Source: Pseudomonadales bacterium (GTDB taxonomy: Bacteria; Pseudomonadota; Gammaproteobacteria; Pseudomonadales; Pseudohongiellaceae). From it: a stretch of 54,597 bases of DNA. Below the pieces are notes generated by a model that made no database searches, had not been told where the DNA came from, and saw only the letters and a list, made by a program, of their open reading frames with translations. The position numbers and the translations under genes were made by a program. Below, in pieces: positions 1 through 54,597 of this stretch. Position 1 is the first letter of the stretch; each line of letters opens with the position of its first letter. The stretch spans positions 1 through 54,597 of the forward strand of contig JAJEGU010000073.1 of NCBI GenBank assembly GCA_022819645.1, written 5' to 3'.

Positions 1-2
1 AC

Positions 3-125
3 GAGGTCGAACGGCTGTTTCGGCGTCTGAAGGGCTTCCGCCGAATTTTTTCGCGCTTCGAGAAACTCGATGCCGTCTTCCTTGGATTCATTGTCTTCGT
101 GCTTATAGTCGAGTCACTGCGATAG
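3..125 (+). mobile_element. IS5-family transposase, C-terminal fragment (cut by window edge)
   Basis: The frame starting at base 3 reads EVERLFRRLKGFRRIFSRF and stops at a TAG ending at 125. This is the typical C-terminal end of IS5-family DDE transposases, where the conserved E of the DDE triad lies in a NEVER-type motif. Only about 40 residues are inside the window, so the rest of the element must lie upstream. The sequence just after the stop (126-143, containing TGTTAACAC and CCCTAG) would be the right end of the element. It lies directly against a truncated gene on the other strand, which suggests that the insertion broke that gene. Confidence 0.75.
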
Positions 126-137
126 TGTTAACACGCC

Positions 138-350
138 CTAGACTGAAAGGCCCCTGACCTGCTGTTTGTCGTTGGAAACGCCAAACACGTCGTCCAGGTC
201 CGGATCAAAGTCAATGCTCACGGACACCCAGCGGTCCACGGTGCGGTCCCCTCTGAGCCATGCTGGATCGAGTTCGATCTCGCGACCAGATCGCATCAAG
301 GACACTCCCCGAAGTTGATTTGCGAGTTTCCCGAAGGGCGCTTGACCTGG
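138..350 (-). pseudogene. Truncated gene, fragment resembling an ATP-binding (GHKL-type) protein
   Basis: On the minus strand, the end of an open frame reads LMRSGREIELDPAW, then DRWVSVSIDFDPDLDDVFGV, then SNDKQ. The pattern of a W, a V-F-G-V and a following (S/T)N(D/N)KQ matches the part of large hypothetical ATP-binding proteins that follows the GHKL ATPase fold. Only about 70 residues are convincing. The reading frame ends against the IS5 right end, and the 5' side has no recognisable N-terminal domain because the parD promoter region begins there. I read it as an internal remnant left by IS insertion and deletion. The family call is from memory of the motif and is tentative. Confidence 0.35.
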
Positions 351-407
351 GTCCTTGTATTCGGTTGAGAGTCTTTCGTCTTTTACGACCCGGCGCCTGC
401 GGCGCCA

Positions 408-449
408 TTGAACTAATACCAAAATTTGGTATATCTTGTTCAGCGGAGG
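408..449 (+). promoter_or_regulatory. parDE promoter, operator palindrome and RBS
   Basis: TTGAAC at 408-413 and TATATC at 430-435 form a plausible -35/-10 pair with a 16-bp spacer. The spacer is filled by a palindrome at 417-431 (TACCAAA-A-TTTGGTA, extending one base each side). A ribbon-helix-helix repressor would be expected to bind such a site and shut off its own promoter, as ParD does. A CGGAGG Shine-Dalgarno lies at 444-449, seven bases before the parD ATG at 456, which decides that start over the upstream one at 426. Confidence 0.6.
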
Positions 450-455
450 TGCGTC

Positions 456-710
456 ATGGCCAAAAATACATCTATATCGCTCGGTGACCATTTTGCCAGC
501 TTCATCGACACACAAGTTCGATCCGGTCGCTTCGGGTCGGCAAGCGACGTTATGCGGGCGGCGTTGCGCCTGCTTGAAGAACATGAGGCACGAGTCAAAG
601 CCTTGCAGGACGCCTTGATTGCAGGCGAGCGGTCAGGCGAACCGCAACCCTTCGACTTCGACGAATTCAAGGCGCGCAAACGAGCGGAGTTCGGTCAGGC
701 GGTTAAATGA
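456..710 (+). CDS. parD: ParD-like antitoxin (ribbon-helix-helix, CopG/ParD family)
   Basis: An 84-residue protein. The N-terminal part, MAKNTSISLGDHFASFI followed by VRSGRFGSASDVMRAALRLL, is the canonical ParD ribbon-helix-helix fold: a short beta strand for DNA binding, then two helices for dimerisation. The acidic C-terminal tail (PFDFDEF, then a KARKRAEF segment) is the part that wraps the toxin in this family. It is expected to neutralise ParE and autorepress the operon through the palindrome overlapping the promoter. The start at 456 is chosen because of the CGGAGG RBS. The stop overlaps the start of the toxin gene as ATGA, so translation is coupled. Confidence 0.9.
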   Translation: MAKNTSISLGDHFASFIDTQVRSGRFGSASDVMRAALRLLEEHEARVKALQDALIAGERSGEPQPFDFDEFKARKRAEFGQAVK

Positions 711-1000
711 GCCGCGTAGTTTACTCGCCGGCCGCCATTGCCGACATTGACAGGATCTGGGACTACACTGCCGAGAACTGGGGCGTGGAGCAGGCTGATC
801 GATACACGGACGACATCCGCGATGTATGCAACGAACTGGCGGCGGGAAATAAGCGAGGTCGCCCTGTCGATATCCGAGACGGCTATCTCAAGTACGCAGT
901 AGGACGGCATCTCATTTTCTTTGTAAGGGCAGTTGACGGAATCACCGTCATGAGGGTACTCCATCAGCAGATGGACACGGAACGGCGCCTATCGGTATAA
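707..1000 (+). CDS. parE: ParE-like toxin (RelE/ParE superfamily)
   Basis: A 97-residue protein of normal ParE length. The start SRVVYSPAAIADIDRIWDYT and the middle portion DRYTDDIRDVCNELA are typical of the helical hairpin of ParE. The C-terminal strand region GRHLIFFVRAVDGITVMRVL is the usual beta-sheet core, ending in a basic RRLSV tail. Family members poison DNA gyrase; whether this one does cannot be read from sequence. It begins inside the parD stop codon (4-nt overlap), the normal antitoxin-toxin order. It sits beside IS debris, consistent with a mobile stabilisation module. Confidence 0.9.
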   Translation: MSRVVYSPAAIADIDRIWDYTAENWGVEQADRYTDDIRDVCNELAAGNKRGRPVDIRDGYLKYAVGRHLIFFVRAVDGITVMRVLHQQMDTERRLSV

Positions 1001-1093
1001 GAGGGTATGCGGACAGACGGGCATACGCTTTGTGGAAAATGCGGGAAATGGATGCAAACAGGTTTGGTGCGGCGAGAAGTGGTCGGGCAAATT

Positions 1094-1936
1094 TCACTCG
1101 ACGGAATCGTAAATGATGCGCACTGGATGTGGCGCGGGAGGCGGTTCGGGAGTCGATTCGGATAAGTCGGCCAGCAGTTGCTTGAAATTGTCATAGCGCT
1201 CTTCCGTCACGTAATCGCCGACAAAAAACCAGTTGAGATCATCCGCCAGGTCGCGGTCTGCCTCGTCACTTTGAAACCAGGAGACTGATTTTTCCAGAAA
1301 GGTAACGGCGGCTTCGGGATCATAACCAGCGTCCCGCGTAAAGCGGGCGCCGACTTCGTCCATTTCGAGCAGGACCGAACGAGTGTATTCGCGGATCATC
1401 TGGTTTTCGTAGACTGTGCCGGTCACGAAACCTCCTGCCGGCCCAAGCGCTACATTCAAGGCGATCACCCCAAGCCAACGGAACGCTTCGAAGTTGACGT
1501 ATGCATCGGTGAAATGGGTTGCTGAATCAATGATGTAGAGAGATATGAGGAAGGCCAACTCGTCGTCGGTGAGGGAGATGGGTTCGATGGCTCCCGTGTA
1601 CATGAACATGTATCCGCCGTCGGAATCCGAAGGCAGGGAAGCTTCCGGGTCGTCAATCAGCGTGATGCTCCATTCCCAATCTTCGGTGTCGGGCCATTCG
1701 TTAATGGCCACGGGTACGATCCTGCCGGCGATTTGCCGGACGCGCTCGGCTAGTGCCCCATCGGAAGCCAGACCCCCGGACAGGGATAGCTCTCCGATCG
1801 TTTCCGTGTAGGCTTGCCGGACGGTTGCGATATCGTCGTCTTCCGTGACCGGTTCAAGTATCGAGGCATCCGGGTTGTTGGCGGCGCAAGCCGCAAGCAG
1901 GAGGGTGAGCGGTACAAGGTAAAGGATATTCTTCAT
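1094..1936 (-). CDS. Lipoprotein with degenerate M48 metallopeptidase fold
   Basis: A 280-residue protein with a lipoprotein signal peptide; the lipobox LLLAAC puts the acylated Cys at residue 17. Several landmarks of family M48 peptidases are visible. The GGYMFMYTGAI segment (107-117) matches the strand before the active-site helix, DDELAFLI (124-131) leads into that helix, and E191-M-D193-EVG plus AGYDP (203-207) matches the downstream ExxAD/GYDP region. The catalytic HExxH is absent: the aligned positions read LYIID (133-137). The third-ligand Glu and the Asp two residues later are kept. It is therefore probably a non-catalytic periplasmic or outer-membrane relative of BepA/YfgC-like proteins. 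It stands alone on the minus strand. Confidence 0.7.
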   Translation of the reverse strand: MKNILYLVPLTLLLAACAANNPDASILEPVTEDDDIATVRQAYTETIGELSLSGGLASDGALAERVRQIAGRIVPVAINEWPDTEDWEWSITLIDDPEASLPSDSDGGYMFMYTGAIEPISLTDDELAFLISLYIIDSATHFTDAYVNFEAFRWLGVIALNVALGPAGGFVTGTVYENQMIREYTRSVLLEMDEVGARFTRDAGYDPEAAVTFLEKSVSWFQSDEADRDLADDLNWFFVGDYVTEERYDNFKQLLADLSESTPEPPPAPHPVRIIYDSVE

Positions 1937-2025
1937 TTGAACCTTGCTTCAGTTGAGATTATGGCCAATACGTATTTACCAGCCGCAATCATTATAGAAC
2001 GGAATGAGGCCGGTGCATCCCGGCG

Positions 2026-2163
2026 AGATTCTGCGACTTCGCTACGCTACGCGCAGAATGACAGAAGGAAGAGGCTACGCTACGGGCGGAATGACGGTCG
2101 AAGGAGGCTTTGCCGCGTGCGGAGTGACATTCCCGGGAGGCTTCGGCGCGCAAGGAAGTGACA
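2026..2163 (+). repeat. REP-like palindrome followed by three 33-bp degenerate tandem repeats
   Basis: ATTCTGCG (2028-2035) and CGCAGAAT (2052-2059) are the arms of a REP-like stem-loop seen repeatedly in this window. From 2056 the sequence continues as three units of exactly 33 bp, each starting GAATGAC or GAGTGAC (2056, 2089, 2122), and a fourth start GAAGTGAC near 2155. The units are degenerate. They lie between two genes on the minus strand (the lipoprotein at 1094-1936 and the aldolase-like gene at 2184-3425). No protein function is assigned to the frames crossing it. Confidence 0.65.
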
Positions 2164-2183
2164 CTACAAAGGCCGGCGACACC

Positions 2184-3425
2184 TCAGGCCGACATGCCTC
2201 TGCCCGCTACGCGCCAGATTGCTTCGACGCGGTCGTTGCGGATGGCGTAGATGTGGTCGTATAGATTCACCACCGGGTCGCAATGGGAGACGATCAATTC
2301 GAGCTTGTCGCCGACCCGGTAGGTGCGCGAGGCGTTCTCGCCATAGCGGATCGTGCCGAATTCGTCCGAGCCGGAAGTGTAGCTGATGTCGGATTCGCCC
2401 TTGACGATGGGCCAGGGGCGATTGATCGTGCATGCCTTGGCGCCTGCGTCGGATGTTGCGCGGCCAGCGTATTGATCGTTCAGCACCGTGGCGAGGATTG
2501 TCAGCGAAGGCTCGAAATCCGAATAGACCGCCTCGTCCTGTTCGCCGCCGATTTCGAGGTATTGGGAGTCCATGAAGACATAGCTGCCGACCTGGACGTC
2601 GGTCAGTCCGGCGGTCTCGTGATCGATGTTGTAGGTTCCCGTGCCGCCGCCGCTGAAAATATCTGTGCGCAGACCCGACTGCCGCATGAGCTCGAAAGTG
2701 TCCGCGGCGGGCGCCAGCGCTTCCAGCGTGCGAGCCTTGCGCGCGGCGAATCCGGCGACGTGCTGGGAGGCGCCGTCGTAACAGAGCATGCCGCGGAAAC
2801 GCAGGCCGGGCAGTTGATCGACGAGTTGCGCCAGACTGAGCGCAGGCTGCCCCGGCGGTGTGCCGGTGCGGCCCATGCCGGGGTCGACGTCGACCACGAC
2901 ATCGGCAACCAGCCCGCTGGCCTGCGCCGCTTCCGACAACAGCCTGGCGTTTTCCATCGAATCGGTCGCCTGGACGAAACCCGGGCACTCCGCGGCCAGG
3001 GCCATGGCGCGATTGATCTTGGTCGGCGTGACATTGGTCGTGGTCATGAGTATCTCTTCAATTCCGTTGCGGAACATGACCTCGGCCTCGCTTATCTTGG
3101 CGGTACAGATCCCCACCGAACCGGTATCGAGTTGCATTTGGGCGATCACCGGACACTTGTGCGTTTTGGCATGGGGGCGGCTGGCGATGCCGTTGGCGCC
3201 CATGGTGGACTGCATCTTCGCCAGGTTGGCTTCGAGCAAGTCAAGGTCGACGCAAAGCGCCGGCGTGTCGAGTTCCCATTTCGAGACATCGGCCTGCATC
3301 TCGCCGTCCACGAAGAAACTCTCTATCTCGGCGGTCGTATAACCACGCACTGAAGTCGGAATCCAGATTGCGGCGGCTCCGCTTGCCTGTAGAAAGCGGC
3401 GCCGATTGAAGTGTAACGATTTCAT
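2184..3425 (-). CDS. Exported PLP enzyme, D-threonine aldolase / DSD1-like family
   Basis: A 413-residue protein beginning MKSLHFNRRRFLQASG, a twin-arginine (Tat) signal. The catalytic domain is an alanine-racemase-like fold III enzyme: PHAKTHK (85-91 by count) carries the expected PLP Lys at 87, and the phosphate-binding GGGTGTYN loop follows later. An SHCDP motif near the C-terminus matches the metal-binding site of D-threonine aldolases and D-serine dehydratase-like proteins. These enzymes cleave or dehydrate D-3-hydroxyamino acids; the substrate here is unknown. The start at 3425 is preceded by GGGAGG. It is the last gene of a minus-strand run that starts with soxC at 7896. Confidence 0.8.
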   Translation of the reverse strand: MKSLHFNRRRFLQASGAAAIWIPTSVRGYTTAEIESFFVDGEMQADVSKWELDTPALCVDLDLLEANLAKMQSTMGANGIASRPHAKTHKCPVIAQMQLDTGSVGICTAKISEAEVMFRNGIEEILMTTTNVTPTKINRAMALAAECPGFVQATDSMENARLLSEAAQASGLVADVVVDVDPGMGRTGTPPGQPALSLAQLVDQLPGLRFRGMLCYDGASQHVAGFAARKARTLEALAPAADTFELMRQSGLRTDIFSGGGTGTYNIDHETAGLTDVQVGSYVFMDSQYLEIGGEQDEAVYSDFEPSLTILATVLNDQYAGRATSDAGAKACTINRPWPIVKGESDISYTSGSDEFGTIRYGENASRTYRVGDKLELIVSHCDPVVNLYDHIYAIRNDRVEAIWRVAGRGMSA

Positions 3426-3447
3426 GAATTGCCTCCCGACTGCCAGC

Positions 3448-3511
3448 GGGCGACGCATGCGTCGCCCCTACTCTTCGTTCGCCTGGTGTAGGGGCGAGGC
3501 ATGCCTCGCCC
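3448..3511. repeat. Pair of perfect 20-bp palindromes in inverted arrangement
   Basis: GGGCGACGCATGCGTCGCCC at 3448-3467 and GGGCGAGGCATGCCTCGCCC at 3492-3511 are each perfect palindromes. Each carries a CTAC or GTAG tail pointing at the other, so the pair also forms a larger inverted repeat. It lies between the small membrane protein gene and the aldolase-like gene, and any transcript through here would fold strongly. This could act as an mRNA-stabilising or attenuating structure, or be a mobile REP-type element. Confidence 0.65.
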
Positions 3512-3526
3512 GTGTAGCGTTTCCAT

Positions 3527-3655
3527 TCATCTTGCCGTGCGGCCCAGATACCGCTGGAAAACCTGTTCGACAAAATCGTCCACGCCGGGAACGAACAGGA
3601 CGGCGAGTATCGTGACGACGATTGCGGCAAGTACCGCCCAATAGAATGTTTTCAT
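3527..3655 (-). CDS. Small membrane protein, 42 residues
   Basis: A short frame on the minus strand encodes MKTFYWAVLAAIVVTILAVL, then FVPGVDDFVEQVFQRYLGRT-AR. It has one clear hydrophobic membrane segment (about residues 5-23) followed by an amphipathic, mildly charged tail, so it is probably an inner-membrane single-pass protein. An AGGA Shine-Dalgarno lies about 9 bases upstream of the ATG. It sits in the same direction between the exported protein at 3736-4254 and the aldolase-like gene, within an otherwise tightly arranged operon. I do not recognise the family. A periplasmic-facing helper of the dehydrogenase complex is possible but not shown. Confidence 0.55.
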   Translation of the reverse strand: MKTFYWAVLAAIVVTILAVLFVPGVDDFVEQVFQRYLGRTAR

Positions 3656-3687
3656 GCATTTGTTCCTGGTCGGTTATCAAGCTTCCT

Positions 3688-3714
3688 TGATTCTGCGACT
3701 GCGCGCAGAATGAC
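3688..3714. repeat. REP-like palindrome, short form
   Basis: ATTCTGCG (3690-3697) and CGCAGAAT (3704-3711) form a compact stem-loop of the same family as at 2026, 20369, 33497 and 44509. It sits in the 80-base gap between the genes ending at 3736 and starting at 3655 in the minus-strand operon. Confidence 0.65.
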
Positions 3715-3735
3715 TGAGGGAAGGCTTCATGCAGT

Positions 3736-4254
3736 TCACTTCGGCGGCGCCGCTTCGAAAACCCAGACATCGCCGGCTTCGATTCCCGCCCGGGTGGTTT
3801 GCGAAGGATACTTGCCGGTAATCGCCGCTGTGATCACGTCGAGTTCGTTACCCGACTGAATGCGGTTGAGTTGACGTTCGTAGCGAATGCCGTTGATGCG
3901 AATGACCGCTCGGCCGTCGCGTTCGGCCTGCACCGGCCATTGTTTCCAGATGCGCCCGACCGTCGTCCCCATGTAGCCCGACCAGACATACAACTTGCCT
4001 TCCGCTTCCGCAATCCAGATGCGCCGCGATTGCGCAGGGTCCAGCAATTGCAGTTCGACCGTGGGAATCTCGTTGACGAAACTCCAGTCCGGCTCTGGGC
4101 CGGTATAAATCTCGCCCGACACCAGCGGACCGCCCGAAAACACCCGGTTGGGCCCGTCGGCGAAGCGCTGTTTCACTGCTGCCGTTGCTACCGCCGCGAC
4201 GGGAATCGCCAGCAGGCAGGCCAGGATAGTCAGAATTCTCAGTAAAAATTGCAT
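3736..4254 (-). CDS. Exported protein of unknown function, paralogue of 32818-33339
   Basis: A 172-residue protein with an N-terminal hydrophobic segment (FLLRILTILACLLAIPVAAV), so it is exported or membrane-anchored. The body contains DWSFVNEIPTVELQLLD, then an RRIWIAEAEGKLYVWSG segment, then IRINGIRYERQLNRI. The protein at 32818-33339 has the same order: DDWTFANEVPLCALQIY, AGELYLSC, VYPVKVNRI. The two are therefore members of one family, here placed in the soxC/PQQ operon and there beside the sterol operon. The core resembles a small beta-rich binding domain. I do not recognise a named family and assign no reaction. It is 30 bases downstream of the PQQ dehydrogenase. Confidence 0.6.
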   Translation of the reverse strand: MQFLLRILTILACLLAIPVAAVATAAVKQRFADGPNRVFSGGPLVSGEIYTGPEPDWSFVNEIPTVELQLLDPAQSRRIWIAEAEGKLYVWSGYMGTTVGRIWKQWPVQAERDGRAVIRINGIRYERQLNRIQSGNELDVITAAITGKYPSQTTRAGIEAGDVWVFEAAPPK

Positions 4255-4284
4255 CGATCTCCCCTGTTCGGTTCTTGCCGGCGA

Positions 4285-6039
4285 CTACGGCAGGCGGAAA
4301 ACGAAAAGCATGTTGCCGCCGCCGCGTTGCTGCAACTCCGGCGTCAGCATGCGATAAGTGACGCCGCCGCCGGCCGCGATGGCGAGGTATTGCACGCCGT
4401 CCACCGTATAGGTGACCGGAAAGCCGCCGGCCGTGGAATTGAGAATCTGTTCCCACAGCACTTCGCCGGATTCGGCGTCGAAGGCCCGGAAGCGCCTGGC
4501 GTCGTCCGAAACGAAAACCAGGCCGCCGCCGGTGGTGAGTACCGAACCGCCGATGCCGGCGCGTTGCCGGTGCGTCCAGAGCGCTTCGCCGGTCGCCACG
4601 TCGACCGCGCTCAGCAGGCCGACCTGATTTTCCAGATCGGGCGCCGCGACGATGCGGCTCGTGGCCGAGCGGTGATGCAGGCCGACCACGGGCTCGAACG
4701 GATTCAGGTAGTAATCCATGCAGGCGTTATTGGTCGGCGTATAGACCGCGTTGGTCTGGGGGCTGTAGGCCACGGAATTCCAGTTGATGCCGCCGCGGGT
4801 CGTGGGACAGACGAATTTCCGCTGCCTGATCTCGGTGATGTCGAGATCGATGTTCGTTATTCCCTTGTTGTTCTCGATGTCGACGCCGACGATGACGTTC
4901 TGGTAATTGGTTTCCCGCGCCCAGAGAAATTCTCCTGTCGCCGCGTCGAGCGTCCAGATGATTCCGGTCTTGCCGGGTATGCCGGTGATTACCTTGCGCC
5001 GTTCATTGGAAGCGATGTCGGGATTGATCCAGGAAACCGCATCGGCGTCCGGCGTGACTTCGGATTCGACGATGATGCGCTCGAAGGGGTGATCGAGGTC
5101 CCAGTTGCCGCCCGGGATGTGCTGAAAATACCACTCGATCTCCCCGGTATCCGCATCGAGCGCGAGCGTGGAATTGGTGTACAGCACGTCGCCGCCGCGA
5201 GTGTCGCGCTGGATCGAACCCCAGGGTATGGGCACGGCAATGCCGATATAGATCAGGTTGAGTTCCGGATCGTAGCTGGCCGGCATCCAGGCCGAGCCGC
5301 CGCGGCGCTGCTCGTTGGGCACGTCGCCCCAGGTTTCGCCGCCGGGCTCGCCGACTCGCGGCACCGTTCCCGTGCGCCAGAGTTCCTCGCCGGTATCGGC
5401 GTCATGGGCGGTGATCCAGCAACTGGTGTTGATGTAATAGCAGCCCGACATGCCGGCGATGATCTTGCCGTCGAAGACCTGGGGGCCGCCGGAATAGTGC
5501 TGGCCGACCGTCCAGTCGCCCATGCGGCGCTCCCAGGTCACCTCGCCGGTGTAGACGTTCAACGATACGAGATAGGCGTCCCTGGTGGCGAGGAGGAGCT
5601 GATCCTTGTACAAGGTGCCGTTGCGATTGGCGCAGGACAGCGGCGCGACATGATCGACTTCGGGGCGGCGGTATTCCCAGAGCAGCGTGCCGTCGCGGGC
5701 GTCGAGGGCCTCGATGAAATCGCAGGCCTGGGGCAGAAACATGACGCCGTCATGCACCAGCGGGGTGGTTTCCTGCAGGCCCGGACCCATGGTCCAGGCC
5801 CAGGCCAGGCGCAAGTCGCCGACATTGTCCCTGTTGATCTGATCGAGCGGGCTGTAGCCCCAATGGTTGGCCGTGCGGCGCCACATCAGCCAGTCGCCGT
5901 CAGGCGGATCGCTCAACTCTTCCGGCGTTACCGGAGTGTAGGTTTCCAGGGGCGATTGCGCCGCTGCCTGCGAAAAGGCCGCGGCCGATGCCAGTAATAC
6001 GGCGGTCAGGCAGAATCGGCGCGTGCTGGGACTTTGCAT
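4285..6039 (-). CDS. PQQ-dependent dehydrogenase (soluble quinoprotein)
   Basis: A 584-residue periplasmic protein with a signal peptide ending near SQAAAQ. The propeller W-motifs are plain: ALDARDGTLLWEYR, LNVYTGEVTWERR, AHDADTGEELWRTG, ALDADTGEIEWYF, TLDAATGEFLWARE, AVDVATGEALWTH and AFDAESGEVLWEQ. These mark the eight-bladed type I PQQ alcohol dehydrogenase fold. There is no C-terminal cytochrome domain, so electrons would go to a separate cytochrome, possibly the one encoded 59 bases upstream. The substrate and the metal (calcium or lanthanide) cannot be decided by eye. The adjacent-Cys pair typical of many methanol dehydrogenases is not evident; the nearby cysteines read SGCYYINTSC. The start at 6039 has AGGA upstream. 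Confidence 0.85.
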   Translation of the reverse strand: MQSPSTRRFCLTAVLLASAAAFSQAAAQSPLETYTPVTPEELSDPPDGDWLMWRRTANHWGYSPLDQINRDNVGDLRLAWAWTMGPGLQETTPLVHDGVMFLPQACDFIEALDARDGTLLWEYRRPEVDHVAPLSCANRNGTLYKDQLLLATRDAYLVSLNVYTGEVTWERRMGDWTVGQHYSGGPQVFDGKIIAGMSGCYYINTSCWITAHDADTGEELWRTGTVPRVGEPGGETWGDVPNEQRRGGSAWMPASYDPELNLIYIGIAVPIPWGSIQRDTRGGDVLYTNSTLALDADTGEIEWYFQHIPGGNWDLDHPFERIIVESEVTPDADAVSWINPDIASNERRKVITGIPGKTGIIWTLDAATGEFLWARETNYQNVIVGVDIENNKGITNIDLDITEIRQRKFVCPTTRGGINWNSVAYSPQTNAVYTPTNNACMDYYLNPFEPVVGLHHRSATSRIVAAPDLENQVGLLSAVDVATGEALWTHRQRAGIGGSVLTTGGGLVFVSDDARRFRAFDAESGEVLWEQILNSTAGGFPVTYTVDGVQYLAIAAGGGVTYRMLTPELQQRGGGNMLFVFRLP

Positions 6040-6098
6040 GCTGGGGTTCCTGTTAATTGAAAGATGCGGACAAGTGGGCAAACGCTGCGGGGCGGACT

Positions 6099-6665
6099 TC
6101 AGTATGGATAGCCTTCGAGTCTTGGCTGCCCGGGGAACCAGTCGGGAACACGGGCGAAATTGTTCCGATTGGGCATCTCGATATTCGGCAAGCTGTCCTG
6201 GTCGAGAACCATGTCTTCCTCGATCACGTCGTTGAGGAAAAGCAGGTAGGCCACGATCGAATAGACCTCGTCGGGCGTGAGCGTTCCCTCCATGCCCAGG
6301 GGCATGCCGCGGTTGATGTAATCCCAGACCGTGGTCGCATAAGGCGAACGGATCGGCAGCACCCGGCCGTAATCCCAGGGGTCGTCCACCTCTCCCACAT
6401 CGCGTTTGATCAGCCGCGGCGCGGTCGCGCCGGTGCCGTTCAGTCCGTGGCAGACGAAGCAGGTCTTTTGCACATATAGCTCTTCGCCCTCGGCCACGGT
6501 GCCGCTGCCGGCGGGAAGTTCCGTCCCGTCCGGACTGATGGCGATATCCCAGGCGGCCACTTCCTCCGCGGTGGGCGCCCTGCCCAGCCCGTAAGTGGGG
6601 GACTGCGCCTGGGCGCAGACCCCCACCGCCAGCAACAACAGGCCGGCGAACCTAAATGATCGCAT
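6099..6665 (-). CDS. Periplasmic monohaem cytochrome c, SoxD/SorB-like partner
   Basis: A 188-residue protein with a signal peptide (cleavage near AQAQ). It has one haem c site, CFVCH at residues 69-73, and candidate axial methionines in GMPLGM (121, 125). The architecture is a single class I cytochrome c domain with a long C-terminal tail. The gene starts 14 nt inside the soxC stop region, so the two are translationally coupled. In sulfite and sulfane dehydrogenases a c-type cytochrome (SorB, SoxD) takes electrons from the molybdenum subunit; classical SoxD has two haems, this has one. It could equally serve the PQQ dehydrogenase downstream. Confidence 0.8.
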   Translation of the reverse strand: MRSFRFAGLLLLAVGVCAQAQSPTYGLGRAPTAEEVAAWDIAISPDGTELPAGSGTVAEGEELYVQKTCFVCHGLNGTGATAPRLIKRDVGEVDDPWDYGRVLPIRSPYATTVWDYINRGMPLGMEGTLTPDEVYSIVAYLLFLNDVIEEDMVLDQDSLPNIEMPNRNNFARVPDWFPGQPRLEGYPY

Positions 6666-7896
6666 TGTGGACGTTGCCGTCGCTGTCGATTCGCCAGGGC
6701 TGGATCGAATTGTCCTGGCCTTTCACCCGAACCGGCTGATCAGGCGGCTGATTCCAGAACGCGGCGACCTGGGCGCGGCTCGGCTGTACCTGCCCGAGTT
6801 CATCGGTGCAGCGGGACTGGAGTTCGCATTCGTTGCCGTCCCAGGTCCAGTTCATGCTGAAACGGGTATGCGCCATGGGCTGCGGTTCGCCGCGGATATC
6901 GGCGTCCTGCCAACTGCGGCCGCCGTCGGTGGAAATTTCCACTCTGGCGACCTTGCCGCCGCCCGACCAGGCCAGGCCGCTGATCTCGTAGAATCCGGGC
7001 TCGGGAAGCCGCTGGCTGCCGGACGGGAATGTGATGACCGATTTCGGGCCGATCTGGTAGCCGAGGGCCGCGGTGGCGGGATCCTGGGTCAGATGCCCGT
7101 AATCGTTATAGGTCATGTAGTACTGATCTACGACCTTGATCCGGCGCAGCCACTTGACGTTGAAAATGCCCTCGAAGCCGGGAACGAGCAGGCGCAGCGG
7201 GTATCCCTGCTGGGGACGCACCGCCTCGCCGTTCATGCCGTAACAAAGGATGCAGTCGTCCATGGCCTTGTTGACCGGAATCGTCGAAGCCCCTTTGACC
7301 TCCTCGACGCCTTCCGCCACGATCCATTCGCCGCCGTCCTGCACCCCGGCCTCTTCGAGCAAGGTGGACAGCAATACGCCGGTCCATTCGGCGCAGCTCG
7401 TCATGCCGTGGGTTTCCTGCACGGTAGTGTGGCTGCTGCGGGAGCGATTGCCCGCGCATTCGATGAAATGCAGACGCGTCACCGATGGGAAACGCCGCAG
7501 TTCCTCCATGGTGAATACGAGTTCCCGGTCCACCAGGCCGTGAATCATCAAGCGATGCTTTGCAGGGTCTATGTCCGGCACGTAGGAGCCGCGGGTGGTT
7601 CCGACGTAATGCAGCGACGACGGCGTGATGACTCCCACCGATTCCTGTAGCGGAGCCGCGATGTGAAAATCGAGGCCGAAAGCGTCGGGCGAATGTCTGC
7701 CGCCATGGGGTATGCGTTTCGAATCCTCGAAACGCGAACGCTTGCCATAGGCGACGAGATCGTCCGTGCCGACGATCATTCCTTCCGGATCCGGCAATTG
7801 AGCCGATGCCGGTTTTGCCGCGGCGAGGCCCAATCCACCGGCCAGTGCTGCTCCGCGCTTGAGAAATTCCCTTCGATCAGACTGTCTGGAACTCAT
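6652..7896 (-). CDS. soxC: Molybdopterin sulfite/sulfane dehydrogenase, SoxC family
   Basis: A 414-residue protein with a Tat signal (SDRREFLKRGAALAGG), as expected for a periplasmic molybdoenzyme. The oxidoreductase domain includes YVPDIDPAKHRLMIHGLVDR, characteristic of SoxC, and HFIECAGNR with Cys147 as the Mo ligand. GYPLRLLVPGFEGIFNVKWL and the C-terminal dimerisation domain with VEISTDGGRSWQDA follow. SoxC with SoxD oxidises sulfane sulfur on SoxYZ, or works as a sulfite dehydrogenase when alone; no soxXYZAB is in the window, so direct sulfite oxidation is possible. The start at 7896 is chosen for the CAGGAGAG RBS and the Tat motif; the longer frame upstream runs into the promoter. It is the first gene of the minus-strand operon. 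Confidence 0.88.
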   Translation of the reverse strand: MSSRQSDRREFLKRGAALAGGLGLAAAKPASAQLPDPEGMIVGTDDLVAYGKRSRFEDSKRIPHGGRHSPDAFGLDFHIAAPLQESVGVITPSSLHYVGTTRGSYVPDIDPAKHRLMIHGLVDRELVFTMEELRRFPSVTRLHFIECAGNRSRSSHTTVQETHGMTSCAEWTGVLLSTLLEEAGVQDGGEWIVAEGVEEVKGASTIPVNKAMDDCILCYGMNGEAVRPQQGYPLRLLVPGFEGIFNVKWLRRIKVVDQYYMTYNDYGHLTQDPATAALGYQIGPKSVITFPSGSQRLPEPGFYEISGLAWSGGGKVARVEISTDGGRSWQDADIRGEPQPMAHTRFSMNWTWDGNECELQSRCTDELGQVQPSRAQVAAFWNQPPDQPVRVKGQDNSIQPWRIDSDGNVHNAII

Positions 7897-8017
7897 TGTT
7901 CTCTCCTGATTGAACGAAATCGGAAACTCGCTTCGATTGCGTTTGCTTGCATATCGGGACTTTGCATCAGGTACTATGTAGCCTAATTCCCGGGTAACGG
8001 CAAGCAGAGATAGCAAA

Positions 8018-8971
8018 ATGATCAATCCGCGCAAGCTTTCGACCGTTGTTTTGTTAACGGGCCTGACGGTGTTTTCGGGCCGGACCGCGCAGGCCCAGGT
8101 GGGCTTCGCCGATGCCGAACTTTCCATCGAGCATGTCGCCGGAAACGTCTACATGGTGCAGCGGCCGGGAGGCGGCGGCAACATCGGCGCCTTCATCGGA
8201 CCCGAGGGCGTATTGCTCGTTGACGCGCTGTTCGCGCCGATGACCGAGCAACTCGTCGAGGTCGTCGGGGAAGTGACCGACAGCGAGATTCGTTTCCTGA
8301 TCAACACCCACATTCACGGCGACCATGTCGGCGGCAACGCGAACCTCGCCGAAATGGGCGTGGTGATTTTTGCGCACGACAATACCCGCGTGAAGTTTCT
8401 GGAAGAACGCAGTCATTTCCCACGCAACGGCGGCAGTTTCGCGCCGCAGCAGCCGGCGGCGGCGCGGCCCATCGTGACGTACAACGACGCGATCTCGTTT
8501 CATCTCAACGGCGAGGAAGTCCGCGCATTCCTCGCCCCGCCCTCTCACACCGACGGCGACACTTTCGTGTACTTCCCCGAATCCGACGTGCTGCATCTCG
8601 GCGACGTGTTCAGGACCACCAGCTATCCGATCGTCGACAAGTTCAATGGCGGCACCTTGCGCGGAACGATCGCGGCGCTGGACCTGGCCATCGATATGGC
8701 TGGCCCGGACACCCGAGTCATTCCCGGTCATGGCCTCGAAGTCGTCGGCCGCGCGGAGATGGTGGAATTCCGCGACATGATTCTCGACATCCGCGACCGG
8801 GTGTACGCCATGATTCGCCAGGGCATGCATCTCGACGAAATCATGGCCGCGCAGCCAACCGCGGCCTATGACGCGCAATGGGGCCAGGAAGCGAGTTGGA
8901 CCGCAGTGGATTTCGTACCGCTCGTCTACTACGAACTCGGCGGCGCGGGCAGGCTGGAAGATCGGCAATAA
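8018..8971 (+). CDS. Exported metallo-beta-lactamase-fold hydrolase
   Basis: A 317-residue protein with a signal peptide (cleavage near AQAQ). The fold signature is complete: HIHGDH for zinc site 1, HTDGD, then LGDVF with the bridging Asp, and PGHG. The family includes class B beta-lactamases, quinoprotein-relay MBL proteins and SoxH-like proteins found near sox genes. The N-terminal portion ELSIEHVAGNVYMVQRPGGG is typical of the relay-type exported MBLs. It is transcribed away from soxC across a 120-base divergent intergenic region and is 12 bases upstream of a second MBL gene. The substrate is unknown. Confidence 0.85.
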   Translation: MINPRKLSTVVLLTGLTVFSGRTAQAQVGFADAELSIEHVAGNVYMVQRPGGGGNIGAFIGPEGVLLVDALFAPMTEQLVEVVGEVTDSEIRFLINTHIHGDHVGGNANLAEMGVVIFAHDNTRVKFLEERSHFPRNGGSFAPQQPAAARPIVTYNDAISFHLNGEEVRAFLAPPSHTDGDTFVYFPESDVLHLGDVFRTTSYPIVDKFNGGTLRGTIAALDLAIDMAGPDTRVIPGHGLEVVGRAEMVEFRDMILDIRDRVYAMIRQGMHLDEIMAAQPTAAYDAQWGQEASWTAVDFVPLVYYELGGAGRLEDRQ

Positions 8972-8983
8972 CAGGAAGACATA

Positions 8984-9994
8984 ATGAACGTGTTCAGAGT
9001 CCGGCCGGCGGCATTGGTCTTCGTTTCGCTGGGCGTAATGATCCTCGCGGGAAATTCACTCGGCCAGACTCGGGATGACGAGTTCGCGATCACGCTTCCC
9101 AGCGCCCGGACTGAACTGCGGGATGCGCCTTCCGAAAGTGAGTTGCTCGCGCCGACGCGCGTGGTCGTGTTGGGGACCGGCACGCCGATTCCCGACGCCT
9201 TCCGCGCAGGCTCGAGCATAGCCGTCATTCACAAGGGCGAGAGCTATCTGTTCGATGCCGGCGCCGGCGCGGTGCGAAACGCAGTCATTGCCCGCTACAA
9301 ATACGATATCCCCTCGCTTTATCCAAGCCTGATCTGCTGCGTGTTCTTTTCGCATCTGCATAGCGACCACACCATGGATTTTTCCGAACTCGCGCATACG
9401 ATGTGGTGGCGGCGCAACGCGGGGCTGCGAGCCTGGGGGCCGCAAGGCATTGAGCGGATAGTAAACGGTATGCGGGAAATGAATTCGGTGGATGTCGAGA
9501 TAAGGACCGGCGGTCTTCAGCCGGTACAGAATCCCGACGGATTCCGGGTTTCGGCCCGAACCATCGAGCCCGGCGTCCTGCTGGAGAAGGACGATCTCGT
9601 AATCGAGGCCTTTGCCGTCGATCATGGCGACATCCGCCCGGCCTTCGGCTTCAAGGTAACCACCGATGACCTGTCGCTCGTGATCAGCGGAGACACGGCC
9701 TACAGCGAAACGCTCGTGGAAAAGGCGCAAGGCGTGGACTTGCTCTTTCACGAAGTAATCAGCCAACAGGGACTGTTGCGGAACTCTCCCGGATTCCAGC
9801 GCTATCACAACAACGCGCATACGACTTCCGAAGAACTCGCGCGGCTGGCGAACATCGCCCGGCCCGGCTTGCTCGTGCTGTATCACGGGCTGTTTTACGG
9901 CACCGAAGAAGAACTGGTGCTCGACGAGATAAGCGCCATCTACGATGGCGAAGTCATCCTCGCCGAAGATCTCGATGTCTTTCCTGAACGCTGA
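8984..9994 (+). CDS. Exported MBL-fold protein, RNase Z / arylsulfatase-like subgroup
   Basis: A 336-residue protein with an N-terminal hydrophobic signal. It has the beta-CASP-less MBL layout of RNase Z-like proteins: VVVLGTGTP near residue 60, an FDAGAG loop, HLHSDHTMD for the first metal site, ISGDTAYSE with the bridging Asp, and HTTSEELA with a final LYH. A tRNA-processing role is unlikely for an exported protein; alkyl/aryl sulfatase or lactonase activity is more likely, but undecided. It forms a two-gene operon with the preceding MBL protein. Confidence 0.8.
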   Translation: MNVFRVRPAALVFVSLGVMILAGNSLGQTRDDEFAITLPSARTELRDAPSESELLAPTRVVVLGTGTPIPDAFRAGSSIAVIHKGESYLFDAGAGAVRNAVIARYKYDIPSLYPSLICCVFFSHLHSDHTMDFSELAHTMWWRRNAGLRAWGPQGIERIVNGMREMNSVDVEIRTGGLQPVQNPDGFRVSARTIEPGVLLEKDDLVIEAFAVDHGDIRPAFGFKVTTDDLSLVISGDTAYSETLVEKAQGVDLLFHEVISQQGLLRNSPGFQRYHNNAHTTSEELARLANIARPGLLVLYHGLFYGTEEELVLDEISAIYDGEVILAEDLDVFPER

Positions 9995-10005
9995 ACCCAT
10001 CGAAT

Positions 10006-10058
10006 ACAAATGAGAATCTATCTCATTTGTATTTACATTTGAAAATTGGTCCTATAAA
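10006..10058 (+). promoter_or_regulatory. Fur-box-like palindrome and promoter of the TonB receptor
   Basis: ACAAATGAGA (10006-10015) and TCTCATTTGT (10021-10030) are perfect 10-bp inverted arms around a 5-base centre. The AATGAGAAT...TCTCATTT core is close to the Fur consensus of Proteobacteria. A TATAAA -10 lies at 10053-10058, with a weak -35 (TTGTAT, 10028) overlapping the palindrome, so a bound repressor would block RNA polymerase. It is 70-90 bases upstream of the receptor ATG. This supports iron-repressed expression of the receptor and the lipoprotein gene behind it. Confidence 0.7.
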
Positions 10059-10098
10059 CTCCCGGCCTCAGTCACACTGGTACAGGAAGTAACAGATC

Positions 10099-12351
10099 AT
10101 GAAAGGCCGAAAACCCATGCTTTCGAACTCGTTGCTCGGAGCGTCCATGGCCCTTGTGCTCGCGGCGCCCGCGACAGCGCAGGAAAGCGCCCCCGAGGTC
10201 AACAATGGCGTCAACCCGGCAGTCGATAACGCCGTCGAAGAACTGATCGTCACCGCCACCCGCCTGCCGCGCACCATCGAGAACATCGCCGGCACCGTTT
10301 CGCTGATCACTGCGGAGCAGATCGAGCGCGAGATGACCGAGGACCTCGACGACCTTGTGCGCTTCCAACCCGGCGTATCGATCAGCACCGCGAGCAGGGG
10401 AGGCAACGAAGGATTCAGCATTCGCGGAATGGGCGGCAACCGGGTGTTGACCGTCATCGACGGCATTCGCAGCAACGACATCTTCGAGGCCGGCCCCGCG
10501 ACTTACGGCAGGGACAGCATCGACACCGACAACATCAAGCGGGTCGAACTGATCCGCGGACCCGCTTCGGTGCTGTATGGCGCCGACGCCATCGGCGGCG
10601 CGGTCATCCTGACCAGCAAGGAACCGCGCGACTACCTGGAAGCCGACCGCAACACCCATTTCAGCCTGCGCGCATCGACCGCCGATGCCGATGAGCAGTC
10701 CCGCGCCGGATTCACGGCGGCGTTTCAAAGCGGCGATACCGGCCTGCTCGCGCAATACACCCGCCGCGAGTATGCGGAACAGGAAGTCAACGGCCCCGGC
10801 GCCCTGAACCCCCAGGACGGCTCCTCAGACAGTCTACTGCTGCAATTGTTCTGGGACCTTGCGCCTGGCCATCGATTGCAATTGAGCGTGGACAATTTCG
10901 TCGAAGAGACCGCCACCGAACTGGCGTCGGACCTCGGCCGAACCGTTTCCGAATCCATGGGTCTCGACGACACCGAACGCCTCCGCACCGGAATTCGTTA
11001 TCAGTGGCAGGCCGGGCTCGCCCTGTTCGACGACCTTGAGATCAGTCTCAACCGGCAGGACACCGACGCGTCCCAGTTCACCGCGCAGACGCGCACGAGC
11101 TATTCTTTCCTCAATCCGCGCGACCCGCGCACTTACGGCGGCACGAACGCCGCCCGCGAGACCACATTCGAATTCAATCAGCAGACGACGGCCACCAATC
11201 TGAATCTGCGCAAGACCGTCGAGATGAATTCGATCACTCACTCATTCGCTTACGGCGGCAATTTCGAGCAAACCGATACCCGGCGGCCGCGCAATCGCTG
11301 CGAGGAGGATTTGAGCAGCGGGCGAAAGACCTGCGCGATCTCCGAGTATCCGTTCGCCCCGCCGGAAGTGTTTCCCAACAAGACCATTCCCGACACCTCG
11401 ACTGATCGTTCCGGGTTCTATCTGCAGGACGAAATGGCCTTCGGGAACAGCGGTTTCACGCTGATTCCGGGGGCGCGTTACGACCGCTACCAGATGGACG
11501 CGATGCCGGATCCAATGCTTGACGGCACCGGCCAGGTCAGCGGCTATGGTTTTCCCGTGGAGTCGATCGACGAAGGCGCGGTATCCCTGAGCCTCGGCGC
11601 CTTGTACGACTTCAACGATACCTGGTCCATGTTCGGACAATACGCCGAAGGCTACCGGCCGCCCAACTTCGCCGAAGCGAACCAGTCGTTCGTGAATCTC
11701 GGCTTTCAATACGCCACGGTGCCCAATCCGAACCTGGAAGCGGAAAACAGCAAGGGGCTGGAGTTGGGCCTGCGGGCGAACCTTGACGGCGCGTTCCTGA
11801 GCGCCGCGGTTTACCGGAATCGTTACGACAACTTCATCGAGAACTCCTTTGCCGGAGTCCGGGGGCCCATCAGCCTGTTCCAGAACCGCAACATCGACGA
11901 AGTCGAGATCAGCGGCGCCGAGTTCAACGCCCAATTTGCGCTCAACGAACAATGGCAGGCGCGCGCCGCCCTCGCCTACGCCCGCGGCGACAATCAGACC
12001 GACTCGGCACCGCTCGATTCGGTCGAGCCGCTCACCGCGGTCGCCGGCCTCGGGTATGACGCGGCCTCCGGGCGCTGGGGCGGCGAATTGCTGCTGACCG
12101 CAGTCGGCGAAAAGGATCGCGTTTCGGCTCCCGACCGCGTAACCGCGGACGCTTACAGCATTGTCGACCTGATCGGCTATTTCGAGTTTTCCGATGCGGC
12201 AAGACTGCGCTTCGGCGTGTTCAACCTGTTTGACGAAACCTACGCACGCTGGATCAACATCAGCAGCCTGAGCGCCGATTCGATTTCCGCGATCGAAAAT
12301 GCCCAACAACCCGGAACAAATTTCCGCATCGGCTTGCAAATCGAAATTTAG
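10099..12351 (+). CDS. TonB-dependent outer-membrane receptor, probable haem/iron uptake
   Basis: A 750-residue protein with a signal peptide ending at ATAQES. The TonB box region EELIVTATR is followed by the plug (IENIAGTVSLITAEQI, then GVSISTASRGGNEGFSIRGM and VLYGADAIGGAV). The barrel ends in FRIGLQIEI with an aromatic-poor last strand. YRPPNFAEAN and NPNLEAE correspond to the FRAP and NPNL motifs conserved in haem/haemoglobin receptors (HmuR/HemR type), which is the main reason for the haem call. The Fur-like palindrome upstream supports iron regulation. AGGAAG precedes the start. It is followed after 23 bases by a chelatase-like lipoprotein, probably in the same operon. Confidence 0.85.
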   Translation: MKGRKPMLSNSLLGASMALVLAAPATAQESAPEVNNGVNPAVDNAVEELIVTATRLPRTIENIAGTVSLITAEQIEREMTEDLDDLVRFQPGVSISTASRGGNEGFSIRGMGGNRVLTVIDGIRSNDIFEAGPATYGRDSIDTDNIKRVELIRGPASVLYGADAIGGAVILTSKEPRDYLEADRNTHFSLRASTADADEQSRAGFTAAFQSGDTGLLAQYTRREYAEQEVNGPGALNPQDGSSDSLLLQLFWDLAPGHRLQLSVDNFVEETATELASDLGRTVSESMGLDDTERLRTGIRYQWQAGLALFDDLEISLNRQDTDASQFTAQTRTSYSFLNPRDPRTYGGTNAARETTFEFNQQTTATNLNLRKTVEMNSITHSFAYGGNFEQTDTRRPRNRCEEDLSSGRKTCAISEYPFAPPEVFPNKTIPDTSTDRSGFYLQDEMAFGNSGFTLIPGARYDRYQMDAMPDPMLDGTGQVSGYGFPVESIDEGAVSLSLGALYDFNDTWSMFGQYAEGYRPPNFAEANQSFVNLGFQYATVPNPNLEAENSKGLELGLRANLDGAFLSAAVYRNRYDNFIENSFAGVRGPISLFQNRNIDEVEISGAEFNAQFALNEQWQARAALAYARGDNQTDSAPLDSVEPLTAVAGLGYDAASGRWGGELLLTAVGEKDRVSAPDRVTADAYSIVDLIGYFEFSDAARLRFGVFNLFDETYARWINISSLSADSISAIENAQQPGTNFRIGLQIEI

Positions 12352-12374
12352 GCCGTAATTCAAAGAGAAGCATC

Positions 12375-13340
12375 ATGAAAAATGAACAATTTGCGATGAA
12401 TTCGATTCGCCGGTTGCCATTTCTGGCAGCCCTGTTCGCGCTCGCCTCCTGCGCCGCGAATCCCGTGGCGGAAAGCGGCAACGCCGCTGATGAATTCAAC
12501 TTCGGCGTAATGGTCATGGCCCATGGCGGCAGCGAGGAATGGAACGCGCATCTCGCGGAGGCGGTGGAACCGCTGCAGGAGCGCTTTCCGGTGGAAACGG
12601 CTCTGGGCATGGCCGACGCCAGCTCGATCGAAGAGGCCGTCCGCAGGCTGGAATCCCGGGGCGTCAATCACGTCGGCGTCGTACGCGTATTCGTTTCCGG
12701 CGAAAGCTGGTACGACCGGACCCTGCAGATTCTCGGCGTGCAGAACGGCGCTCCTCCGCGGCCCGATCAACAACAGCTTGAAGAGGCCAGGGCTCGCATG
12801 AGAATGCCGATGGGATTCTGGAAAGTGGATACGGACCTGGCCTTCCACGTCAGCGTCGACGGGCTGGCGGACGCCGCGGAAATCGACGAAGTCGTGACTT
12901 CCCGCATCCGCGGCCTCAGTTCGGATCCGGCAAACGAAGTTGCCGTCGTCATAGCGCATGGTCCGGGAGACGATGCCGAGAACGAGCGCTGGCTCGAAAA
13001 GATTGCCCAGCGAACCGGGAGAGCGGGCGAGGAAACGGGATTGCGGGAAATCCGGGTTTTCACCTTGCGTGAAGACTGGCCCGAGAAACGCGCCGAAGCG
13101 GAAGCGGAAATCCGCGCCTATATCGAACAGGCGAACTCCCGGGGACTGGCGCCGATAGTCGTACCGTTTCGACTACAGGGTTTCGGGCCTTACGAGAGCA
13201 TACTCGATCAACTCGACTATCGCGCCGACGGGCTCGGCCTGCTGCCCCACGCCAACGTCGCGCTTTGGGTTTCAAGACAGGCGGAACAATTGGAAGCCGA
13301 GGCCCAGAACCACCACCGGGAATCGGCCGGCGTTCGCTAG
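12375..13340 (+). CDS. CbiX/SirB-like chelatase-fold lipoprotein
   Basis: A 321-residue protein with a lipobox LFALASC, so it should be anchored in a membrane facing the periplasm. Two chelatase-type repeats are visible. The first has FGVMVMAHGGSEEWN (about 43-57) with the His position of CbiX/SirB chelatases, and the second has VAVVIAHGPGDDAENERWLE. Between them lies an IEEAVRRLESRGVNHVGVVR helix-strand unit like the CbiX fold. Class II chelatases insert metals into sirohydrochlorin or protoporphyrin in the cytoplasm; an extracytoplasmic lipid-anchored one is unusual. Its position behind a Fur-boxed haem-type receptor suggests a role in handling incoming tetrapyrrole or metal, which is inference. 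Confidence 0.72.
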   Translation: MKNEQFAMNSIRRLPFLAALFALASCAANPVAESGNAADEFNFGVMVMAHGGSEEWNAHLAEAVEPLQERFPVETALGMADASSIEEAVRRLESRGVNHVGVVRVFVSGESWYDRTLQILGVQNGAPPRPDQQQLEEARARMRMPMGFWKVDTDLAFHVSVDGLADAAEIDEVVTSRIRGLSSDPANEVAVVIAHGPGDDAENERWLEKIAQRTGRAGEETGLREIRVFTLREDWPEKRAEAEAEIRAYIEQANSRGLAPIVVPFRLQGFGPYESILDQLDYRADGLGLLPHANVALWVSRQAEQLEAEAQNHHRESAGVR

Positions 13341-13406
13341 CAGACTGCCGAGGGGCCGGACTTGTCATATCATTGGGCGCGCTGACAAGTCCGAGGCAGA
13401 AATCGA

Positions 13407-14777
13407 ATGAAGAACGTCCCCGTCATCGACGCGCGGCAAGCCGCCGCCAGGGTCCGTTCCGGCGACAAGTTGCTCGTCGGCGGTTTCGGCATGACCGGAA
13501 CGCCGGTTCACTTGTTGCACGCGCTTGCCGAAACCGACGTCACGGATCTCGTCTTCATCGGCAACAACTTCGGCGAGCCCGGTCTCGGCGGCAGCCGCCT
13601 GTTGCGCAACAGACAGGTTCGCAAGGCTGTCGGCTCTTTCTTCACCAGCAACCCCGAGGCTGTCGCGGCAATACAATCCGGCGAGATCGAAGCCGAACTG
13701 GTTCCGCAGGGAACTTTCGCCGAGGCTCTTCGCGCGGGAGGCGCCGGCCTCGGTGGATTCTTCACGCCCACATCCGCCGACACCCTGCTGGCGGAAGGCC
13801 GCGAAACCCGCGTGATCGACGGCCGCAAGATGGTGTTCGTCGAACCCATCACGGGCGATATCGCCTTCATACGCGCCTGGCGCGCCGATACGGCGGGCAA
13901 TCTTCAATACCGGATGACCGAAAACAATTTCAATCAGGTGATCGCGACCGCCGCCGGAACCGTAATCGCCGAGGTGGAGGAAATCGTTCCCGCGGGCGAG
14001 ATGGACGTGGACGCTGTCCATACGCCGGGCTGCTTCGTCGATTACCTGGTGCAGGCGAATTTGCGCCTCGAACATCTCGGCGTCTCGGCCTCGATCGCCG
14101 GCAGTGGCAAGAAAGCGGACGCCCGGCGCACGGCCATGGCCAAAGTGGCCCTTGGACAATTGCGGCGCGGCGACGTCGTGAATCTCGGCGTCGGCATTCC
14201 GACCCTTGTCGCCGATCTCATCACGCCGGACGACGGCATCATCCTGCAATCCGAAAACGGCATGCTGGGCATGGGTCCGGAGCCGGCCGAAGGCGGCGCC
14301 ATGGATTTTCCGGTCAATGCCGGCAAGATTCCGGTCACCGCCTTGCCCGGCGCAAGTTACTTCGATAGCGCGAGCTCCTTCGCGATGATCAGGGGCGGAC
14401 ATATCGACGTCGCGATCATGGGCGGCCTGCAGGTCGATCAACATGCCAATCTCGCCAACTGGGCGGTGCCGAACCGGCCGCTGTTCGGCGTCGGCGGCGC
14501 GATGGATCTCGCCAGCGGGGCGAAACGCCTGGTCGTGACCATGACGCATACGGACAAGGACGGCGCGAGCAAGGTCGTGGAGAACTGCGATTTGCCACTG
14601 ACGGCGCGCGCCGCGGTCGATATGCTGATCACCGACCTTGCCGTATTCGAATTCGACGATGGCGCCATGACGCTGACCGCGTTGATGCCCGGCAGTTCGC
14701 TCGAATACGTAAAGCGGCATACGACCGCGAACTACCGGATTTCCGACAGTCTCGAATCCGCCGCCGTGCCGCGGTGA
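13407..14777 (+). CDS. Fused 3-oxoacid CoA-transferase (alpha and beta subunits in one chain)
   Basis: A 456-residue protein in which both halves of a SCOT-type CoA-transferase are joined. The N-terminal alpha half has [10 protein letters not shown] and FIGNNFG, and the C-terminal beta half has [10 protein letters not shown] and the catalytic SENG loop, with Glu283 as the nucleophile. Bacterial enzymes are usually two genes; the fused order resembles mitochondrial SCOT. It transfers CoA between succinyl-CoA (or another acyl-CoA) and a 3-oxoacid such as acetoacetate, for ketone body or aromatic breakdown. The next gene in the same direction is a MaoC-like hydratase, 69 bases downstream. Confidence 0.88.
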
Positions 14778-14846
14778 CATCGCGTGATCGCGAATACCGC
14801 AGTCACGCGGATTGACACGTAAACTGAACAGTAAGGAGAGCGCCAA

Positions 14847-15305
14847 ATGCCCATGCCGGATTATTTCGAGGATTTTGAAGTAGGAGCGACACAACGATTC
14901 GGCGAGTATCGCGTCACCAGGGAGGAAATTCTCGAGTTCGCCGAAAAGTACGATCCACAGCCCTTTCATCTTTCCGACAAAGCAGCCGCCAGAACCCTGT
15001 TCGGCAGTCTGTGCGCATCCGGCTGGCATACCAGCGCGATGGCCATGCGTATGATCGTCGAAAACATGCGGGGCGGCGGAGAAGGCGCGCTCGGTTCTCC
15101 CGGCATCGACGAATTGCGCTGGACCAGGCCCGTGTTTCCGGGCGACACGCTACGCATGGAATCGACCATTCTCGACAAGAAGGAATCGCGCTCCCGCCCG
15201 GAAATCGGCACGGTATTCATGCAGAACAAGGTGTTCAATCAAAACGACGAACTGGTAATGACCAACAAGCCCATGGTCATGTTCCGAAAACGCAATCCGG
15301 GCTGA
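14847..15305 (+). CDS. MaoC-like hydratase/dehydratase
   Basis: A 152-residue single hot-dog domain protein. FEDFEVGATQRFGEYRVT is the usual opening, and the catalytic-helix region reads EEILEFAEKYDPQPFHLSD, with the D-P-Q-P-F-H pattern carrying the Asp and His of the (R)-specific enoyl-CoA hydratase active site. LFGSLCASGWHT and RWTRPVFPGDTL are also typical. It would hydrate a 2-enoyl-CoA or dehydrate a 3-hydroxyacyl-CoA. An AAGGAGAG RBS precedes the start. It is likely cotranscribed with the CoA-transferase. Confidence 0.88.
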   Translation: MPMPDYFEDFEVGATQRFGEYRVTREEILEFAEKYDPQPFHLSDKAAARTLFGSLCASGWHTSAMAMRMIVENMRGGGEGALGSPGIDELRWTRPVFPGDTLRMESTILDKKESRSRPEIGTVFMQNKVFNQNDELVMTNKPMVMFRKRNPG

Positions 15306-15500
15306 GCATCCGCTATCCCCCGACTTGGAAGCCCGCAACGCGGGAATTCGCGAATTTGGATATGCGACTGACAGTTCCCGTGTCGCTCAACGGAGCGAAG
15401 TTGCGGAATTTCGCGCAGTGGCCGCAGGCGCGGATTTGAGCTATTCTTGCGCGCGTCGATAGAAGAATATCGACAAGTTTCACTTAATAGGGAACGTGCG

Positions 15501-16661
15501 ATGAACAGTGATGAAAATAATCTACGAGATGGGCTAGCGGATGGCGTGATGGACGATTCGGTTTCTTCCTATTCGGTGAACGAAAAAGAAGAAATCGAAG
15601 GTCTTGATCTCGATGACAAAGGAGAGTGGGGCGACTACCCGCTCGACGAACTGCTGATTCGCAACGACCACAGAACGGTTCACGAGGTGCTGCGGCGAAT
15701 CGAACAAGGCCGCTATGTGATGAATCCTGACTTTCAGCGGGACTTCATCTGGCCGGAAGACAAGCAAAGCAAACTCATCGAATCAGTCATCATGCGTATT
15801 CCCCTACCGGTCTTTTATACCGCAGAAGACATTCAGGGCCGCACAATCATAGTCGATGGCTTGCAACGGCTCTCGACGTTTCAGAGATTCGTAAATGACG
15901 AACTCAGGCTGCGTTTGCCGGATCGCGAAGAACTCAACGGAAAAAGATTTTCGGACTTGCCCCCGAGATTCCAGAATCGTATTGAGGATTGCAACCTGAT
16001 TTTTTACATCATCGATTCAAAGGCGCCGGAGCGGGCCCGACTCGATATTTTTGAGCGCGTAAACGGTGGAGTTCCGCTAACGCGTCAACAAATGCGTAAC
16101 TGCCTCTTTGCCGGACCTTCCACGAAGTTTCTCCGGGCCGAGGCGGCGAGCGAACTTTTTGTTGACGCGACGGGCGGCAGTCTTAACACGAAGACCATGC
16201 GCGACCGAGAATTCGTCAATCGGTATTGCGCCTTCGATTTGTTGGGAGTCGAGTCCTATCGAGGCGACATGGACCATTTCCTGGCCCGCTGTCTGGGCCT
16301 TATGAATGGAATGTCCGATTCCGATCTTGAACAGCTTTCGATCCGGCATCGCAGGGGGCTATCCAACAACAAGCTGCTTTTTGGCCGCCACGCTTTCAGA
16401 AAGCAGTCGCAATACCAAGGTCGCAGGAGCGTTATCAACGCATCGCTTTGGGACGTTATGTCAACCGGCCTGTCCCGTTATCCACAGAAAGAAGTCGAAT
16501 CCGTCGCCGACGAGATTCGAACCGCCGTACAGAATCTGCTCGACGACGAGGAATTCAACACCGCGATAACCTACGCAACGAACGGCCTCCCCAGGGTACA
16601 GGCCCGTTTCAAACTCGCGAACGAAGTCTTTGAGGATATCCTGGGTGCTAACGCGGATTGA
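15501..16661 (+). CDS. DUF262-family protein, first gene of a putative defence cassette
   Basis: A 386-residue protein. After an acidic N-terminal tail (about 45 residues) comes the DUF262 domain: YVMNPDFQRDFIWPEDKQSKL, then RIPLPVFYTAED, then the signature VDGLQRLSTFQRF (D119, Q122, R123), a variant of the DGQQR motif used for nucleotide hydrolysis in GmrSD-type proteins. IFERVNGGVPLTRQQMRNC completes the domain. There is no DUF1524 HNH nuclease domain at the C-terminus, so it is not a full GmrSD enzyme. The start at 15501 has TAGGGA upstream; an earlier in-frame start exists at 15447. The 3' end overlaps the ATPase gene by 17 nt. Confidence 0.82.
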   Translation: MNSDENNLRDGLADGVMDDSVSSYSVNEKEEIEGLDLDDKGEWGDYPLDELLIRNDHRTVHEVLRRIEQGRYVMNPDFQRDFIWPEDKQSKLIESVIMRIPLPVFYTAEDIQGRTIIVDGLQRLSTFQRFVNDELRLRLPDREELNGKRFSDLPPRFQNRIEDCNLIFYIIDSKAPERARLDIFERVNGGVPLTRQQMRNCLFAGPSTKFLRAEAASELFVDATGGSLNTKTMRDREFVNRYCAFDLLGVESYRGDMDHFLARCLGLMNGMSDSDLEQLSIRHRRGLSNNKLLFGRHAFRKQSQYQGRRSVINASLWDVMSTGLSRYPQKEVESVADEIRTAVQNLLDDEEFNTAITYATNGLPRVQARFKLANEVFEDILGANAD

Positions 16662-17814
16662 TTTGAAAAACTTCAAGTGCTTCACGGTACTCAAGCTGCC
16701 GCTGAAGCCCCTGACTTTGCTTGCCGGAACCAATGCTTCGGGAAAATCGACAGTGCTTCAGGCACTGGTGCTGCTGCATCAGACCATGCGGGAGCATGAA
16801 TGGTCATCGCGGTTACTGCTCAACGGCGCGTCTGTCCAGCTCGGTACCGCGGGCGACGTTATCGATCAACTTCATGGGCATCGAGCTTGCGAAATCGGTC
16901 TGATGGAATCAGATACGACTTGGTGCAGTTGGGAGTTTCAGGGAGACCGCGACGATATGGCCCTGATAGTGCATAGAGGGTGGGGTGAATCCAGCGACTA
17001 TGCTTGGGAATTTGAAGACCCCGATCCACTGCGTTTCCTGTTTCCCCAAGAATCTGAACCACATAGGCAGATCGAGTCGCTGATCGAGCGCTTGAGTACT
17101 CTCGGCTACCTGACGGCGGAAAGGCTCGGGCCGCGTGGAACATACTCATTGCAGGACGTTGGGCAAATACCTGTCGTCGGTTCAAAAGGCGAATACGCTG
17201 CAAGTTTGCTGTACAACGGCCGCGATTCAAACATTCTGCAACAGTTGGCTATCGAGGACGTCCCTCCGACACTATTGCGTCAGGTCGAAGCTCATATGGA
17301 GCGGTTTTTCCCGGCCTGTGAATTGACGCTGGAGAAGATTCCCCGATTCAACGGTGTAACACTCGGTGTCCGGACATCCAGAAGCACCGACTTCCATCGG
17401 CCGACGCATACCGGATTCGGCTTGACCCAAGTATTGCCGATCATCGTGGCCGCGCTGTCAGCGCGCAAGAATGAATTGCTTCTAATCGAAAACCCCGAGG
17501 TGCATCTGCATCCAGCCGGGCAAGCCACGATGGGAGAATTCCTGACGGAAGTCGCCGCTGCAGGGGTGCAGGTATTGCTGGAAACACATAGCGATCATGT
17601 ACTTAACGGGATAAGGCGCGCTGTCAAGAACAATGTTCTCTCACCTGGTAACGCTGCCCTGCACTTCTTTCGGCCACGGCTAGAAGCCGATGCTCAGGGA
17701 ATGCCGCAAGTGGAAAGCCCGATGCTCGATGCTAACGGTAATGTCGACAGTTGGCCGGATGGATTTTTCGACCAGTTCGACAAGGACATGAATCACTTCG
17801 CCGGTTGGAGTTAG
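16645..17814 (+). CDS. SMC/ABC-like AAA ATPase with DUF3696-type C-terminus
   Basis: A 389-residue protein starting at a GTG with TGAGGATA upstream; an earlier TTG is less likely. The N-terminus LTRIDLKNFKCF and Walker A GTNASGKST (28-36) are those of the OLD/RecF-like AAA_15/AAA_21 ATPases. GFGLTQVLPII acts as the signature/Q-loop region, and LLLIENPEVHLHP holds the Walker B with catalytic Glu282. LLETHSDHVL (312-320) gives the switch His. The end, GNVDSWPDGFFDQF, is the DUF3696 hallmark. There is no TOPRIM nuclease domain. It overlaps the DUF262 gene by 17 nt and is followed after one base by the third gene, so the three form one operon. Confidence 0.85.
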   Translation: MLTRIDLKNFKCFTVLKLPLKPLTLLAGTNASGKSTVLQALVLLHQTMREHEWSSRLLLNGASVQLGTAGDVIDQLHGHRACEIGLMESDTTWCSWEFQGDRDDMALIVHRGWGESSDYAWEFEDPDPLRFLFPQESEPHRQIESLIERLSTLGYLTAERLGPRGTYSLQDVGQIPVVGSKGEYAASLLYNGRDSNILQQLAIEDVPPTLLRQVEAHMERFFPACELTLEKIPRFNGVTLGVRTSRSTDFHRPTHTGFGLTQVLPIIVAALSARKNELLLIENPEVHLHPAGQATMGEFLTEVAAAGVQVLLETHSDHVLNGIRRAVKNNVLSPGNAALHFFRPRLEADAQGMPQVESPMLDANGNVDSWPDGFFDQFDKDMNHFAGWS

Positions 17815-17815
17815 T

Positions 17816-18796
17816 TTGGACATCCTGGTAAACGACCTGTCAATACACGGTCAGTATCGAGACACACGCTCGTTTCAAGCTGCATTGGCGCGTTTGATGG
17901 CAATGCGACAAACTGCCCAGCGCTTCGAACGGGATATCTACTGTCATCGCGCCATATTGAACACCATGCCGATGCCGGACACTCCAATGCAACAGGCAAT
18001 CGGGCGCTTGGCTAGCGATAGCCAACGGCGGTCCATACTGGCTTGGCTTACGAGGAGTGGGCCGTTCTGGGACGATGTTCGTCAGCATGGCCCTGACGAT
18101 TGGCTGGAGTGCCGAAACAAAGGCGTATTTGAGGGGAAAATTGTTACAGAAAATGCCGTGGGCGAAGCAGCATTTCGCAAGCTGCACGGCACAGAAACCG
18201 GATTGATAGGAGCCACGCCTTCTGACTGGGAATTTTCTCCAGTGGAGATCGCTTGGATTACTGAAGATCAAGTAAGGGAAGCGCGAACTGCGAAGATCGA
18301 AAATTGGTTGAATGCCGACGATCTATCAGGCAAACTTCAGGCATTGGCGCCTCCGATTCGTTCATGGAACCGCCTTCGGGAAATTGCACTTAATCGGTTT
18401 GATCGTCTTAGATTCTCCAACGATTGTTTTGACCCTCTCACTGGCGTTCCCTTCGCCATGAGCTCGGCTGATCGAATTCTCATTTTGTTCGACATTCTGG
18501 ACCGAATTGCACAAGCCTTCGATACTGCAGGCAAGCGAACACCCGAAGGTCATCAATTACATCGAGACTACTTTCATGGCGATAAAGCGTTGTTTTCCGA
18601 TTCCTCGTCTTCAGAAAAGAGCAGGTTCCAAAAAGAATTGACATTTCCTCATCCGGAAGACTCGGCAACCGAACTACTCTGCACCTGGCATGGTAAGGAG
18701 CGCAGATCCAATCTTCGTATGCATTACTGGTGGTCGGGAACGGCCGCAAAACCGGTGTACATAGTTTATGTTGGACCGAAAATTACCAAGCGGTAG
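17816..18796 (+). CDS. Third gene of the cassette, family of unknown function
   Basis: A 326-residue protein beginning at a TTG one base after the ATPase stop. It looks like a conserved family that I associate with such ATPase-linked operons. The recognisable blocks are RSFQAALARLMAMR, FERDIYCHRAIL, a GPFWDDVRQHGPDDWLEC stretch, AVGEAAFRKLHG, PSDWEFSPVEI, RFSNDCFDPLTG, HRDYFHGDKALFSDSSSSEK, FPHP, CTWHGK and a terminal VYVGPKITKR. No nuclease, transmembrane or NTPase motif is clear. The clustered H, D, C and W residues could form a metal or nucleotide site, which makes it a candidate effector. Codon use and lower GC than the flanks fit horizontal acquisition. Confidence 0.6.
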   Translation: MDILVNDLSIHGQYRDTRSFQAALARLMAMRQTAQRFERDIYCHRAILNTMPMPDTPMQQAIGRLASDSQRRSILAWLTRSGPFWDDVRQHGPDDWLECRNKGVFEGKIVTENAVGEAAFRKLHGTETGLIGATPSDWEFSPVEIAWITEDQVREARTAKIENWLNADDLSGKLQALAPPIRSWNRLREIALNRFDRLRFSNDCFDPLTGVPFAMSSADRILILFDILDRIAQAFDTAGKRTPEGHQLHRDYFHGDKALFSDSSSSEKSRFQKELTFPHPEDSATELLCTWHGKERRSNLRMHYWWSGTAAKPVYIVYVGPKITKR

Positions 18797-18815
18797 AATT
18801 GTAAGTGGAAGTCTA

Positions 18816-19407
18816 GGTTTTGTTAACACTCAATAGGTAAGTTGTGGTAGTCTCTCCTGCAATCGTTTTGGCCCAAGCACATAGGGAAATCCATCAGGTG
18901 GAACTTACCGAGGTTCAGTACGAACGAATCGGGCCGCTGCTTCCGAAGCAGCGGAAAACCACAGTATCTTGGCTCATGTGCGGTGTGCTCTTCTCACTGA
19001 TAACTGGATCTGCAAACCCAATTTCAGCAGAGAACTACCGCATGACTCAACTCATCCGTACACCAGATTCGAGCATAGCTCAAATCAATACCAGGGTGTA
19101 CCATCCCGGCGAATGGCAGGATCTCTTGGACCAAAATGACGCCTTCGTATCTGATTTTCTGGCAAGAACCCGACTGGAAATCATGAAGAAACAGAATGAG
19201 TTTGTAGAATTTGGTCGGGATCAGCCTTGAGACTCGAATTGATGCAGCATACGAAATGATTAGTTCATGTTTTTCTCCACGAGGAACTGAACAGGCGTGT
19301 GTTATCCAGTAGTTCATTCGTTCCACACGGCGCTCACTGTCTTTTTCAAGTATCTGTAGGGGAGTAGTCACTGCAATTACGGTTTATAGCGAAAAATTAA
19401 CAAAACC
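18816..19407. mobile_element. IS5-type remnant bounded by 11-bp inverted repeats
   Basis: GGTTTTGTTAA at 18816-18826 and its reverse complement TTAACAAAACC at 19397-19407 bound 592 bases just behind the defence-like cassette. Inside, the frame from a GTG at 18898 reads VELTEVQYERIGPLLPKQR, the conserved N-terminus of IS5-family transposases, and then stops matching after about 20 residues. The rest of the transposase is missing. The interval thus looks like a decayed insertion or a non-autonomous derivative that carries unrelated sequence (see 19057-19230). AT-richness is higher than in the flanking genes. Confidence 0.55.
19057..19230 (+). pseudogene. Fragment, possibly the C-terminus of a nucleotidyltransferase-like protein
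   Basis: The last part of a 128-residue open frame reads INTRVYHPGEWQDLLDQNDA, then FVSDFLARTRLEIM. The pattern of N, V/T-x-Y, E-W, then N-x-F-V and a leucine-rich turn resembles the C-terminal end of stand-alone nucleotidyltransferase-domain proteins of toxin-antitoxin type. The upstream nucleotidyltransferase domain is absent because IS5 transposase sequence sits there instead. It is therefore at most a broken gene. The family match is a weak recollection and could be wrong. Confidence 0.3.
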
Positions 19408-19425
19408 ATGAACTTCAGAGAACCT

Positions 19426-20289
19426 TCAGAGTTCGAAGCTCGGCGTCATCAGGGAGCGGAATTCGACACCCCATTTTTCTCCCTTGCGAGTGATCACCCA
19501 GACGGCGGGGACGGTGCGGTAGCGCTCTCCGTTGCCGTTGTAGCGGCTGAACTGGAATTCGATGACCGCCTTGTCGGGCGTTACGTGGACCGGAGTGATG
19601 TCCTCGGCTTCGCTGCGGCTCCAGTTCTCGACTTCGCGCAGGCGCTTGAAGTTGACCGTGACCGGAGCGGCGTCGCGGTTTTCGCCATACAGAAAATTCT
19701 GCTCGAACAGTATTGCCTGGGGGACGTGGTTGGCGGCGAACAGCGCTTCGTTGTCGGCGGCGTTGAAGGCCGCGAAGAATTCGTGCAATGCCGTTGTCGC
19801 CTGTTCCTCGGCCCGCTGAAGCTGGCTCGCCTCCGTCTGGTCGGGGCGGGGGCCACCGGTGCGATATTGCATGCCCCACCTGCCGTCCTGCAAGGTCATC
19901 ACGTAGAACGCCTGCATGTCGGCATAGACCTCGTCGTTTTCGTCGTAACGGCGGAAATCGACCAGGAGATTGACCTTGGTCTCCGATACCTGCTGCGCCT
20001 CGAAATGGTCGAAGGTGCTGCGGCGCCAGCCCTGGCTGCGCAGCAGCTTGAAATCCTGAACGAAGTCTTCCGGGGTGTCGACGATAATGAGCGTTCCCGC
20101 GCGATGGGTGACGTGGGGGAAACTCAGGTGATCCAGCAGCGCTTCGTTGTCCTCGCGATTCCAGTCTTCGAGAAAGGCTTCGAGTTCCTGCTGCGCCTGC
20201 ATTCCAAGGTCTTGCGCCATCACAGCCTGCCCGGTAGCCAGAATCAGACCGACGAGGATTGTCGTCAATCGTCTGGATGTACGGCTCAT
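19426..20289 (-). CDS. Exported protein with two NTF2/SnoaL-like domains
   Basis: A 287-residue protein with a signal peptide (MSRTSRRLTTILVGLILATG, cleavage near VMAQ). The body has two related halves. Each starts with a helix plus an acidic 'FLEDWNREDNEALLDHL' or 'FFAAFNAADNEALFAAN' segment and ends with a GRWGMQYR or EKWGVEFR strand. This is the layout of tandem NTF2-like (SnoaL/DUF4440) domains, which bind small ligands or act as scaffolds. The start at 20289 is favoured by AGGAGG upstream and by the signal peptide. It stands alone on the minus strand beside the IS remnant. Confidence 0.65.
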   Translation of the reverse strand: MSRTSRRLTTILVGLILATGQAVMAQDLGMQAQQELEAFLEDWNREDNEALLDHLSFPHVTHRAGTLIIVDTPEDFVQDFKLLRSQGWRRSTFDHFEAQQVSETKVNLLVDFRRYDENDEVYADMQAFYVMTLQDGRWGMQYRTGGPRPDQTEASQLQRAEEQATTALHEFFAAFNAADNEALFAANHVPQAILFEQNFLYGENRDAAPVTVNFKRLREVENWSRSEAEDITPVHVTPDKAVIEFQFSRYNGNGERYRTVPAVWVITRKGEKWGVEFRSLMTPSFEL

Positions 20290-20368
20290 GGGGGTCGTGC
20301 CCTCCTGGAACTCCGGCCGCATTATTTGGCAGATTGCAAATGCAGTCAAACACGGGGGCATCCTGGGG

Positions 20369-20505
20369 AGATTCTGCGACTACGCTTCGCTCCGCGCAGA
20401 ATGACGTGGGTGGGGGCAGTCGCATCGCGCGGAATGACAGGGGCAGAGAAGCCCTCTGCGCATCACGCCACCCGTCATCCTGCGCGCAGTCGCAGGATCT
20501 CCAAT
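20369..20505. repeat. REP-like palindrome, 33-bp tail unit and an inverted second copy
   Basis: ATTCTGCG (20371-20378) pairs with CGCAGAAT (20395-20402). The next unit starting GAATGAC (20400) repeats after exactly 33 bp at 20433, as at 2056. A reversed, degenerate copy (GTCATCCTGCGCGCAGTCGC) lies at 20474-20493. The whole sits between the promoter side of the NTF2-like gene and the 3' end of the hydrolase gene. Confidence 0.6.
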
Positions 20506-20520
20506 GCGTTCACCGATGAT

Positions 20521-21270
20521 TCATTTCCCATCATCCACCGGCTGGAAGCGACCGGTCGCCAGAAAGGCGAGTACCTGCCGCACGACCTGTTTTTCAATGA
20601 GTAACAGCGTGTGGGATTGGTCCACTTCGAGAAAGTCCCGCATTTCTTCCAGCCGCGCGCCTGTCAGGCTGACCCGGCCGTCATTTGGCGTGGACAAGCG
20701 CCCGGGTTGCAGGAAGCCGGATTGCAGGAAAATAGAGTCAAGGCCGGCGCGGGTGCCGGCGATGACGCCGATTTCCAGATCCACGGGACCGAGCTGCGAC
20801 GGCAGACTGCCGGCTTCGGTTCCCAATTGACGGGCCGCGGGCCCAAGCACCCGGAACCAGGTGTCGGCGCCGAATCGGTCGACCAGTTCACTGCCCTGGT
20901 TGGGCGGGCCAAGCATTACCATTCGGCTGCCCGGCGGAAGATCCCGGTCTTGCAGATACTGGCGGACCAGTATGCCCCCCAGCGAATGGGCTACGAAATG
21001 AACCGGCGCATCCGGCGGCGAGGCGCACTTCGTCAGCGCCTCGGCGACATGCGCCGCGGCGAGCGTCTCGATCGATCCCGAGCGCGAAGGATAGCCCTGG
21101 TTTACCGTGCGGTAGCCCGCAAGCTCCAGCGCGACTTGCAGCGGGACCATGGACAGCGGCGTACGACCGAGCCCGTGCATCAGAATCACGCAAGTCTCCG
21201 GTTCGTCGGACCAGGCGCCCGGCGAGGCCAGCAGCAACACCGCCGCCAGCAAACCTGTCGAGATTTTCAT
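20521..21270 (-). CDS. Exported alpha/beta hydrolase, lipase-like
   Basis: A 249-residue protein with a signal peptide (LLAAVLLLASPGAWS). The alpha/beta-hydrolase landmarks are CVILMHGLGRTP for the oxyanion strand and HFVAHSLGGILVRQYL for the nucleophile elbow (A-H-S-L-G). VMLGPPNQGSELVDRF is as in PGAP1/lipase-class proteins, and the candidate catalytic His is in QSHTLLL. Such proteins hydrolyse lipid or carboxyl esters in the periplasm. The start at 21270 is chosen to give a clean signal peptide with GGGAAGG upstream. It is 71 bases downstream of purC on the same strand, possibly cotranscribed. Confidence 0.75.
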   Translation of the reverse strand: MKISTGLLAAVLLLASPGAWSDEPETCVILMHGLGRTPLSMVPLQVALELAGYRTVNQGYPSRSGSIETLAAAHVAEALTKCASPPDAPVHFVAHSLGGILVRQYLQDRDLPPGSRMVMLGPPNQGSELVDRFGADTWFRVLGPAARQLGTEAGSLPSQLGPVDLEIGVIAGTRAGLDSIFLQSGFLQPGRLSTPNDGRVSLTGARLEEMRDFLEVDQSHTLLLIEKQVVRQVLAFLATGRFQPVDDGK

Positions 21271-21341
21271 GCGCCCTTCCCGCCTGCGTTGAACGTGAGC
21301 CGCCATAATCGTTTATGCTCTCGGCTCGAATCAAGCCGCGA

Positions 21342-22391
21342 TCAGGTCAGCGCATCGAGTATCAGATTGGTGGATTCGACGATGCGCTGGTCCCGGGGGC
21401 GCAGATCGGGCTCGAAGGCGCTGCCGGTGAGATGTTGCAGGCCGAGAATATAGCGCACGGCGATTTCATTGGCCTGCTCGTCGCTGAATTGCTGGTCGCG
21501 GCTTTTCACCATGCCCCGGGCGAATTCCTTGGAGAAGGATACCGGCTTGCCGTTTTCCCGCAATATTTCGCCCCGCTCGTCCAGACGCCAGAAACGGCTC
21601 GAATCCATGGTATACAACTCGTCCGCGGCGACAATCCTGTCCTCGACGTTGCGACCGTGCTCGGTCTTGGTGTCCACCAGCACCATACCCTTGTTCGCGA
21701 GATAGCCGGAAACCAGGCCGAACGCCATCAGCGAGGCATTGCGAATCTGGGCGTATTCGCCTTCGCTGCAGGCACCGGCAGCAATCAGCGAGGCGGCGTC
21801 GCTGGTGGCGTCCACGGCCGCCTTGGTGCTTGGCGTATCCATCAAATAGGGCAGCCGGCCATTGGGCTTGAGTTCATCGACCACCAGATGGTGCCCCGCA
21901 TAATTGAATTCGGCGGCGCCTTCCTCCTTCGCCTGCAACCAGTGCTGGTACAGCGAAGTGGAAGTGCTCGACTCCGCCATGTACATGCGCAGCACATTTT
22001 CGAGCCCGAACAATTGCAGGTTTTCCGCGGGGATCACCGTGGAGGCCGGAAGCAATCCCTCCACTGCAAACTGGGAACTGCCAAGCAGCGGCGACACGAG
22101 GCCGAGCATGTGGTCGTGATTCAGCGCGAGCACCTGGTCCTTGAATGGAATTGCCCCGCGATTGACGTCATGGGTGGAAATACGGTTGTTGCGGAACATC
22201 AGCCGCAGGGGCCTGCCATCCCGGCTGCGCAAGTCCGCGCCATAGACCGAATCAGAAACCTTGCCCTCCTGCACTGTGGCGCCGGCAAGCCGCGGCAATT
22301 CGCCATCGGCAATCAGCTGCCGCACCGGGCGGCCGGTATTCACCCGCGGGCCATATTCCACCACGAGTTCCCGTATCGATCTTTCGTCCAT
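21342..22391 (-). CDS. purC: Phosphoribosylaminoimidazole-succinocarboxamide synthase (SAICAR synthase)
   Basis: A 349-residue protein, the longer form of SAICAR synthase found in eukaryotes and some bacteria. It ligates aspartate to CAIR in purine synthesis, using ATP. Recognisable pieces are GKVSDSVYG near the N-terminus, RNNRISTHDVNRGAIPFKDQVL, LVDTKTEHGRNVEDRIVAADELYTMDS (printed here in part as the metal/nucleotide site) and SRFWRLDE. Two ATG codons lie in tandem at 22394 and 22391; the second is better spaced from AGGAA. Overall identity is clear. Confidence 0.88.
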   Translation of the reverse strand: MDERSIRELVVEYGPRVNTGRPVRQLIADGELPRLAGATVQEGKVSDSVYGADLRSRDGRPLRLMFRNNRISTHDVNRGAIPFKDQVLALNHDHMLGLVSPLLGSSQFAVEGLLPASTVIPAENLQLFGLENVLRMYMAESSTSTSLYQHWLQAKEEGAAEFNYAGHHLVVDELKPNGRLPYLMDTPSTKAAVDATSDAASLIAAGACSEGEYAQIRNASLMAFGLVSGYLANKGMVLVDTKTEHGRNVEDRIVAADELYTMDSSRFWRLDERGEILRENGKPVSFSKEFARGMVKSRDQQFSDEQANEIAVRYILGLQHLTGSAFEPDLRPRDQRIVESTNLILDALT

Positions 22392-22582
22392 CATTTCCTG
22401 TTCCAGAACCAGGACAGCCGCCGGGGCAGCCGGAAGAAGGGCGAGGCACCAGCGGTCGCACCATACCACATCGGGAAGGGGAATGGATTCGCAGCCGGGA
22501 GCCTTATCCGGCAATCAGGATGCGGAAAGTCCCGGGCAACTTGCGACGGGTGAATTGCGGTAGTATTCGACGGATTACCCCC

Positions 22583-22611
22583 AGGGAAGCCCTGATTGTG
22601 TCAGAGCTTCG
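22583..22611. repeat. Imperfect hairpin repeat upstream of squalene synthase
   Basis: AGGGAAGCCCTGA and TCAGAGCTTC form an imperfect inverted repeat around a short loop. The same sequence family occurs as a perfect hairpin at 41612-41640. It lies between the divergent purC and squalene synthase genes. Confidence 0.45.
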
Positions 22612-22638
22612 TGCATACCCTGTACAGCCAGACAGGAT

Positions 22639-23685
22639 TTGGCCTTGCGCGATTCAAACAAGCACCCGCCGGGCGCATTGGAGGCGGACCGGCAATATCA
22701 GGCAGGGATCCTGCCTGCCGTATCGCGCACTTTCGCCTTGACGATCCCCGCCCTGCCGGACCGCCTCGCCCTGGTGGTGGCCAATGCCTATCTGCTGTGC
22801 CGCATTGCCGATACCGTCGAGGACGACCCGCAACTTGCAGCCGGGGAGAAGGAGGTCGGGCTCGGGCGGTTCCTCGCCGCGGTCAAGGGGGAGGAAGACG
22901 CCGCCGGCTTCTCCGCCGCAATGGCGCCCCGGCTGGCTCCGAAAACTCCCGAGGCGGAACGCGAACTGATGCGTAATGTGGCGCGGGTGGTTGCCGTAAC
23001 CCATTCCTTCAGCGACGCGGAGCGCCGGATACTTGAGCGCTGCGTCAGCATCATGTGCGGCGACATGCCGAAATTCCAGCGCAACAGCAGCCTGGCGGGG
23101 CTGCGGGACCTGGCCGAACTCGACGCCTACTGCTACGCCGTGGCGGGCGTCGCCGGCGAGATGCTCACCGACCTGTTCTGCATTCATTGCCCGGAGCTTG
23201 CGCCGAAGCGGGAGGAGTTGCGCAAGCTCGCGGTGTCTTTTGGCCAGGGTCTGCAAATGACCAATATCCTCAAGGACATCTGGGACGACCACGAGCGCGG
23301 CGCCTGCTGGCTGCCCCGTTCGGAATTCGATGATGGGCGCCTGGAACTCGCGAAACTGCCGGAAATCCACTTGCGCGGCGAGTTCCAGCAAGGCTTGCAG
23401 AGCCTGATCGCCGTCGCCCACGGGCATCTCGTGAACGCCCTCGAATTCACCTGCCACCTGCCCGGCCGGGAGCGGGGGATGCGCCGCTTTTGTCTCTGGG
23501 CCCTGGGTCTTGCGGTACTGAGCCTGCAGAAGCTCCGGCGCAATTCCGGCTTCACCGCCTCCGATCAGGTAAAAGTGTCCCGGCGCAGCGTGCGCGCCAC
23601 GGTATTGGCCACCAATCTGCTGGTGTCAAACAATCCCGGCCTGCGCGGCCTGTTCCGCTTCGCCGCCCGGGGGCTGCCCCGCTGA
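22639..23685 (+). CDS. sqs: Squalene synthase (squalene/phytoene synthase family)
   Basis: A 348-residue trans-prenyl transferase that would condense two farnesyl diphosphates head to head to squalene. The motifs in order are SRTFALTIPAL (29-39), the first Asp-rich ADTVEDD (57-63), YCYAVAGVAGEMLTDLF (164-180) and the second Asp-rich NILKDIWDD (209-217). A single protein doing this, rather than the HpnCDE trio, fits a dedicated sterol route. The start is a TTG with ACAGGA upstream; a second TTG lies two codons later. It is the only plus-strand gene of the sterol locus, and its 3' end overlaps the end of the convergent cyclase gene by 60 bases. Phytoene synthase is the main alternative; the context argues for squalene. 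Confidence 0.82.
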   Translation: MALRDSNKHPPGALEADRQYQAGILPAVSRTFALTIPALPDRLALVVANAYLLCRIADTVEDDPQLAAGEKEVGLGRFLAAVKGEEDAAGFSAAMAPRLAPKTPEAERELMRNVARVVAVTHSFSDAERRILERCVSIMCGDMPKFQRNSSLAGLRDLAELDAYCYAVAGVAGEMLTDLFCIHCPELAPKREELRKLAVSFGQGLQMTNILKDIWDDHERGACWLPRSEFDDGRLELAKLPEIHLRGEFQQGLQSLIAVAHGHLVNALEFTCHLPGRERGMRRFCLWALGLAVLSLQKLRRNSGFTASDQVKVSRRSVRATVLATNLLVSNNPGLRGLFRFAARGLPR

Positions 23686-26600
23686 GGATCCCACCCGCAA
23701 TTGACGGGCGCGACGTCGGCGCTCGAAAAGGCCAAGCGCATGGAGCGGAAAGTATTGCCGGTACAACTCGTAATCGAGCAATGCGGTGCGAAAGAAAACT
23801 CCCGCCATGTCCTGTTTCGGCCAACTGCCGTCAGCTTGCTGGGCATCAATCAGGAATCTTGCGCCCCGGGAGATTGCAGTCCAGTGTGAATCGCCGGCTT
23901 CCAGCAGGGCGAGCAGTGCCCAGGCGGTCTGGATGATCTGGCTTTCCTGGTGTTCGACGTAGGCGCCGCTGAGACAAGCACTGGCATGTTCACCCCAGCC
24001 GCCGTCGCTACGCTGGCGATCCAGCAGCCAGCGGCAGGCCTGCCTGAGCGCCGGGTCGCCGGGACGGGCGCCGCCCGCCACCAGCCCCTTGACGCCAAAC
24101 ATCGTGCCATAGATGTATTGCACCCCCCAGACGCCCCGCCAGGAGCCATCCCCGGCCTGATTGCGCCGCAGCCAGTCATCGGCCCTGGCCATGGCCTTGT
24201 CCACTTCGGGCTCCACGGCCCCGGTGTATTCCCGACGGCAGGCGGCAAGCGCGGCCAGGCAGGATGCCGTGCATTCCACATAGGAATGTTCGGTCATGCA
24301 CTCGCCGAACATTTCCGCCGGATTGAGCCATTCGAGGCCGATGCGGGAGCGTCTGGCCTCGTAACTGCCGAAGCCGCCGTCCCGGCACTGGCTCCGCAGC
24401 ATGAAGCGGATGCCCCGGGTCATGGCTTCCCGGGCCTCCCCCGGCTCTCCCGCGGCAAGCACGCCGAGCATGGCTTCGGCGGTGCAGTCGCTTACCGGCC
24501 AGCCGTGCCAGACGCCGGCAAAGCACCAACCGCCCTCGGGGTCATTGCGAAAAGCTTCATGAAAGCCCGGGAAGCTGCGGGGAATCTGCTGACTGCGAAG
24601 AAAGTCCGCCCCCCGCCCGAGGCTGGCTTTCACCACATCGCTTTGGTTGGCGGCAGCCAGCGCCTGCAGGGCGAAGCCGGTGTCCCAGGAAGCGCTGCGG
24701 GCGCCGGCGATTCGGGTTCCACCGGATTCATCTTCCCATATCCAGTCTTCGAGTTTCGCCAGGGCCTGCCCGCAGTCCGCATCGTCCTGATCGTGCAGCC
24801 ACAGGGCCAGAATATTGAGCATGCCGCTTACCGGGGAAATACTGGTATGGCTCGAGCTTTGCAACTCCCAGCGGATGCGCTCGATCAACTCATCCCGGCA
24901 ACGGGCGCGCAGGCGCTTGTTGTGGAAGCGCTCATAGCACCGGGCCAGCGCATATCCGCTCCGCAGCCAGCGGCTCGGTCGAGCGAACAGTTCCTCCTCC
25001 CGCAGCCGATTGCGCCCGGCGCTGAAGTCCATCGAGTCATAGCCATCCGGATACAATTCTTGCCGCAGGGTTTCAGCAAGACGATTCTCCGGCAAGCCAT
25101 TGCGGTGGGCAGAAACCGCCGCCATCGCCATATAGATGAGGCGGGTGTGGCAGTACCAGTTGGCTGGATGCAGCGCCAGCCAGCGCGGCAGGCGCCAGAG
25201 CTCCGGCAGCGGCACATGCATCCCCCGCCAATCATAGAGGCCGAGCAGCGCTAGCCAGAATTTCCCCCAGCTTGGAATATTCAGCACGCCTTCCCGCCCG
25301 ATAAACTCCCGGGCCGGGGCAATGAGCGGGTCGTCGGGTCTTACATCGAGCACCCGCGCCGCCACATACACCAGGGTCGTGACATACAGGTAAGCCCCGG
25401 ACTGTTCGTGCAGCCCCCACAGCCCATGGGCAAGACGGGTCCGCTCGAACTGTCGCAGCAGCAGGCGGCGACGCTCCGGGACGATGGGTTTGTCGATGAT
25501 GTGATGCAGCAGCGCATACTGGGCGGCAAGCATGGGGCACCACTGCATTTCGCCTTCCCAGGCGCCATCTTCCCGCTGCAGGGCCAGCAGGCGCTTGCCT
25601 GCATTCTCCAGGGCAGCGGCGGCGCCATTCGCCGGCTCAACCGGCGGATCCGGGAGCGCGCTGTGGGTGTACCCCCGCATGGAAGACAGGAAGGCTCCGG
25701 ACATCTTGTCCAGCACGATCTTTTCATTGGCGCCAGTCAGGCTGCGCGCCTCGCGCATTTCCCCCACAGCGCCCACCAGCGCGCGGATTCGCCTGGCAAT
25801 CGCGCGGAAATCCTGAAAAGACCGGCGCCAGGCGATCCGCCCCCCGGGCTTGAACAGCCTGTCCCCAACGCCGGCCAATACGGTTGTGGTGAATGCCAGG
25901 CTGAGCAAGCCCACGGACCGGTTTTCACAGGCAAGCAACTGCATGGTCTGCCGGCGAATGAGCTTGCTGAGGCGCCAGTTACCGTAGATCGCCTGCCGCA
26001 GGGAGGCCGACTCCAGACCATGGTCGCTGAAGACTTCGTACAGCCCCATGGCAAGAAGCTGCGGCGCCCGGGTGTCCTTGAGCCGCCGCAGGGAGAAATC
26101 CCGGAAGTTGCTGCTATCGGCCAGGGCGAGGGCGTCTCCGAAACCGAGAGTCATGCCGGCGGCGGTCATCGGATGATAATGTCCGGCGGCATCGCCGATG
26201 AGCGTCCGCCGGCTGCTTCCGTAGGTAAGCCGCGGCCGCAATTCATTGGCGGCGGCCTGGAAGTTCCCCGCCTGCAATTCGGCAACGAAGGCCGCCCCGA
26301 GACCGTCCGGCAGCAGGCCGGCATAAGATTCCGCAAGCACATGAATCCGATCTTTTGGCGTCCAGTGATCCAGCGGCATGTCGGCAATGACCCGCACCCG
26401 GCCTCCGCCAAGTGGTACGGTAAGCATGGGCCCCGGGCCGCCGAGCACCACGTAGCCATAGCCTTCGTGGGCCAGTTCCGCGTTTTCCACCACCACGCCC
26501 ACCATTCGCGAGCAGGTCATGCGCTCCGTGGGCAGCCCGAGTGATTGCCGCACGATGGAAGCGCGCCCATCGGCGCCGACGATGCGCCCGGCGCGCAGCA

Positions 26601-27084
26601 GGCGTTTCTCGCCGTCCTGACTGAAACGGATGGCATCGTCTTCGATTGCCCGGGCCCGGGCGCGCCGGAAAACATCGATGGAGGGTATTTCCCCGATCGC
26701 TTCATGCAGGGCGGCCACCAGGGCGGCATGTTCGAATACCAGGCCGCTGGCGCCGTCGGCATAGGGCAATACCACAGGCACTGAGCCGTCTTCGGGAAAT
26801 ACCACGAACCCTTTGCCCGGAGAAAATCCCGGACAGCCATCAAGATCAATGCCGACACTTTGCAGCATCCGCACGGCGGGCGGGTGCAGCCATTCTCCCG
26901 CCAGCCGATCCGCGGCTTTGGGATTGGCTTCGAGCAAGGCAACCCTGAAGCCCTTGCGGGCATGGGCCAGGGCGCAGAGACTGCCCACCGGCCCAGCGCC
27001 GACAATGGCGATGTCGTAGCTGGCGTGCTGTCCCTTCAGTGGCTCAGGCTGGTCCGGGAGCGGCGTTGATAGCGAATGCGACAT
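23626..27084 (-). CDS. Squalene epoxidase - oxidosqualene cyclase fusion protein
   Basis: A continuous 1152-residue frame with two enzymes. Residues about 22-440 are an FAD monooxygenase: GAGPVG (29-34), GADGRAS (170-176) and GDAAGHYHPMTAAGMT (297-312), the last matching the GD-HP-GMT block of squalene epoxidases. Residues about 485-1125 are a triterpene cyclase. They have QREDGAWEGEMQW, HPANWYCHTRLIYMAM with His646 at the human His232 position, catalytic SDCTAE (D866, 865-870), and QW repeats QAGDGSW, QRSDGGW and QQADGSW. DCTAE rather than DDTA marks oxidosqualene, not squalene-hopene, cyclases. The fusion would convert squalene to a protosterol in one polypeptide. The start at 27084 overlaps the end of cyp51 by 49 bases; there is no alternative start that splits the domains. 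Confidence 0.88.
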   Translation of the reverse strand: MSHSLSTPLPDQPEPLKGQHASYDIAIVGAGPVGSLCALAHARKGFRVALLEANPKAADRLAGEWLHPPAVRMLQSVGIDLDGCPGFSPGKGFVVFPEDGSVPVVLPYADGASGLVFEHAALVAALHEAIGEIPSIDVFRRARARAIEDDAIRFSQDGEKRLLRAGRIVGADGRASIVRQSLGLPTERMTCSRMVGVVVENAELAHEGYGYVVLGGPGPMLTVPLGGGRVRVIADMPLDHWTPKDRIHVLAESYAGLLPDGLGAAFVAELQAGNFQAAANELRPRLTYGSSRRTLIGDAAGHYHPMTAAGMTLGFGDALALADSSNFRDFSLRRLKDTRAPQLLAMGLYEVFSDHGLESASLRQAIYGNWRLSKLIRRQTMQLLACENRSVGLLSLAFTTTVLAGVGDRLFKPGGRIAWRRSFQDFRAIARRIRALVGAVGEMREARSLTGANEKIVLDKMSGAFLSSMRGYTHSALPDPPVEPANGAAAALENAGKRLLALQREDGAWEGEMQWCPMLAAQYALLHHIIDKPIVPERRRLLLRQFERTRLAHGLWGLHEQSGAYLYVTTLVYVAARVLDVRPDDPLIAPAREFIGREGVLNIPSWGKFWLALLGLYDWRGMHVPLPELWRLPRWLALHPANWYCHTRLIYMAMAAVSAHRNGLPENRLAETLRQELYPDGYDSMDFSAGRNRLREEELFARPSRWLRSGYALARCYERFHNKRLRARCRDELIERIRWELQSSSHTSISPVSGMLNILALWLHDQDDADCGQALAKLEDWIWEDESGGTRIAGARSASWDTGFALQALAAANQSDVVKASLGRGADFLRSQQIPRSFPGFHEAFRNDPEGGWCFAGVWHGWPVSDCTAEAMLGVLAAGEPGEAREAMTRGIRFMLRSQCRDGGFGSYEARRSRIGLEWLNPAEMFGECMTEHSYVECTASCLAALAACRREYTGAVEPEVDKAMARADDWLRRNQAGDGSWRGVWGVQYIYGTMFGVKGLVAGGARPGDPALRQACRWLLDRQRSDGGWGEHASACLSGAYVEHQESQIIQTAWALLALLEAGDSHWTAISRGARFLIDAQQADGSWPKQDMAGVFFRTALLDYELYRQYFPLHALGLFERRRRARQLRVGSSAGQPPGGEAEQAAQAGIV

Positions 27085-28427
27085 GGCAGCCTGGGGCCGG
27101 TGACCCAGCTTCCGTAATTCGGGGCGGGAAATGGCGTGGCGAGTTGAAAATCGAAGCGGTCCAGCAAAACGGTCCAGATGGCCTTGATCTGCATGATGGC
27201 GAAATTCTTGCCCATGCAGCGGTGTTTGCCGCCGCCAAAGCCGATCAGGGCGTAGGGATGCTGTTTTTCCTCACTGGAAGGCGGGGTGAAACGATCCGGG
27301 TTGAAGGATTCCGGGTCGGCGAATACTTCGGGCAGGCGATGGGAAACCGCTGGCGAAATCGCCGCCAGGGTTCCTGCGGGCACGGTGTAATCGCCGTAGC
27401 GCAAGGGTCTGAGCACCCTGCGAAAGAGAATGATCAGCGGTGGATGCAGGCGCTCGCATTCGCGCACGGTGTTTTCCATGGTTTGCTGCTGCTTCAGGCC
27501 GGCATAGCTCAACCTCGCCTCGTCCTGGTACACCGCCTGGATCTCTTCCCGCAGCCGGTCGGGAAAGGGCGCATGCCGGTGCATTTCGAGTGCGGCCCAG
27601 GTGGCGAGCACGGCGCTGGTGTGCTGACCGGCAAACAGTACCGTGAGCAGTATCCCGGTGATCTCGTCATCGCTCAGGCTGCGGCCATCCTTGTAGCTCG
27701 CCCGCATCAGGGTCTGCATGAAATCGGCGGATTCGGCGCCGCTTTGGCGCCGTTCATTCATGATGCGGATGAAGATTTCGGTGATTCTGTGCCGCGCCCG
27801 GTCCCGGCTCCGATGGGCGGGAGTCGGCAGCCGGGGAAAGAAAAAACCCAGGGTATTGATGCCGTTTTGCAGGTCGTGGTAGGCCTCGGCAAAGCCGGAA
27901 TCGACTTCATTGCGAATTTCCTCGCCGAGAAAGCAGCGGCTGGCGATATGGATCGTGAGTTCGTTCATTGCCACCGGCAGGTCGATCTCGCCCTGCTCGC
28001 CCAGGGAGTCGGCAAAGCGTTTGGTTTCCTCGTGCATGATGTCCACATAGCGCTTCATGGCGGACTCGCGCAGCGCGGGAAACAGAAACCCGAGCTGCTC
28101 GGTCATGACTTCGGAGGAAACATCGTAGGCCACGCCGCGGCCGAAGATGGGCACGGTGAACTGATACACCGATTTGGCGTCCAGGGTTTCTTCCGGGGCC
28201 TTGAAGTAGGCGTTGTGGGCGTCAAGGCCGGAAAACAATACGAACTTGCGCGGCCCGAGTCGAAACTCGAACAACTCCCCCTGCTCCCGGCAGCCCCGGC
28301 TGAGCATGGCGACGGGGTCGCGCTGGAATTCCCGCAAATGGCCAAGCAGAGGCCAGCCGCCGGAAACTTCAGGCGGAGATGGCCCGGTTTCCAGGGTAGC
28401 TTCGGCGCTTTGCGAACCCGGTGTCAT
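27036..28427 (-). CDS. cyp51: Sterol 14-alpha-demethylase, cytochrome P450 CYP51
   Basis: A 463-residue P450 without a membrane anchor, as in bacterial CYP51. The diagnostic B'-C region YQFTVPIFGRGVAYD (88-102) is present. The I-helix GQHTS (268-272 by count) has the CYP51 His in place of the usual acid, then ECER (ExxR) and the haem loop FGGGKHRCMGKNF with Cys404. It would remove the 14-alpha methyl of the protosterol in three oxidations, leaving a C14 double bond for the reductase encoded next to it. The start at 28427 lies 8 bases after the C14 reductase stop; the longer upstream frame is not used. Electron donors are not in the window. Confidence 0.92.
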   Translation of the reverse strand: MTPGSQSAEATLETGPSPPEVSGGWPLLGHLREFQRDPVAMLSRGCREQGELFEFRLGPRKFVLFSGLDAHNAYFKAPEETLDAKSVYQFTVPIFGRGVAYDVSSEVMTEQLGFLFPALRESAMKRYVDIMHEETKRFADSLGEQGEIDLPVAMNELTIHIASRCFLGEEIRNEVDSGFAEAYHDLQNGINTLGFFFPRLPTPAHRSRDRARHRITEIFIRIMNERRQSGAESADFMQTLMRASYKDGRSLSDDEITGILLTVLFAGQHTSAVLATWAALEMHRHAPFPDRLREEIQAVYQDEARLSYAGLKQQQTMENTVRECERLHPPLIILFRRVLRPLRYGDYTVPAGTLAAISPAVSHRLPEVFADPESFNPDRFTPPSSEEKQHPYALIGFGGGKHRCMGKNFAIMQIKAIWTVLLDRFDFQLATPFPAPNYGSWVTGPRLPCRIRYQRRSRTSLSH

Positions 28428-28435
28428 TGCGGCTC

Positions 28436-29539
28436 TCAATAGACAAAGGGCAGCATGGCGAACCGCGCCCGCCGGGTGTAGCGCTCCCAGAGCTCGCCGT
28501 ACTTGGCGCGGCAGCGGCGCTCGTCGCGCAGGCAGCGGTGGGACAGCAATGCCGCCAGCCATACCGGCAGCAGCAGGGGCACAAGCGAGGCGAATCCCGC
28601 GGTGAGGGTGAAGGCCAGATACACGCAGATTTCGCCGGTGTAGTTCAGGTGCCTGCCAATGCCCCAGAATCCCGAAACCAGCAGCCGCCCGTCGAGTGAT
28701 TCGGCGGGTTTGCCCCAGATGCGGGTGGCCGGGTCCTGCCTGAAACGGTGCTTTTGCCCATTGGCGCCGCGAAACAGCCAGAAGCCGAACAGAAACAGCA
28801 GCACCAGCCCGGCGGCCGCGGGCGCCGGCAGGGCGGGGCCGGCGGCGTCCACCAGCCACCAGCCGGTGATGCAGTAGAAGAAGGGCACGAGCACATAATC
28901 GCCCCAGACAAGCATCCAGCCGAAACGTTCGGCGACGATGTCCCAGGTGTGAATCATGCCGTGCTCGAACTGGAAGTAATTGAAGACATAGAGAAAGGTG
29001 AAAAGCTGATACAAGACCATGGCCAGGCTGAGTTCGCCGTGGGTTTCGTACTGCACCACGGCGAAAGAGGCATTGAACAGCGCCAGCCCGATCAGCGAGG
29101 GGCGATAGCTGAACATTTTCAGATCAATGCCCAGGCACGAGGGGTTCAGTTCCCTGCCGAAAAAATAGCCGCGCCAGAATCCCGCCGGCGCCCCCGGCGC
29201 CTTCGCGCCGCGCCAGTACAGCCAGCCGGCAAAGGCAAAGGCGAAAACATTGGCCATCACGAACAGCGCCGGGAAATGGCTGTACAGCATCGCCAGCGAA
29301 AACCAGCCGAAATATCCCGCAAGGCCGGCCAGGGCGAAGCTCAGCAGGAACAGATGCAGGCCATTGAGCTTGCAGGGTCGGCTCGCGCCAGCGGCGTCGC
29401 GCAGCATGAGTTCACGCCCCGGCAGCAGCCGGGAACCGGCGAAGAGGAAGGCGATGAAGCCAAGCAGCAGCAGCGCGGCTTGCAGCAGCGTCGCCGCCGA
29501 AAACATGCCGGTGGCGAATGGCGAATCAGGCGGCGGCAT
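28436..29539 (-). CDS. Sterol C14 reductase, ERG24/DHCR7 family
   Basis: A 367-residue polytopic membrane protein with about nine to ten hydrophobic segments. The family C-terminus is plain: LLVSGFWGIGRHLNYTGE, with the RHxNY motif for NADPH, and RCLRDERRCRAKYGELWERY. Upstream, LNPSCLGIDLKMFSYRPSLIG and FEHGMIHTWDIVAERFGWML match the ERG4/ERG24 sterol-reductase fold. It would reduce the C14(15) double bond made by CYP51; C7 or C24(28) specificity cannot be excluded from sequence alone. The start at 29539 overlaps the Rieske gene end by 14 bases; a second ATG at 29506 is possible. The RBS is weak, so translational coupling is likely. Confidence 0.88.
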   Translation of the reverse strand: MPPPDSPFATGMFSAATLLQAALLLLGFIAFLFAGSRLLPGRELMLRDAAGASRPCKLNGLHLFLLSFALAGLAGYFGWFSLAMLYSHFPALFVMANVFAFAFAGWLYWRGAKAPGAPAGFWRGYFFGRELNPSCLGIDLKMFSYRPSLIGLALFNASFAVVQYETHGELSLAMVLYQLFTFLYVFNYFQFEHGMIHTWDIVAERFGWMLVWGDYVLVPFFYCITGWWLVDAAGPALPAPAAAGLVLLFLFGFWLFRGANGQKHRFRQDPATRIWGKPAESLDGRLLVSGFWGIGRHLNYTGEICVYLAFTLTAGFASLVPLLLPVWLAALLSHRCLRDERRCRAKYGELWERYTRRARFAMLPFVY

Positions 29540-30632
29540 GTCCGGCCCCGGCTTCCCGCTCGAGATACTCCTGCCACTTGCGCACGGTGACCCGCTGGAA
29601 AGCCGCCACCACCGGATTGACCTCAATCGCCGGCTCGTCCCAATGTTGCTCGTAACCGAATTGCTCGGCTTCCACGGCAACCCGGTCCTGGTCGAGCAGG
29701 GGGCCGATCAGCAGCCGGTTGGAAATCTTCATCAGGGTCTTCATGGCAAAGCGCGGAATGCGCACCGGCAGCAGGGGGATTTTCAGCGACTTGAAGTAGA
29801 ACAGGAAAAATGTCCGGGTGGTGCGCTCATCAATGGGCAGCACAAACAGCCAGTGCTTGATTTCATTGTCGGTATTGGACCACTGGTAGGGGTACTGGTA
29901 GCACAGCTTCATGTGGTTGGTATCGAGCCGGCCATGATCGACAAACAGGCCGGAGATGCGCCCGCGACCGACTCTGGAGTCGTACTCCAGATGCACGTCG
30001 TCACCCACGGTTTCGCAGGCGGTGAGTTCGGCCCCGTCGAAGGGGCGGTACTTGCGGTGCAGGTGGGCGTGGGAAAAATCGCTCACATTGTCGATGATCA
30101 TCGAATGATGAGCCGAGCAGGTGAACCCCAGGGGCACGCAGGCCCAGCGGTCCTTGCCTTCGATTTCGGGAATCTCGGGAATGCCGCGCTGCCCCGCGAG
30201 TTCCGGATTGCCGGGGAAAAGCCAGACCAGCCCATAACGCACCCTGACCGGATAACTGCGGATGGAGATGTCGGGCAGTTCCTTGCGGCCGAACAGGTCG
30301 GGGATTTCCACCACCCGGCCTTGCTCATCGTACTTCCAGCCGTGGTAGGCGCAGACCAGCTTGCAGTCATCCACCTGCCCGAGCGACAGCTTGAGCTGGC
30401 GATGGGCGCAGCGGTTTTCCACCGCGTGAAATTCTCCGTCATCGCTGCGAAAAAGGGCGATGGAGCGTTTCCAGAACACCACCTCCACCACGCTTCCGGG
30501 TTTGACATTGCGCACTTCTTCCACCGCGTACCAGTAATCCGGACACATGCCCGCCGCCCGGGATTTCTGCCGCAGGCCGCGGGCCTCCGCGAAGTCCGGT
30601 GGAGCCGCTGTTGCCGATGCTGCCGGATTCAT
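29526..30632 (-). CDS. sdmA: Rieske-type sterol C4 demethylase oxygenase, SdmA-like
   Basis: A 368-residue Rieske non-haem iron oxygenase. The [2Fe-2S] ligands are in CAHRQ (C75, H77) and CAYHGWKYD (C94, H97). The mononuclear iron site is NVSDFSHAHLH (D185, H188, H192). In Methylococcus capsulatus the Rieske enzyme SdmA oxidises the C4 methyl of sterols, and the adjacent SDR SdmB completes decarboxylation and oxidation at C3. The same two enzyme types are side by side here, which is the basis for the assignment. The start overlaps the sdmB stop as ATGA. Confidence 0.85.
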   Translation of the reverse strand: MNPAASATAAPPDFAEARGLRQKSRAAGMCPDYWYAVEEVRNVKPGSVVEVVFWKRSIALFRSDDGEFHAVENRCAHRQLKLSLGQVDDCKLVCAYHGWKYDEQGRVVEIPDLFGRKELPDISIRSYPVRVRYGLVWLFPGNPELAGQRGIPEIPEIEGKDRWACVPLGFTCSAHHSMIIDNVSDFSHAHLHRKYRPFDGAELTACETVGDDVHLEYDSRVGRGRISGLFVDHGRLDTNHMKLCYQYPYQWSNTDNEIKHWLFVLPIDERTTRTFFLFYFKSLKIPLLPVRIPRFAMKTLMKISNRLLIGPLLDQDRVAVEAEQFGYEQHWDEPAIEVNPVVAAFQRVTVRKWQEYLEREAGAGHAAA

Positions 30633-31777
30633 GCCTGTCCCTCGCTGGCTGTCGCCGCTGAGCCCTCTGCCCCTGAATCTTCCACTGACTGATACGCCGC
30701 ATTGTCCCGCGGCGGTTTTGCTGCGGGATTGTCGATCGCCTTGCGCTCATGGTAGTGGAATGCGTAGGCCTCGTGGACGGCGTCGCGGATGCTGCCCGGC
30801 TGGTAGCCGAGTTCATTCTTCGCCTTGGCCAGATTGGCGTGGCGGCATTTCTTCAGTAACCGGATGGCGCCGGGGGTAAAGCGCTGGGGAAAGTCCGGAT
30901 GGAAGCGGCTCAGATAAAAACTGGCAATCTCTGAAAACACATACATGAGATTGGCGGGTATCCGCCGGTTCGGACGTGGTATGCCGGAAACTTCCTCGTA
31001 GAGGTCGAGAATATCGGAAATCGTCAGGTACTGGCTGCTGAAGATGTATTTTTCTCCGCTGCGCCCTTTTTCCATGCACAGCAGGTGGCCCTGCACAATG
31101 TCCCTTGCCGCAACGAACTCGAAGCCCCCATCAACATAGGCCCGCAGCTTGCCATTGGTGTAATCGCACAGCGTCCTGCCGAGCCGCGATGGGAAGTAAT
31201 CGGCGCCGCCCACCACCGCGCAGCAGGTCGCCACTATTACATCCTGGCCTTTGGCCACCGCACGCAGGCATTCATGTTCCACCAGCGTCTTGCTGCGCTC
31301 GTAGGGCATGGTGCGTTCCATGGGGTAGAACTGCATGGTTTCGTCGCTGGGCGCGGACGGGTCGTCCAGATCGTAACCCACGGCGCTGAACGAACCGGTA
31401 ACCACCACCCGGCCGGCTTCGGCTTCCCGGGCGGCCTGGAGCAAATTTCGGGTGCCGAGCACATTGCACTCGTAGATTTCCCGGCGGTGGGCGAGGTCGC
31501 CGTCAATAGTGGAAATCTTGGCGGCGACGTGATACACGCCCTGGCAGCCTTCCACGGCGCGGCGGGTAGCGTCCAGGTCGCGAATATCGGCCCAGGCGCG
31601 CTCCACCGCAAGACCATCCAGCGCGGCGTTATTGTCTTCCTCGCGCAGCAGCACGCGCACCCTGACCCCATCATCGAGCAACCGCCGCACGAGATTCGCC
31701 CCCACATGACCGGCGGAGCCGGTAAGGAGCACCGGCGCCGCCTGCGTATCGGAGGCCTGGGAAGATTGGGTATTCAC
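30629..31777 (-). CDS. sdmB: NAD(P)-dependent sterol dehydrogenase/decarboxylase, SdmB-like (extended SDR)
   Basis: A 382-residue extended short-chain dehydrogenase of the 3-beta-HSD/NSDHL type. The cofactor loop is LLTGSAGHVGANL, the active site has VTGSFSAVGYD followed by MPYERSKTL with the YxxxK pair, and FEFVAARDIVQGHLL is typical of the family. A C-terminal Ala/Pro-rich tail of about 40 residues lies beyond the fold. It would oxidise the C3 hydroxyl and decarboxylate the C4 carboxylate made by SdmA. I prefer the GTG at 31777, which has AGGAAA at good spacing, over the TTG at 31792. It is the first enzyme gene of the sterol operon. Confidence 0.82.
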   Translation of the reverse strand: MNTQSSQASDTQAAPVLLTGSAGHVGANLVRRLLDDGVRVRVLLREEDNNAALDGLAVERAWADIRDLDATRRAVEGCQGVYHVAAKISTIDGDLAHRREIYECNVLGTRNLLQAAREAEAGRVVVTGSFSAVGYDLDDPSAPSDETMQFYPMERTMPYERSKTLVEHECLRAVAKGQDVIVATCCAVVGGADYFPSRLGRTLCDYTNGKLRAYVDGGFEFVAARDIVQGHLLCMEKGRSGEKYIFSSQYLTISDILDLYEEVSGIPRPNRRIPANLMYVFSEIASFYLSRFHPDFPQRFTPGAIRLLKKCRHANLAKAKNELGYQPGSIRDAVHEAYAFHYHERKAIDNPAAKPPRDNAAYQSVEDSGAEGSAATASEGQA

Positions 31778-31855
31778 CTTGTTTCCTGGCAATTGTCAGT
31801 CCGCGATTTCTTCTGTCGCGGTAAGCGCCGTTGAAGTTGACTATATTGGGAGAGC

Positions 31856-32800
31856 CTAGTCAACATTCAGCTTGCTGGTCCAGAATATGTCGATATTGCC
31901 CAGGCTGTTGTCGGCCCGGGAGGAAAACCAGGTTATCGTTTCCTGGCCGGGGGGCAGCGCCGGGCACATGTCAGCGCCTGCGGTATTCACCTGTGGCCCG
32001 AGATTGAAGGGCGGCCCCCAGCTGTCCACGCCCTCGGCGGCGGCGCCCCAGATATCCATGCCGCCATAGCCTCCCGGCCGGCTTGAGGTGAAATACACGG
32101 TGCCGTCTTCGGCCTGGCTGAAATGGAATTCCTCGCCTTCGGTATTGATATTCGGCCCCTGGTTCACCGGCTCCATCCAGTTGCCGGCGGCATCCTGCCG
32201 CGAGCAGTAAATGTCGGAACCGCCGAAGCCGCCCGCCCGTCGCGATGCGAAGCAAAGCGTTTCGCCGTCCTGCAGAATCGCCGGGCAATGTTCATCGCCT
32301 TCGTCGGTGCTGATGGGGTAGCCCATGAGTTCCGGCTCGGTCCATTCGCCATTCACCTTGCGGGTGATGAAGATGTCATTGTTGTTCTGCGGCGATGTGG
32401 TCGCCAACCTGTCGGACTTGAAGTAGATGGTATTGCCGTCTGCGGTGATCCAGGGCTCACGGTCATCGCCCTTGCGCAGGGGGTCCACATCGGTGGCGGG
32501 CGCCGCATTGACGGGCATGCCCATGTTCACCGGGGTGTTCCAGGTGCCGGTTTCCTGGTTGAAAGTGGCGATATACAGGTCTTTCGGGTCACCGGGCGCC
32601 ACGGCCATGTCCTGCCGCGCGCTGCAATAGACCATGGTGCCATCGTCGGCAAAGGATAATTCCCCTTCGGCCCACATGGTATTGATGGGAGCGCCGAAAT
32701 TGTGCACGGCAAGTTCCACCCAGTCATTCTGGGCCATGGATGCGCTGCCCGCGGCGAATACCGTCGCCGCCAGCGCAAGTCTTGCAAGGATTCTGTTCAT
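31856..32800 (-). CDS. Exported PD40/TolB-like beta-propeller protein
   Basis: A 314-residue periplasmic protein with a signal peptide (cleavage near SMAQN). It contains at least five PD40-type strands: EGELSFADDGTMVYCSARQD, REPWITADGNTIYFKSDR, EHCPAILQDGETLCFASRR, EFHFSQAEDGTVYFTSSRPG and DMCPALPPGQETITWFSSR. Each blade carries the D-G-x-x-[IVL]-x-F-x-S core. Such propellers bind other proteins or glycans. It lies 78 bases upstream of sdmB and 17 bases downstream of a small exported protein, all on the same strand, so it could be cotranscribed with the sterol enzymes. An AGGAAGGAAAG RBS precedes the start. Confidence 0.8.
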   Translation of the reverse strand: MNRILARLALAATVFAAGSASMAQNDWVELAVHNFGAPINTMWAEGELSFADDGTMVYCSARQDMAVAPGDPKDLYIATFNQETGTWNTPVNMGMPVNAAPATDVDPLRKGDDREPWITADGNTIYFKSDRLATTSPQNNNDIFITRKVNGEWTEPELMGYPISTDEGDEHCPAILQDGETLCFASRRAGGFGGSDIYCSRQDAAGNWMEPVNQGPNINTEGEEFHFSQAEDGTVYFTSSRPGGYGGMDIWGAAAEGVDSWGPPFNLGPQVNTAGADMCPALPPGQETITWFSSRADNSLGNIDIFWTSKLNVD

Positions 32801-32817
32801 AAGGGCTTTCCTTCCTG

Positions 32818-33339
32818 TCAGCTTCGCGATTCAACGCGGAATGTCCACCAGTGGTCCGGGCGCCCGGCGTCCGCAGCCGGCCTCGGGTTGTAGGGATCAT
32901 TGCCGAAGCTCTGCAATTTGGTGATGCGCGCGGTCCAGGACTGGTCCATCAGCGCCGGGTCGGTAATCCGGTTGACCTTCACGGGATACACCACGCCCTC
33001 AAGGCGCAATCTGCCGGGAGAATCGGTCCCCACATGGCTCGCCCAGTACTTGCTGTCGCAGACCGAACAACTCAGATAAAGTTCCCCCGCTGGCGTGGCC
33101 ATGCAGTTCAGATTGATGGCATGGGGCCGCCAGCCGCCGGCATAGATCTGCAGGGCGCACAGCGGCACTTCATTGGCGAAGGTCCAGTCATCCACCGAGG
33201 CGTCTCCGGCGCTGCCGAAAAGATAGAACCCCGGTGTCCGGTCCCGGGGATATGCGCTTGTCCAGACAAGCAGGGCGAGCAGGGCCAGGACCAGAACGGC
33301 CAGGCCCGCGCGTTTGGCGGTACTTGCGGTGATTGCCAT
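32818..33339 (-). CDS. Membrane-anchored protein of unknown function, paralogue of 3736-4254
   Basis: A 173-residue protein with an N-terminal membrane segment (AGLAVLVLALLALLVW) and the rest outside the cytoplasm. DDWTFANEVPLCALQIY, the GELYLSCSVCDSKYW segment and the VVYPVKVNRI strand line up with the protein at 3736-4254. CSVC and the earlier NCMA give cysteines not found in that paralogue, perhaps a metal or disulfide site. The start at 33339 is chosen because GAGGAG lies 9 bases upstream. The 17-base gap to the propeller gene suggests one operon leading into the sterol genes. The function is unknown. Confidence 0.65.
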   Translation of the reverse strand: MAITASTAKRAGLAVLVLALLALLVWTSAYPRDRTPGFYLFGSAGDASVDDWTFANEVPLCALQIYAGGWRPHAINLNCMATPAGELYLSCSVCDSKYWASHVGTDSPGRLRLEGVVYPVKVNRITDPALMDQSWTARITKLQSFGNDPYNPRPAADAGRPDHWWTFRVESRS

Positions 33340-33352
33340 AGCTGCGTTCTCC

Positions 33353-33420
33353 TCAATCAATCAGCCAGGGGTGCGACGATAGCGAATTTTCGCTTCCGCG
33401 AATTCCTGTGGCGCTGGCTC
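33353..33420. repeat. Half copy of the ~155-bp palindromic MITE-like element
   Basis: The sequence TCAATCAATCAGCCAGGGG and the following GCGACGATAGCGAATTTTCG to GAATTCCTGTGGCGCTGGCTC matches the right half of the element at 45213-45379 with few changes. The left half is absent. It lies immediately upstream of the gene starting at 33339, and its inner end carries part of that gene's leader. Confidence 0.6.
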
Positions 33421-33496
33421 TTGGCAGAATATCCCCCAGGGCCGCCAGGGGCAAGCGCTGCGCACAGTCGCAGGATCTTCGCGTGGTCACTGCAAG

Positions 33497-33566
33497 AGAT
33501 TCCGCGACTACGCTTCGCTTCGCGCGGAATGTCATGAAGGTTGGGGCGCCAAAATGAGAATTGCTG
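33497..33566. repeat. REP-like palindrome with conserved downstream box
   Basis: ATTCCGCG (33499-33506) pairs with CGCGGAAT (33523-33530). Twenty-five bases later lies TGAGAATTGCTG (33555-33566), a box also found the same distance behind the REP copies at 44511 and 51770. The rest of the 440-base gap between the divergent genes at 33339 and 33779 holds only the half MITE copy and the leader of the TonB receptor; I see no further gene. Confidence 0.55.
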
Positions 33567-33778
33567 CGGTAATCATGGAAAAGCAGTCGTTTCCAGAGCA
33601 CGTGTTCGTGATCGGTTCGGACAATTTGTAACAGTATCAGGCCGCATTCTCACCTAGTATCCCTTCCTGAAACAAAGCAATACGCTCCATCGCGCCACCC
33701 TCCCGCCACTGCCGTGAAATTTCTGGCGCCGGACACAAACCGGGGCGGTTCTGGCGAAACGGGAATTCGAGGTTTGCA

Positions 33779-35974
33779 ATGATGCCAGGTCGATTTCGAT
33801 ACCGCTTGACCGCTGCCGCACTCGCTGGCCTCGCGTTCGGCCTCGGCGGCGGCGCCGCGGCCCAGGACAATGTGGGGGAAGAGTCCACCGTGGTCTATCC
33901 CGCCTCGTATTTCGAGGAATATTCCCCCGTCAGCGCCCAGGACATGCTCGACCGCATTCCCGGCATGGAGTCCAGGGGCGGACCCGGCGGCGGCGGGCCT
34001 CCCCGGGGCTTTTCCGGCGGGCCGGGAGGCGGGCCGAATGTTTCCCGGGGCGGCCGCGGCTTCGGCGGCGGCCGTAGCGGCGGCAATGAAATCCTGATCA
34101 ACGGCAAGCGTACCGCGGGCAAGAACAACAACACCAGCGGCGTGCTCGACCGCATCACCGCAGCCCAGGTGGACTATATTGAAATCATCCGCGACACCAG
34201 CGGCTCGCTCGACGTGCGCGGCTCGGGCCAGGTGGTCAATGTGGTGCTGTTCGAGGAATTGTCCAGCACCAGCATCTCCTATGGCCTCAACATGGACAAC
34301 TACATCGGCAATGAGAACCGCCCCGGCGGCAATCTCGCACTCAGCGGCCAGCGCGGCGGCCTCAACTATGTGATCAGCGCCCAGGCCGCGCCCCGCTTCA
34401 TGGACCAGACCACCTGGGAAGAATCGGTGCTCGGCGACTTCTCCCCCAATGACACCATCTGGGAAGAGCGCACCACCGATGCCACCAATTACGAACTCAG
34501 CGCCAATCTCGATTACCAGTTCAGCAACCGCAGCAGCGCCCGGCTGAATGCGCTGTTCGGCCGCAACGACCGGCCCTCCTCGGTGATGCGCCATATCACC
34601 GATCTCAAGGTCGAACCCAACGAACAGGACATCGAGCGCGAGGAGATTCCGGCCGAGTCCAACAACTGGGAAATCGGCGGCGACTACGAGTACCTCACCG
34701 GCAACAACTCCCGCTTCAAGGTGCTTTTCATCGCCAATGAAAACGACAATGCCTCCCTGCGCGAGCGCTTTGACGTGCTCGCGGGCGGCGATGAGAAGAA
34801 CCTGTTCCTGAATACCGATTCGACGATTACCGAGCGCATCGTCCGCGGTTCCTGGACTTTCCATATCGGTGACAACCAGGATCTGGAGCTTGGCGCCGAA
34901 GGCGCCCGGACGGTGCTCGACTCAAGCCTTGCGCTAGGCCTTGCCGGAACCGGCGCGCCTTCGGCGGCGGTGGGCGGGCTGATACCGGTTTCCGTCGCCA
35001 ACGCCAATTCCGAAGTGGAAGAACTGCGCTACGAGCCTTTCGCCATCCACAACTGGGTGCTCAATCCGCGCATGACGCTGGAATCGACCCTGCTGTGGGA
35101 AACCTCAACGATTACCCAGAGCGGCGATGTGAGCAATTCCCGGGATTTCCAGTTCCTCAAGCCCAAGCTCGACCTGCGCTACAACCTGACGCCGCAACTG
35201 CAATTGCGCGGCTCCATCGAGCGCGTGGTGCTGCAATTGAGCTTTGCCGATTTCGTCGCCGCCAACGACGAGCAGGACGACGATTCCAACACCCAGGCGG
35301 GCAATGTCAACCTGCGTCAGGAATGGCTGTGGAAATACGATTTCAACGCCGAGTACCGGCTCCCCAACGACTATGGCGTACTCGACGCCAATGTCTATTA
35401 CCACGCCCACCACGACCGCATCGAGCGTATCGATGTCACCGTGGACGAAGACAATCTCCAGTCCGCCAACGGCAATATCGGCGATGGCGAAATGTGGGGA
35501 TTCCGGGGCAACGCCAGCGTTCGCATGCGGATGTTCGACCTGCCCAACCTGCTGCTCACCGCCAGCCTCACGGTGGAGGACTCCCGCATCATGGACCCCT
35601 TCCTGGCCTATGAGCGGCGCTTCCAGAACATGGCCCGGGGGTTCAATTCCTTCGGCTTCCGCCACGACATTCCCCAGTGGAATCTCAACTGGGGCGGCCG
35701 CTGGATGAACCGCCACGACGGCAATATCCTGCGGGTCGATATCGACGATATCGAATACGCCTCCGGCGACCCCAGGGGTTCGCTGTTCGTGGAGTACATC
35801 GACCGCCGCGGCCTGACCTGGCGCCTGGAAGGCCAGAGTCTGTCCAACCCGAAAAACTGCCGCGAGCGACTGCGCTATCTCGGGCGCGTTTCCGCCGGCG
35901 TGCTGGAAGAGCTGGAGTTTCGCTGCAACTCTTCCGGTCGGGTGATCAATTTCGAGGTGAGCGGGACGTTCTGA
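33779..35974 (+). CDS. TonB-dependent receptor-like outer-membrane protein with Gly-rich plug insert
   Basis: A 731-residue outer-membrane protein with a signal peptide ending GGGAAAQ. The plug starts YSPVSAQDMLDRIPGM. It is then interrupted by a glycine/arginine-rich run of about 40 residues (roughly 67-103) before ILINGKRTAGKNNNTSGVLD and the usual VDYIEIIRD and DVRGSGQVVNVVL strands. The barrel ends GRVINFEVSGTF with a terminal Phe, as required for BAM insertion. The substrate is unknown. It diverges from the exported proteins beside the sterol operon; a role in sterol or lipid transport would be speculation. CGAGG lies about 7 bases upstream of the start; two ATG codons are in tandem. Confidence 0.78.
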   Translation: MMPGRFRYRLTAAALAGLAFGLGGGAAAQDNVGEESTVVYPASYFEEYSPVSAQDMLDRIPGMESRGGPGGGGPPRGFSGGPGGGPNVSRGGRGFGGGRSGGNEILINGKRTAGKNNNTSGVLDRITAAQVDYIEIIRDTSGSLDVRGSGQVVNVVLFEELSSTSISYGLNMDNYIGNENRPGGNLALSGQRGGLNYVISAQAAPRFMDQTTWEESVLGDFSPNDTIWEERTTDATNYELSANLDYQFSNRSSARLNALFGRNDRPSSVMRHITDLKVEPNEQDIEREEIPAESNNWEIGGDYEYLTGNNSRFKVLFIANENDNASLRERFDVLAGGDEKNLFLNTDSTITERIVRGSWTFHIGDNQDLELGAEGARTVLDSSLALGLAGTGAPSAAVGGLIPVSVANANSEVEELRYEPFAIHNWVLNPRMTLESTLLWETSTITQSGDVSNSRDFQFLKPKLDLRYNLTPQLQLRGSIERVVLQLSFADFVAANDEQDDDSNTQAGNVNLRQEWLWKYDFNAEYRLPNDYGVLDANVYYHAHHDRIERIDVTVDEDNLQSANGNIGDGEMWGFRGNASVRMRMFDLPNLLLTASLTVEDSRIMDPFLAYERRFQNMARGFNSFGFRHDIPQWNLNWGGRWMNRHDGNILRVDIDDIEYASGDPRGSLFVEYIDRRGLTWRLEGQSLSNPKNCRERLRYLGRVSAGVLEELEFRCNSSGRVINFEVSGTF

Positions 35975-36007
35975 GCCCCGACTGCGCCGCTGAAGTTTCT
36001 TTCACTG

Positions 36008-36136
36008 TCAGCAAAATCGGGCTTCCGGCTGGCTGCTCCACGCCATGACCAGCAAGGGGCCTCTGCCGTCGAGGATCAGCGGGCGGGCTTTGTCCAGGCA
36101 GGCGTCTACCCGTTTGTCGGGGATTCCGGCGGCCAT
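36008..36136 (-). CDS. Possible 42-residue protein overlapping the serine hydrolase stop
   Basis: The frame starting MAAGIPDKRVDACLDKARPL and continuing ILDGRGPLLVMAW begins at an ATG that shares one base with the stop of the upstream gene (TGATG), which could allow reinitiation. It has no signal peptide and resembles nothing I know. It could equally be chance open frame in the 3' region. Confidence 0.22.
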   Translation of the reverse strand: MAAGIPDKRVDACLDKARPLILDGRGPLLVMAWSSQPEARFC

Positions 36137-37386
36137 CAGCGATCGATGATGGCTTCGTCCACCAGGCGTTTGAAGTTCTCGCGAAAACCGCCGCCGCGGG
36201 ATGGGGAGACCTGGGACATGATGACCATGACCATGTCGAGATTCGGGTCGATGAAATAGCGCGTGGCGGCGGAGCCGTCCCACCAGATTTCGCCATTGCC
36301 AACCGGGAAGTTGTAGGCGCCGGCGTCCAGGACCACATTGAAGCCGCCCAGGGTCCAGCCGGAGCCGAGCCAGTAGCCGCCGGTTCCGATGGGCATGGCG
36401 GCGTCCGGCACGGCGTTGCGGTAGACGAGCTCCGCGGTTTCCTCCCGCAGCACGCGCTCGCCGTCAAGTTCGCCCTTGTTGAGCAGCATCTGGCTGAAAC
36501 GCATGAAGTCGGGCACGGTGGAAAGCAGTCCGACGCCGCCTTCGATCAAGGGCGGACGCTCGGTCCAGGATACCTGTTCAATCCGGTGGGGATTGAGGCG
36601 GCCTTCGTCGGGGCGGTACACCACCGCGAGCCGCCGGGCGTCTTCGCCTTTGGCCCAGAACATGGTGCTGTCCATACCAAGAGGTTCGAACAAGTTATCT
36701 TGCAGGTATTCGTCGAATGGCTGGCCCGACCAGACTTCCACGAGCTTGCCGAGAATGGTGGCGTGGATGCCATAGCGGAATGCGGTTCCCGGGTCGTGAA
36801 ACAGCGGGATGCGGGCGGCATTGCTTGTCATTTCGTCGAGACTGATCGACTTGTCGCGCACGTTGTTTTCGCGATAGAGCGCCGAATTTCGGGATCCCAG
36901 ACCGGAAGTGTGGGTCAGCAGATGCGCCACGGTGATGTCGCCCACCCGCTCCCGGGTCTGGCTGGTGTCGGTGCTTTCCGGGTCGAGCAGCACCCGCTGG
37001 CCCGCGAATGCTGGCAGGTACATGGCAATCGAATCGTCGAAATCGAACTTCCCCTGCTCGTATTGCTGCAGCACCGCGACGCTGGTGACCTGCCGCGTCA
37101 TGGAATAGATGCGGAACAGGGTGTCGGCGGCCATGGCCCGGCCGTTTTCGAGGTCGTACTCGCCCAGGGATTCAAAGTAGACGAGCTGGCCATTCCGCGC
37201 CACCGCCGCCACCACGCCGGGAATGTCGCCGTCGTTGATATGCTGCCGCAGTCTGGCGGTAACGAGTTCGAGCTTCGCCGGGTCCATGCCAAGCGAGGCC
37301 GGATCACCCGGCTGCAGGGCCTGCCCGAACAGGGCCGCCGGCAGCATCAGCATACTGAAACCCAGCAGCGAGACGAGTGAATCCAT
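36136..37386 (-). CDS. Exported serine hydrolase, class C beta-lactamase family, with SxxR instead of SxxK
   Basis: A 416-residue protein with a signal peptide (SLLGFSMLMLPAALFGQ). It is a beta-lactamase/EstB-type fold: VVAAVARNGQLVYFESLG, FRIYSMTRQVTSVAVLQ for the active-site helix, HLLTHTSGLG, FRYGIHATILGKLVEV for the second motif, and GGYWLGSGWTLG. The nucleophile is Ser95, but the catalytic Lys three residues later is Arg98 (codon CGG, two base changes from AAG). Family members are esterases, D-Ala-D-Ala hydrolases or beta-lactamases. The start at 37386 gives GAGGA good spacing; the in-frame ATG at 37392 is too close. Confidence 0.8.
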   Translation of the reverse strand: MDSLVSLLGFSMLMLPAALFGQALQPGDPASLGMDPAKLELVTARLRQHINDGDIPGVVAAVARNGQLVYFESLGEYDLENGRAMAADTLFRIYSMTRQVTSVAVLQQYEQGKFDFDDSIAMYLPAFAGQRVLLDPESTDTSQTRERVGDITVAHLLTHTSGLGSRNSALYRENNVRDKSISLDEMTSNAARIPLFHDPGTAFRYGIHATILGKLVEVWSGQPFDEYLQDNLFEPLGMDSTMFWAKGEDARRLAVVYRPDEGRLNPHRIEQVSWTERPPLIEGGVGLLSTVPDFMRFSQMLLNKGELDGERVLREETAELVYRNAVPDAAMPIGTGGYWLGSGWTLGGFNVVLDAGAYNFPVGNGEIWWDGSAATRYFIDPNLDMVMVIMSQVSPSRGGGFRENFKRLVDEAIIDR

Positions 37387-37507
37387 GGTCATGTCCTCAA
37401 GGCGCGGAAACACCGGGTGGTGGTTTCCGCGCCTGCTATCGATGAGGTGCAAAATGACATGGATTCATTGTAACCGCCAACCGAATTCCGACTCTTATGT
37501 CTTCTCT

Positions 37508-37533
37508 GAAAAACTCCATCCGTGGAGTTTTTC
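37508..37533 (-). terminator. Hairpin terminator behind the TonB receptor gene
   Basis: GAAAAACTCCA (37508-37518) and TGGAGTTTTTC (37523-37533) form a perfect 11-bp stem with a TCCG loop. A and T runs on each side make it a bidirectional intrinsic terminator. It begins two bases after the receptor stop at 37535, and the same 34-bp sequence recurs at 41566. Confidence 0.75.
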
Positions 37534-37534
37534 A

Positions 37535-40054
37535 CTAAAAGTTCATTCTCAAGGTTGCGCCGTAGGTCCTGGGCGCTTCGAGGAAGGAGCCCCGGGCGCC
37601 CGGCCGCAGCGGGATATTGAAAGTCAGGTTGCGGGCCCGGGTGTCGGTGACGTTGTTGCTCCAGATTTCGAGCATCCAGCCGCCGTCCTCGTCGCCGATG
37701 CCGGCGCGCAGATTGACCATGTCGTGGGCTTCCATGATGTCGAAGTCCAGGTTGGGCTGGGTGCTGGTGCGGCGATCGTCCACCCAGCGGTAATTGCCGG
37801 CCAGGAAGTACCGGTAATCGCCGACAAAACCCTGGTACTCCAGCCCCGCGGTGGCGGTATTCTCCGGCGCATTGGTCAGGGCCGCCCCGCAAAGCGAGCT
37901 GACCGAACCCGGAGCGTTCGGGTCATTGCCGTCGCAATCTTCGGGATACTCGGAGTCCGCCAGGGTGTAGCCGAAGTTCAGGTTCAGGTTTTCGGCCAGC
38001 AGAGCGGCGAGTTCGAGCTCTGCGCCCTGGCTCCGGGCCTTGGGCACATTGAAGGTTCTGAACTGGACACCGGTGAATTCCAGCACCTGGAAGTCCTCCA
38101 GGTCGTAAGTCCAGGCCGCGACATTTGCGCGCAGGCGATCATTGAAGAGTTGGGTCTTGAGCCCCACTTCCCAGGCGTCATTGGTTTCGGCGCGGAATCT
38201 CGGGTCAGCGCCGCCGATGGCGGCGGTGGCGTCGAGATTGAATCCGCCGGACTTGTAACCGTGGGTAAAGCTGACGTAACCCGAAACGAGTTCGCTGAAG
38301 TCATTGGACAGCTTGACGGTATAGGCCAGCGCGTCGTCGTCGTAGGTATCGGCGAAAGTCACCGGGCGGCCGGGTATGAGGTCGGCCGGCGCGGCGAAGG
38401 GAAAGCAGATGTATCCCGCGCTGAAGCCGCCGATGGTTCCCGCCACCACTTCCAGCCCGGTCCCCGCCGCCCCCGCAGCCAAAGCCCCCGCATTGGCGAC
38501 GGTATTGGCGCAGGCCGGGTTGGGTGACGGCCCCTGGCGGAAGGCGCCGTCTTTCTGTTCGTCGATCCAGCGCAGGCCGAAAACCAGGTCCAGATCTTCG
38601 GTCAACTCCAGTGTGTTCTGGGTGAAGAGGGAAGTCGAACGACCGTCCTGGGTAAAGTGGTTCTGGGCATGGCTTCCCGCCGCATTGACGCCGCCGGCGA
38701 AGGCCGTGGCGGGCGAAGGCGACGCCAGCACGTCGGCGAAGGTGCCGCCTGTGGCCAGGGGAACCTGGCCGAGCAATGGCGCCGCGCCGAGCACGGGAGC
38801 GAAGGCGAAACGCCACAGCATGGCGTCGGTGTTGGCGGTGAAGTCGCTGCCAAGACCAAGGCCGGCTGTGGTATAGATGTCTTCGGTGCTCAGGTATGCG
38901 CCCAGCATCCAGCTCAGCCGGTTTGCATCTCCCGTCAACCGCAATTCGCTGGTGATCGTGTCGATTTGCGTGGCGGTGGGAAATCCGCCGGCGGCGGCAG
39001 GCGATACCGAAAAGACATCCATGCTGACGAAATCGGACTGCTGCACCGAATCCGAATCATAGGAACGCCAGGAATTGAGCCAGGTGAGCGCGACATTCTC
39101 GTTGATGTCCCAGTTCAGCTCCGCCGACAATCCGGTTTGTTCGGAACCGTTTTCGAACTGCTCCGCATTGGAGATCATGTTTTCCACGGCCTCATCGCCG
39201 AATGCCTGGATGCCGCCGTCCGCGGGCAACCCCGCGGCGGCAAAAGAGCCGAGGGCGCGTCCCGCCGAATCCTGCATGGTCACAGCGTCGCAGCATAGCT
39301 CGTCGGAGTCCGCGTAGTCGGCGATCAGCCGCAGGTCGGCGGTGTCGGAGAGGTTCCAGAGCAACTGCCCCCGCAGCGAGAGCCGGTCCCGGTTGCGGCT
39401 TTCGGCGCCGGTGGTGGATTCGAGAAAGCCGCCCTGCTCGCGGCGGGCGATGGACAGCCGGTAGCCGAGCTCGTCCTGGATGATCGGCCCGCTGACTCCG
39501 GCCTGGAGGTTGAAGCCATCGTAATTCGCCGCGGTGATATTGGCGAAGGATTCGCTTTCGCTCAGATTCGGCCTGCGGGTGCGGATGCTGATGGCGCCGG
39601 CGGAAGTGTTGCGGCCAAACAGGGTGCCCTGTGGCCCCCGCAGCACTTCCACCTGCTCCACATCCATGAGATCGCTGAGGGCGATGCCCGGGCGGCTCAG
39701 GTAGACATCGTCGAGAAACACGCCCACGGCGCTTTCGAGGCCGATGTTGTTGCCGGTGGTGCCGACTCCGCGAATGCGCAGGGTGGTGCCGCCGGTTTCG
39801 GTCTGGGACGAATTCATGTTGAATGAAGTCGCCAGGGTGGAAAGGTCCCGCAGGTCCTTGATGCCGGCCCGGTCAAGGGCTTCGGCGCTGATCGCGGTTA
39901 CCGCTACCGGCACCTCCTGCAGGGATTCCTCTCGTCTGGTGGCGGTAACAAGGATTTCCTCGACTGCCGCGGTTGCTTCGGTTTGCGCCTGCGCAAAAGC
40001 AGGCAGCACAAGAGTGAACCCTGTGCATAATGTATGGAAAAGGTGTTTCCTCAT
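37535..40054 (-). CDS. TonB-dependent receptor, large class
   Basis: An 839-residue outer-membrane receptor. The signal peptide ends AFAQAQ, the TonB box VEEILVTATRR is clear, and the plug follows: SLQEVPVAVTAISAEALD, then LRIRGVGTTGNN and GPQGTLFGRNTSAGAISI. The barrel carries HGYKSGGFNLDA and NNVTDTRARNLTF, typical of the large class of receptors in oligotrophic marine Proteobacteria with unknown, often hydrophobic or plant-derived, substrates. The last residue is Phe (RMNF). No Fur-like site is seen upstream, so iron may not be the cargo. It lies 114 bases downstream of the acyl-CoA dehydrogenase gene and ends at a hairpin terminator. Confidence 0.88.
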   Translation of the reverse strand: MRKHLFHTLCTGFTLVLPAFAQAQTEATAAVEEILVTATRREESLQEVPVAVTAISAEALDRAGIKDLRDLSTLATSFNMNSSQTETGGTTLRIRGVGTTGNNIGLESAVGVFLDDVYLSRPGIALSDLMDVEQVEVLRGPQGTLFGRNTSAGAISIRTRRPNLSESESFANITAANYDGFNLQAGVSGPIIQDELGYRLSIARREQGGFLESTTGAESRNRDRLSLRGQLLWNLSDTADLRLIADYADSDELCCDAVTMQDSAGRALGSFAAAGLPADGGIQAFGDEAVENMISNAEQFENGSEQTGLSAELNWDINENVALTWLNSWRSYDSDSVQQSDFVSMDVFSVSPAAAGGFPTATQIDTITSELRLTGDANRLSWMLGAYLSTEDIYTTAGLGLGSDFTANTDAMLWRFAFAPVLGAAPLLGQVPLATGGTFADVLASPSPATAFAGGVNAAGSHAQNHFTQDGRSTSLFTQNTLELTEDLDLVFGLRWIDEQKDGAFRQGPSPNPACANTVANAGALAAGAAGTGLEVVAGTIGGFSAGYICFPFAAPADLIPGRPVTFADTYDDDALAYTVKLSNDFSELVSGYVSFTHGYKSGGFNLDATAAIGGADPRFRAETNDAWEVGLKTQLFNDRLRANVAAWTYDLEDFQVLEFTGVQFRTFNVPKARSQGAELELAALLAENLNLNFGYTLADSEYPEDCDGNDPNAPGSVSSLCGAALTNAPENTATAGLEYQGFVGDYRYFLAGNYRWVDDRRTSTQPNLDFDIMEAHDMVNLRAGIGDEDGGWMLEIWSNNVTDTRARNLTFNIPLRPGARGSFLEAPRTYGATLRMNF

Positions 40055-40168
40055 GGCCGTTCCCCCTAACAGAATGCCAAAATGGGTGTCCGCCTACTAT
40101 ACACGAAGCAGGCGGCAAACCCGCAATGTTTTTTGGCTCCCGTGCCTTGTGAGGCTTCCAGCCGTCGC

Positions 40169-41362
40169 TCAGCGAGAGGTGAACGCCTGAATGCCGGTTT
40201 GGGCGCGGCCGAGGATGAGTGCGTGAATGTCCTGGGTGCCTTCGTAGGTGTTGACGACTTCCAGGTTTTGGGCGTGGCGCATGACGGGGTACTCGTCGGA
40301 GATGCCGTTGCCGCCGAGCATGTCCCGGGCTTCCCTGGCGCAATCGAGCGCCTTGAGGCAGGAGTTGCGTTTCAGCAGTGAAACCAGGGGCGGCGCCAGC
40401 TTGCCTTCGTCCCGCAGGCGGCTCGCCCGCAGACAGCCTTGCAGGCCGATGCTGATGTCGGTTTGCATCTGGGCGAGTTTTTTCTGGATCAGTTGATTCG
40501 CCGCCAGCGGGCGCTTGAACTGCTTGCGCTCCAGGGTGTAATCCAGCGCTGTATGCCAGCAGGTGCGCGCGGCGCCCAGAGCTCCCCAGGCAATACCGAG
40601 GCGGGCGGAATTCAGGCAACTGAAAGGCCCGGCAAGCCCCCGGGCGTCGGGCAGCAGGTTTTCTTCGGGAACGAAAACCCCGTCCATGACGATCTCGCCG
40701 GTGATTGACGCCCGCAACGCGAGCTTGCCTTCGATCTTCGGCGCGCTCAGGCCCGGCATGTCCCGCTCAAGAATGAAGCCGCGAATCGCGCCGTCGTCAT
40801 CCTTGGCCCAGACGATGAAGACATCGGAGATTGGAGAGTTGCTGATCCAGTTCTTGGCGCCGGTTAATTCATAGCCGCCGGCGACGCTGCGCGCCCGGGA
40901 AATCATGCCGCCAGGGTCGGAGCCGTAATCAGGTTCGGTAAGGCCGAAGCAGCCTATCAATTTACCGCTGGCAAGCCCCGGCAGGTACTTCCGCTTCTGG
41001 GCTTCGCTGCCGAAGGTACTGATGGGATGCATGACCAGACTCGATTGCACCGACATCATCGAGCGGTAACCCGAATCCACCGCCTCGATCTCCTGGGCCA
41101 CGAGCCCGTAGCAGACGTAATTCATGCCAGCACAGCCATAGCCCCCGATCATGCAGCCGAGCAGGCCGAGTTCACCCATTTCGCGAAAGATTGCCGGGTC
41201 GGTTTCCTCCCTGCGATAAGCCTCGCGCACCCGCGGCAGCAACTTGTCCCGGGCATACTGCCGCGTGGTTTCGCGCACCATGCGCTCTTCTTCGCTGAGC
41301 TGCTCGTCCAGCAGAAACGGGTCGTCCCACTGGAAGGGGGCGGAATCGGGCGTGGCGGGCAT
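40169..41362 (-). CDS. gcdH: Glutaryl-CoA dehydrogenase (acyl-CoA dehydrogenase family)
   Basis: A 397-residue flavoprotein. The N-terminal helical part includes [19 protein letters not shown], the middle strand [19 protein letters not shown] binds FAD and substrate, and [20 protein letters not shown] follows. [20 protein letters not shown] and the catalytic [16 protein letters not shown] (Glu374) are those of glutaryl-CoA dehydrogenase rather than short-chain acyl-CoA dehydrogenases. It oxidises and decarboxylates glutaryl-CoA to crotonyl-CoA in lysine or aromatic breakdown. The crotonyl-CoA product could feed MaoC-like hydratases such as the one at 14847, though the two genes are not close. 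Confidence 0.88.
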
Positions 41363-41565
41363 TCTGGCCTCCAGTGGAAAATGGACGGGCGGCGCGAGAG
41401 TCTAACAGATTGCCGTCACGCCAGAAATTTTGTAACGAGTGTATCCGGAAATCCGCCAAATACGTCTTGCGCGGATCTCAACTACGCTCCTCGCGCCTTG
41501 ATTGGCGACGTGACAGACACAACAGGGCAACAGCGCATAGTGTGAACAGGCCCCAAGTATTCTCT

Positions 41566-41640
41566 GAAAAACTCCATCCGTGGAGTTTTTCATTATCTTC
41601 CATGTGCCGCAGGGAAGCTCTGACTTGATCAGAGCTTCCC
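41566..41640. terminator. Second copy of the terminator hairpin plus a GC-balanced hairpin
   Basis: GAAAAACTCCA TCCG TGGAGTTTTTC at 41566-41591 is identical to the terminator at 37508. About 20 bases later GGGAAGCTCTGA (41612-41623) pairs perfectly with TCAGAGCTTCCC (41629-41640); a degenerate relative lies at 22583. Together they fill the 330-base gap between the divergent genes starting at 41362 and 41691. I see no coding region in the remainder. Confidence 0.6.
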
Positions 41641-41690
41641 TAAATTGGCAAATGAGGTAACATCGGCCTGATTCTGACGGGAGGTTGATG

Positions 41691-42128
41691 ATGAAGCGGG
41701 TTCGTTGTTTCGCACAGGTTTCCCTGGCGGCGCTGCTGCTGGTTTCCCTGATGACCTGGGCACAGACGGAAAGCTACCGCGCCCGACTTTCTCCCATGCC
41801 CACCACGCCCCGGACAGTGGACAGCATCACCGGCGAAGGCGAGGTGTTTCTTACCCTGGAAGGCAACTTGTTGACGGTGGGCGGCAGCTTTGCCGGCATG
41901 AGTTCGGTGGCCACTGCGGCGCATCTGCACAATGGCCCGCCAGCCCAGCCCGGCCCGGCAGTGCATCAGCTTGAAGTCAGCGCGGCCACCGGAGGCGAGA
42001 TCAGTGGCGAAATCGAGTTGACCGACGAGCAGGTTGCGGCCCTGCGCGCCAATTCGCTGTATGTGCAGATCCACAGCGAAGACAATCCGCCGGGTGAATT
42101 GCGGGGCTGGATTTTTCCGCGGGAATGA
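41691..42128 (+). CDS. Exported CHRD-domain protein
   Basis: A 145-residue protein with a signal peptide (LAALLLVSLMTWAQ). The CHRD domain runs over most of the rest: GEGEVFLTLEGNLLTVGGSF, then AAHLHNGPPAQPGPAVH, and IHSEDNPPGELRGWIF at the C-terminus. The H-x-H-N-G and NP-x-GE-x-RG motifs are the family hallmarks. CHRD domains are named from chordin; their bacterial role is unknown. GGGAGG at 41679-41684 fits the ATG at 41691 best; ATG 41688 and TTG 41685 are also in frame. It converges on the lipoprotein gene ending at 42144. Confidence 0.85.
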   Translation: MKRVRCFAQVSLAALLLVSLMTWAQTESYRARLSPMPTTPRTVDSITGEGEVFLTLEGNLLTVGGSFAGMSSVATAAHLHNGPPAQPGPAVHQLEVSAATGGEISGEIELTDEQVAALRANSLYVQIHSEDNPPGELRGWIFPRE

Positions 42129-42143
42129 ATCAGCGGACCGCAG

Positions 42144-44363
42144 TCAATTCACCCGGTTGACCGGGGATGGGCCGAAAGATAGCCAGCCTCCCTGGTACTT
42201 TGCGCCGCCAGCGTCGCCGCGGCTCCAGTCGCATACGCCGTCGGCGAAAATCATCTGCAATTCGGCCCATTCGCGTTCGGTAAGCGGCTGACGATACTCA
42301 TCCCGGTTCACGGGCCGCAAGTGGCAGGAGACGATGTTGTTCGCCAGCGGGGCCCCCGCCACATGGCGCGGCGTGGGATACGCGGGATACAGCTCGCCGC
42401 AGCGGCCCTCGCCGGCGTAGCCGAGTTCTTCCTCGATCCTGATTCGCTCCGGGCCGGTGGCGTCCCAGCAGGCGTCATTCAGTCGGGTGGGTCGGTTGGT
42501 GGCAACGATCAGGTCCGCCGGCATGGATGACTCGTCGCGCCGGATCGCCAGAATCCACTCATCCATGCTCCGAAACAACTCGCCGAGATCATCGTTCCCG
42601 GGCTCAAAACCCCATTGCCCGCCGATCTGCATGACGTGATTGCGGGCATTGCCATTGGCGAGCCGCAGCCGTTCCCGGGTCGAGAACTGATGCACGATCA
42701 TGTGGATATCGCCGTTTTCGGCGTGGTCGGTGTAGCTGCGGTAATCGATCACCGGGATTGCCGCGAGCCCACCGCCACCGTTGAGTATGCGGCCCGATTC
42801 GAAGGCCCGGCGACTGGCGAGGGGGTCGGCGCGGTGGCGCTCGAATACATGGTTCAGGTCGCGGTCAAAACCGCCGATATCGCGGTTCAGATCGATGAAC
42901 TGCCGCGCCGTGATCCGCCCGGCATGGAAAGCGGCGAGGCCGTATTGCACGCCGTAATTGTCCAATGGGCGCAGGGCGCTGCCGCTGGCCGGGTCTGCTC
43001 CGTATACGTTGACGGTGTGATCGTAGACAGTGGCCCGGATTCCCCCCTGTCCCGGACGATAGAGAATCGCGTGCAATGCGTCCAGGCCTACTTCGCCGCC
43101 CTGGTCCTCTGGCAGCGCATTGGGCTCGAAGATGGGGTCGAGCCGGGCCGCGCCGCGGCTGAGACTGGCGATGGAGCCCAAGGACCCGAATCCCGATACC
43201 GCCTGCTGCTGCTCGGGGCTGAATTCACCGGGGCTGATCACTTCAAAGTAGTGGTGCAGCAGTCGCGCATCGGCGACGGTGAAAATGGTTGCCGAGGTGA
43301 CATCGGGGAAGCTTGCGGAAACGATGATGCCATCGAATACGCCGGGATAATTGTCGGCGGTCTGGTGTGACTGGTAGGAACCGCCGGAAACTCCGGTGGC
43401 GATGGTGTAGTCGGGCGGGCCATAACGCTCGATAAAGCGCTCCTTGACCATGATATGGGTTTCGGAAGCGAGCAGGTCGTTGCAGTTCTGGCCGAACACA
43501 TTGAGCGAGGAAGAGACGACGGCATATCCCTGCTCGAACAGGCCCCGCCGCATGACGCCGCCGGTTCGCGCGCCCTGCCGGTACCAGCCGCCCCGGCAAC
43601 CGCCGCCGTGGGTGTAGACCAGCTTGCCGTTCCAGCCATGGCTGCGTTGCCACGGACCGGGTTCGCCCTGGGCCGGGTCGTGCAGCATGGCGATTTCGTA
43701 GATGGCGCGGTTCACCGTGCCGGTTTCCACCCGGACGACATAGGGAATCATCCTGCCCCGGCTCAGGATCCGGGACAGATCAGCGGGCGGCAAGGCGCCA
43801 GGGCCAGACGGGTAGGGTTTGAAGTCCTGCTCCAGATCGCTCCAGTAGACATGGTCCACCCGGCTTGCCACCGAGCAGTTCCGGTTCAGCGGCTCGCCGA
43901 GAAAGTCGCCCGCCACAGTGCGGAACTGACCGGTTTCGCAGTAAAAAGGCGCCTGTTGTGGGCCCGAAATGATGGGGCCGGTAATGGGCCAGTTGGTGAT
44001 GGCCAGTTTTGCCTCCCCGCCCGCGCCGGCAATGCTCGCGACGAGCTCGCTTTCGCCTTCGGGCAGCCCTTCGAGCAGCCCCTGCATGGCCTGCTCGCTC
44101 GTCTGGCGAAACCCGGCGGAGACATTTTCCCCATTCAATTCGATTCGCAAGGCGCCCTGCTGCAGGGAACGGGCCGCATCGGTCAGCCGTACTTCAACGA
44201 GGGCGTCGCCGCCGGTGACCAGCCAGGGGCGGGTGGAAAGCACCTTGATTTCGATGGGCGGCGCGGCCTCAGGCTCCATCAGCATCCCGCTGGTACTCAC
44301 CGGTTCGGTACAGGATGTCACCAGCAATCCGGCAAGAACAGGCAGAAAATACAGGCGGCTCAT
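42144..44363 (-). CDS. Large lipoprotein, DUF6351-type alpha/beta-hydrolase-like
   Basis: A 739-residue protein with a lipobox LLVTSC. It matches what I know as DUF6351: an N-terminal Ig-like part (EIKVLSTRPWLVTGGDALVEV), then FYCETGQFRTVAG and WNGKLVYTHGGGCRGGWYRQG. The nucleophile-elbow-like TIATGVSGGSYQSHQTAD (G-x-S-G-G-S) follows, and an SFPDVTSATIF segment. Late blocks include YRSYTDHAENGDIHMIVHQF with a possible catalytic Asp/His, and a C-terminal WSRGDAGGAKYQGGWLSF. It is presumably a periplasmic or outer-membrane hydrolase of large esters; the substrate is unknown. The start at 44363 gives the lipobox at the right distance. Confidence 0.75.
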   Translation of the reverse strand: MSRLYFLPVLAGLLVTSCTEPVSTSGMLMEPEAAPPIEIKVLSTRPWLVTGGDALVEVRLTDAARSLQQGALRIELNGENVSAGFRQTSEQAMQGLLEGLPEGESELVASIAGAGGEAKLAITNWPITGPIISGPQQAPFYCETGQFRTVAGDFLGEPLNRNCSVASRVDHVYWSDLEQDFKPYPSGPGALPPADLSRILSRGRMIPYVVRVETGTVNRAIYEIAMLHDPAQGEPGPWQRSHGWNGKLVYTHGGGCRGGWYRQGARTGGVMRRGLFEQGYAVVSSSLNVFGQNCNDLLASETHIMVKERFIERYGPPDYTIATGVSGGSYQSHQTADNYPGVFDGIIVSASFPDVTSATIFTVADARLLHHYFEVISPGEFSPEQQQAVSGFGSLGSIASLSRGAARLDPIFEPNALPEDQGGEVGLDALHAILYRPGQGGIRATVYDHTVNVYGADPASGSALRPLDNYGVQYGLAAFHAGRITARQFIDLNRDIGGFDRDLNHVFERHRADPLASRRAFESGRILNGGGGLAAIPVIDYRSYTDHAENGDIHMIVHQFSTRERLRLANGNARNHVMQIGGQWGFEPGNDDLGELFRSMDEWILAIRRDESSMPADLIVATNRPTRLNDACWDATGPERIRIEEELGYAGEGRCGELYPAYPTPRHVAGAPLANNIVSCHLRPVNRDEYRQPLTEREWAELQMIFADGVCDWSRGDAGGAKYQGGWLSFGPSPVNRVN

Positions 44364-44508
44364 GGCAGTGCATCCCAACACAAAGGCGAACGGCTATTGT
44401 GGAAACCCGGCCCGGCAAGGTCAAGGTTGGTGAACGTTTGCCGCGGTGGCGCGAGACTTTATCCGTCATCCCGCGCGGAGCCCCTCTCCCTGTCGGGGCC
44501 ACTTCATG

Positions 44509-44579
44509 AGATTCTGCGACTTCGCTTCGCTACGCGCAGAATGACAGTGGGCGGGGCGGCGCAAAAGTGGGAATTGCTG
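44509..44579. repeat. REP-like palindrome with conserved downstream box
   Basis: ATTCTGCG (44511-44518) pairs with CGCAGAAT (44535-44542), and GTGGGAATTGCTG ends at 44579 about 26 bases later. A reversed half (GTCATCCCGCGCGGAG) lies at 44465-44480. The downstream box is only 14 bases from the start codon of the next gene, so it may include or overlap its promoter or leader. Confidence 0.6.
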
Positions 44580-44592
44580 GTAGTATGGACTC

Positions 44593-45216
44593 ATGTTCCG
44601 ATTCGCTTCCGCCCCAGGATGTTCGCTTCTGGCCGTGATGGTCTTGTGGTCCAGCCCCCTGGCCGGGCGGGAGGTGACCATCGAGGAGCGAATCGCCGAA
44701 GCCGAGCAAGTCTTGCAGATGGTGGATGCCCAAGCCGAGGTCTGTCTTGCACAACTGGCGGACACATCCGATGCGGGCCAGCCGGCGGCGTGCGCGGAAT
44801 TGCTGGCGGCCATCGATGGCGAAACCCTGGCCGGCTATCTCGCCCACTGCAACGCCCTCAAGCAATGGCGGGATGAGTATGTGGAGAATCCGCCTTCCGC
44901 GGCCGCGGCCGCGGAAGGCGAACGCGACCTGCAGCGGCTCATTGGAATCGAGCGGGCCTGCGGCGAAAATGCACTGCGTCGCCGAGCCCGCTTTGTGACG
45001 GAAGCATTCGACGCCATCAATTCGCACCGCGCCAGCCGCCTGAATGGCCTTTCATTGCAAAGACGGCTGGGCGAGATTGAATTCCAGTCCACCCTCGGCG
45101 GCTGGCGAAATGAACTCGACGCCAGCAGCCCCAACCGCCGGATCCACAACGAAACCCTGCGGCAATTCGATCAACTGGAAGAAGAACTCATCCGCCGGCA
45201 AATCAACCGCCCCTAG
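44593..45216 (+). CDS. Exported helical protein of unknown function
   Basis: A 207-residue protein with a signal peptide (CSLLAVMVLWSSPLAG). The mature part is mostly charged helix with three cysteines (VCLAQL, AACAEL, HCNALK and ERACGEN regions) and a C-terminal segment LEEELIRRQINRP of coiled-coil character. I recognise no family. Its TAG stop lies inside the CTAG that begins the MITE-like element, so the insertion sits exactly at the end of the gene and may have set the present C-terminus. The RBS is weak. Confidence 0.6.
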   Translation: MFRFASAPGCSLLAVMVLWSSPLAGREVTIEERIAEAEQVLQMVDAQAEVCLAQLADTSDAGQPAACAELLAAIDGETLAGYLAHCNALKQWRDEYVENPPSAAAAAEGERDLQRLIGIERACGENALRRRARFVTEAFDAINSHRASRLNGLSLQRRLGEIEFQSTLGGWRNELDASSPNRRIHNETLRQFDQLEEELIRRQINRP

Positions 45217-45379
45217 GAGCCTGCGCCGTAGGAATTCACGGCTGCAAATCCGCTCTCATCCGCGCCCCTGGCCGCTCGATTTCGTTAAATATCCACCAAT
45301 ATTCGCCTCAATCGATCGGCCAGGGGCGCGGCGATAGCGAATTTTCGCTTTCGCGAATTCCTACGGCGCAGGCTCCTAG
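45213..45379. mobile_element. MITE-like palindromic element, copy 1
   Basis: The first 25 bases (45213-45237) and the last 25 (45355-45379) are perfect reverse complements, both ending in CTAG. CTAG is therefore a likely 4-bp target duplication around a 159-bp core, as made by some IS5-type elements. Inside, a second stem pairs CGCGCCCCTGGCCG with CGGCCAGGGGCGCG. No protein is encoded. Immediately after it comes another CTAGGAGCCTGCG (45376-45388), then a truncated REP copy (around 45398-45418), suggesting insertion into older repeat sequence. Confidence 0.75.
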
Positions 45380-45509
45380 GAGCCTGCGCGTGGCGAAGCG
45401 AAGTCGCAGAATCTCCATGACGATTTTCATGACGTGGTTCGCAGCCTCCCGTAGAAAATTGCAGGAAATTGGGGCAGACTCTGATGCTTGGCATGAGTCG
45501 GGGATAGAC

Positions 45510-46013
45510 ATGCGGAAAATCGGTTTGCGGGTGCTGGCGGCATTTGTGGGCGTGGGCTTGTTGGCCGGCTGCTCGGATTCCGCTGATGACGGGGCGGCTC
45601 TGGTCGCCGGGGAGATCAGTTTCGACACCACGCTGACCATGCAGGAACTTATGCTGCATGTACTTGAGTTCGCCGCCGACGGGCTGTGGAGCAATGCCGG
45701 CTGGGTCGAAGACGTCAATGGCTACCGCGAACTCTACCCGGAAACCGAAGAAGGCTGGGAGCAAGTGGTCGCCAGCGCCGCCATGGTGGCCGAAGCCGGG
45801 AACCTGCTCAATCTGCCCGGACGCCGCCTGGATAACGACGCCTGGGTTATTTACTCCGAAGGCCTGACCCAGGCCGGGCAGCGCGCCATGGCCGCCGCCA
45901 TCGACCGGGACAAGGAAGCCCTTTTCCAGGCAGGCGCCGATGTGTACAGCGTCTGCTCGGCATGTCATCAGGCTTATGACCCGGAAATCAACAGCCGCTT
46001 TGTATCAAACTGA
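45510..46013 (+). CDS. Lipoprotein cytochrome c'-like protein
   Basis: A 167-residue protein with lipobox GLLAGC (Cys21). A single haem-binding motif CSACH (149-153) sits near the C-terminus, as in class II cytochromes c (cytochrome c'/c-556), with a preceding four-helix-like body: TMQELMLHVLEFAADGLW, then WEQVVASAAMVAEAGNLL. The axial-ligand position near the N-terminus (Met44 or Met48) is plausible. Such proteins bind NO or transfer electrons in the periplasm. The start at 45510 is chosen because it gives the lipoprotein signal; the longer frame upstream runs into repeats. A HupE-like gene follows 22 bases later. Confidence 0.7.
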   Translation: MRKIGLRVLAAFVGVGLLAGCSDSADDGAALVAGEISFDTTLTMQELMLHVLEFAADGLWSNAGWVEDVNGYRELYPETEEGWEQVVASAAMVAEAGNLLNLPGRRLDNDAWVIYSEGLTQAGQRAMAAAIDRDKEALFQAGADVYSVCSACHQAYDPEINSRFVSN

Positions 46014-46035
46014 GCCGCTTGCAACCCATTCTGGA

Positions 46036-46767
46036 ATGATCCCATTTGATTCCAGCAAGAACCTGAATTTCTCGCGGGCGGCATCGTGGGTCGTCGCGCT
46101 ATTGCTGCTGCTCGCTTCCGGCGCCCTGCTTGCCCACACCATCGAAGGCTCCGACGCCAGCTTCGTGCAGAATATCGACGGCCCCGCCATCGGCCCCTTC
46201 ATCTATCTCGGCGCCAAACACATGGTGACCGGCTACGACCACCTGCTGTTCCTGGTGGGCGTAATCTTCTTCCTCTACCGGCCCGGCCATATCGTGCAGT
46301 ATGTGACCTTGTTTGCGGTCGGACACAGCATCACCCTGTTGCTTGGCGTACTTGCCGACTTGCAGGTCAACGCCTATTTCATCGATGCCGTCATCGGTCT
46401 CTCGGTGGCCTACAAGGCTTTTGAAAACATGGGAGGCTTCGCGCGCCTGGGATTCGAGCCCAACGCCCGGTTGGCGGTATTCGTCTTCGGCCTTTTCCAC
46501 GGCCTCGGCCTGGCGACCAGATTGAGGGGATTCGAACTCTCGGACAATGGACTGGTGGCCAATATTCTCAGCTTCAATGTGGGCGTGGAGGTCGGCCAGA
46601 TTTTCGCCTTGTCGCTGGTTTATGTCGGGCTGAGCGTATGGCGCACGAGAAGCTCCTACCTGCGCCACGCCTTCGTCACGAATACCTTGCTGCTCGGCAG
46701 CGGCTTTCTGCTGACCGGCTATCAGATAAGCGCATTCTTTCTGGCGCCCTGGGAGCTTGCGCCGTAG
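46036..46767 (+). CDS. HupE/UreJ-family membrane protein
   Basis: A 243-residue polytopic membrane protein with six to seven hydrophobic segments. The family signature FIYLGAKHMVTGYDHLLFLV is followed by AVGHSITLLLGVL and FGLFHGLGLATRL. The conserved His/Asp pairs form the presumed metal path of HupE nickel/cobalt permeases. The UreJ_2 subgroup, without linked hydrogenase or urease, is often of unknown substrate, and no Ni enzyme is in the window. The stop codon TAG is supplied by the left end of the MITE-like element at 46748-46900 (last residues WELAP), so the C-terminus may have been altered by insertion. Confidence 0.8.
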   Translation: MIPFDSSKNLNFSRAASWVVALLLLLASGALLAHTIEGSDASFVQNIDGPAIGPFIYLGAKHMVTGYDHLLFLVGVIFFLYRPGHIVQYVTLFAVGHSITLLLGVLADLQVNAYFIDAVIGLSVAYKAFENMGGFARLGFEPNARLAVFVFGLFHGLGLATRLRGFELSDNGLVANILSFNVGVEVGQIFALSLVYVGLSVWRTRSSYLRHAFVTNTLLLGSGFLLTGYQISAFFLAPWELAP

Positions 46768-46900
46768 GAATTCGCTATCGCCGCGCCCCCGGCCGGTCGA
46801 TTGAGGCGAATATTGGTGAATATGCAACGAAATCGAGCGGCCGGGGGCGTGGACGGGAGCGGATTCGCAGCCGTGAATTCCTGCGGCGCAGACTCCCAGG
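46748..46900. mobile_element. MITE-like palindromic element, copy 2 (inverted relative to copy 1)
   Basis: The ends GGGAGCTTGCGCCGTAGG (from 46751) and CCTGCGGCGCAGACTCCC (to 46897) are imperfect inverted repeats, and the interior is the reverse complement of copy 1 with scattered changes. The flanks (CCTGGG...CCCAGG) no longer show CTAG. Its left end gives the stop codon of the HupE gene, and its right end gives the CAGGAG Shine-Dalgarno of the next gene. Confidence 0.72.
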
Positions 46901-46910
46901 AGCCATAGCC

Positions 46911-47474
46911 ATGGACCCGCAAAATTCGCCGCCTTCGCCCACAAGCCTGATGCGGGCCGGCATCACGGCTTTTCTGGTTTCCGTGCTGGTGCTGCTCGCC
47001 TTTATCCTGCCAGCGGAATTCGGCCAGGACCCCCTGCGCACCGGCAGCCTGCTCGGCCTCACGGCGCTTTCCCGGGGCGCCAACCCCTTCGAGGGGCAGG
47101 TTGAGGTGCATCGGGAAGACTATGTGGAGTTCGAACTCGGCCCATTCCAGTCGGTGGAATACAAGTACCTGATGGACCAGGATGCGCCGCTGGTTTTCAG
47201 TTGGCTGGCAGACGGCGAGGTGTATTTCGACATGCACGCCGAAACCACGGGACTGGAAGAGGAAGAAGTGCGAAGTTACGAGCAGGGAACCGCCAGCCAG
47301 CGCATGGGCTCGTACCACGCTCCCTTCACCGGCATCCACGGCTGGTTCTGGGAGAACCGCAGCGCACAAAGAATTCTCGTTCGCGTGTACAGCGCGGGCT
47401 TCTACCAGACTTCAACGGTATTCCGCGACGGCGGCAACTTCGAGCGGGTCATCGAACCCGTCGCTATTCCCTGA
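46911..47474 (+). CDS. Single-pass membrane-anchored protein of unknown function
   Basis: A 187-residue protein with one N-terminal membrane segment (ITAFLVSVLVLLAFILPAEF) and an extracytoplasmic part rich in acidic and aromatic residues. VEVHREDYVEFELGPFQSVE, FSWLADGEVYFDMHAE, YHAPFTGIHGWFWENRS and the closing RVYSAGFYQTSTVF strand suggest a small beta-sandwich. Proteins of this kind often follow HupE-like genes and are annotated as transmembrane anchors, which fits here. The RBS (CAGGAG) lies in the right terminus of MITE copy 2, so the element links the two genes. Confidence 0.65.
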   Translation: MDPQNSPPSPTSLMRAGITAFLVSVLVLLAFILPAEFGQDPLRTGSLLGLTALSRGANPFEGQVEVHREDYVEFELGPFQSVEYKYLMDQDAPLVFSWLADGEVYFDMHAETTGLEEEEVRSYEQGTASQRMGSYHAPFTGIHGWFWENRSAQRILVRVYSAGFYQTSTVFRDGGNFERVIEPVAIP

Positions 47475-47536
47475 GTCCGTTCACCATTCCCGTCATTCTG
47501 TGCGCAGGATGACGCGGGGGAACAAATTCCAGACGC

Positions 47537-47578
47537 AAAAAAGCCCGGTCGTCTGTCCTTGCAGACAGTCGACCGGGC
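47537..47578 (-). terminator. Rho-independent terminator behind the DUF6152 gene
   Basis: GCCCGGTCG-(T)-CTGTC and GACAG-(T)-CGACCGGGC (47543-47578) form a long GC-rich stem. On the minus strand it is followed by a run of six T (47542-47537). It lies about 24 bases past the stop at 47602 and also blocks read-through from the plus-strand gene ending at 47474. Confidence 0.85.
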
Positions 47579-47601
47579 GTGATTGGTATTCTCCTGGGAG
47601 C

Positions 47602-48054
47602 CTAGTTCTGCTCGGTGGGGTCCGAACCGTCCCGGGGGGCGCCGGTTCCGGAGCTTCCCATGAACAGCTTGCGGCCGTCCGGGAAAGTGATATCCCGGCC
47701 ATTGGCGCGGCAGGTGGGGTCGCACAGGCGATCCTTGCTCTGGTAGCCGGTCACGATGATATCGGTGCCAAGCTCCAGGGAGTTGCGGTTGATGCCGCGG
47801 CGCAGCAGGGTGTTGGGCGTACCGCCTTCCACCATCCAGGGGCCCGGGTCGCGGGTGGATTCCGGATCGTTGTTCTCCAGATGAATCCAGGTATGCGGAT
47901 TGATCCACTCCACGCGGGTGATGGGGCCGCCGAGACGCACCGGCAGGTTCGCATCGAATTCCGCGGAGAACGCATGATGCGCAGTGGCCGGGGGCTTGAT
48001 GGCGACCACGCCGGCGGCGGCGACCGCTGCCAGAGCCAACATTTTGATTTTCAT
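47602..48054 (-). CDS. Exported DUF6152-family protein
   Basis: A 150-residue protein with a signal peptide (LALAAVAAAGVVA). It shows the pattern I associate with DUF6152: HHAFSAEFDANLPVRLGGPI near the mature N-terminus, VEWINPHTWIHLEN, and the GTPNTLLRRGINRNSLELGT segment followed by VTGYQSKD. A CDPTC motif suggests a disulfide. The family is exported and common in Proteobacteria, usually beside a TPGGRPDLNGIW-type lipoprotein, as here. Function unknown; an extracytoplasmic OB-like binding domain is a guess. Confidence 0.8.
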   Translation of the reverse strand: MKIKMLALAAVAAAGVVAIKPPATAHHAFSAEFDANLPVRLGGPITRVEWINPHTWIHLENNDPESTRDPGPWMVEGGTPNTLLRRGINRNSLELGTDIIVTGYQSKDRLCDPTCRANGRDITFPDGRKLFMGSSGTGAPRDGSDPTEQN

Positions 48055-48168
48055 GAATCCACCTCTTTACTCGATTTGCCAAGAGTTTCCCAAAAGGGCA
48101 ATAGCCGACATTCTATCCAAAGGCCGGATGGAATGCCAAGCGCCCCAGGGCCAAATTTCCGATTCCGC

Positions 48169-49095
48169 CTATTGCTGGTCCTGCTGTTCCTGCAGCATCT
48201 CCTGACGCAGTTGCTGCTCAAACTCGCCGCCCCTGCGATACTGGCCGTACATCAGTTCCTCGACAAACTCGACGCACTTGAACTGGGGCAGTTCATAGCC
48301 CTCTTCAAGCCGGCGGTACAGCGGCATGCGGATTGTCCAGGGCTCTTCATAGACTTCCGGATCTTCCATGGTGGCGGAATACATGATGACGTTGTCGTCG
48401 ATCATGTCATAGCGCTCGGTGACCTTGAGTTGGTAGCTGTGGTAATTGCCGGCGCGGTCGAGCCAGGTTCGGTCGTCAAGGCCGGTGACCTCAACCACGA
48501 AGGTGTCGCCTTCCCAATAGCCGTAGGACTGGCCCATCCAGGAATCCAGCGGCGGCGGACCCGGGTCTTCCAGGAATACATTTCGCACCGAGCCGGCAAA
48601 GGAGTAGGCGATGAAGAAAGCGCTTTCGCTCTGGAATATCTGGAAGGGATGCGGCAGATAGGTAGCCCGCGGCACACCCGGCATGAAGCACTTGATCTCC
48701 GGGTCCAGCTCCAGCCAGTTTTCGCGATTCTCATCGCGCCGCGCCAGGGCTTCCGGACGGTAGGGAATCGTGCCGCCTTCCACCACGCCAAAACTGGCGG
48801 GAACCGCGCCCGTCGCGCCCAGGGCGACAACTTCCGGCGCCGGCACCGGTACGAAATCGCCGGGAACCAGTTGGTAGGCCGCCCTGGGCGGCGCCGCTTC
48901 GAGATTGTCGTTAGCGTTCATGAGAACCTGCCAGATACCGTTCAGGTCCGGCCTGCCGCCGGGAGTCCTCGGGATATCCGAACCGCTGCTTTCTGCGGCG
49001 GGCGCTGCCATGGCGGCGCCATCAAGGGTTGTCTCTTCCTGGGAACATCCCGCAAACACCACCGCGAGGGCGAAGAGCATGCACTTTGTCTTCAT
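48169..49095 (-). CDS. Lipoprotein of the 'PDLNGIW' type, partner of DUF6152
   Basis: A 308-residue protein with lipobox VVFAGC (Cys17). RTPGGRPDLNGIWQVL near residue 43-58 is the hallmark of a family that usually pairs with DUF6152 genes. IKCFMPGVPRATYLPHPFQI and GYWEGDTFVVEVTGLDDRTW are its other conserved blocks, followed by LKVTERYDMIDDNVIMY and a glutamine-rich C-terminal tail. No catalytic motif is known to me. The two genes are 114 bases apart on the same strand. Function unknown. Confidence 0.75.
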   Translation of the reverse strand: MKTKCMLFALAVVFAGCSQEETTLDGAAMAAPAAESSGSDIPRTPGGRPDLNGIWQVLMNANDNLEAAPPRAAYQLVPGDFVPVPAPEVVALGATGAVPASFGVVEGGTIPYRPEALARRDENRENWLELDPEIKCFMPGVPRATYLPHPFQIFQSESAFFIAYSFAGSVRNVFLEDPGPPPLDSWMGQSYGYWEGDTFVVEVTGLDDRTWLDRAGNYHSYQLKVTERYDMIDDNVIMYSATMEDPEVYEEPWTIRMPLYRRLEEGYELPQFKCVEFVEELMYGQYRRGGEFEQQLRQEMLQEQQDQQ

Positions 49096-49215
49096 TGGTT
49101 CTGCCTATGCTGGAAAGGAAAATCACCGGGCCGTTTCGGGCAAAAGATATAACCACCCATCCGAAAGCGTGTCAAGCATGCGGAGGCTTGGGCGGGGTGT
49201 GGCAAACAGGGGAGG

Positions 49216-49293
49216 TGGTGCCGCCACCAAGAGTCGAACTCGGGACCTGCTGATTACAAGTCAGCTGCTCTACCACGGCTGAGCTATAGCGGC
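49216..49293 (-). tRNA. tRNA-Thr (anticodon TGT)
   Basis: On the minus strand the cloverleaf is complete. The acceptor GCCGCTA pairs with TGGCGGC (one G-U), the D arm is GCTC/GAGC, and the anticodon stem GCTGA/TCAGC encloses CTTGTAA with anticodon TGT (reads ACA). A 5-base variable loop, a TTCGACT T-loop and an encoded CCA end (49216-49218) follow. The D-loop is ten bases, slightly longer than usual. Confidence 0.95.
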
Positions 49294-49429
49294 ACGGTGC
49301 ATTGCATGTGCTTGCTTTCCGAATCCGGGGCTTCCCGGCCCGGCGCAAGCCGACGGGAGATGGTACAGAAACACCCCCCGCAGTTCAACATGCATGCGGG
49401 CTGCGTTTTCGGATGATTTCGGGAGGGTC

Positions 49430-50251
49430 TCACGACCGCTCATGGACGTATTCGTTTGCCGCCATGTATCCGGCGACGCTGCCGCAGTCGAAACGGCAGC
49501 CGCGGAATTGCAGGGCGAGCACCCTGCCCTGCCGGGCCTGGATTCGCAGGGCGTCGGTGAGTTGCAACTCGTTATTGTGCCCTGGCTCTGTGGCCCGCAG
49601 GATGTCAAAAATGTCTGGGGTGAGAATATAGCGCCCGATAATGGCGAGATTGCCAGGGACTTCTTCTGGCGCGGGCTTTTCCACCATCTGGCCGACGCGG
49701 AACAGGCCGGGGGATATTTCCTCTCCGGCTATCATGCCGTAGCTGGCAGATTCGCTGACCGCCACTTCCTCCACGGCGACAATGCTGCACTGCTGTTCCG
49801 CAAATACCGCCGCCAGTTGCGCGATTACCCCGGCGTCTTCGGTTACGCAGAAATCGTCGGCAAGCAGCACGGCGAATGGCTCGTTACCGATCAGGGTTTC
49901 ACCGGTGAGGATGGCGTGGCCGAGACCCTGGACGGCGAGCTGCCGGGTCCAGGAGAAACGGCATTCGCGTATCAGGCGCCGGATTTCCCCAAGCAGGGCT
50001 TCCCGTTCGGAACCGGCGATTTCGCGCTCAAGTTCGTAACTGATATCGAAATGGTCTTCAAGCGCGCGTTTGCCGCGGCCAGTGACAAAGGCCATGTCGG
50101 AAATCCCCGCCCGGGCCGCCTCTTCCACGCCATACTGGATCAGCGGCTTGTTGACCACAGGGAGCATTTCCTTGGGCATGGCCTTTGTCACGGGCAGGAA
50201 CCGGGTGCCGTAGCCGGCGGCGGGAAAGAGGCATTTGCGGATGGCGCTCAT
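49430..50251 (-). CDS. galU: UTP-glucose-1-phosphate uridylyltransferase
   Basis: A 273-residue nucleotidyltransferase that makes UDP-glucose from glucose-1-phosphate. The GalU fingerprint is complete: KCLFPAAGYGTRFLPVTKAM, PKEMLPVVNKPLIQYGVEEA, FVTGRGKRALEDHFD, GLGHAILTGETLIGNEPFAV, LLADDF and LQFRGCRFDCGSVAGYM. Its start overlaps the manC stop as ATGA, so the two nucleotide-sugar genes are translated together, presumably for surface polysaccharide or LPS synthesis. Confidence 0.93.
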   Translation of the reverse strand: MSAIRKCLFPAAGYGTRFLPVTKAMPKEMLPVVNKPLIQYGVEEAARAGISDMAFVTGRGKRALEDHFDISYELEREIAGSEREALLGEIRRLIRECRFSWTRQLAVQGLGHAILTGETLIGNEPFAVLLADDFCVTEDAGVIAQLAAVFAEQQCSIVAVEEVAVSESASYGMIAGEEISPGLFRVGQMVEKPAPEEVPGNLAIIGRYILTPDIFDILRATEPGHNNELQLTDALRIQARQGRVLALQFRGCRFDCGSVAGYMAANEYVHERS

Positions 50252-51666
50252 GATCGGTTGGCCCGGCCGTAACGGTCTTCGTAGCGAATGATGTCGTCCT
50301 CGCCGAGATAGTCGCCAAGCTGGACTTCAATGATTTCCACAGGTTCCGCGCCGTTGTTGCGCAGGCGATGCTTGCTGCCGAGCGGAATCATGGTGGACTC
50401 ATTGACTCCCAGTTCAAATTCGCGCTCGTCGCAGGTCACGACGCCGCGGCCGCGCACCGCGGTCCAGTGCTCCGCGCGCCGCGCGTGGCTTTGCAGGGAC
50501 AGGGCGGCGCCGGGATTGACGATAAGATGCTTCACCTGGAAGCCGGGACCGGCGGCCAGGCTTTCGTAACTTCCCCAGGGGCGTTTGACCAGGCGATGAC
50601 GTTCGGCCTCGCTTCGCGCCCGCCGCCGCAGCTCACGCACGATGTCGCCGACTTCCTGCGCCCTGGCGCGATCCGCGACGAGCAATGCGTCCGCGGTGTC
50701 GATGACGAGCAGATCGCGCAGCCCGAGCGCGGCGATGAGGCGGGAACCGGCCTGGATATGGCTGCCGCCAAGATCGCGGCCGATGACGTCGCCGCTGACG
50801 GAATTGCCCCGATCGTCCCGTTCCGCGTGGTTCCAGACCGCATCCCAGGCGCCGAGATCGGACCAATCGGCGTCGAGCGGAACCACCGCGCCGCGATCGG
50901 TATGTTCCATGACGGCATGGTCGATCGACAAGTCGCGGCAATCGGCGAAGGCGCCGTCCGGATAGCGGCTGAAGTCCGGACCGCGGTCGATCCCGTCGTG
51001 AGCCTGACGGCAGACATCGTAAATCTCGGGCGCGTGACGCTTGAGTTCCGCCAGATAGGTCGCGGCGCCGAAGAGGAACATGCCGCTGTTCCAGAGATAA
51101 TCGCCTGAAGCGAGATAAGCTTCCGCGGTGGCTGGATCGGGTTTTTCGACGAAGCGGTCCAGCTTGCGGGCGGACGACCGCGCGAGGGTTTCGCCCCCCG
51201 CCATGTAGCCGTAGCCGGTAGCGGGCGCGTCCGGTACGATACCGAACGTCACCAGATATCCTTCTCTCGCGAACGTTTCGGCCCCGGCGACCGCCGCGAG
51301 CAGACGCTCGGGCCGGCCGATGGCATGATCGCTGGGCAGAACCAGCAACAGCGCATCGGGATCGGTTTCCATCGCTTCCAGCGCGGCGAGCGCCGCGGCC
51401 GGCGCGGTATTGCGCGGCGCCGGCTCCAGCAATATGCGGGCGCCGGCGATGTCCGCCCGTCGCAGTTGTTCCGCGGCCAGAAACCGGTGTCGTTCGTTGC
51501 AGACGACGATCGGCGCGGCGCCGAGCCCGCCGAGACGCAGCACGGTTTCCTGAAACAGCGTGTGTTCGCGACCGGGAAAAGACACGAATTGTTTCGGCGT
51601 CTCGGCCCGGGAAAGCGGCCACAGGCGCGTTCCGGCACCCCCTGCCAACACTACTGGAATCAGCAT
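50248..51666 (-). CDS. manC: Mannose-1-phosphate guanylyltransferase / mannose-6-phosphate isomerase
   Basis: A 472-residue bifunctional enzyme. The N-terminal nucleotidyltransferase has VVLAGGAGTRLWPLSRAETP and FVEKPDPATAEAYLASGDYL (FVEKP motif). A C-terminal cupin gives the isomerase: KRPWGSYE, then LSLQSHARRAEHWTAVRGRG and ENE-like NESTMIPLGSKHRLRN. It would supply GDP-mannose from fructose-6-phosphate for exopolysaccharide or LPS. The start at 51666 is the first ATG giving the glycine-rich loop at the correct distance; the longer frame upstream crosses a REP element. galU follows with a 4-nt overlap. Confidence 0.92.
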   Translation of the reverse strand: MLIPVVLAGGAGTRLWPLSRAETPKQFVSFPGREHTLFQETVLRLGGLGAAPIVVCNERHRFLAAEQLRRADIAGARILLEPAPRNTAPAAALAALEAMETDPDALLLVLPSDHAIGRPERLLAAVAGAETFAREGYLVTFGIVPDAPATGYGYMAGGETLARSSARKLDRFVEKPDPATAEAYLASGDYLWNSGMFLFGAATYLAELKRHAPEIYDVCRQAHDGIDRGPDFSRYPDGAFADCRDLSIDHAVMEHTDRGAVVPLDADWSDLGAWDAVWNHAERDDRGNSVSGDVIGRDLGGSHIQAGSRLIAALGLRDLLVIDTADALLVADRARAQEVGDIVRELRRRARSEAERHRLVKRPWGSYESLAAGPGFQVKHLIVNPGAALSLQSHARRAEHWTAVRGRGVVTCDEREFELGVNESTMIPLGSKHRLRNNGAEPVEIIEVQLGDYLGEDDIIRYEDRYGRANRS

Positions 51667-51769
51667 CAAACACACCTGCAGAACTGCTCGGGATGATAAC
51701 AGAATCAACCGGGAGTCCGTCACGCTATCCTGCGCCGAGCGAACTCTCCCGCAAGAGGCCGCTGCATGA

Positions 51770-51833
51770 GAATCTGCGACTGCGCGCGGGATGACCGATG
51801 TGGGCGCACCCATTGCCATAATGAGAATTGCTG
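51770..51833. repeat. REP-like palindrome (degenerate) with conserved downstream box
   Basis: AATCTGCGACTGCGCGCGGGAT (from 51771; given only in part as a motif) is a degenerate member of the REP family, and TGAGAATTGCTG at 51822-51833 is the same box seen at 33555 and 44568. A reversed arm (CTATCCTGCGCCGAG) lies at 51725-51739. The region separates divergent manC and fabA, so any promoters for both genes must be here. Confidence 0.5.
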
Positions 51834-51907
51834 ATGCCGGACAATTTCATTCGATTATTTAGACGTGGCAGGATAAACTCGCAGCCTTGAATCGAGCTGC
51901 GGCGTCC

Positions 51908-52456
51908 ATGACTGCAACATCCGGATCCGGCCACGTTTTCGTGCCCAAACCTTCCTATGAATACGAGGAACTGCTTGAGTGCGGCTATGGGCGGCTGTTC
52001 GGCCCCGGCAATGCCAGGCTGCCGGTGGACAATATGCTCATGTTCAACCGTATCACCGAGATCAATGACGATGGCGGCATCTACGGCCGCGGCGAGATCC
52101 GGGCCGAACTCGACATTCACCCCGATCTGTGGTTCTTCTCCTGTCACTTCCCCGAAGACCCGGTCATGCCTGGCTGTCTCGGCCTTGATGCGCTATGGCA
52201 ACTCGTGGGTTTTTTTCTCGGCTGGTGCGGTCACCCCGGCAAGGGTCGAGCGCTTGGCGCCGGTGAGGTAAAATTCACCGGCGAGATTTTGCCCAGCGCC
52301 AGCAAGGTGCAGTACGACCTGTCCATCAGCCGCATCATCAAACGCAGCCTGGTGATGGGGATCGCCGACGGCGCGGTGCTGGCGGACGGCGAAGTCATTT
52401 ACACTTCCAAGAGCCTCAAGGTGGGGCTGTTCACGCCGGAACAGTCCTTTCAATAG
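51908..52456 (+). CDS. fabA: 3-hydroxydecanoyl-ACP dehydratase/isomerase
   Basis: A 182-residue hot-dog enzyme. [20 protein letters not shown] is the typical start of the fold. [20 protein letters not shown] carries the active-site His80, and Asp94 follows in [26 protein letters not shown] and a [15 protein letters not shown] strand complete it. It dehydrates 3-hydroxydecanoyl-ACP and isomerises the product to the cis-3 form, the branch point to unsaturated fatty acids. The ATG at 51908 is preferred to a TTG at 51887. fabB follows 22 bases downstream, the standard FabA-FabB pair. Confidence 0.93.
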
Positions 52457-52478
52457 CTGCCTGGTGCAAGAGGAACAT

Positions 52479-53696
52479 ATGCGACGCGTCGTGGTGACCG
52501 GAATCGGAGTGGTTTCCTGCCTCGGCAATGACAAGGATACGGTGCTGCAATCCCTGCGCGAGGGCCGCAGCGGCATCGGCTTCAATTCCGAATACGCCGA
52601 AATGGGCATGCGCTCCCAGGTGAGCGCCCGCATTGAGATCGATCTCAAGGAGCGCATCGACCGCAAGTTTCTTCGTTTCATGGGCGAAGGCGCGGCCTAT
52701 GGCCATATCTCCCTGGAGCAGGCCATCGCCGACGCCGGTCTGGACGCGGGCGAAATTTCCAGCGAGCGTATCGGCATCGTGATGGGCTCCGGCGGCGGTT
52801 CGCCCAAGGACCAGTTGGAATCCTTCGATGTCATGCGCGAGCGCGGCATCCGCCGGGTCGGGCCGTACCGGGTGCCCCGCACCATGAGCAGTTCGGTGTC
52901 GGCCTGCCTTGCCACGGCTTTTGGCATCAAGGGCGTGAATTACTCGATTTCCTCGGCCTGCGCCACCAGCGCCCACTGCGTCGGCCATGCCGCCGAACTG
53001 ATCCAGATGAACAAGCAGGACCTGGTGTTCGCCGGCGGCAGCGAGGAAGAGCACTGGACCCTCGCCCATATGTTCGATGCCATGGGCGCACTGTCCTCGA
53101 ATTACAATGAAACCCCCGAACGAGCGTCCCGGGCATTCGACAAGGATCGGGACGGCTTTGTCATCGGCGGCGGCGGCGGCGCCCTGGTGGTGGAGGAACT
53201 CGAACACGCCAGGGCCCGCGGCGCTCGCATCTACGCCGAAGTCACCGGATACGCCGCCACCTCCGACGGCTACGACATGGTGGCCCCTTCCGGAGAAGGC
53301 GGCGCCCGGGCCATGCGGCTCGCGCTTGCGGGGCTGCCGGGCAAGGTGGATTACATCAATACCCACGGCACCAGCACGCCGGTGGGAGACATTTCCGAAC
53401 TTAACGCCATACGCTCGGTTTTCGGCGGAGACCTGCCGGCGATCAATTCCACCAAGTCATTGAGCGGCCACGCCCTCGGCGCCGCCGGCGTTCACGAAGC
53501 CATTTTCAGCCTGCTGATGATGGAGCGGGACTTTATTTGCGAGTCCATCAATATCGATGCCCTGGATGAAGAAGCCGAGGGGCTGCCGATCATTCGCGAG
53601 CGGCGGGACAATGCGCGACTGAACCGGGTGCTTTCCAACAGTTTCGGCTTTGGCGGCACCAATGCCTGCCTGGTTTTTGACCGCCATGAAGCCTGA
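52479..53696 (+). CDS. fabB: 3-oxoacyl-ACP synthase I
   Basis: A 405-residue condensing enzyme. The catalytic triad is Cys161 in [11 protein letters not shown], His in [12 protein letters not shown] and His in [29 protein letters not shown] opens the thiolase fold, and [14 protein letters not shown] closes it. It elongates the cis-3-decenoyl-ACP made by FabA. The start at 52479 has AAGAGGA upstream; the frame upstream of it adds only five residues. Its 3' end overlaps the next gene by 11 bases. Confidence 0.93.
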
Positions 53697-54171
53697 GCGC
53701 GCCATTGGTTCCACGACCACGCTGTGCTGGCTGGCAGCAATGACCCTGGCGGCAGCACCGGCCCTGGCCCAGTTGCCCGAGCGCTCCACAGGCGCACCCA
53801 AGGACAACAGCCAGCGCGTGCTGCCCATGGACGAGGCTTTTCCCTGGCACGTCAGCGAGGCGGCGCCGGGGCAATTCCGCGTTGTATTCCGTCCCGCTCC
53901 CGAACACTACCTGTATCGCCACGCCTTCAGTTTCCATCTGCAAACAGGCGTGGAAGAACGGGCGCTTGCCTATCAACTGCCGCCGGGGCTGGAAAAAAAC
54001 GACCAGTTCTTCGGAGATGTCGTCGCCTACTACAATCAGGTCACCGCCGAACTCGAGAGGATCGAGGACATTCCCGAAGGTGCCGCCCTGCTGATCGAAT
54101 TCCAGGGCTGCGCCAACTGGGGCTTCTGCTACCCGCCGCAACAGGCCCGATTCGAACTGCCTCCCCGCTGA
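53686..54171 (+). CDS. Stand-alone DsbD-alpha-like periplasmic domain
   Basis: A 161-residue protein with a signal peptide ([17 protein letters not shown]). The mature part matches the N-terminal (alpha) domain of DsbD. It has [19 protein letters not shown], then [14 protein letters not shown] with the Y-L-Y-R-x-x-F motif, [16 protein letters not shown], and [14 protein letters not shown] with the redox cysteine pair in the C-x5-C spacing usual for DsbD-alpha. The membrane and C-terminal domains of DsbD are missing. It would relay electrons to periplasmic thiols if a membrane partner exists elsewhere. The start at 53686 overlaps fabB, which suggests cotranscription. Confidence 0.78.
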
Positions 54172-54257
54172 TACTTCGCGCACAGTCTGTCAGACGCCAG
54201 GATTTCACCGGCGCAACGAGTTGCCCAGTTGTTACTTCTGTGGATGTCCCATTCGAG

Positions 54258-54435
54258 TTGGATGTGTAGCCTGCCCTCATCAGCATCAGATTGGTGGGGA
54301 TGCGGGAAAGCCGGCCGTTCCCGTCCTGAAAGGGATGAATTTGCAGAAAAGAGACGATGAAAATGGCGATTAGCACCAGGGGGTGCTGCCCGCCGGACTC
54401 GTTCGCGCCGCCCCAGGAGACAACACGGTGATTTC
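54258..54435 (-). pseudogene. Fic-domain protein remnant
   Basis: The minus-strand frame reads HPLVLIAIFIVSFLQ, then the Fic core IHPFQDGNGRLSR, then NLMLMRAGYT. HPFxxGNGR is the catalytic loop of AMP-transferring Fic proteins. The match begins shortly after a stop in the same frame (near 54440) and is lost after RAGYT, so only about 50 residues of a roughly 370-residue protein remain. The frame upstream, on the window edge, belongs to a different reading frame. It is a broken gene. Confidence 0.6.
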
Positions 54436-54597
54436 CTGTATTTCCTCATACACTTCCGCTTCGCCCGGCCGGCCTCCCACCATGGTGAGCCGGTATGCGC
54501 CCGCGGCGGCGCCGAGAGTGGCGTCGGCGGCAAGGGCCGCGCCGGTCGGCAGGCATTCCCCGGAGTACGATTCAGCGGCAAACGCAATCCCGCACGA

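Follow-up and report, generated by a model that had tools for sequence, protein, structure and literature searches.

A single protein chain in which a squalene epoxidase (SE) is followed by an oxidosqualene cyclase (OSC) was published in 2020 as MsbE, from a gammaproteobacterial symbiont of the sponge Melophlus sarasinorum (PMC7074536). As described in the main text of that paper, msbE is a single gene with an N-terminal squalene epoxidase, a C-terminal sterol cyclase and the lanosterol-type valine. Its locus holds genes for an NAD(P) oxidoreductase, a Rieske oxygenase, a sterol reductase and a C14-demethylase as well as a methyltransferase gene, msbF, while the squalene synthase is found on another scaffold. 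"Fused SMO/OSC homologs", which are of the same fusion type, are mentioned in the methods of a second study, where their N-termini were trimmed off; its main text uses "fused" once and "fusion" not at all, and in those words the fusion is not discussed there (PMC10070321). Neither word occurs in the main texts of PMC4919349 and PMC10202945. In Ircinia symbionts, steroid gene clusters with the gene order of the locus described here were found in 115 of 537 genomes from 10 phyla and were linked to horizontal transfer (PMC9531527). In these clusters ERG24 is followed by CYP51 and then by lanosterol synthase. As a rule a dihydroflavonol-4-reductase-type gene occupies their 5' end, and a gene for either a sterol methyltransferase or squalene synthase, in the opposite orientation, their 3' end. 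As "fusion", "fused", "SQLE", "epoxidase" and "monooxygenase" are all absent from the main text of that paper, we infer that the epoxidase half is hidden there under the cyclase annotation. A fuller earlier account of the SE-OSC fusion may exist, the comparison given here being based on main texts.

The gene studied here joins this already described type, and the initial annotation, which knew of no described fusion, has to be corrected in this point. It lies in a stretch of 54,597 nucleotides from a Pseudomonadales bacterium (contig JAJEGU010000073.1, here called the window), with the following neighbours:

22639..23685, forward strand: squalene synthase-type gene, convergent to the fusion (PF00494, 163.6 bits)
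23626..27084, reverse strand: SE-OSC fusion gene of 1152 codons, ATG at 27084, stop at 23626-23628
27036..28427, reverse strand: CYP51-like cytochrome P450 (PF00067, 217.2 bits), ATG at 28427
28436..29680, reverse strand: sterol C14-reductase of the ERG4/ERG24 family (PF01222, 227.2 bits), with an ATG at 29539
29526..30632, reverse strand: Rieske oxygenase, SdmA-like, C-4 demethylation (best NCBIfam model NF052579, 409.2 bits)
30629..31792, reverse strand: NAD-dependent oxidoreductase, SdmB-like (best NCBIfam model NF052578, 312 bits)

The last two genes are labelled SdmA-like and SdmB-like, and not SdmA and SdmB, because their scores stay below the NCBIfam cut-offs of 600. The start of the fusion is overlapped by 49 bases of the 3' end of the CYP51-like gene and its 3' end by 60 bases of the squalene synthase-type gene, which reaches 80.1 bits with the squalene synthase model TIGR01559, below the cut-off of 286.75. 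Like MsbE, the window gene has the epoxidase first, runs in one frame and sits in a sterol locus, a likeness drawn from the published description; protein P0106 (62%) may or may not be MsbE itself. Unlike the MsbE locus, the window has a squalene synthase-type gene beside the fusion, and the sterol-methyltransferase domain of this genome is found on another contig, C14.

Within the fusion the following parts were located, all on the reverse strand:

25744..27024: squalene-epoxidase domain, residues 21-447, where the predicted model matches human SQLE
26149..26196: GD...HP...GMT flavin block, residues 297-312, read directly in the translation
25624..25671: joint, about residues 472-487, from comparison with the separate SE and OSC genes of locus L082
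23701..25632: oxidosqualene-cyclase domain, residues 485-1128, where the predicted model matches human OSC
24475..24489: DCTAE motif, residues 866-870, with Asp866 aligned to human Asp455

The translation of 23626-27084 could be read from the ATG to the stop without any internal stop, so that the uninterrupted frame of 1152 codons claimed in the initial annotation was confirmed. The further claim of a natural, full-length fusion with catalytic motifs was borne out by the motifs in the translation and by Pfam matches to FAD_binding_3 (residues 23-322), SE (PF08491, residues 169-407; 62.0 bits, cut-off 20.1), SQHop_cyclase_N (residues 493-786; 159.8 bits, cut-off 26.2) and SQHop_cyclase_C (residues 797-1120; 201 bits, cut-off 26.1). 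The N-terminus is similar across seven aligned relatives. The SE half passed the tests for the squalene-epoxidase family model, the fold, the FAD Rossmann motif, the DG motif and the GD...HP...GMT block; residues D172, G173, G297, D298, H304, P305 and G310 are kept in all 44 aligned fusions, and G29 and G31 in 42 of them, the other two having gaps there. In the OSC half D866, C867, C938, H646 and Y908 are kept in 44 of 44; their human equivalents were assigned by alignment, and their roles are presumed to be those of these human counterparts. The fusion passed TIGR01787 for squalene and oxidosqualene cyclases (503.9 bits, cut-off 322.7) and failed TIGR03463 for 2,3-oxidosqualene cyclase (706 bits, curated cut-off 851), presumably because the latter model was built on other bacteria. 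Both folds are present in the predicted structure of the whole chain (pTM 0.81). The dN/dS ratio, computed for five pairs of close relatives, was 0.11-0.22 for SE and 0.18-0.22 for OSC, and both halves look to be under purifying selection. The window genome gave a single match to the cyclase model PF13243 in a profile search, and one strong SE match with two weak ones (E 6e-5 and 4e-4). A search of this assembly, which is 97.73% complete, yielded no second SE of the sterol type and no second triterpene cyclase, and the fusion is therefore likely the sole supplier of both enzymes.

The single frame, the folds of the model, the conserved catalytic residues, the place in the operon, the dN/dS values and the lack of a second copy all argue for one gene that likely encodes one bifunctional enzyme, which would lead from squalene via 2,3-oxidosqualene to lanosterol. 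Squalene would be provided by the product of the convergent squalene synthase-type gene. The SE half would convert it to 2,3-oxidosqualene with FAD and O2, and D866 (human D455) in the OSC half would protonate the epoxide and so start ring closure, the mechanistic roles being those of the human enzymes. Demethylation would then be carried on by the CYP51, ERG24, SdmA-like and SdmB-like products. No activity test of any SE-OSC fusion, MsbE included, was found in the literature consulted.

Lanosterol as the product is suggested by Val864, which corresponds to human position 453 and is valine in 44 of 44 aligned fusions. In a study on bacterial sterol cyclases, the correlation between valine at 453 and lanosterol was complete among the bacteria examined, and only 453 was conserved between bacterial and eukaryotic cyclases (PMC4919349). 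The product residues of the window gene are mixed: Ala795 at human 381 and His860 at 449 are outside the lanosterol set, histidine at 449 being the cycloartenol-synthase state, and only the valine at 453 fits.

For the region between the halves the initial annotation had given about 45 residues. This figure holds for the gap between the SE and OSC alignments, which runs from residue 440 to 488 in the window fusion and measures 48-56 residues in most fused loci with an SE alignment reaching residues 431-440. It is too large for the joint itself: the separate SE of L082 aligns with the fusion, as judged by eye, to about residue 471 and the separate OSC begins at about 486, and the joint proper therefore has about 16 residues. 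A true channel, in which oxidosqualene would move between SE and OSC while staying within the protein or the membrane patch it faces, would add to the explanation as a bifunctional enzyme and not replace it. A defined arrangement of the two halves is suggested by the pTM of the whole chain, and the joint has been retained across phyla. Against this, residues 473-478 of the joint are predicted with a pLDDT below 50, and relatives with separate SE and OSC genes exist; on balance a channel appears unlikely, though it deserves to be kept in mind. The joint is not essential, because relatives have separate genes (L082) or an OSC without SE within 14 kb (G268). We think that the safer reading is that the joint may give only equal amounts of the two enzymes and their co-location at the membrane, with no transfer between them.

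It is improbable that the open frame yields two proteins, whether through a start inside it or through cleavage at the joint. Possible starts are in-frame ATGs (residues 443, 461, 469) and GTGs (residues 437, 440, 457), and residues 441-487 are less constrained than the two halves, with dN/dS of 0.30-0.68 from 4 to 16 changes a pair in the same five pairs; yet in the tested region a four-mer resembling a Shine-Dalgarno sequence accompanies an ATG or GTG in 7 of 69 fused loci (raw count), and most loci of the different phyla have a steady spacing from half to half. Still less probable, to a degree that makes it very doubtful, is a hopene-type cyclase half which takes squalene directly and leaves the flavin half with another substrate. 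DxDD is the motif of hopene cyclases and DCTAE that of oxidosqualene cyclases, and it is DCTAE that the fusion has; the hopene-cyclase model TIGR01507 reaches 271 bits, with a cut-off of 431, and CYP51, ERG24 and SdmA/B-like genes as neighbours likewise speak against this reading.

The fusion was found again in many other assemblies. In 97 genomes (that of the window, 60 from its genus and 36 from its order) full-span matches of at least 1110 of the 1152 residues occurred in seven, all of the same genus and including the window's own, with 100, 93, 89, 88, 71, 70 and 70% identity. One match, in genome G022, carries a TAG, which was read as the gene's own stop because the open frame spans query residues 1-1120. 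The same genome, with its 70% copy, has a second, partial copy of 58% identity (G022:C47:142-2415). A protein database gave 1205 matches at E <= 0.001 among 7993 candidates scored, and the best 120 of these all contain both domains; one of the 120, a 97%-identical copy, sits on a contig of 3,510,664 bases. Public genomes were scanned with six short peptide patterns from the window fusion, which favours close relatives because of their source, and near-identical bins were counted several times. Of 86 confirmed matches the best 80 were kept, which gave 79 distinct loci. At 69 of these both domains were in one frame, and four of the 69 (L067, L070, L075 and L084) are cut off at a contig edge. The remaining ten are three myxobacterial-type OSCs without an in-frame SE (L086, L087, L097), the separate pair L082, the partial L093, two loci whose OSC half is interrupted by frame breaks (L060, L069) and three pieces at contig edges (L096, L098, L100).

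By record title, the 67 fused loci used in trees belong to eight phyla: Pseudomonadota (46), Nitrospirota (6), Gemmatimonadota (3), Acidobacteriota, Rhodothermota and Chloroflexota (2 each), Binatota and Actinomycetota (1 each), with four unplaced. A sponge is named in two titles (L028, Spongia; L050, sponge), and most other fused loci are, judging by bin names, presumably sponge symbionts as well. Upstream sequence of 6 kb or more is available for 53 fused loci. The order SdmB-like, SdmA-like, ERG24, CYP51, SE-OSC of the window recurs in 45 of them; each of the four upstream genes is present in 47, all four in 46 and none in 5, and a convergent squalene synthase is present in six. That a missed stop or an indel merged two genes is refuted by these independent assemblies and has a negligible probability: the window does come from a draft assembly of 85 contigs, and two of the 79 loci (L060 and L069) are broken in frame, but one frame is seen in 69 of 79 loci (best 80 of 86 matches) and in the best 120 of 1205 proteins, on the 3.5-Mb contig with the 97% copy, in a one-contig genome of the same genus and, contrary to the refuting case of separate genes in close relatives, in same-genus genomes at 93, 89 and 88% identity.

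In a less biased sample of 369 genomes of the window's class, six had a strong cyclase match. Three of these are fused (the window's own, G274 and G123) and three are not, G268 having OSC alone and G231 and G343 having SE beside OSC. A further protein search admitted only lengths of about 350-1116 residues, and longer fusions are under-represented among its 119 new proteins because of this limit. In 66 of the 119 no SE match was obtained; these were not counted as separate genes, as some of them, such as P0147 and P0150, start with joint-like residues and may be fragments. Two loci with separate genes are:

L082, 6953-10403: separate SE of 482 codons and OSC of 662 codons from a TTG
L118, 3145-12415, Planktothrix agardhii plasmid: separate OSC, 56% identical to that of the window

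L082 has both enzyme types in one neighbourhood like the window, but encoded separately, in different frames and with 13 bases between them. A 21-base tandem repeat surrounds the TTG start of its OSC. The Planktothrix plasmid also carries a divergent FAD-dependent monooxygenase, here taken for an SE, a squalene/phytoene synthase gene and P450 genes, and is likely a triterpenoid cluster; in contrast to the window, its presumed SE and its OSC are on opposite strands, 1.8 kb apart. G231 differs from the window in the order OSC then SE, side by side, with an SE only 31% identical. G123 (locus L108) and G268 (locus L107) are two genomes of one family: the former carries a fused SE-OSC gene whose joint differs in sequence, and in the latter an OSC is present and no SE was found within the 14 kb read.

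The SE and OSC trees agree on a group of nine rows around the window gene. Rows without SE are nested among the fusions in the OSC trees; one of these trees needs the fused label to change 13 times, at least six of these changes being forced by starred branches, with some of the SE-less rows possibly being fragments, and the other needs three changes. A tree of SE and OSC joined places all 51 fused rows together with L082, the latter nested and L108 deepest, and splits them from two myxobacterial rows and Planktothrix on a branch starred at 99. When the fusions were constrained to one clade, the AU test gave p 0.667 without L108, the constrained tree being 12.1 log units better, and p 0.404 with L108, the constrained tree being 9.0 log units worse. 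Gene fission would be suggested by the nested rows and was not retained; as the AU tests do not reject one fusion clade, neither fission nor a proven single origin is claimed. L108, which branches deepest in the SE tree and in the joined one and stands beside myxobacterial OSCs in the OSC tree, may be a second, independent fusion. The phyla are interleaved in the trees. Because support along the backbone is weak, the trees are of the "quick" kind and metagenome bins make up most of the records, horizontal transfer rests on the published Ircinia clusters (PMC9531527) and not on the trees alone.

In Myxococcota a different one-chain fusion was observed, made of a squalene epoxidase, a middle domain which appears cyclase-like from weak profile matches, and a squalene synthase:

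L087:5261-8629, forward strand: myxobacterial SE-squalene synthase fusion
L086:1181-4825, forward strand: myxobacterial SE-squalene synthase fusion
P0284: protein of the same type

In nearly all of the 120 matches listed the middle domain is without the catalytic motifs, and shorter chains, about 810-870 residues long, seem to be without the domain altogether. No report of this fusion was found in the literature searched. Taken jointly, these parts allow the tentative reading, which we hold to be possible rather than probable, that SE is a hub of fusion in bacterial sterol synthesis. SE would have been joined once to the following enzyme, OSC, and the fused gene would have spread among symbionts of many phyla as part of a sterol operon that was already in place; in Myxococcota SE would have been joined to the preceding enzyme, squalene synthase, often by way of a dead cyclase-like toroid which could dock a separate OSC. 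If this were true, both fusions would keep squalene and oxidosqualene within a single assembly line bound to the membrane.

One gene covers the epoxidation and cyclisation steps at the start of sterol synthesis in a wide range of uncultured bacteria, and surveys which count separate annotations can therefore miss one of the two. The fusion offers a ready test of the effect of tethering on flux, and its spread bears on the sterol producers of sponges and on steranes as biomarkers. In the window genome the one match to a sterol-methyltransferase C-terminal domain, on contig C14, means that C-24 alkylation of the sterol could be possible. Three further genes of the window, all on the reverse strand, may be mentioned: a SAICAR-synthetase-family gene (21342-22514), which adjoins the squalene synthase-type gene and is present at two of the 69 fused loci, a PD40 beta-propeller repeat protein (31856-32800) directly upstream of the SdmB-like gene, and a DUF6351 tannase-like protein (42144-44381; 724 bits).
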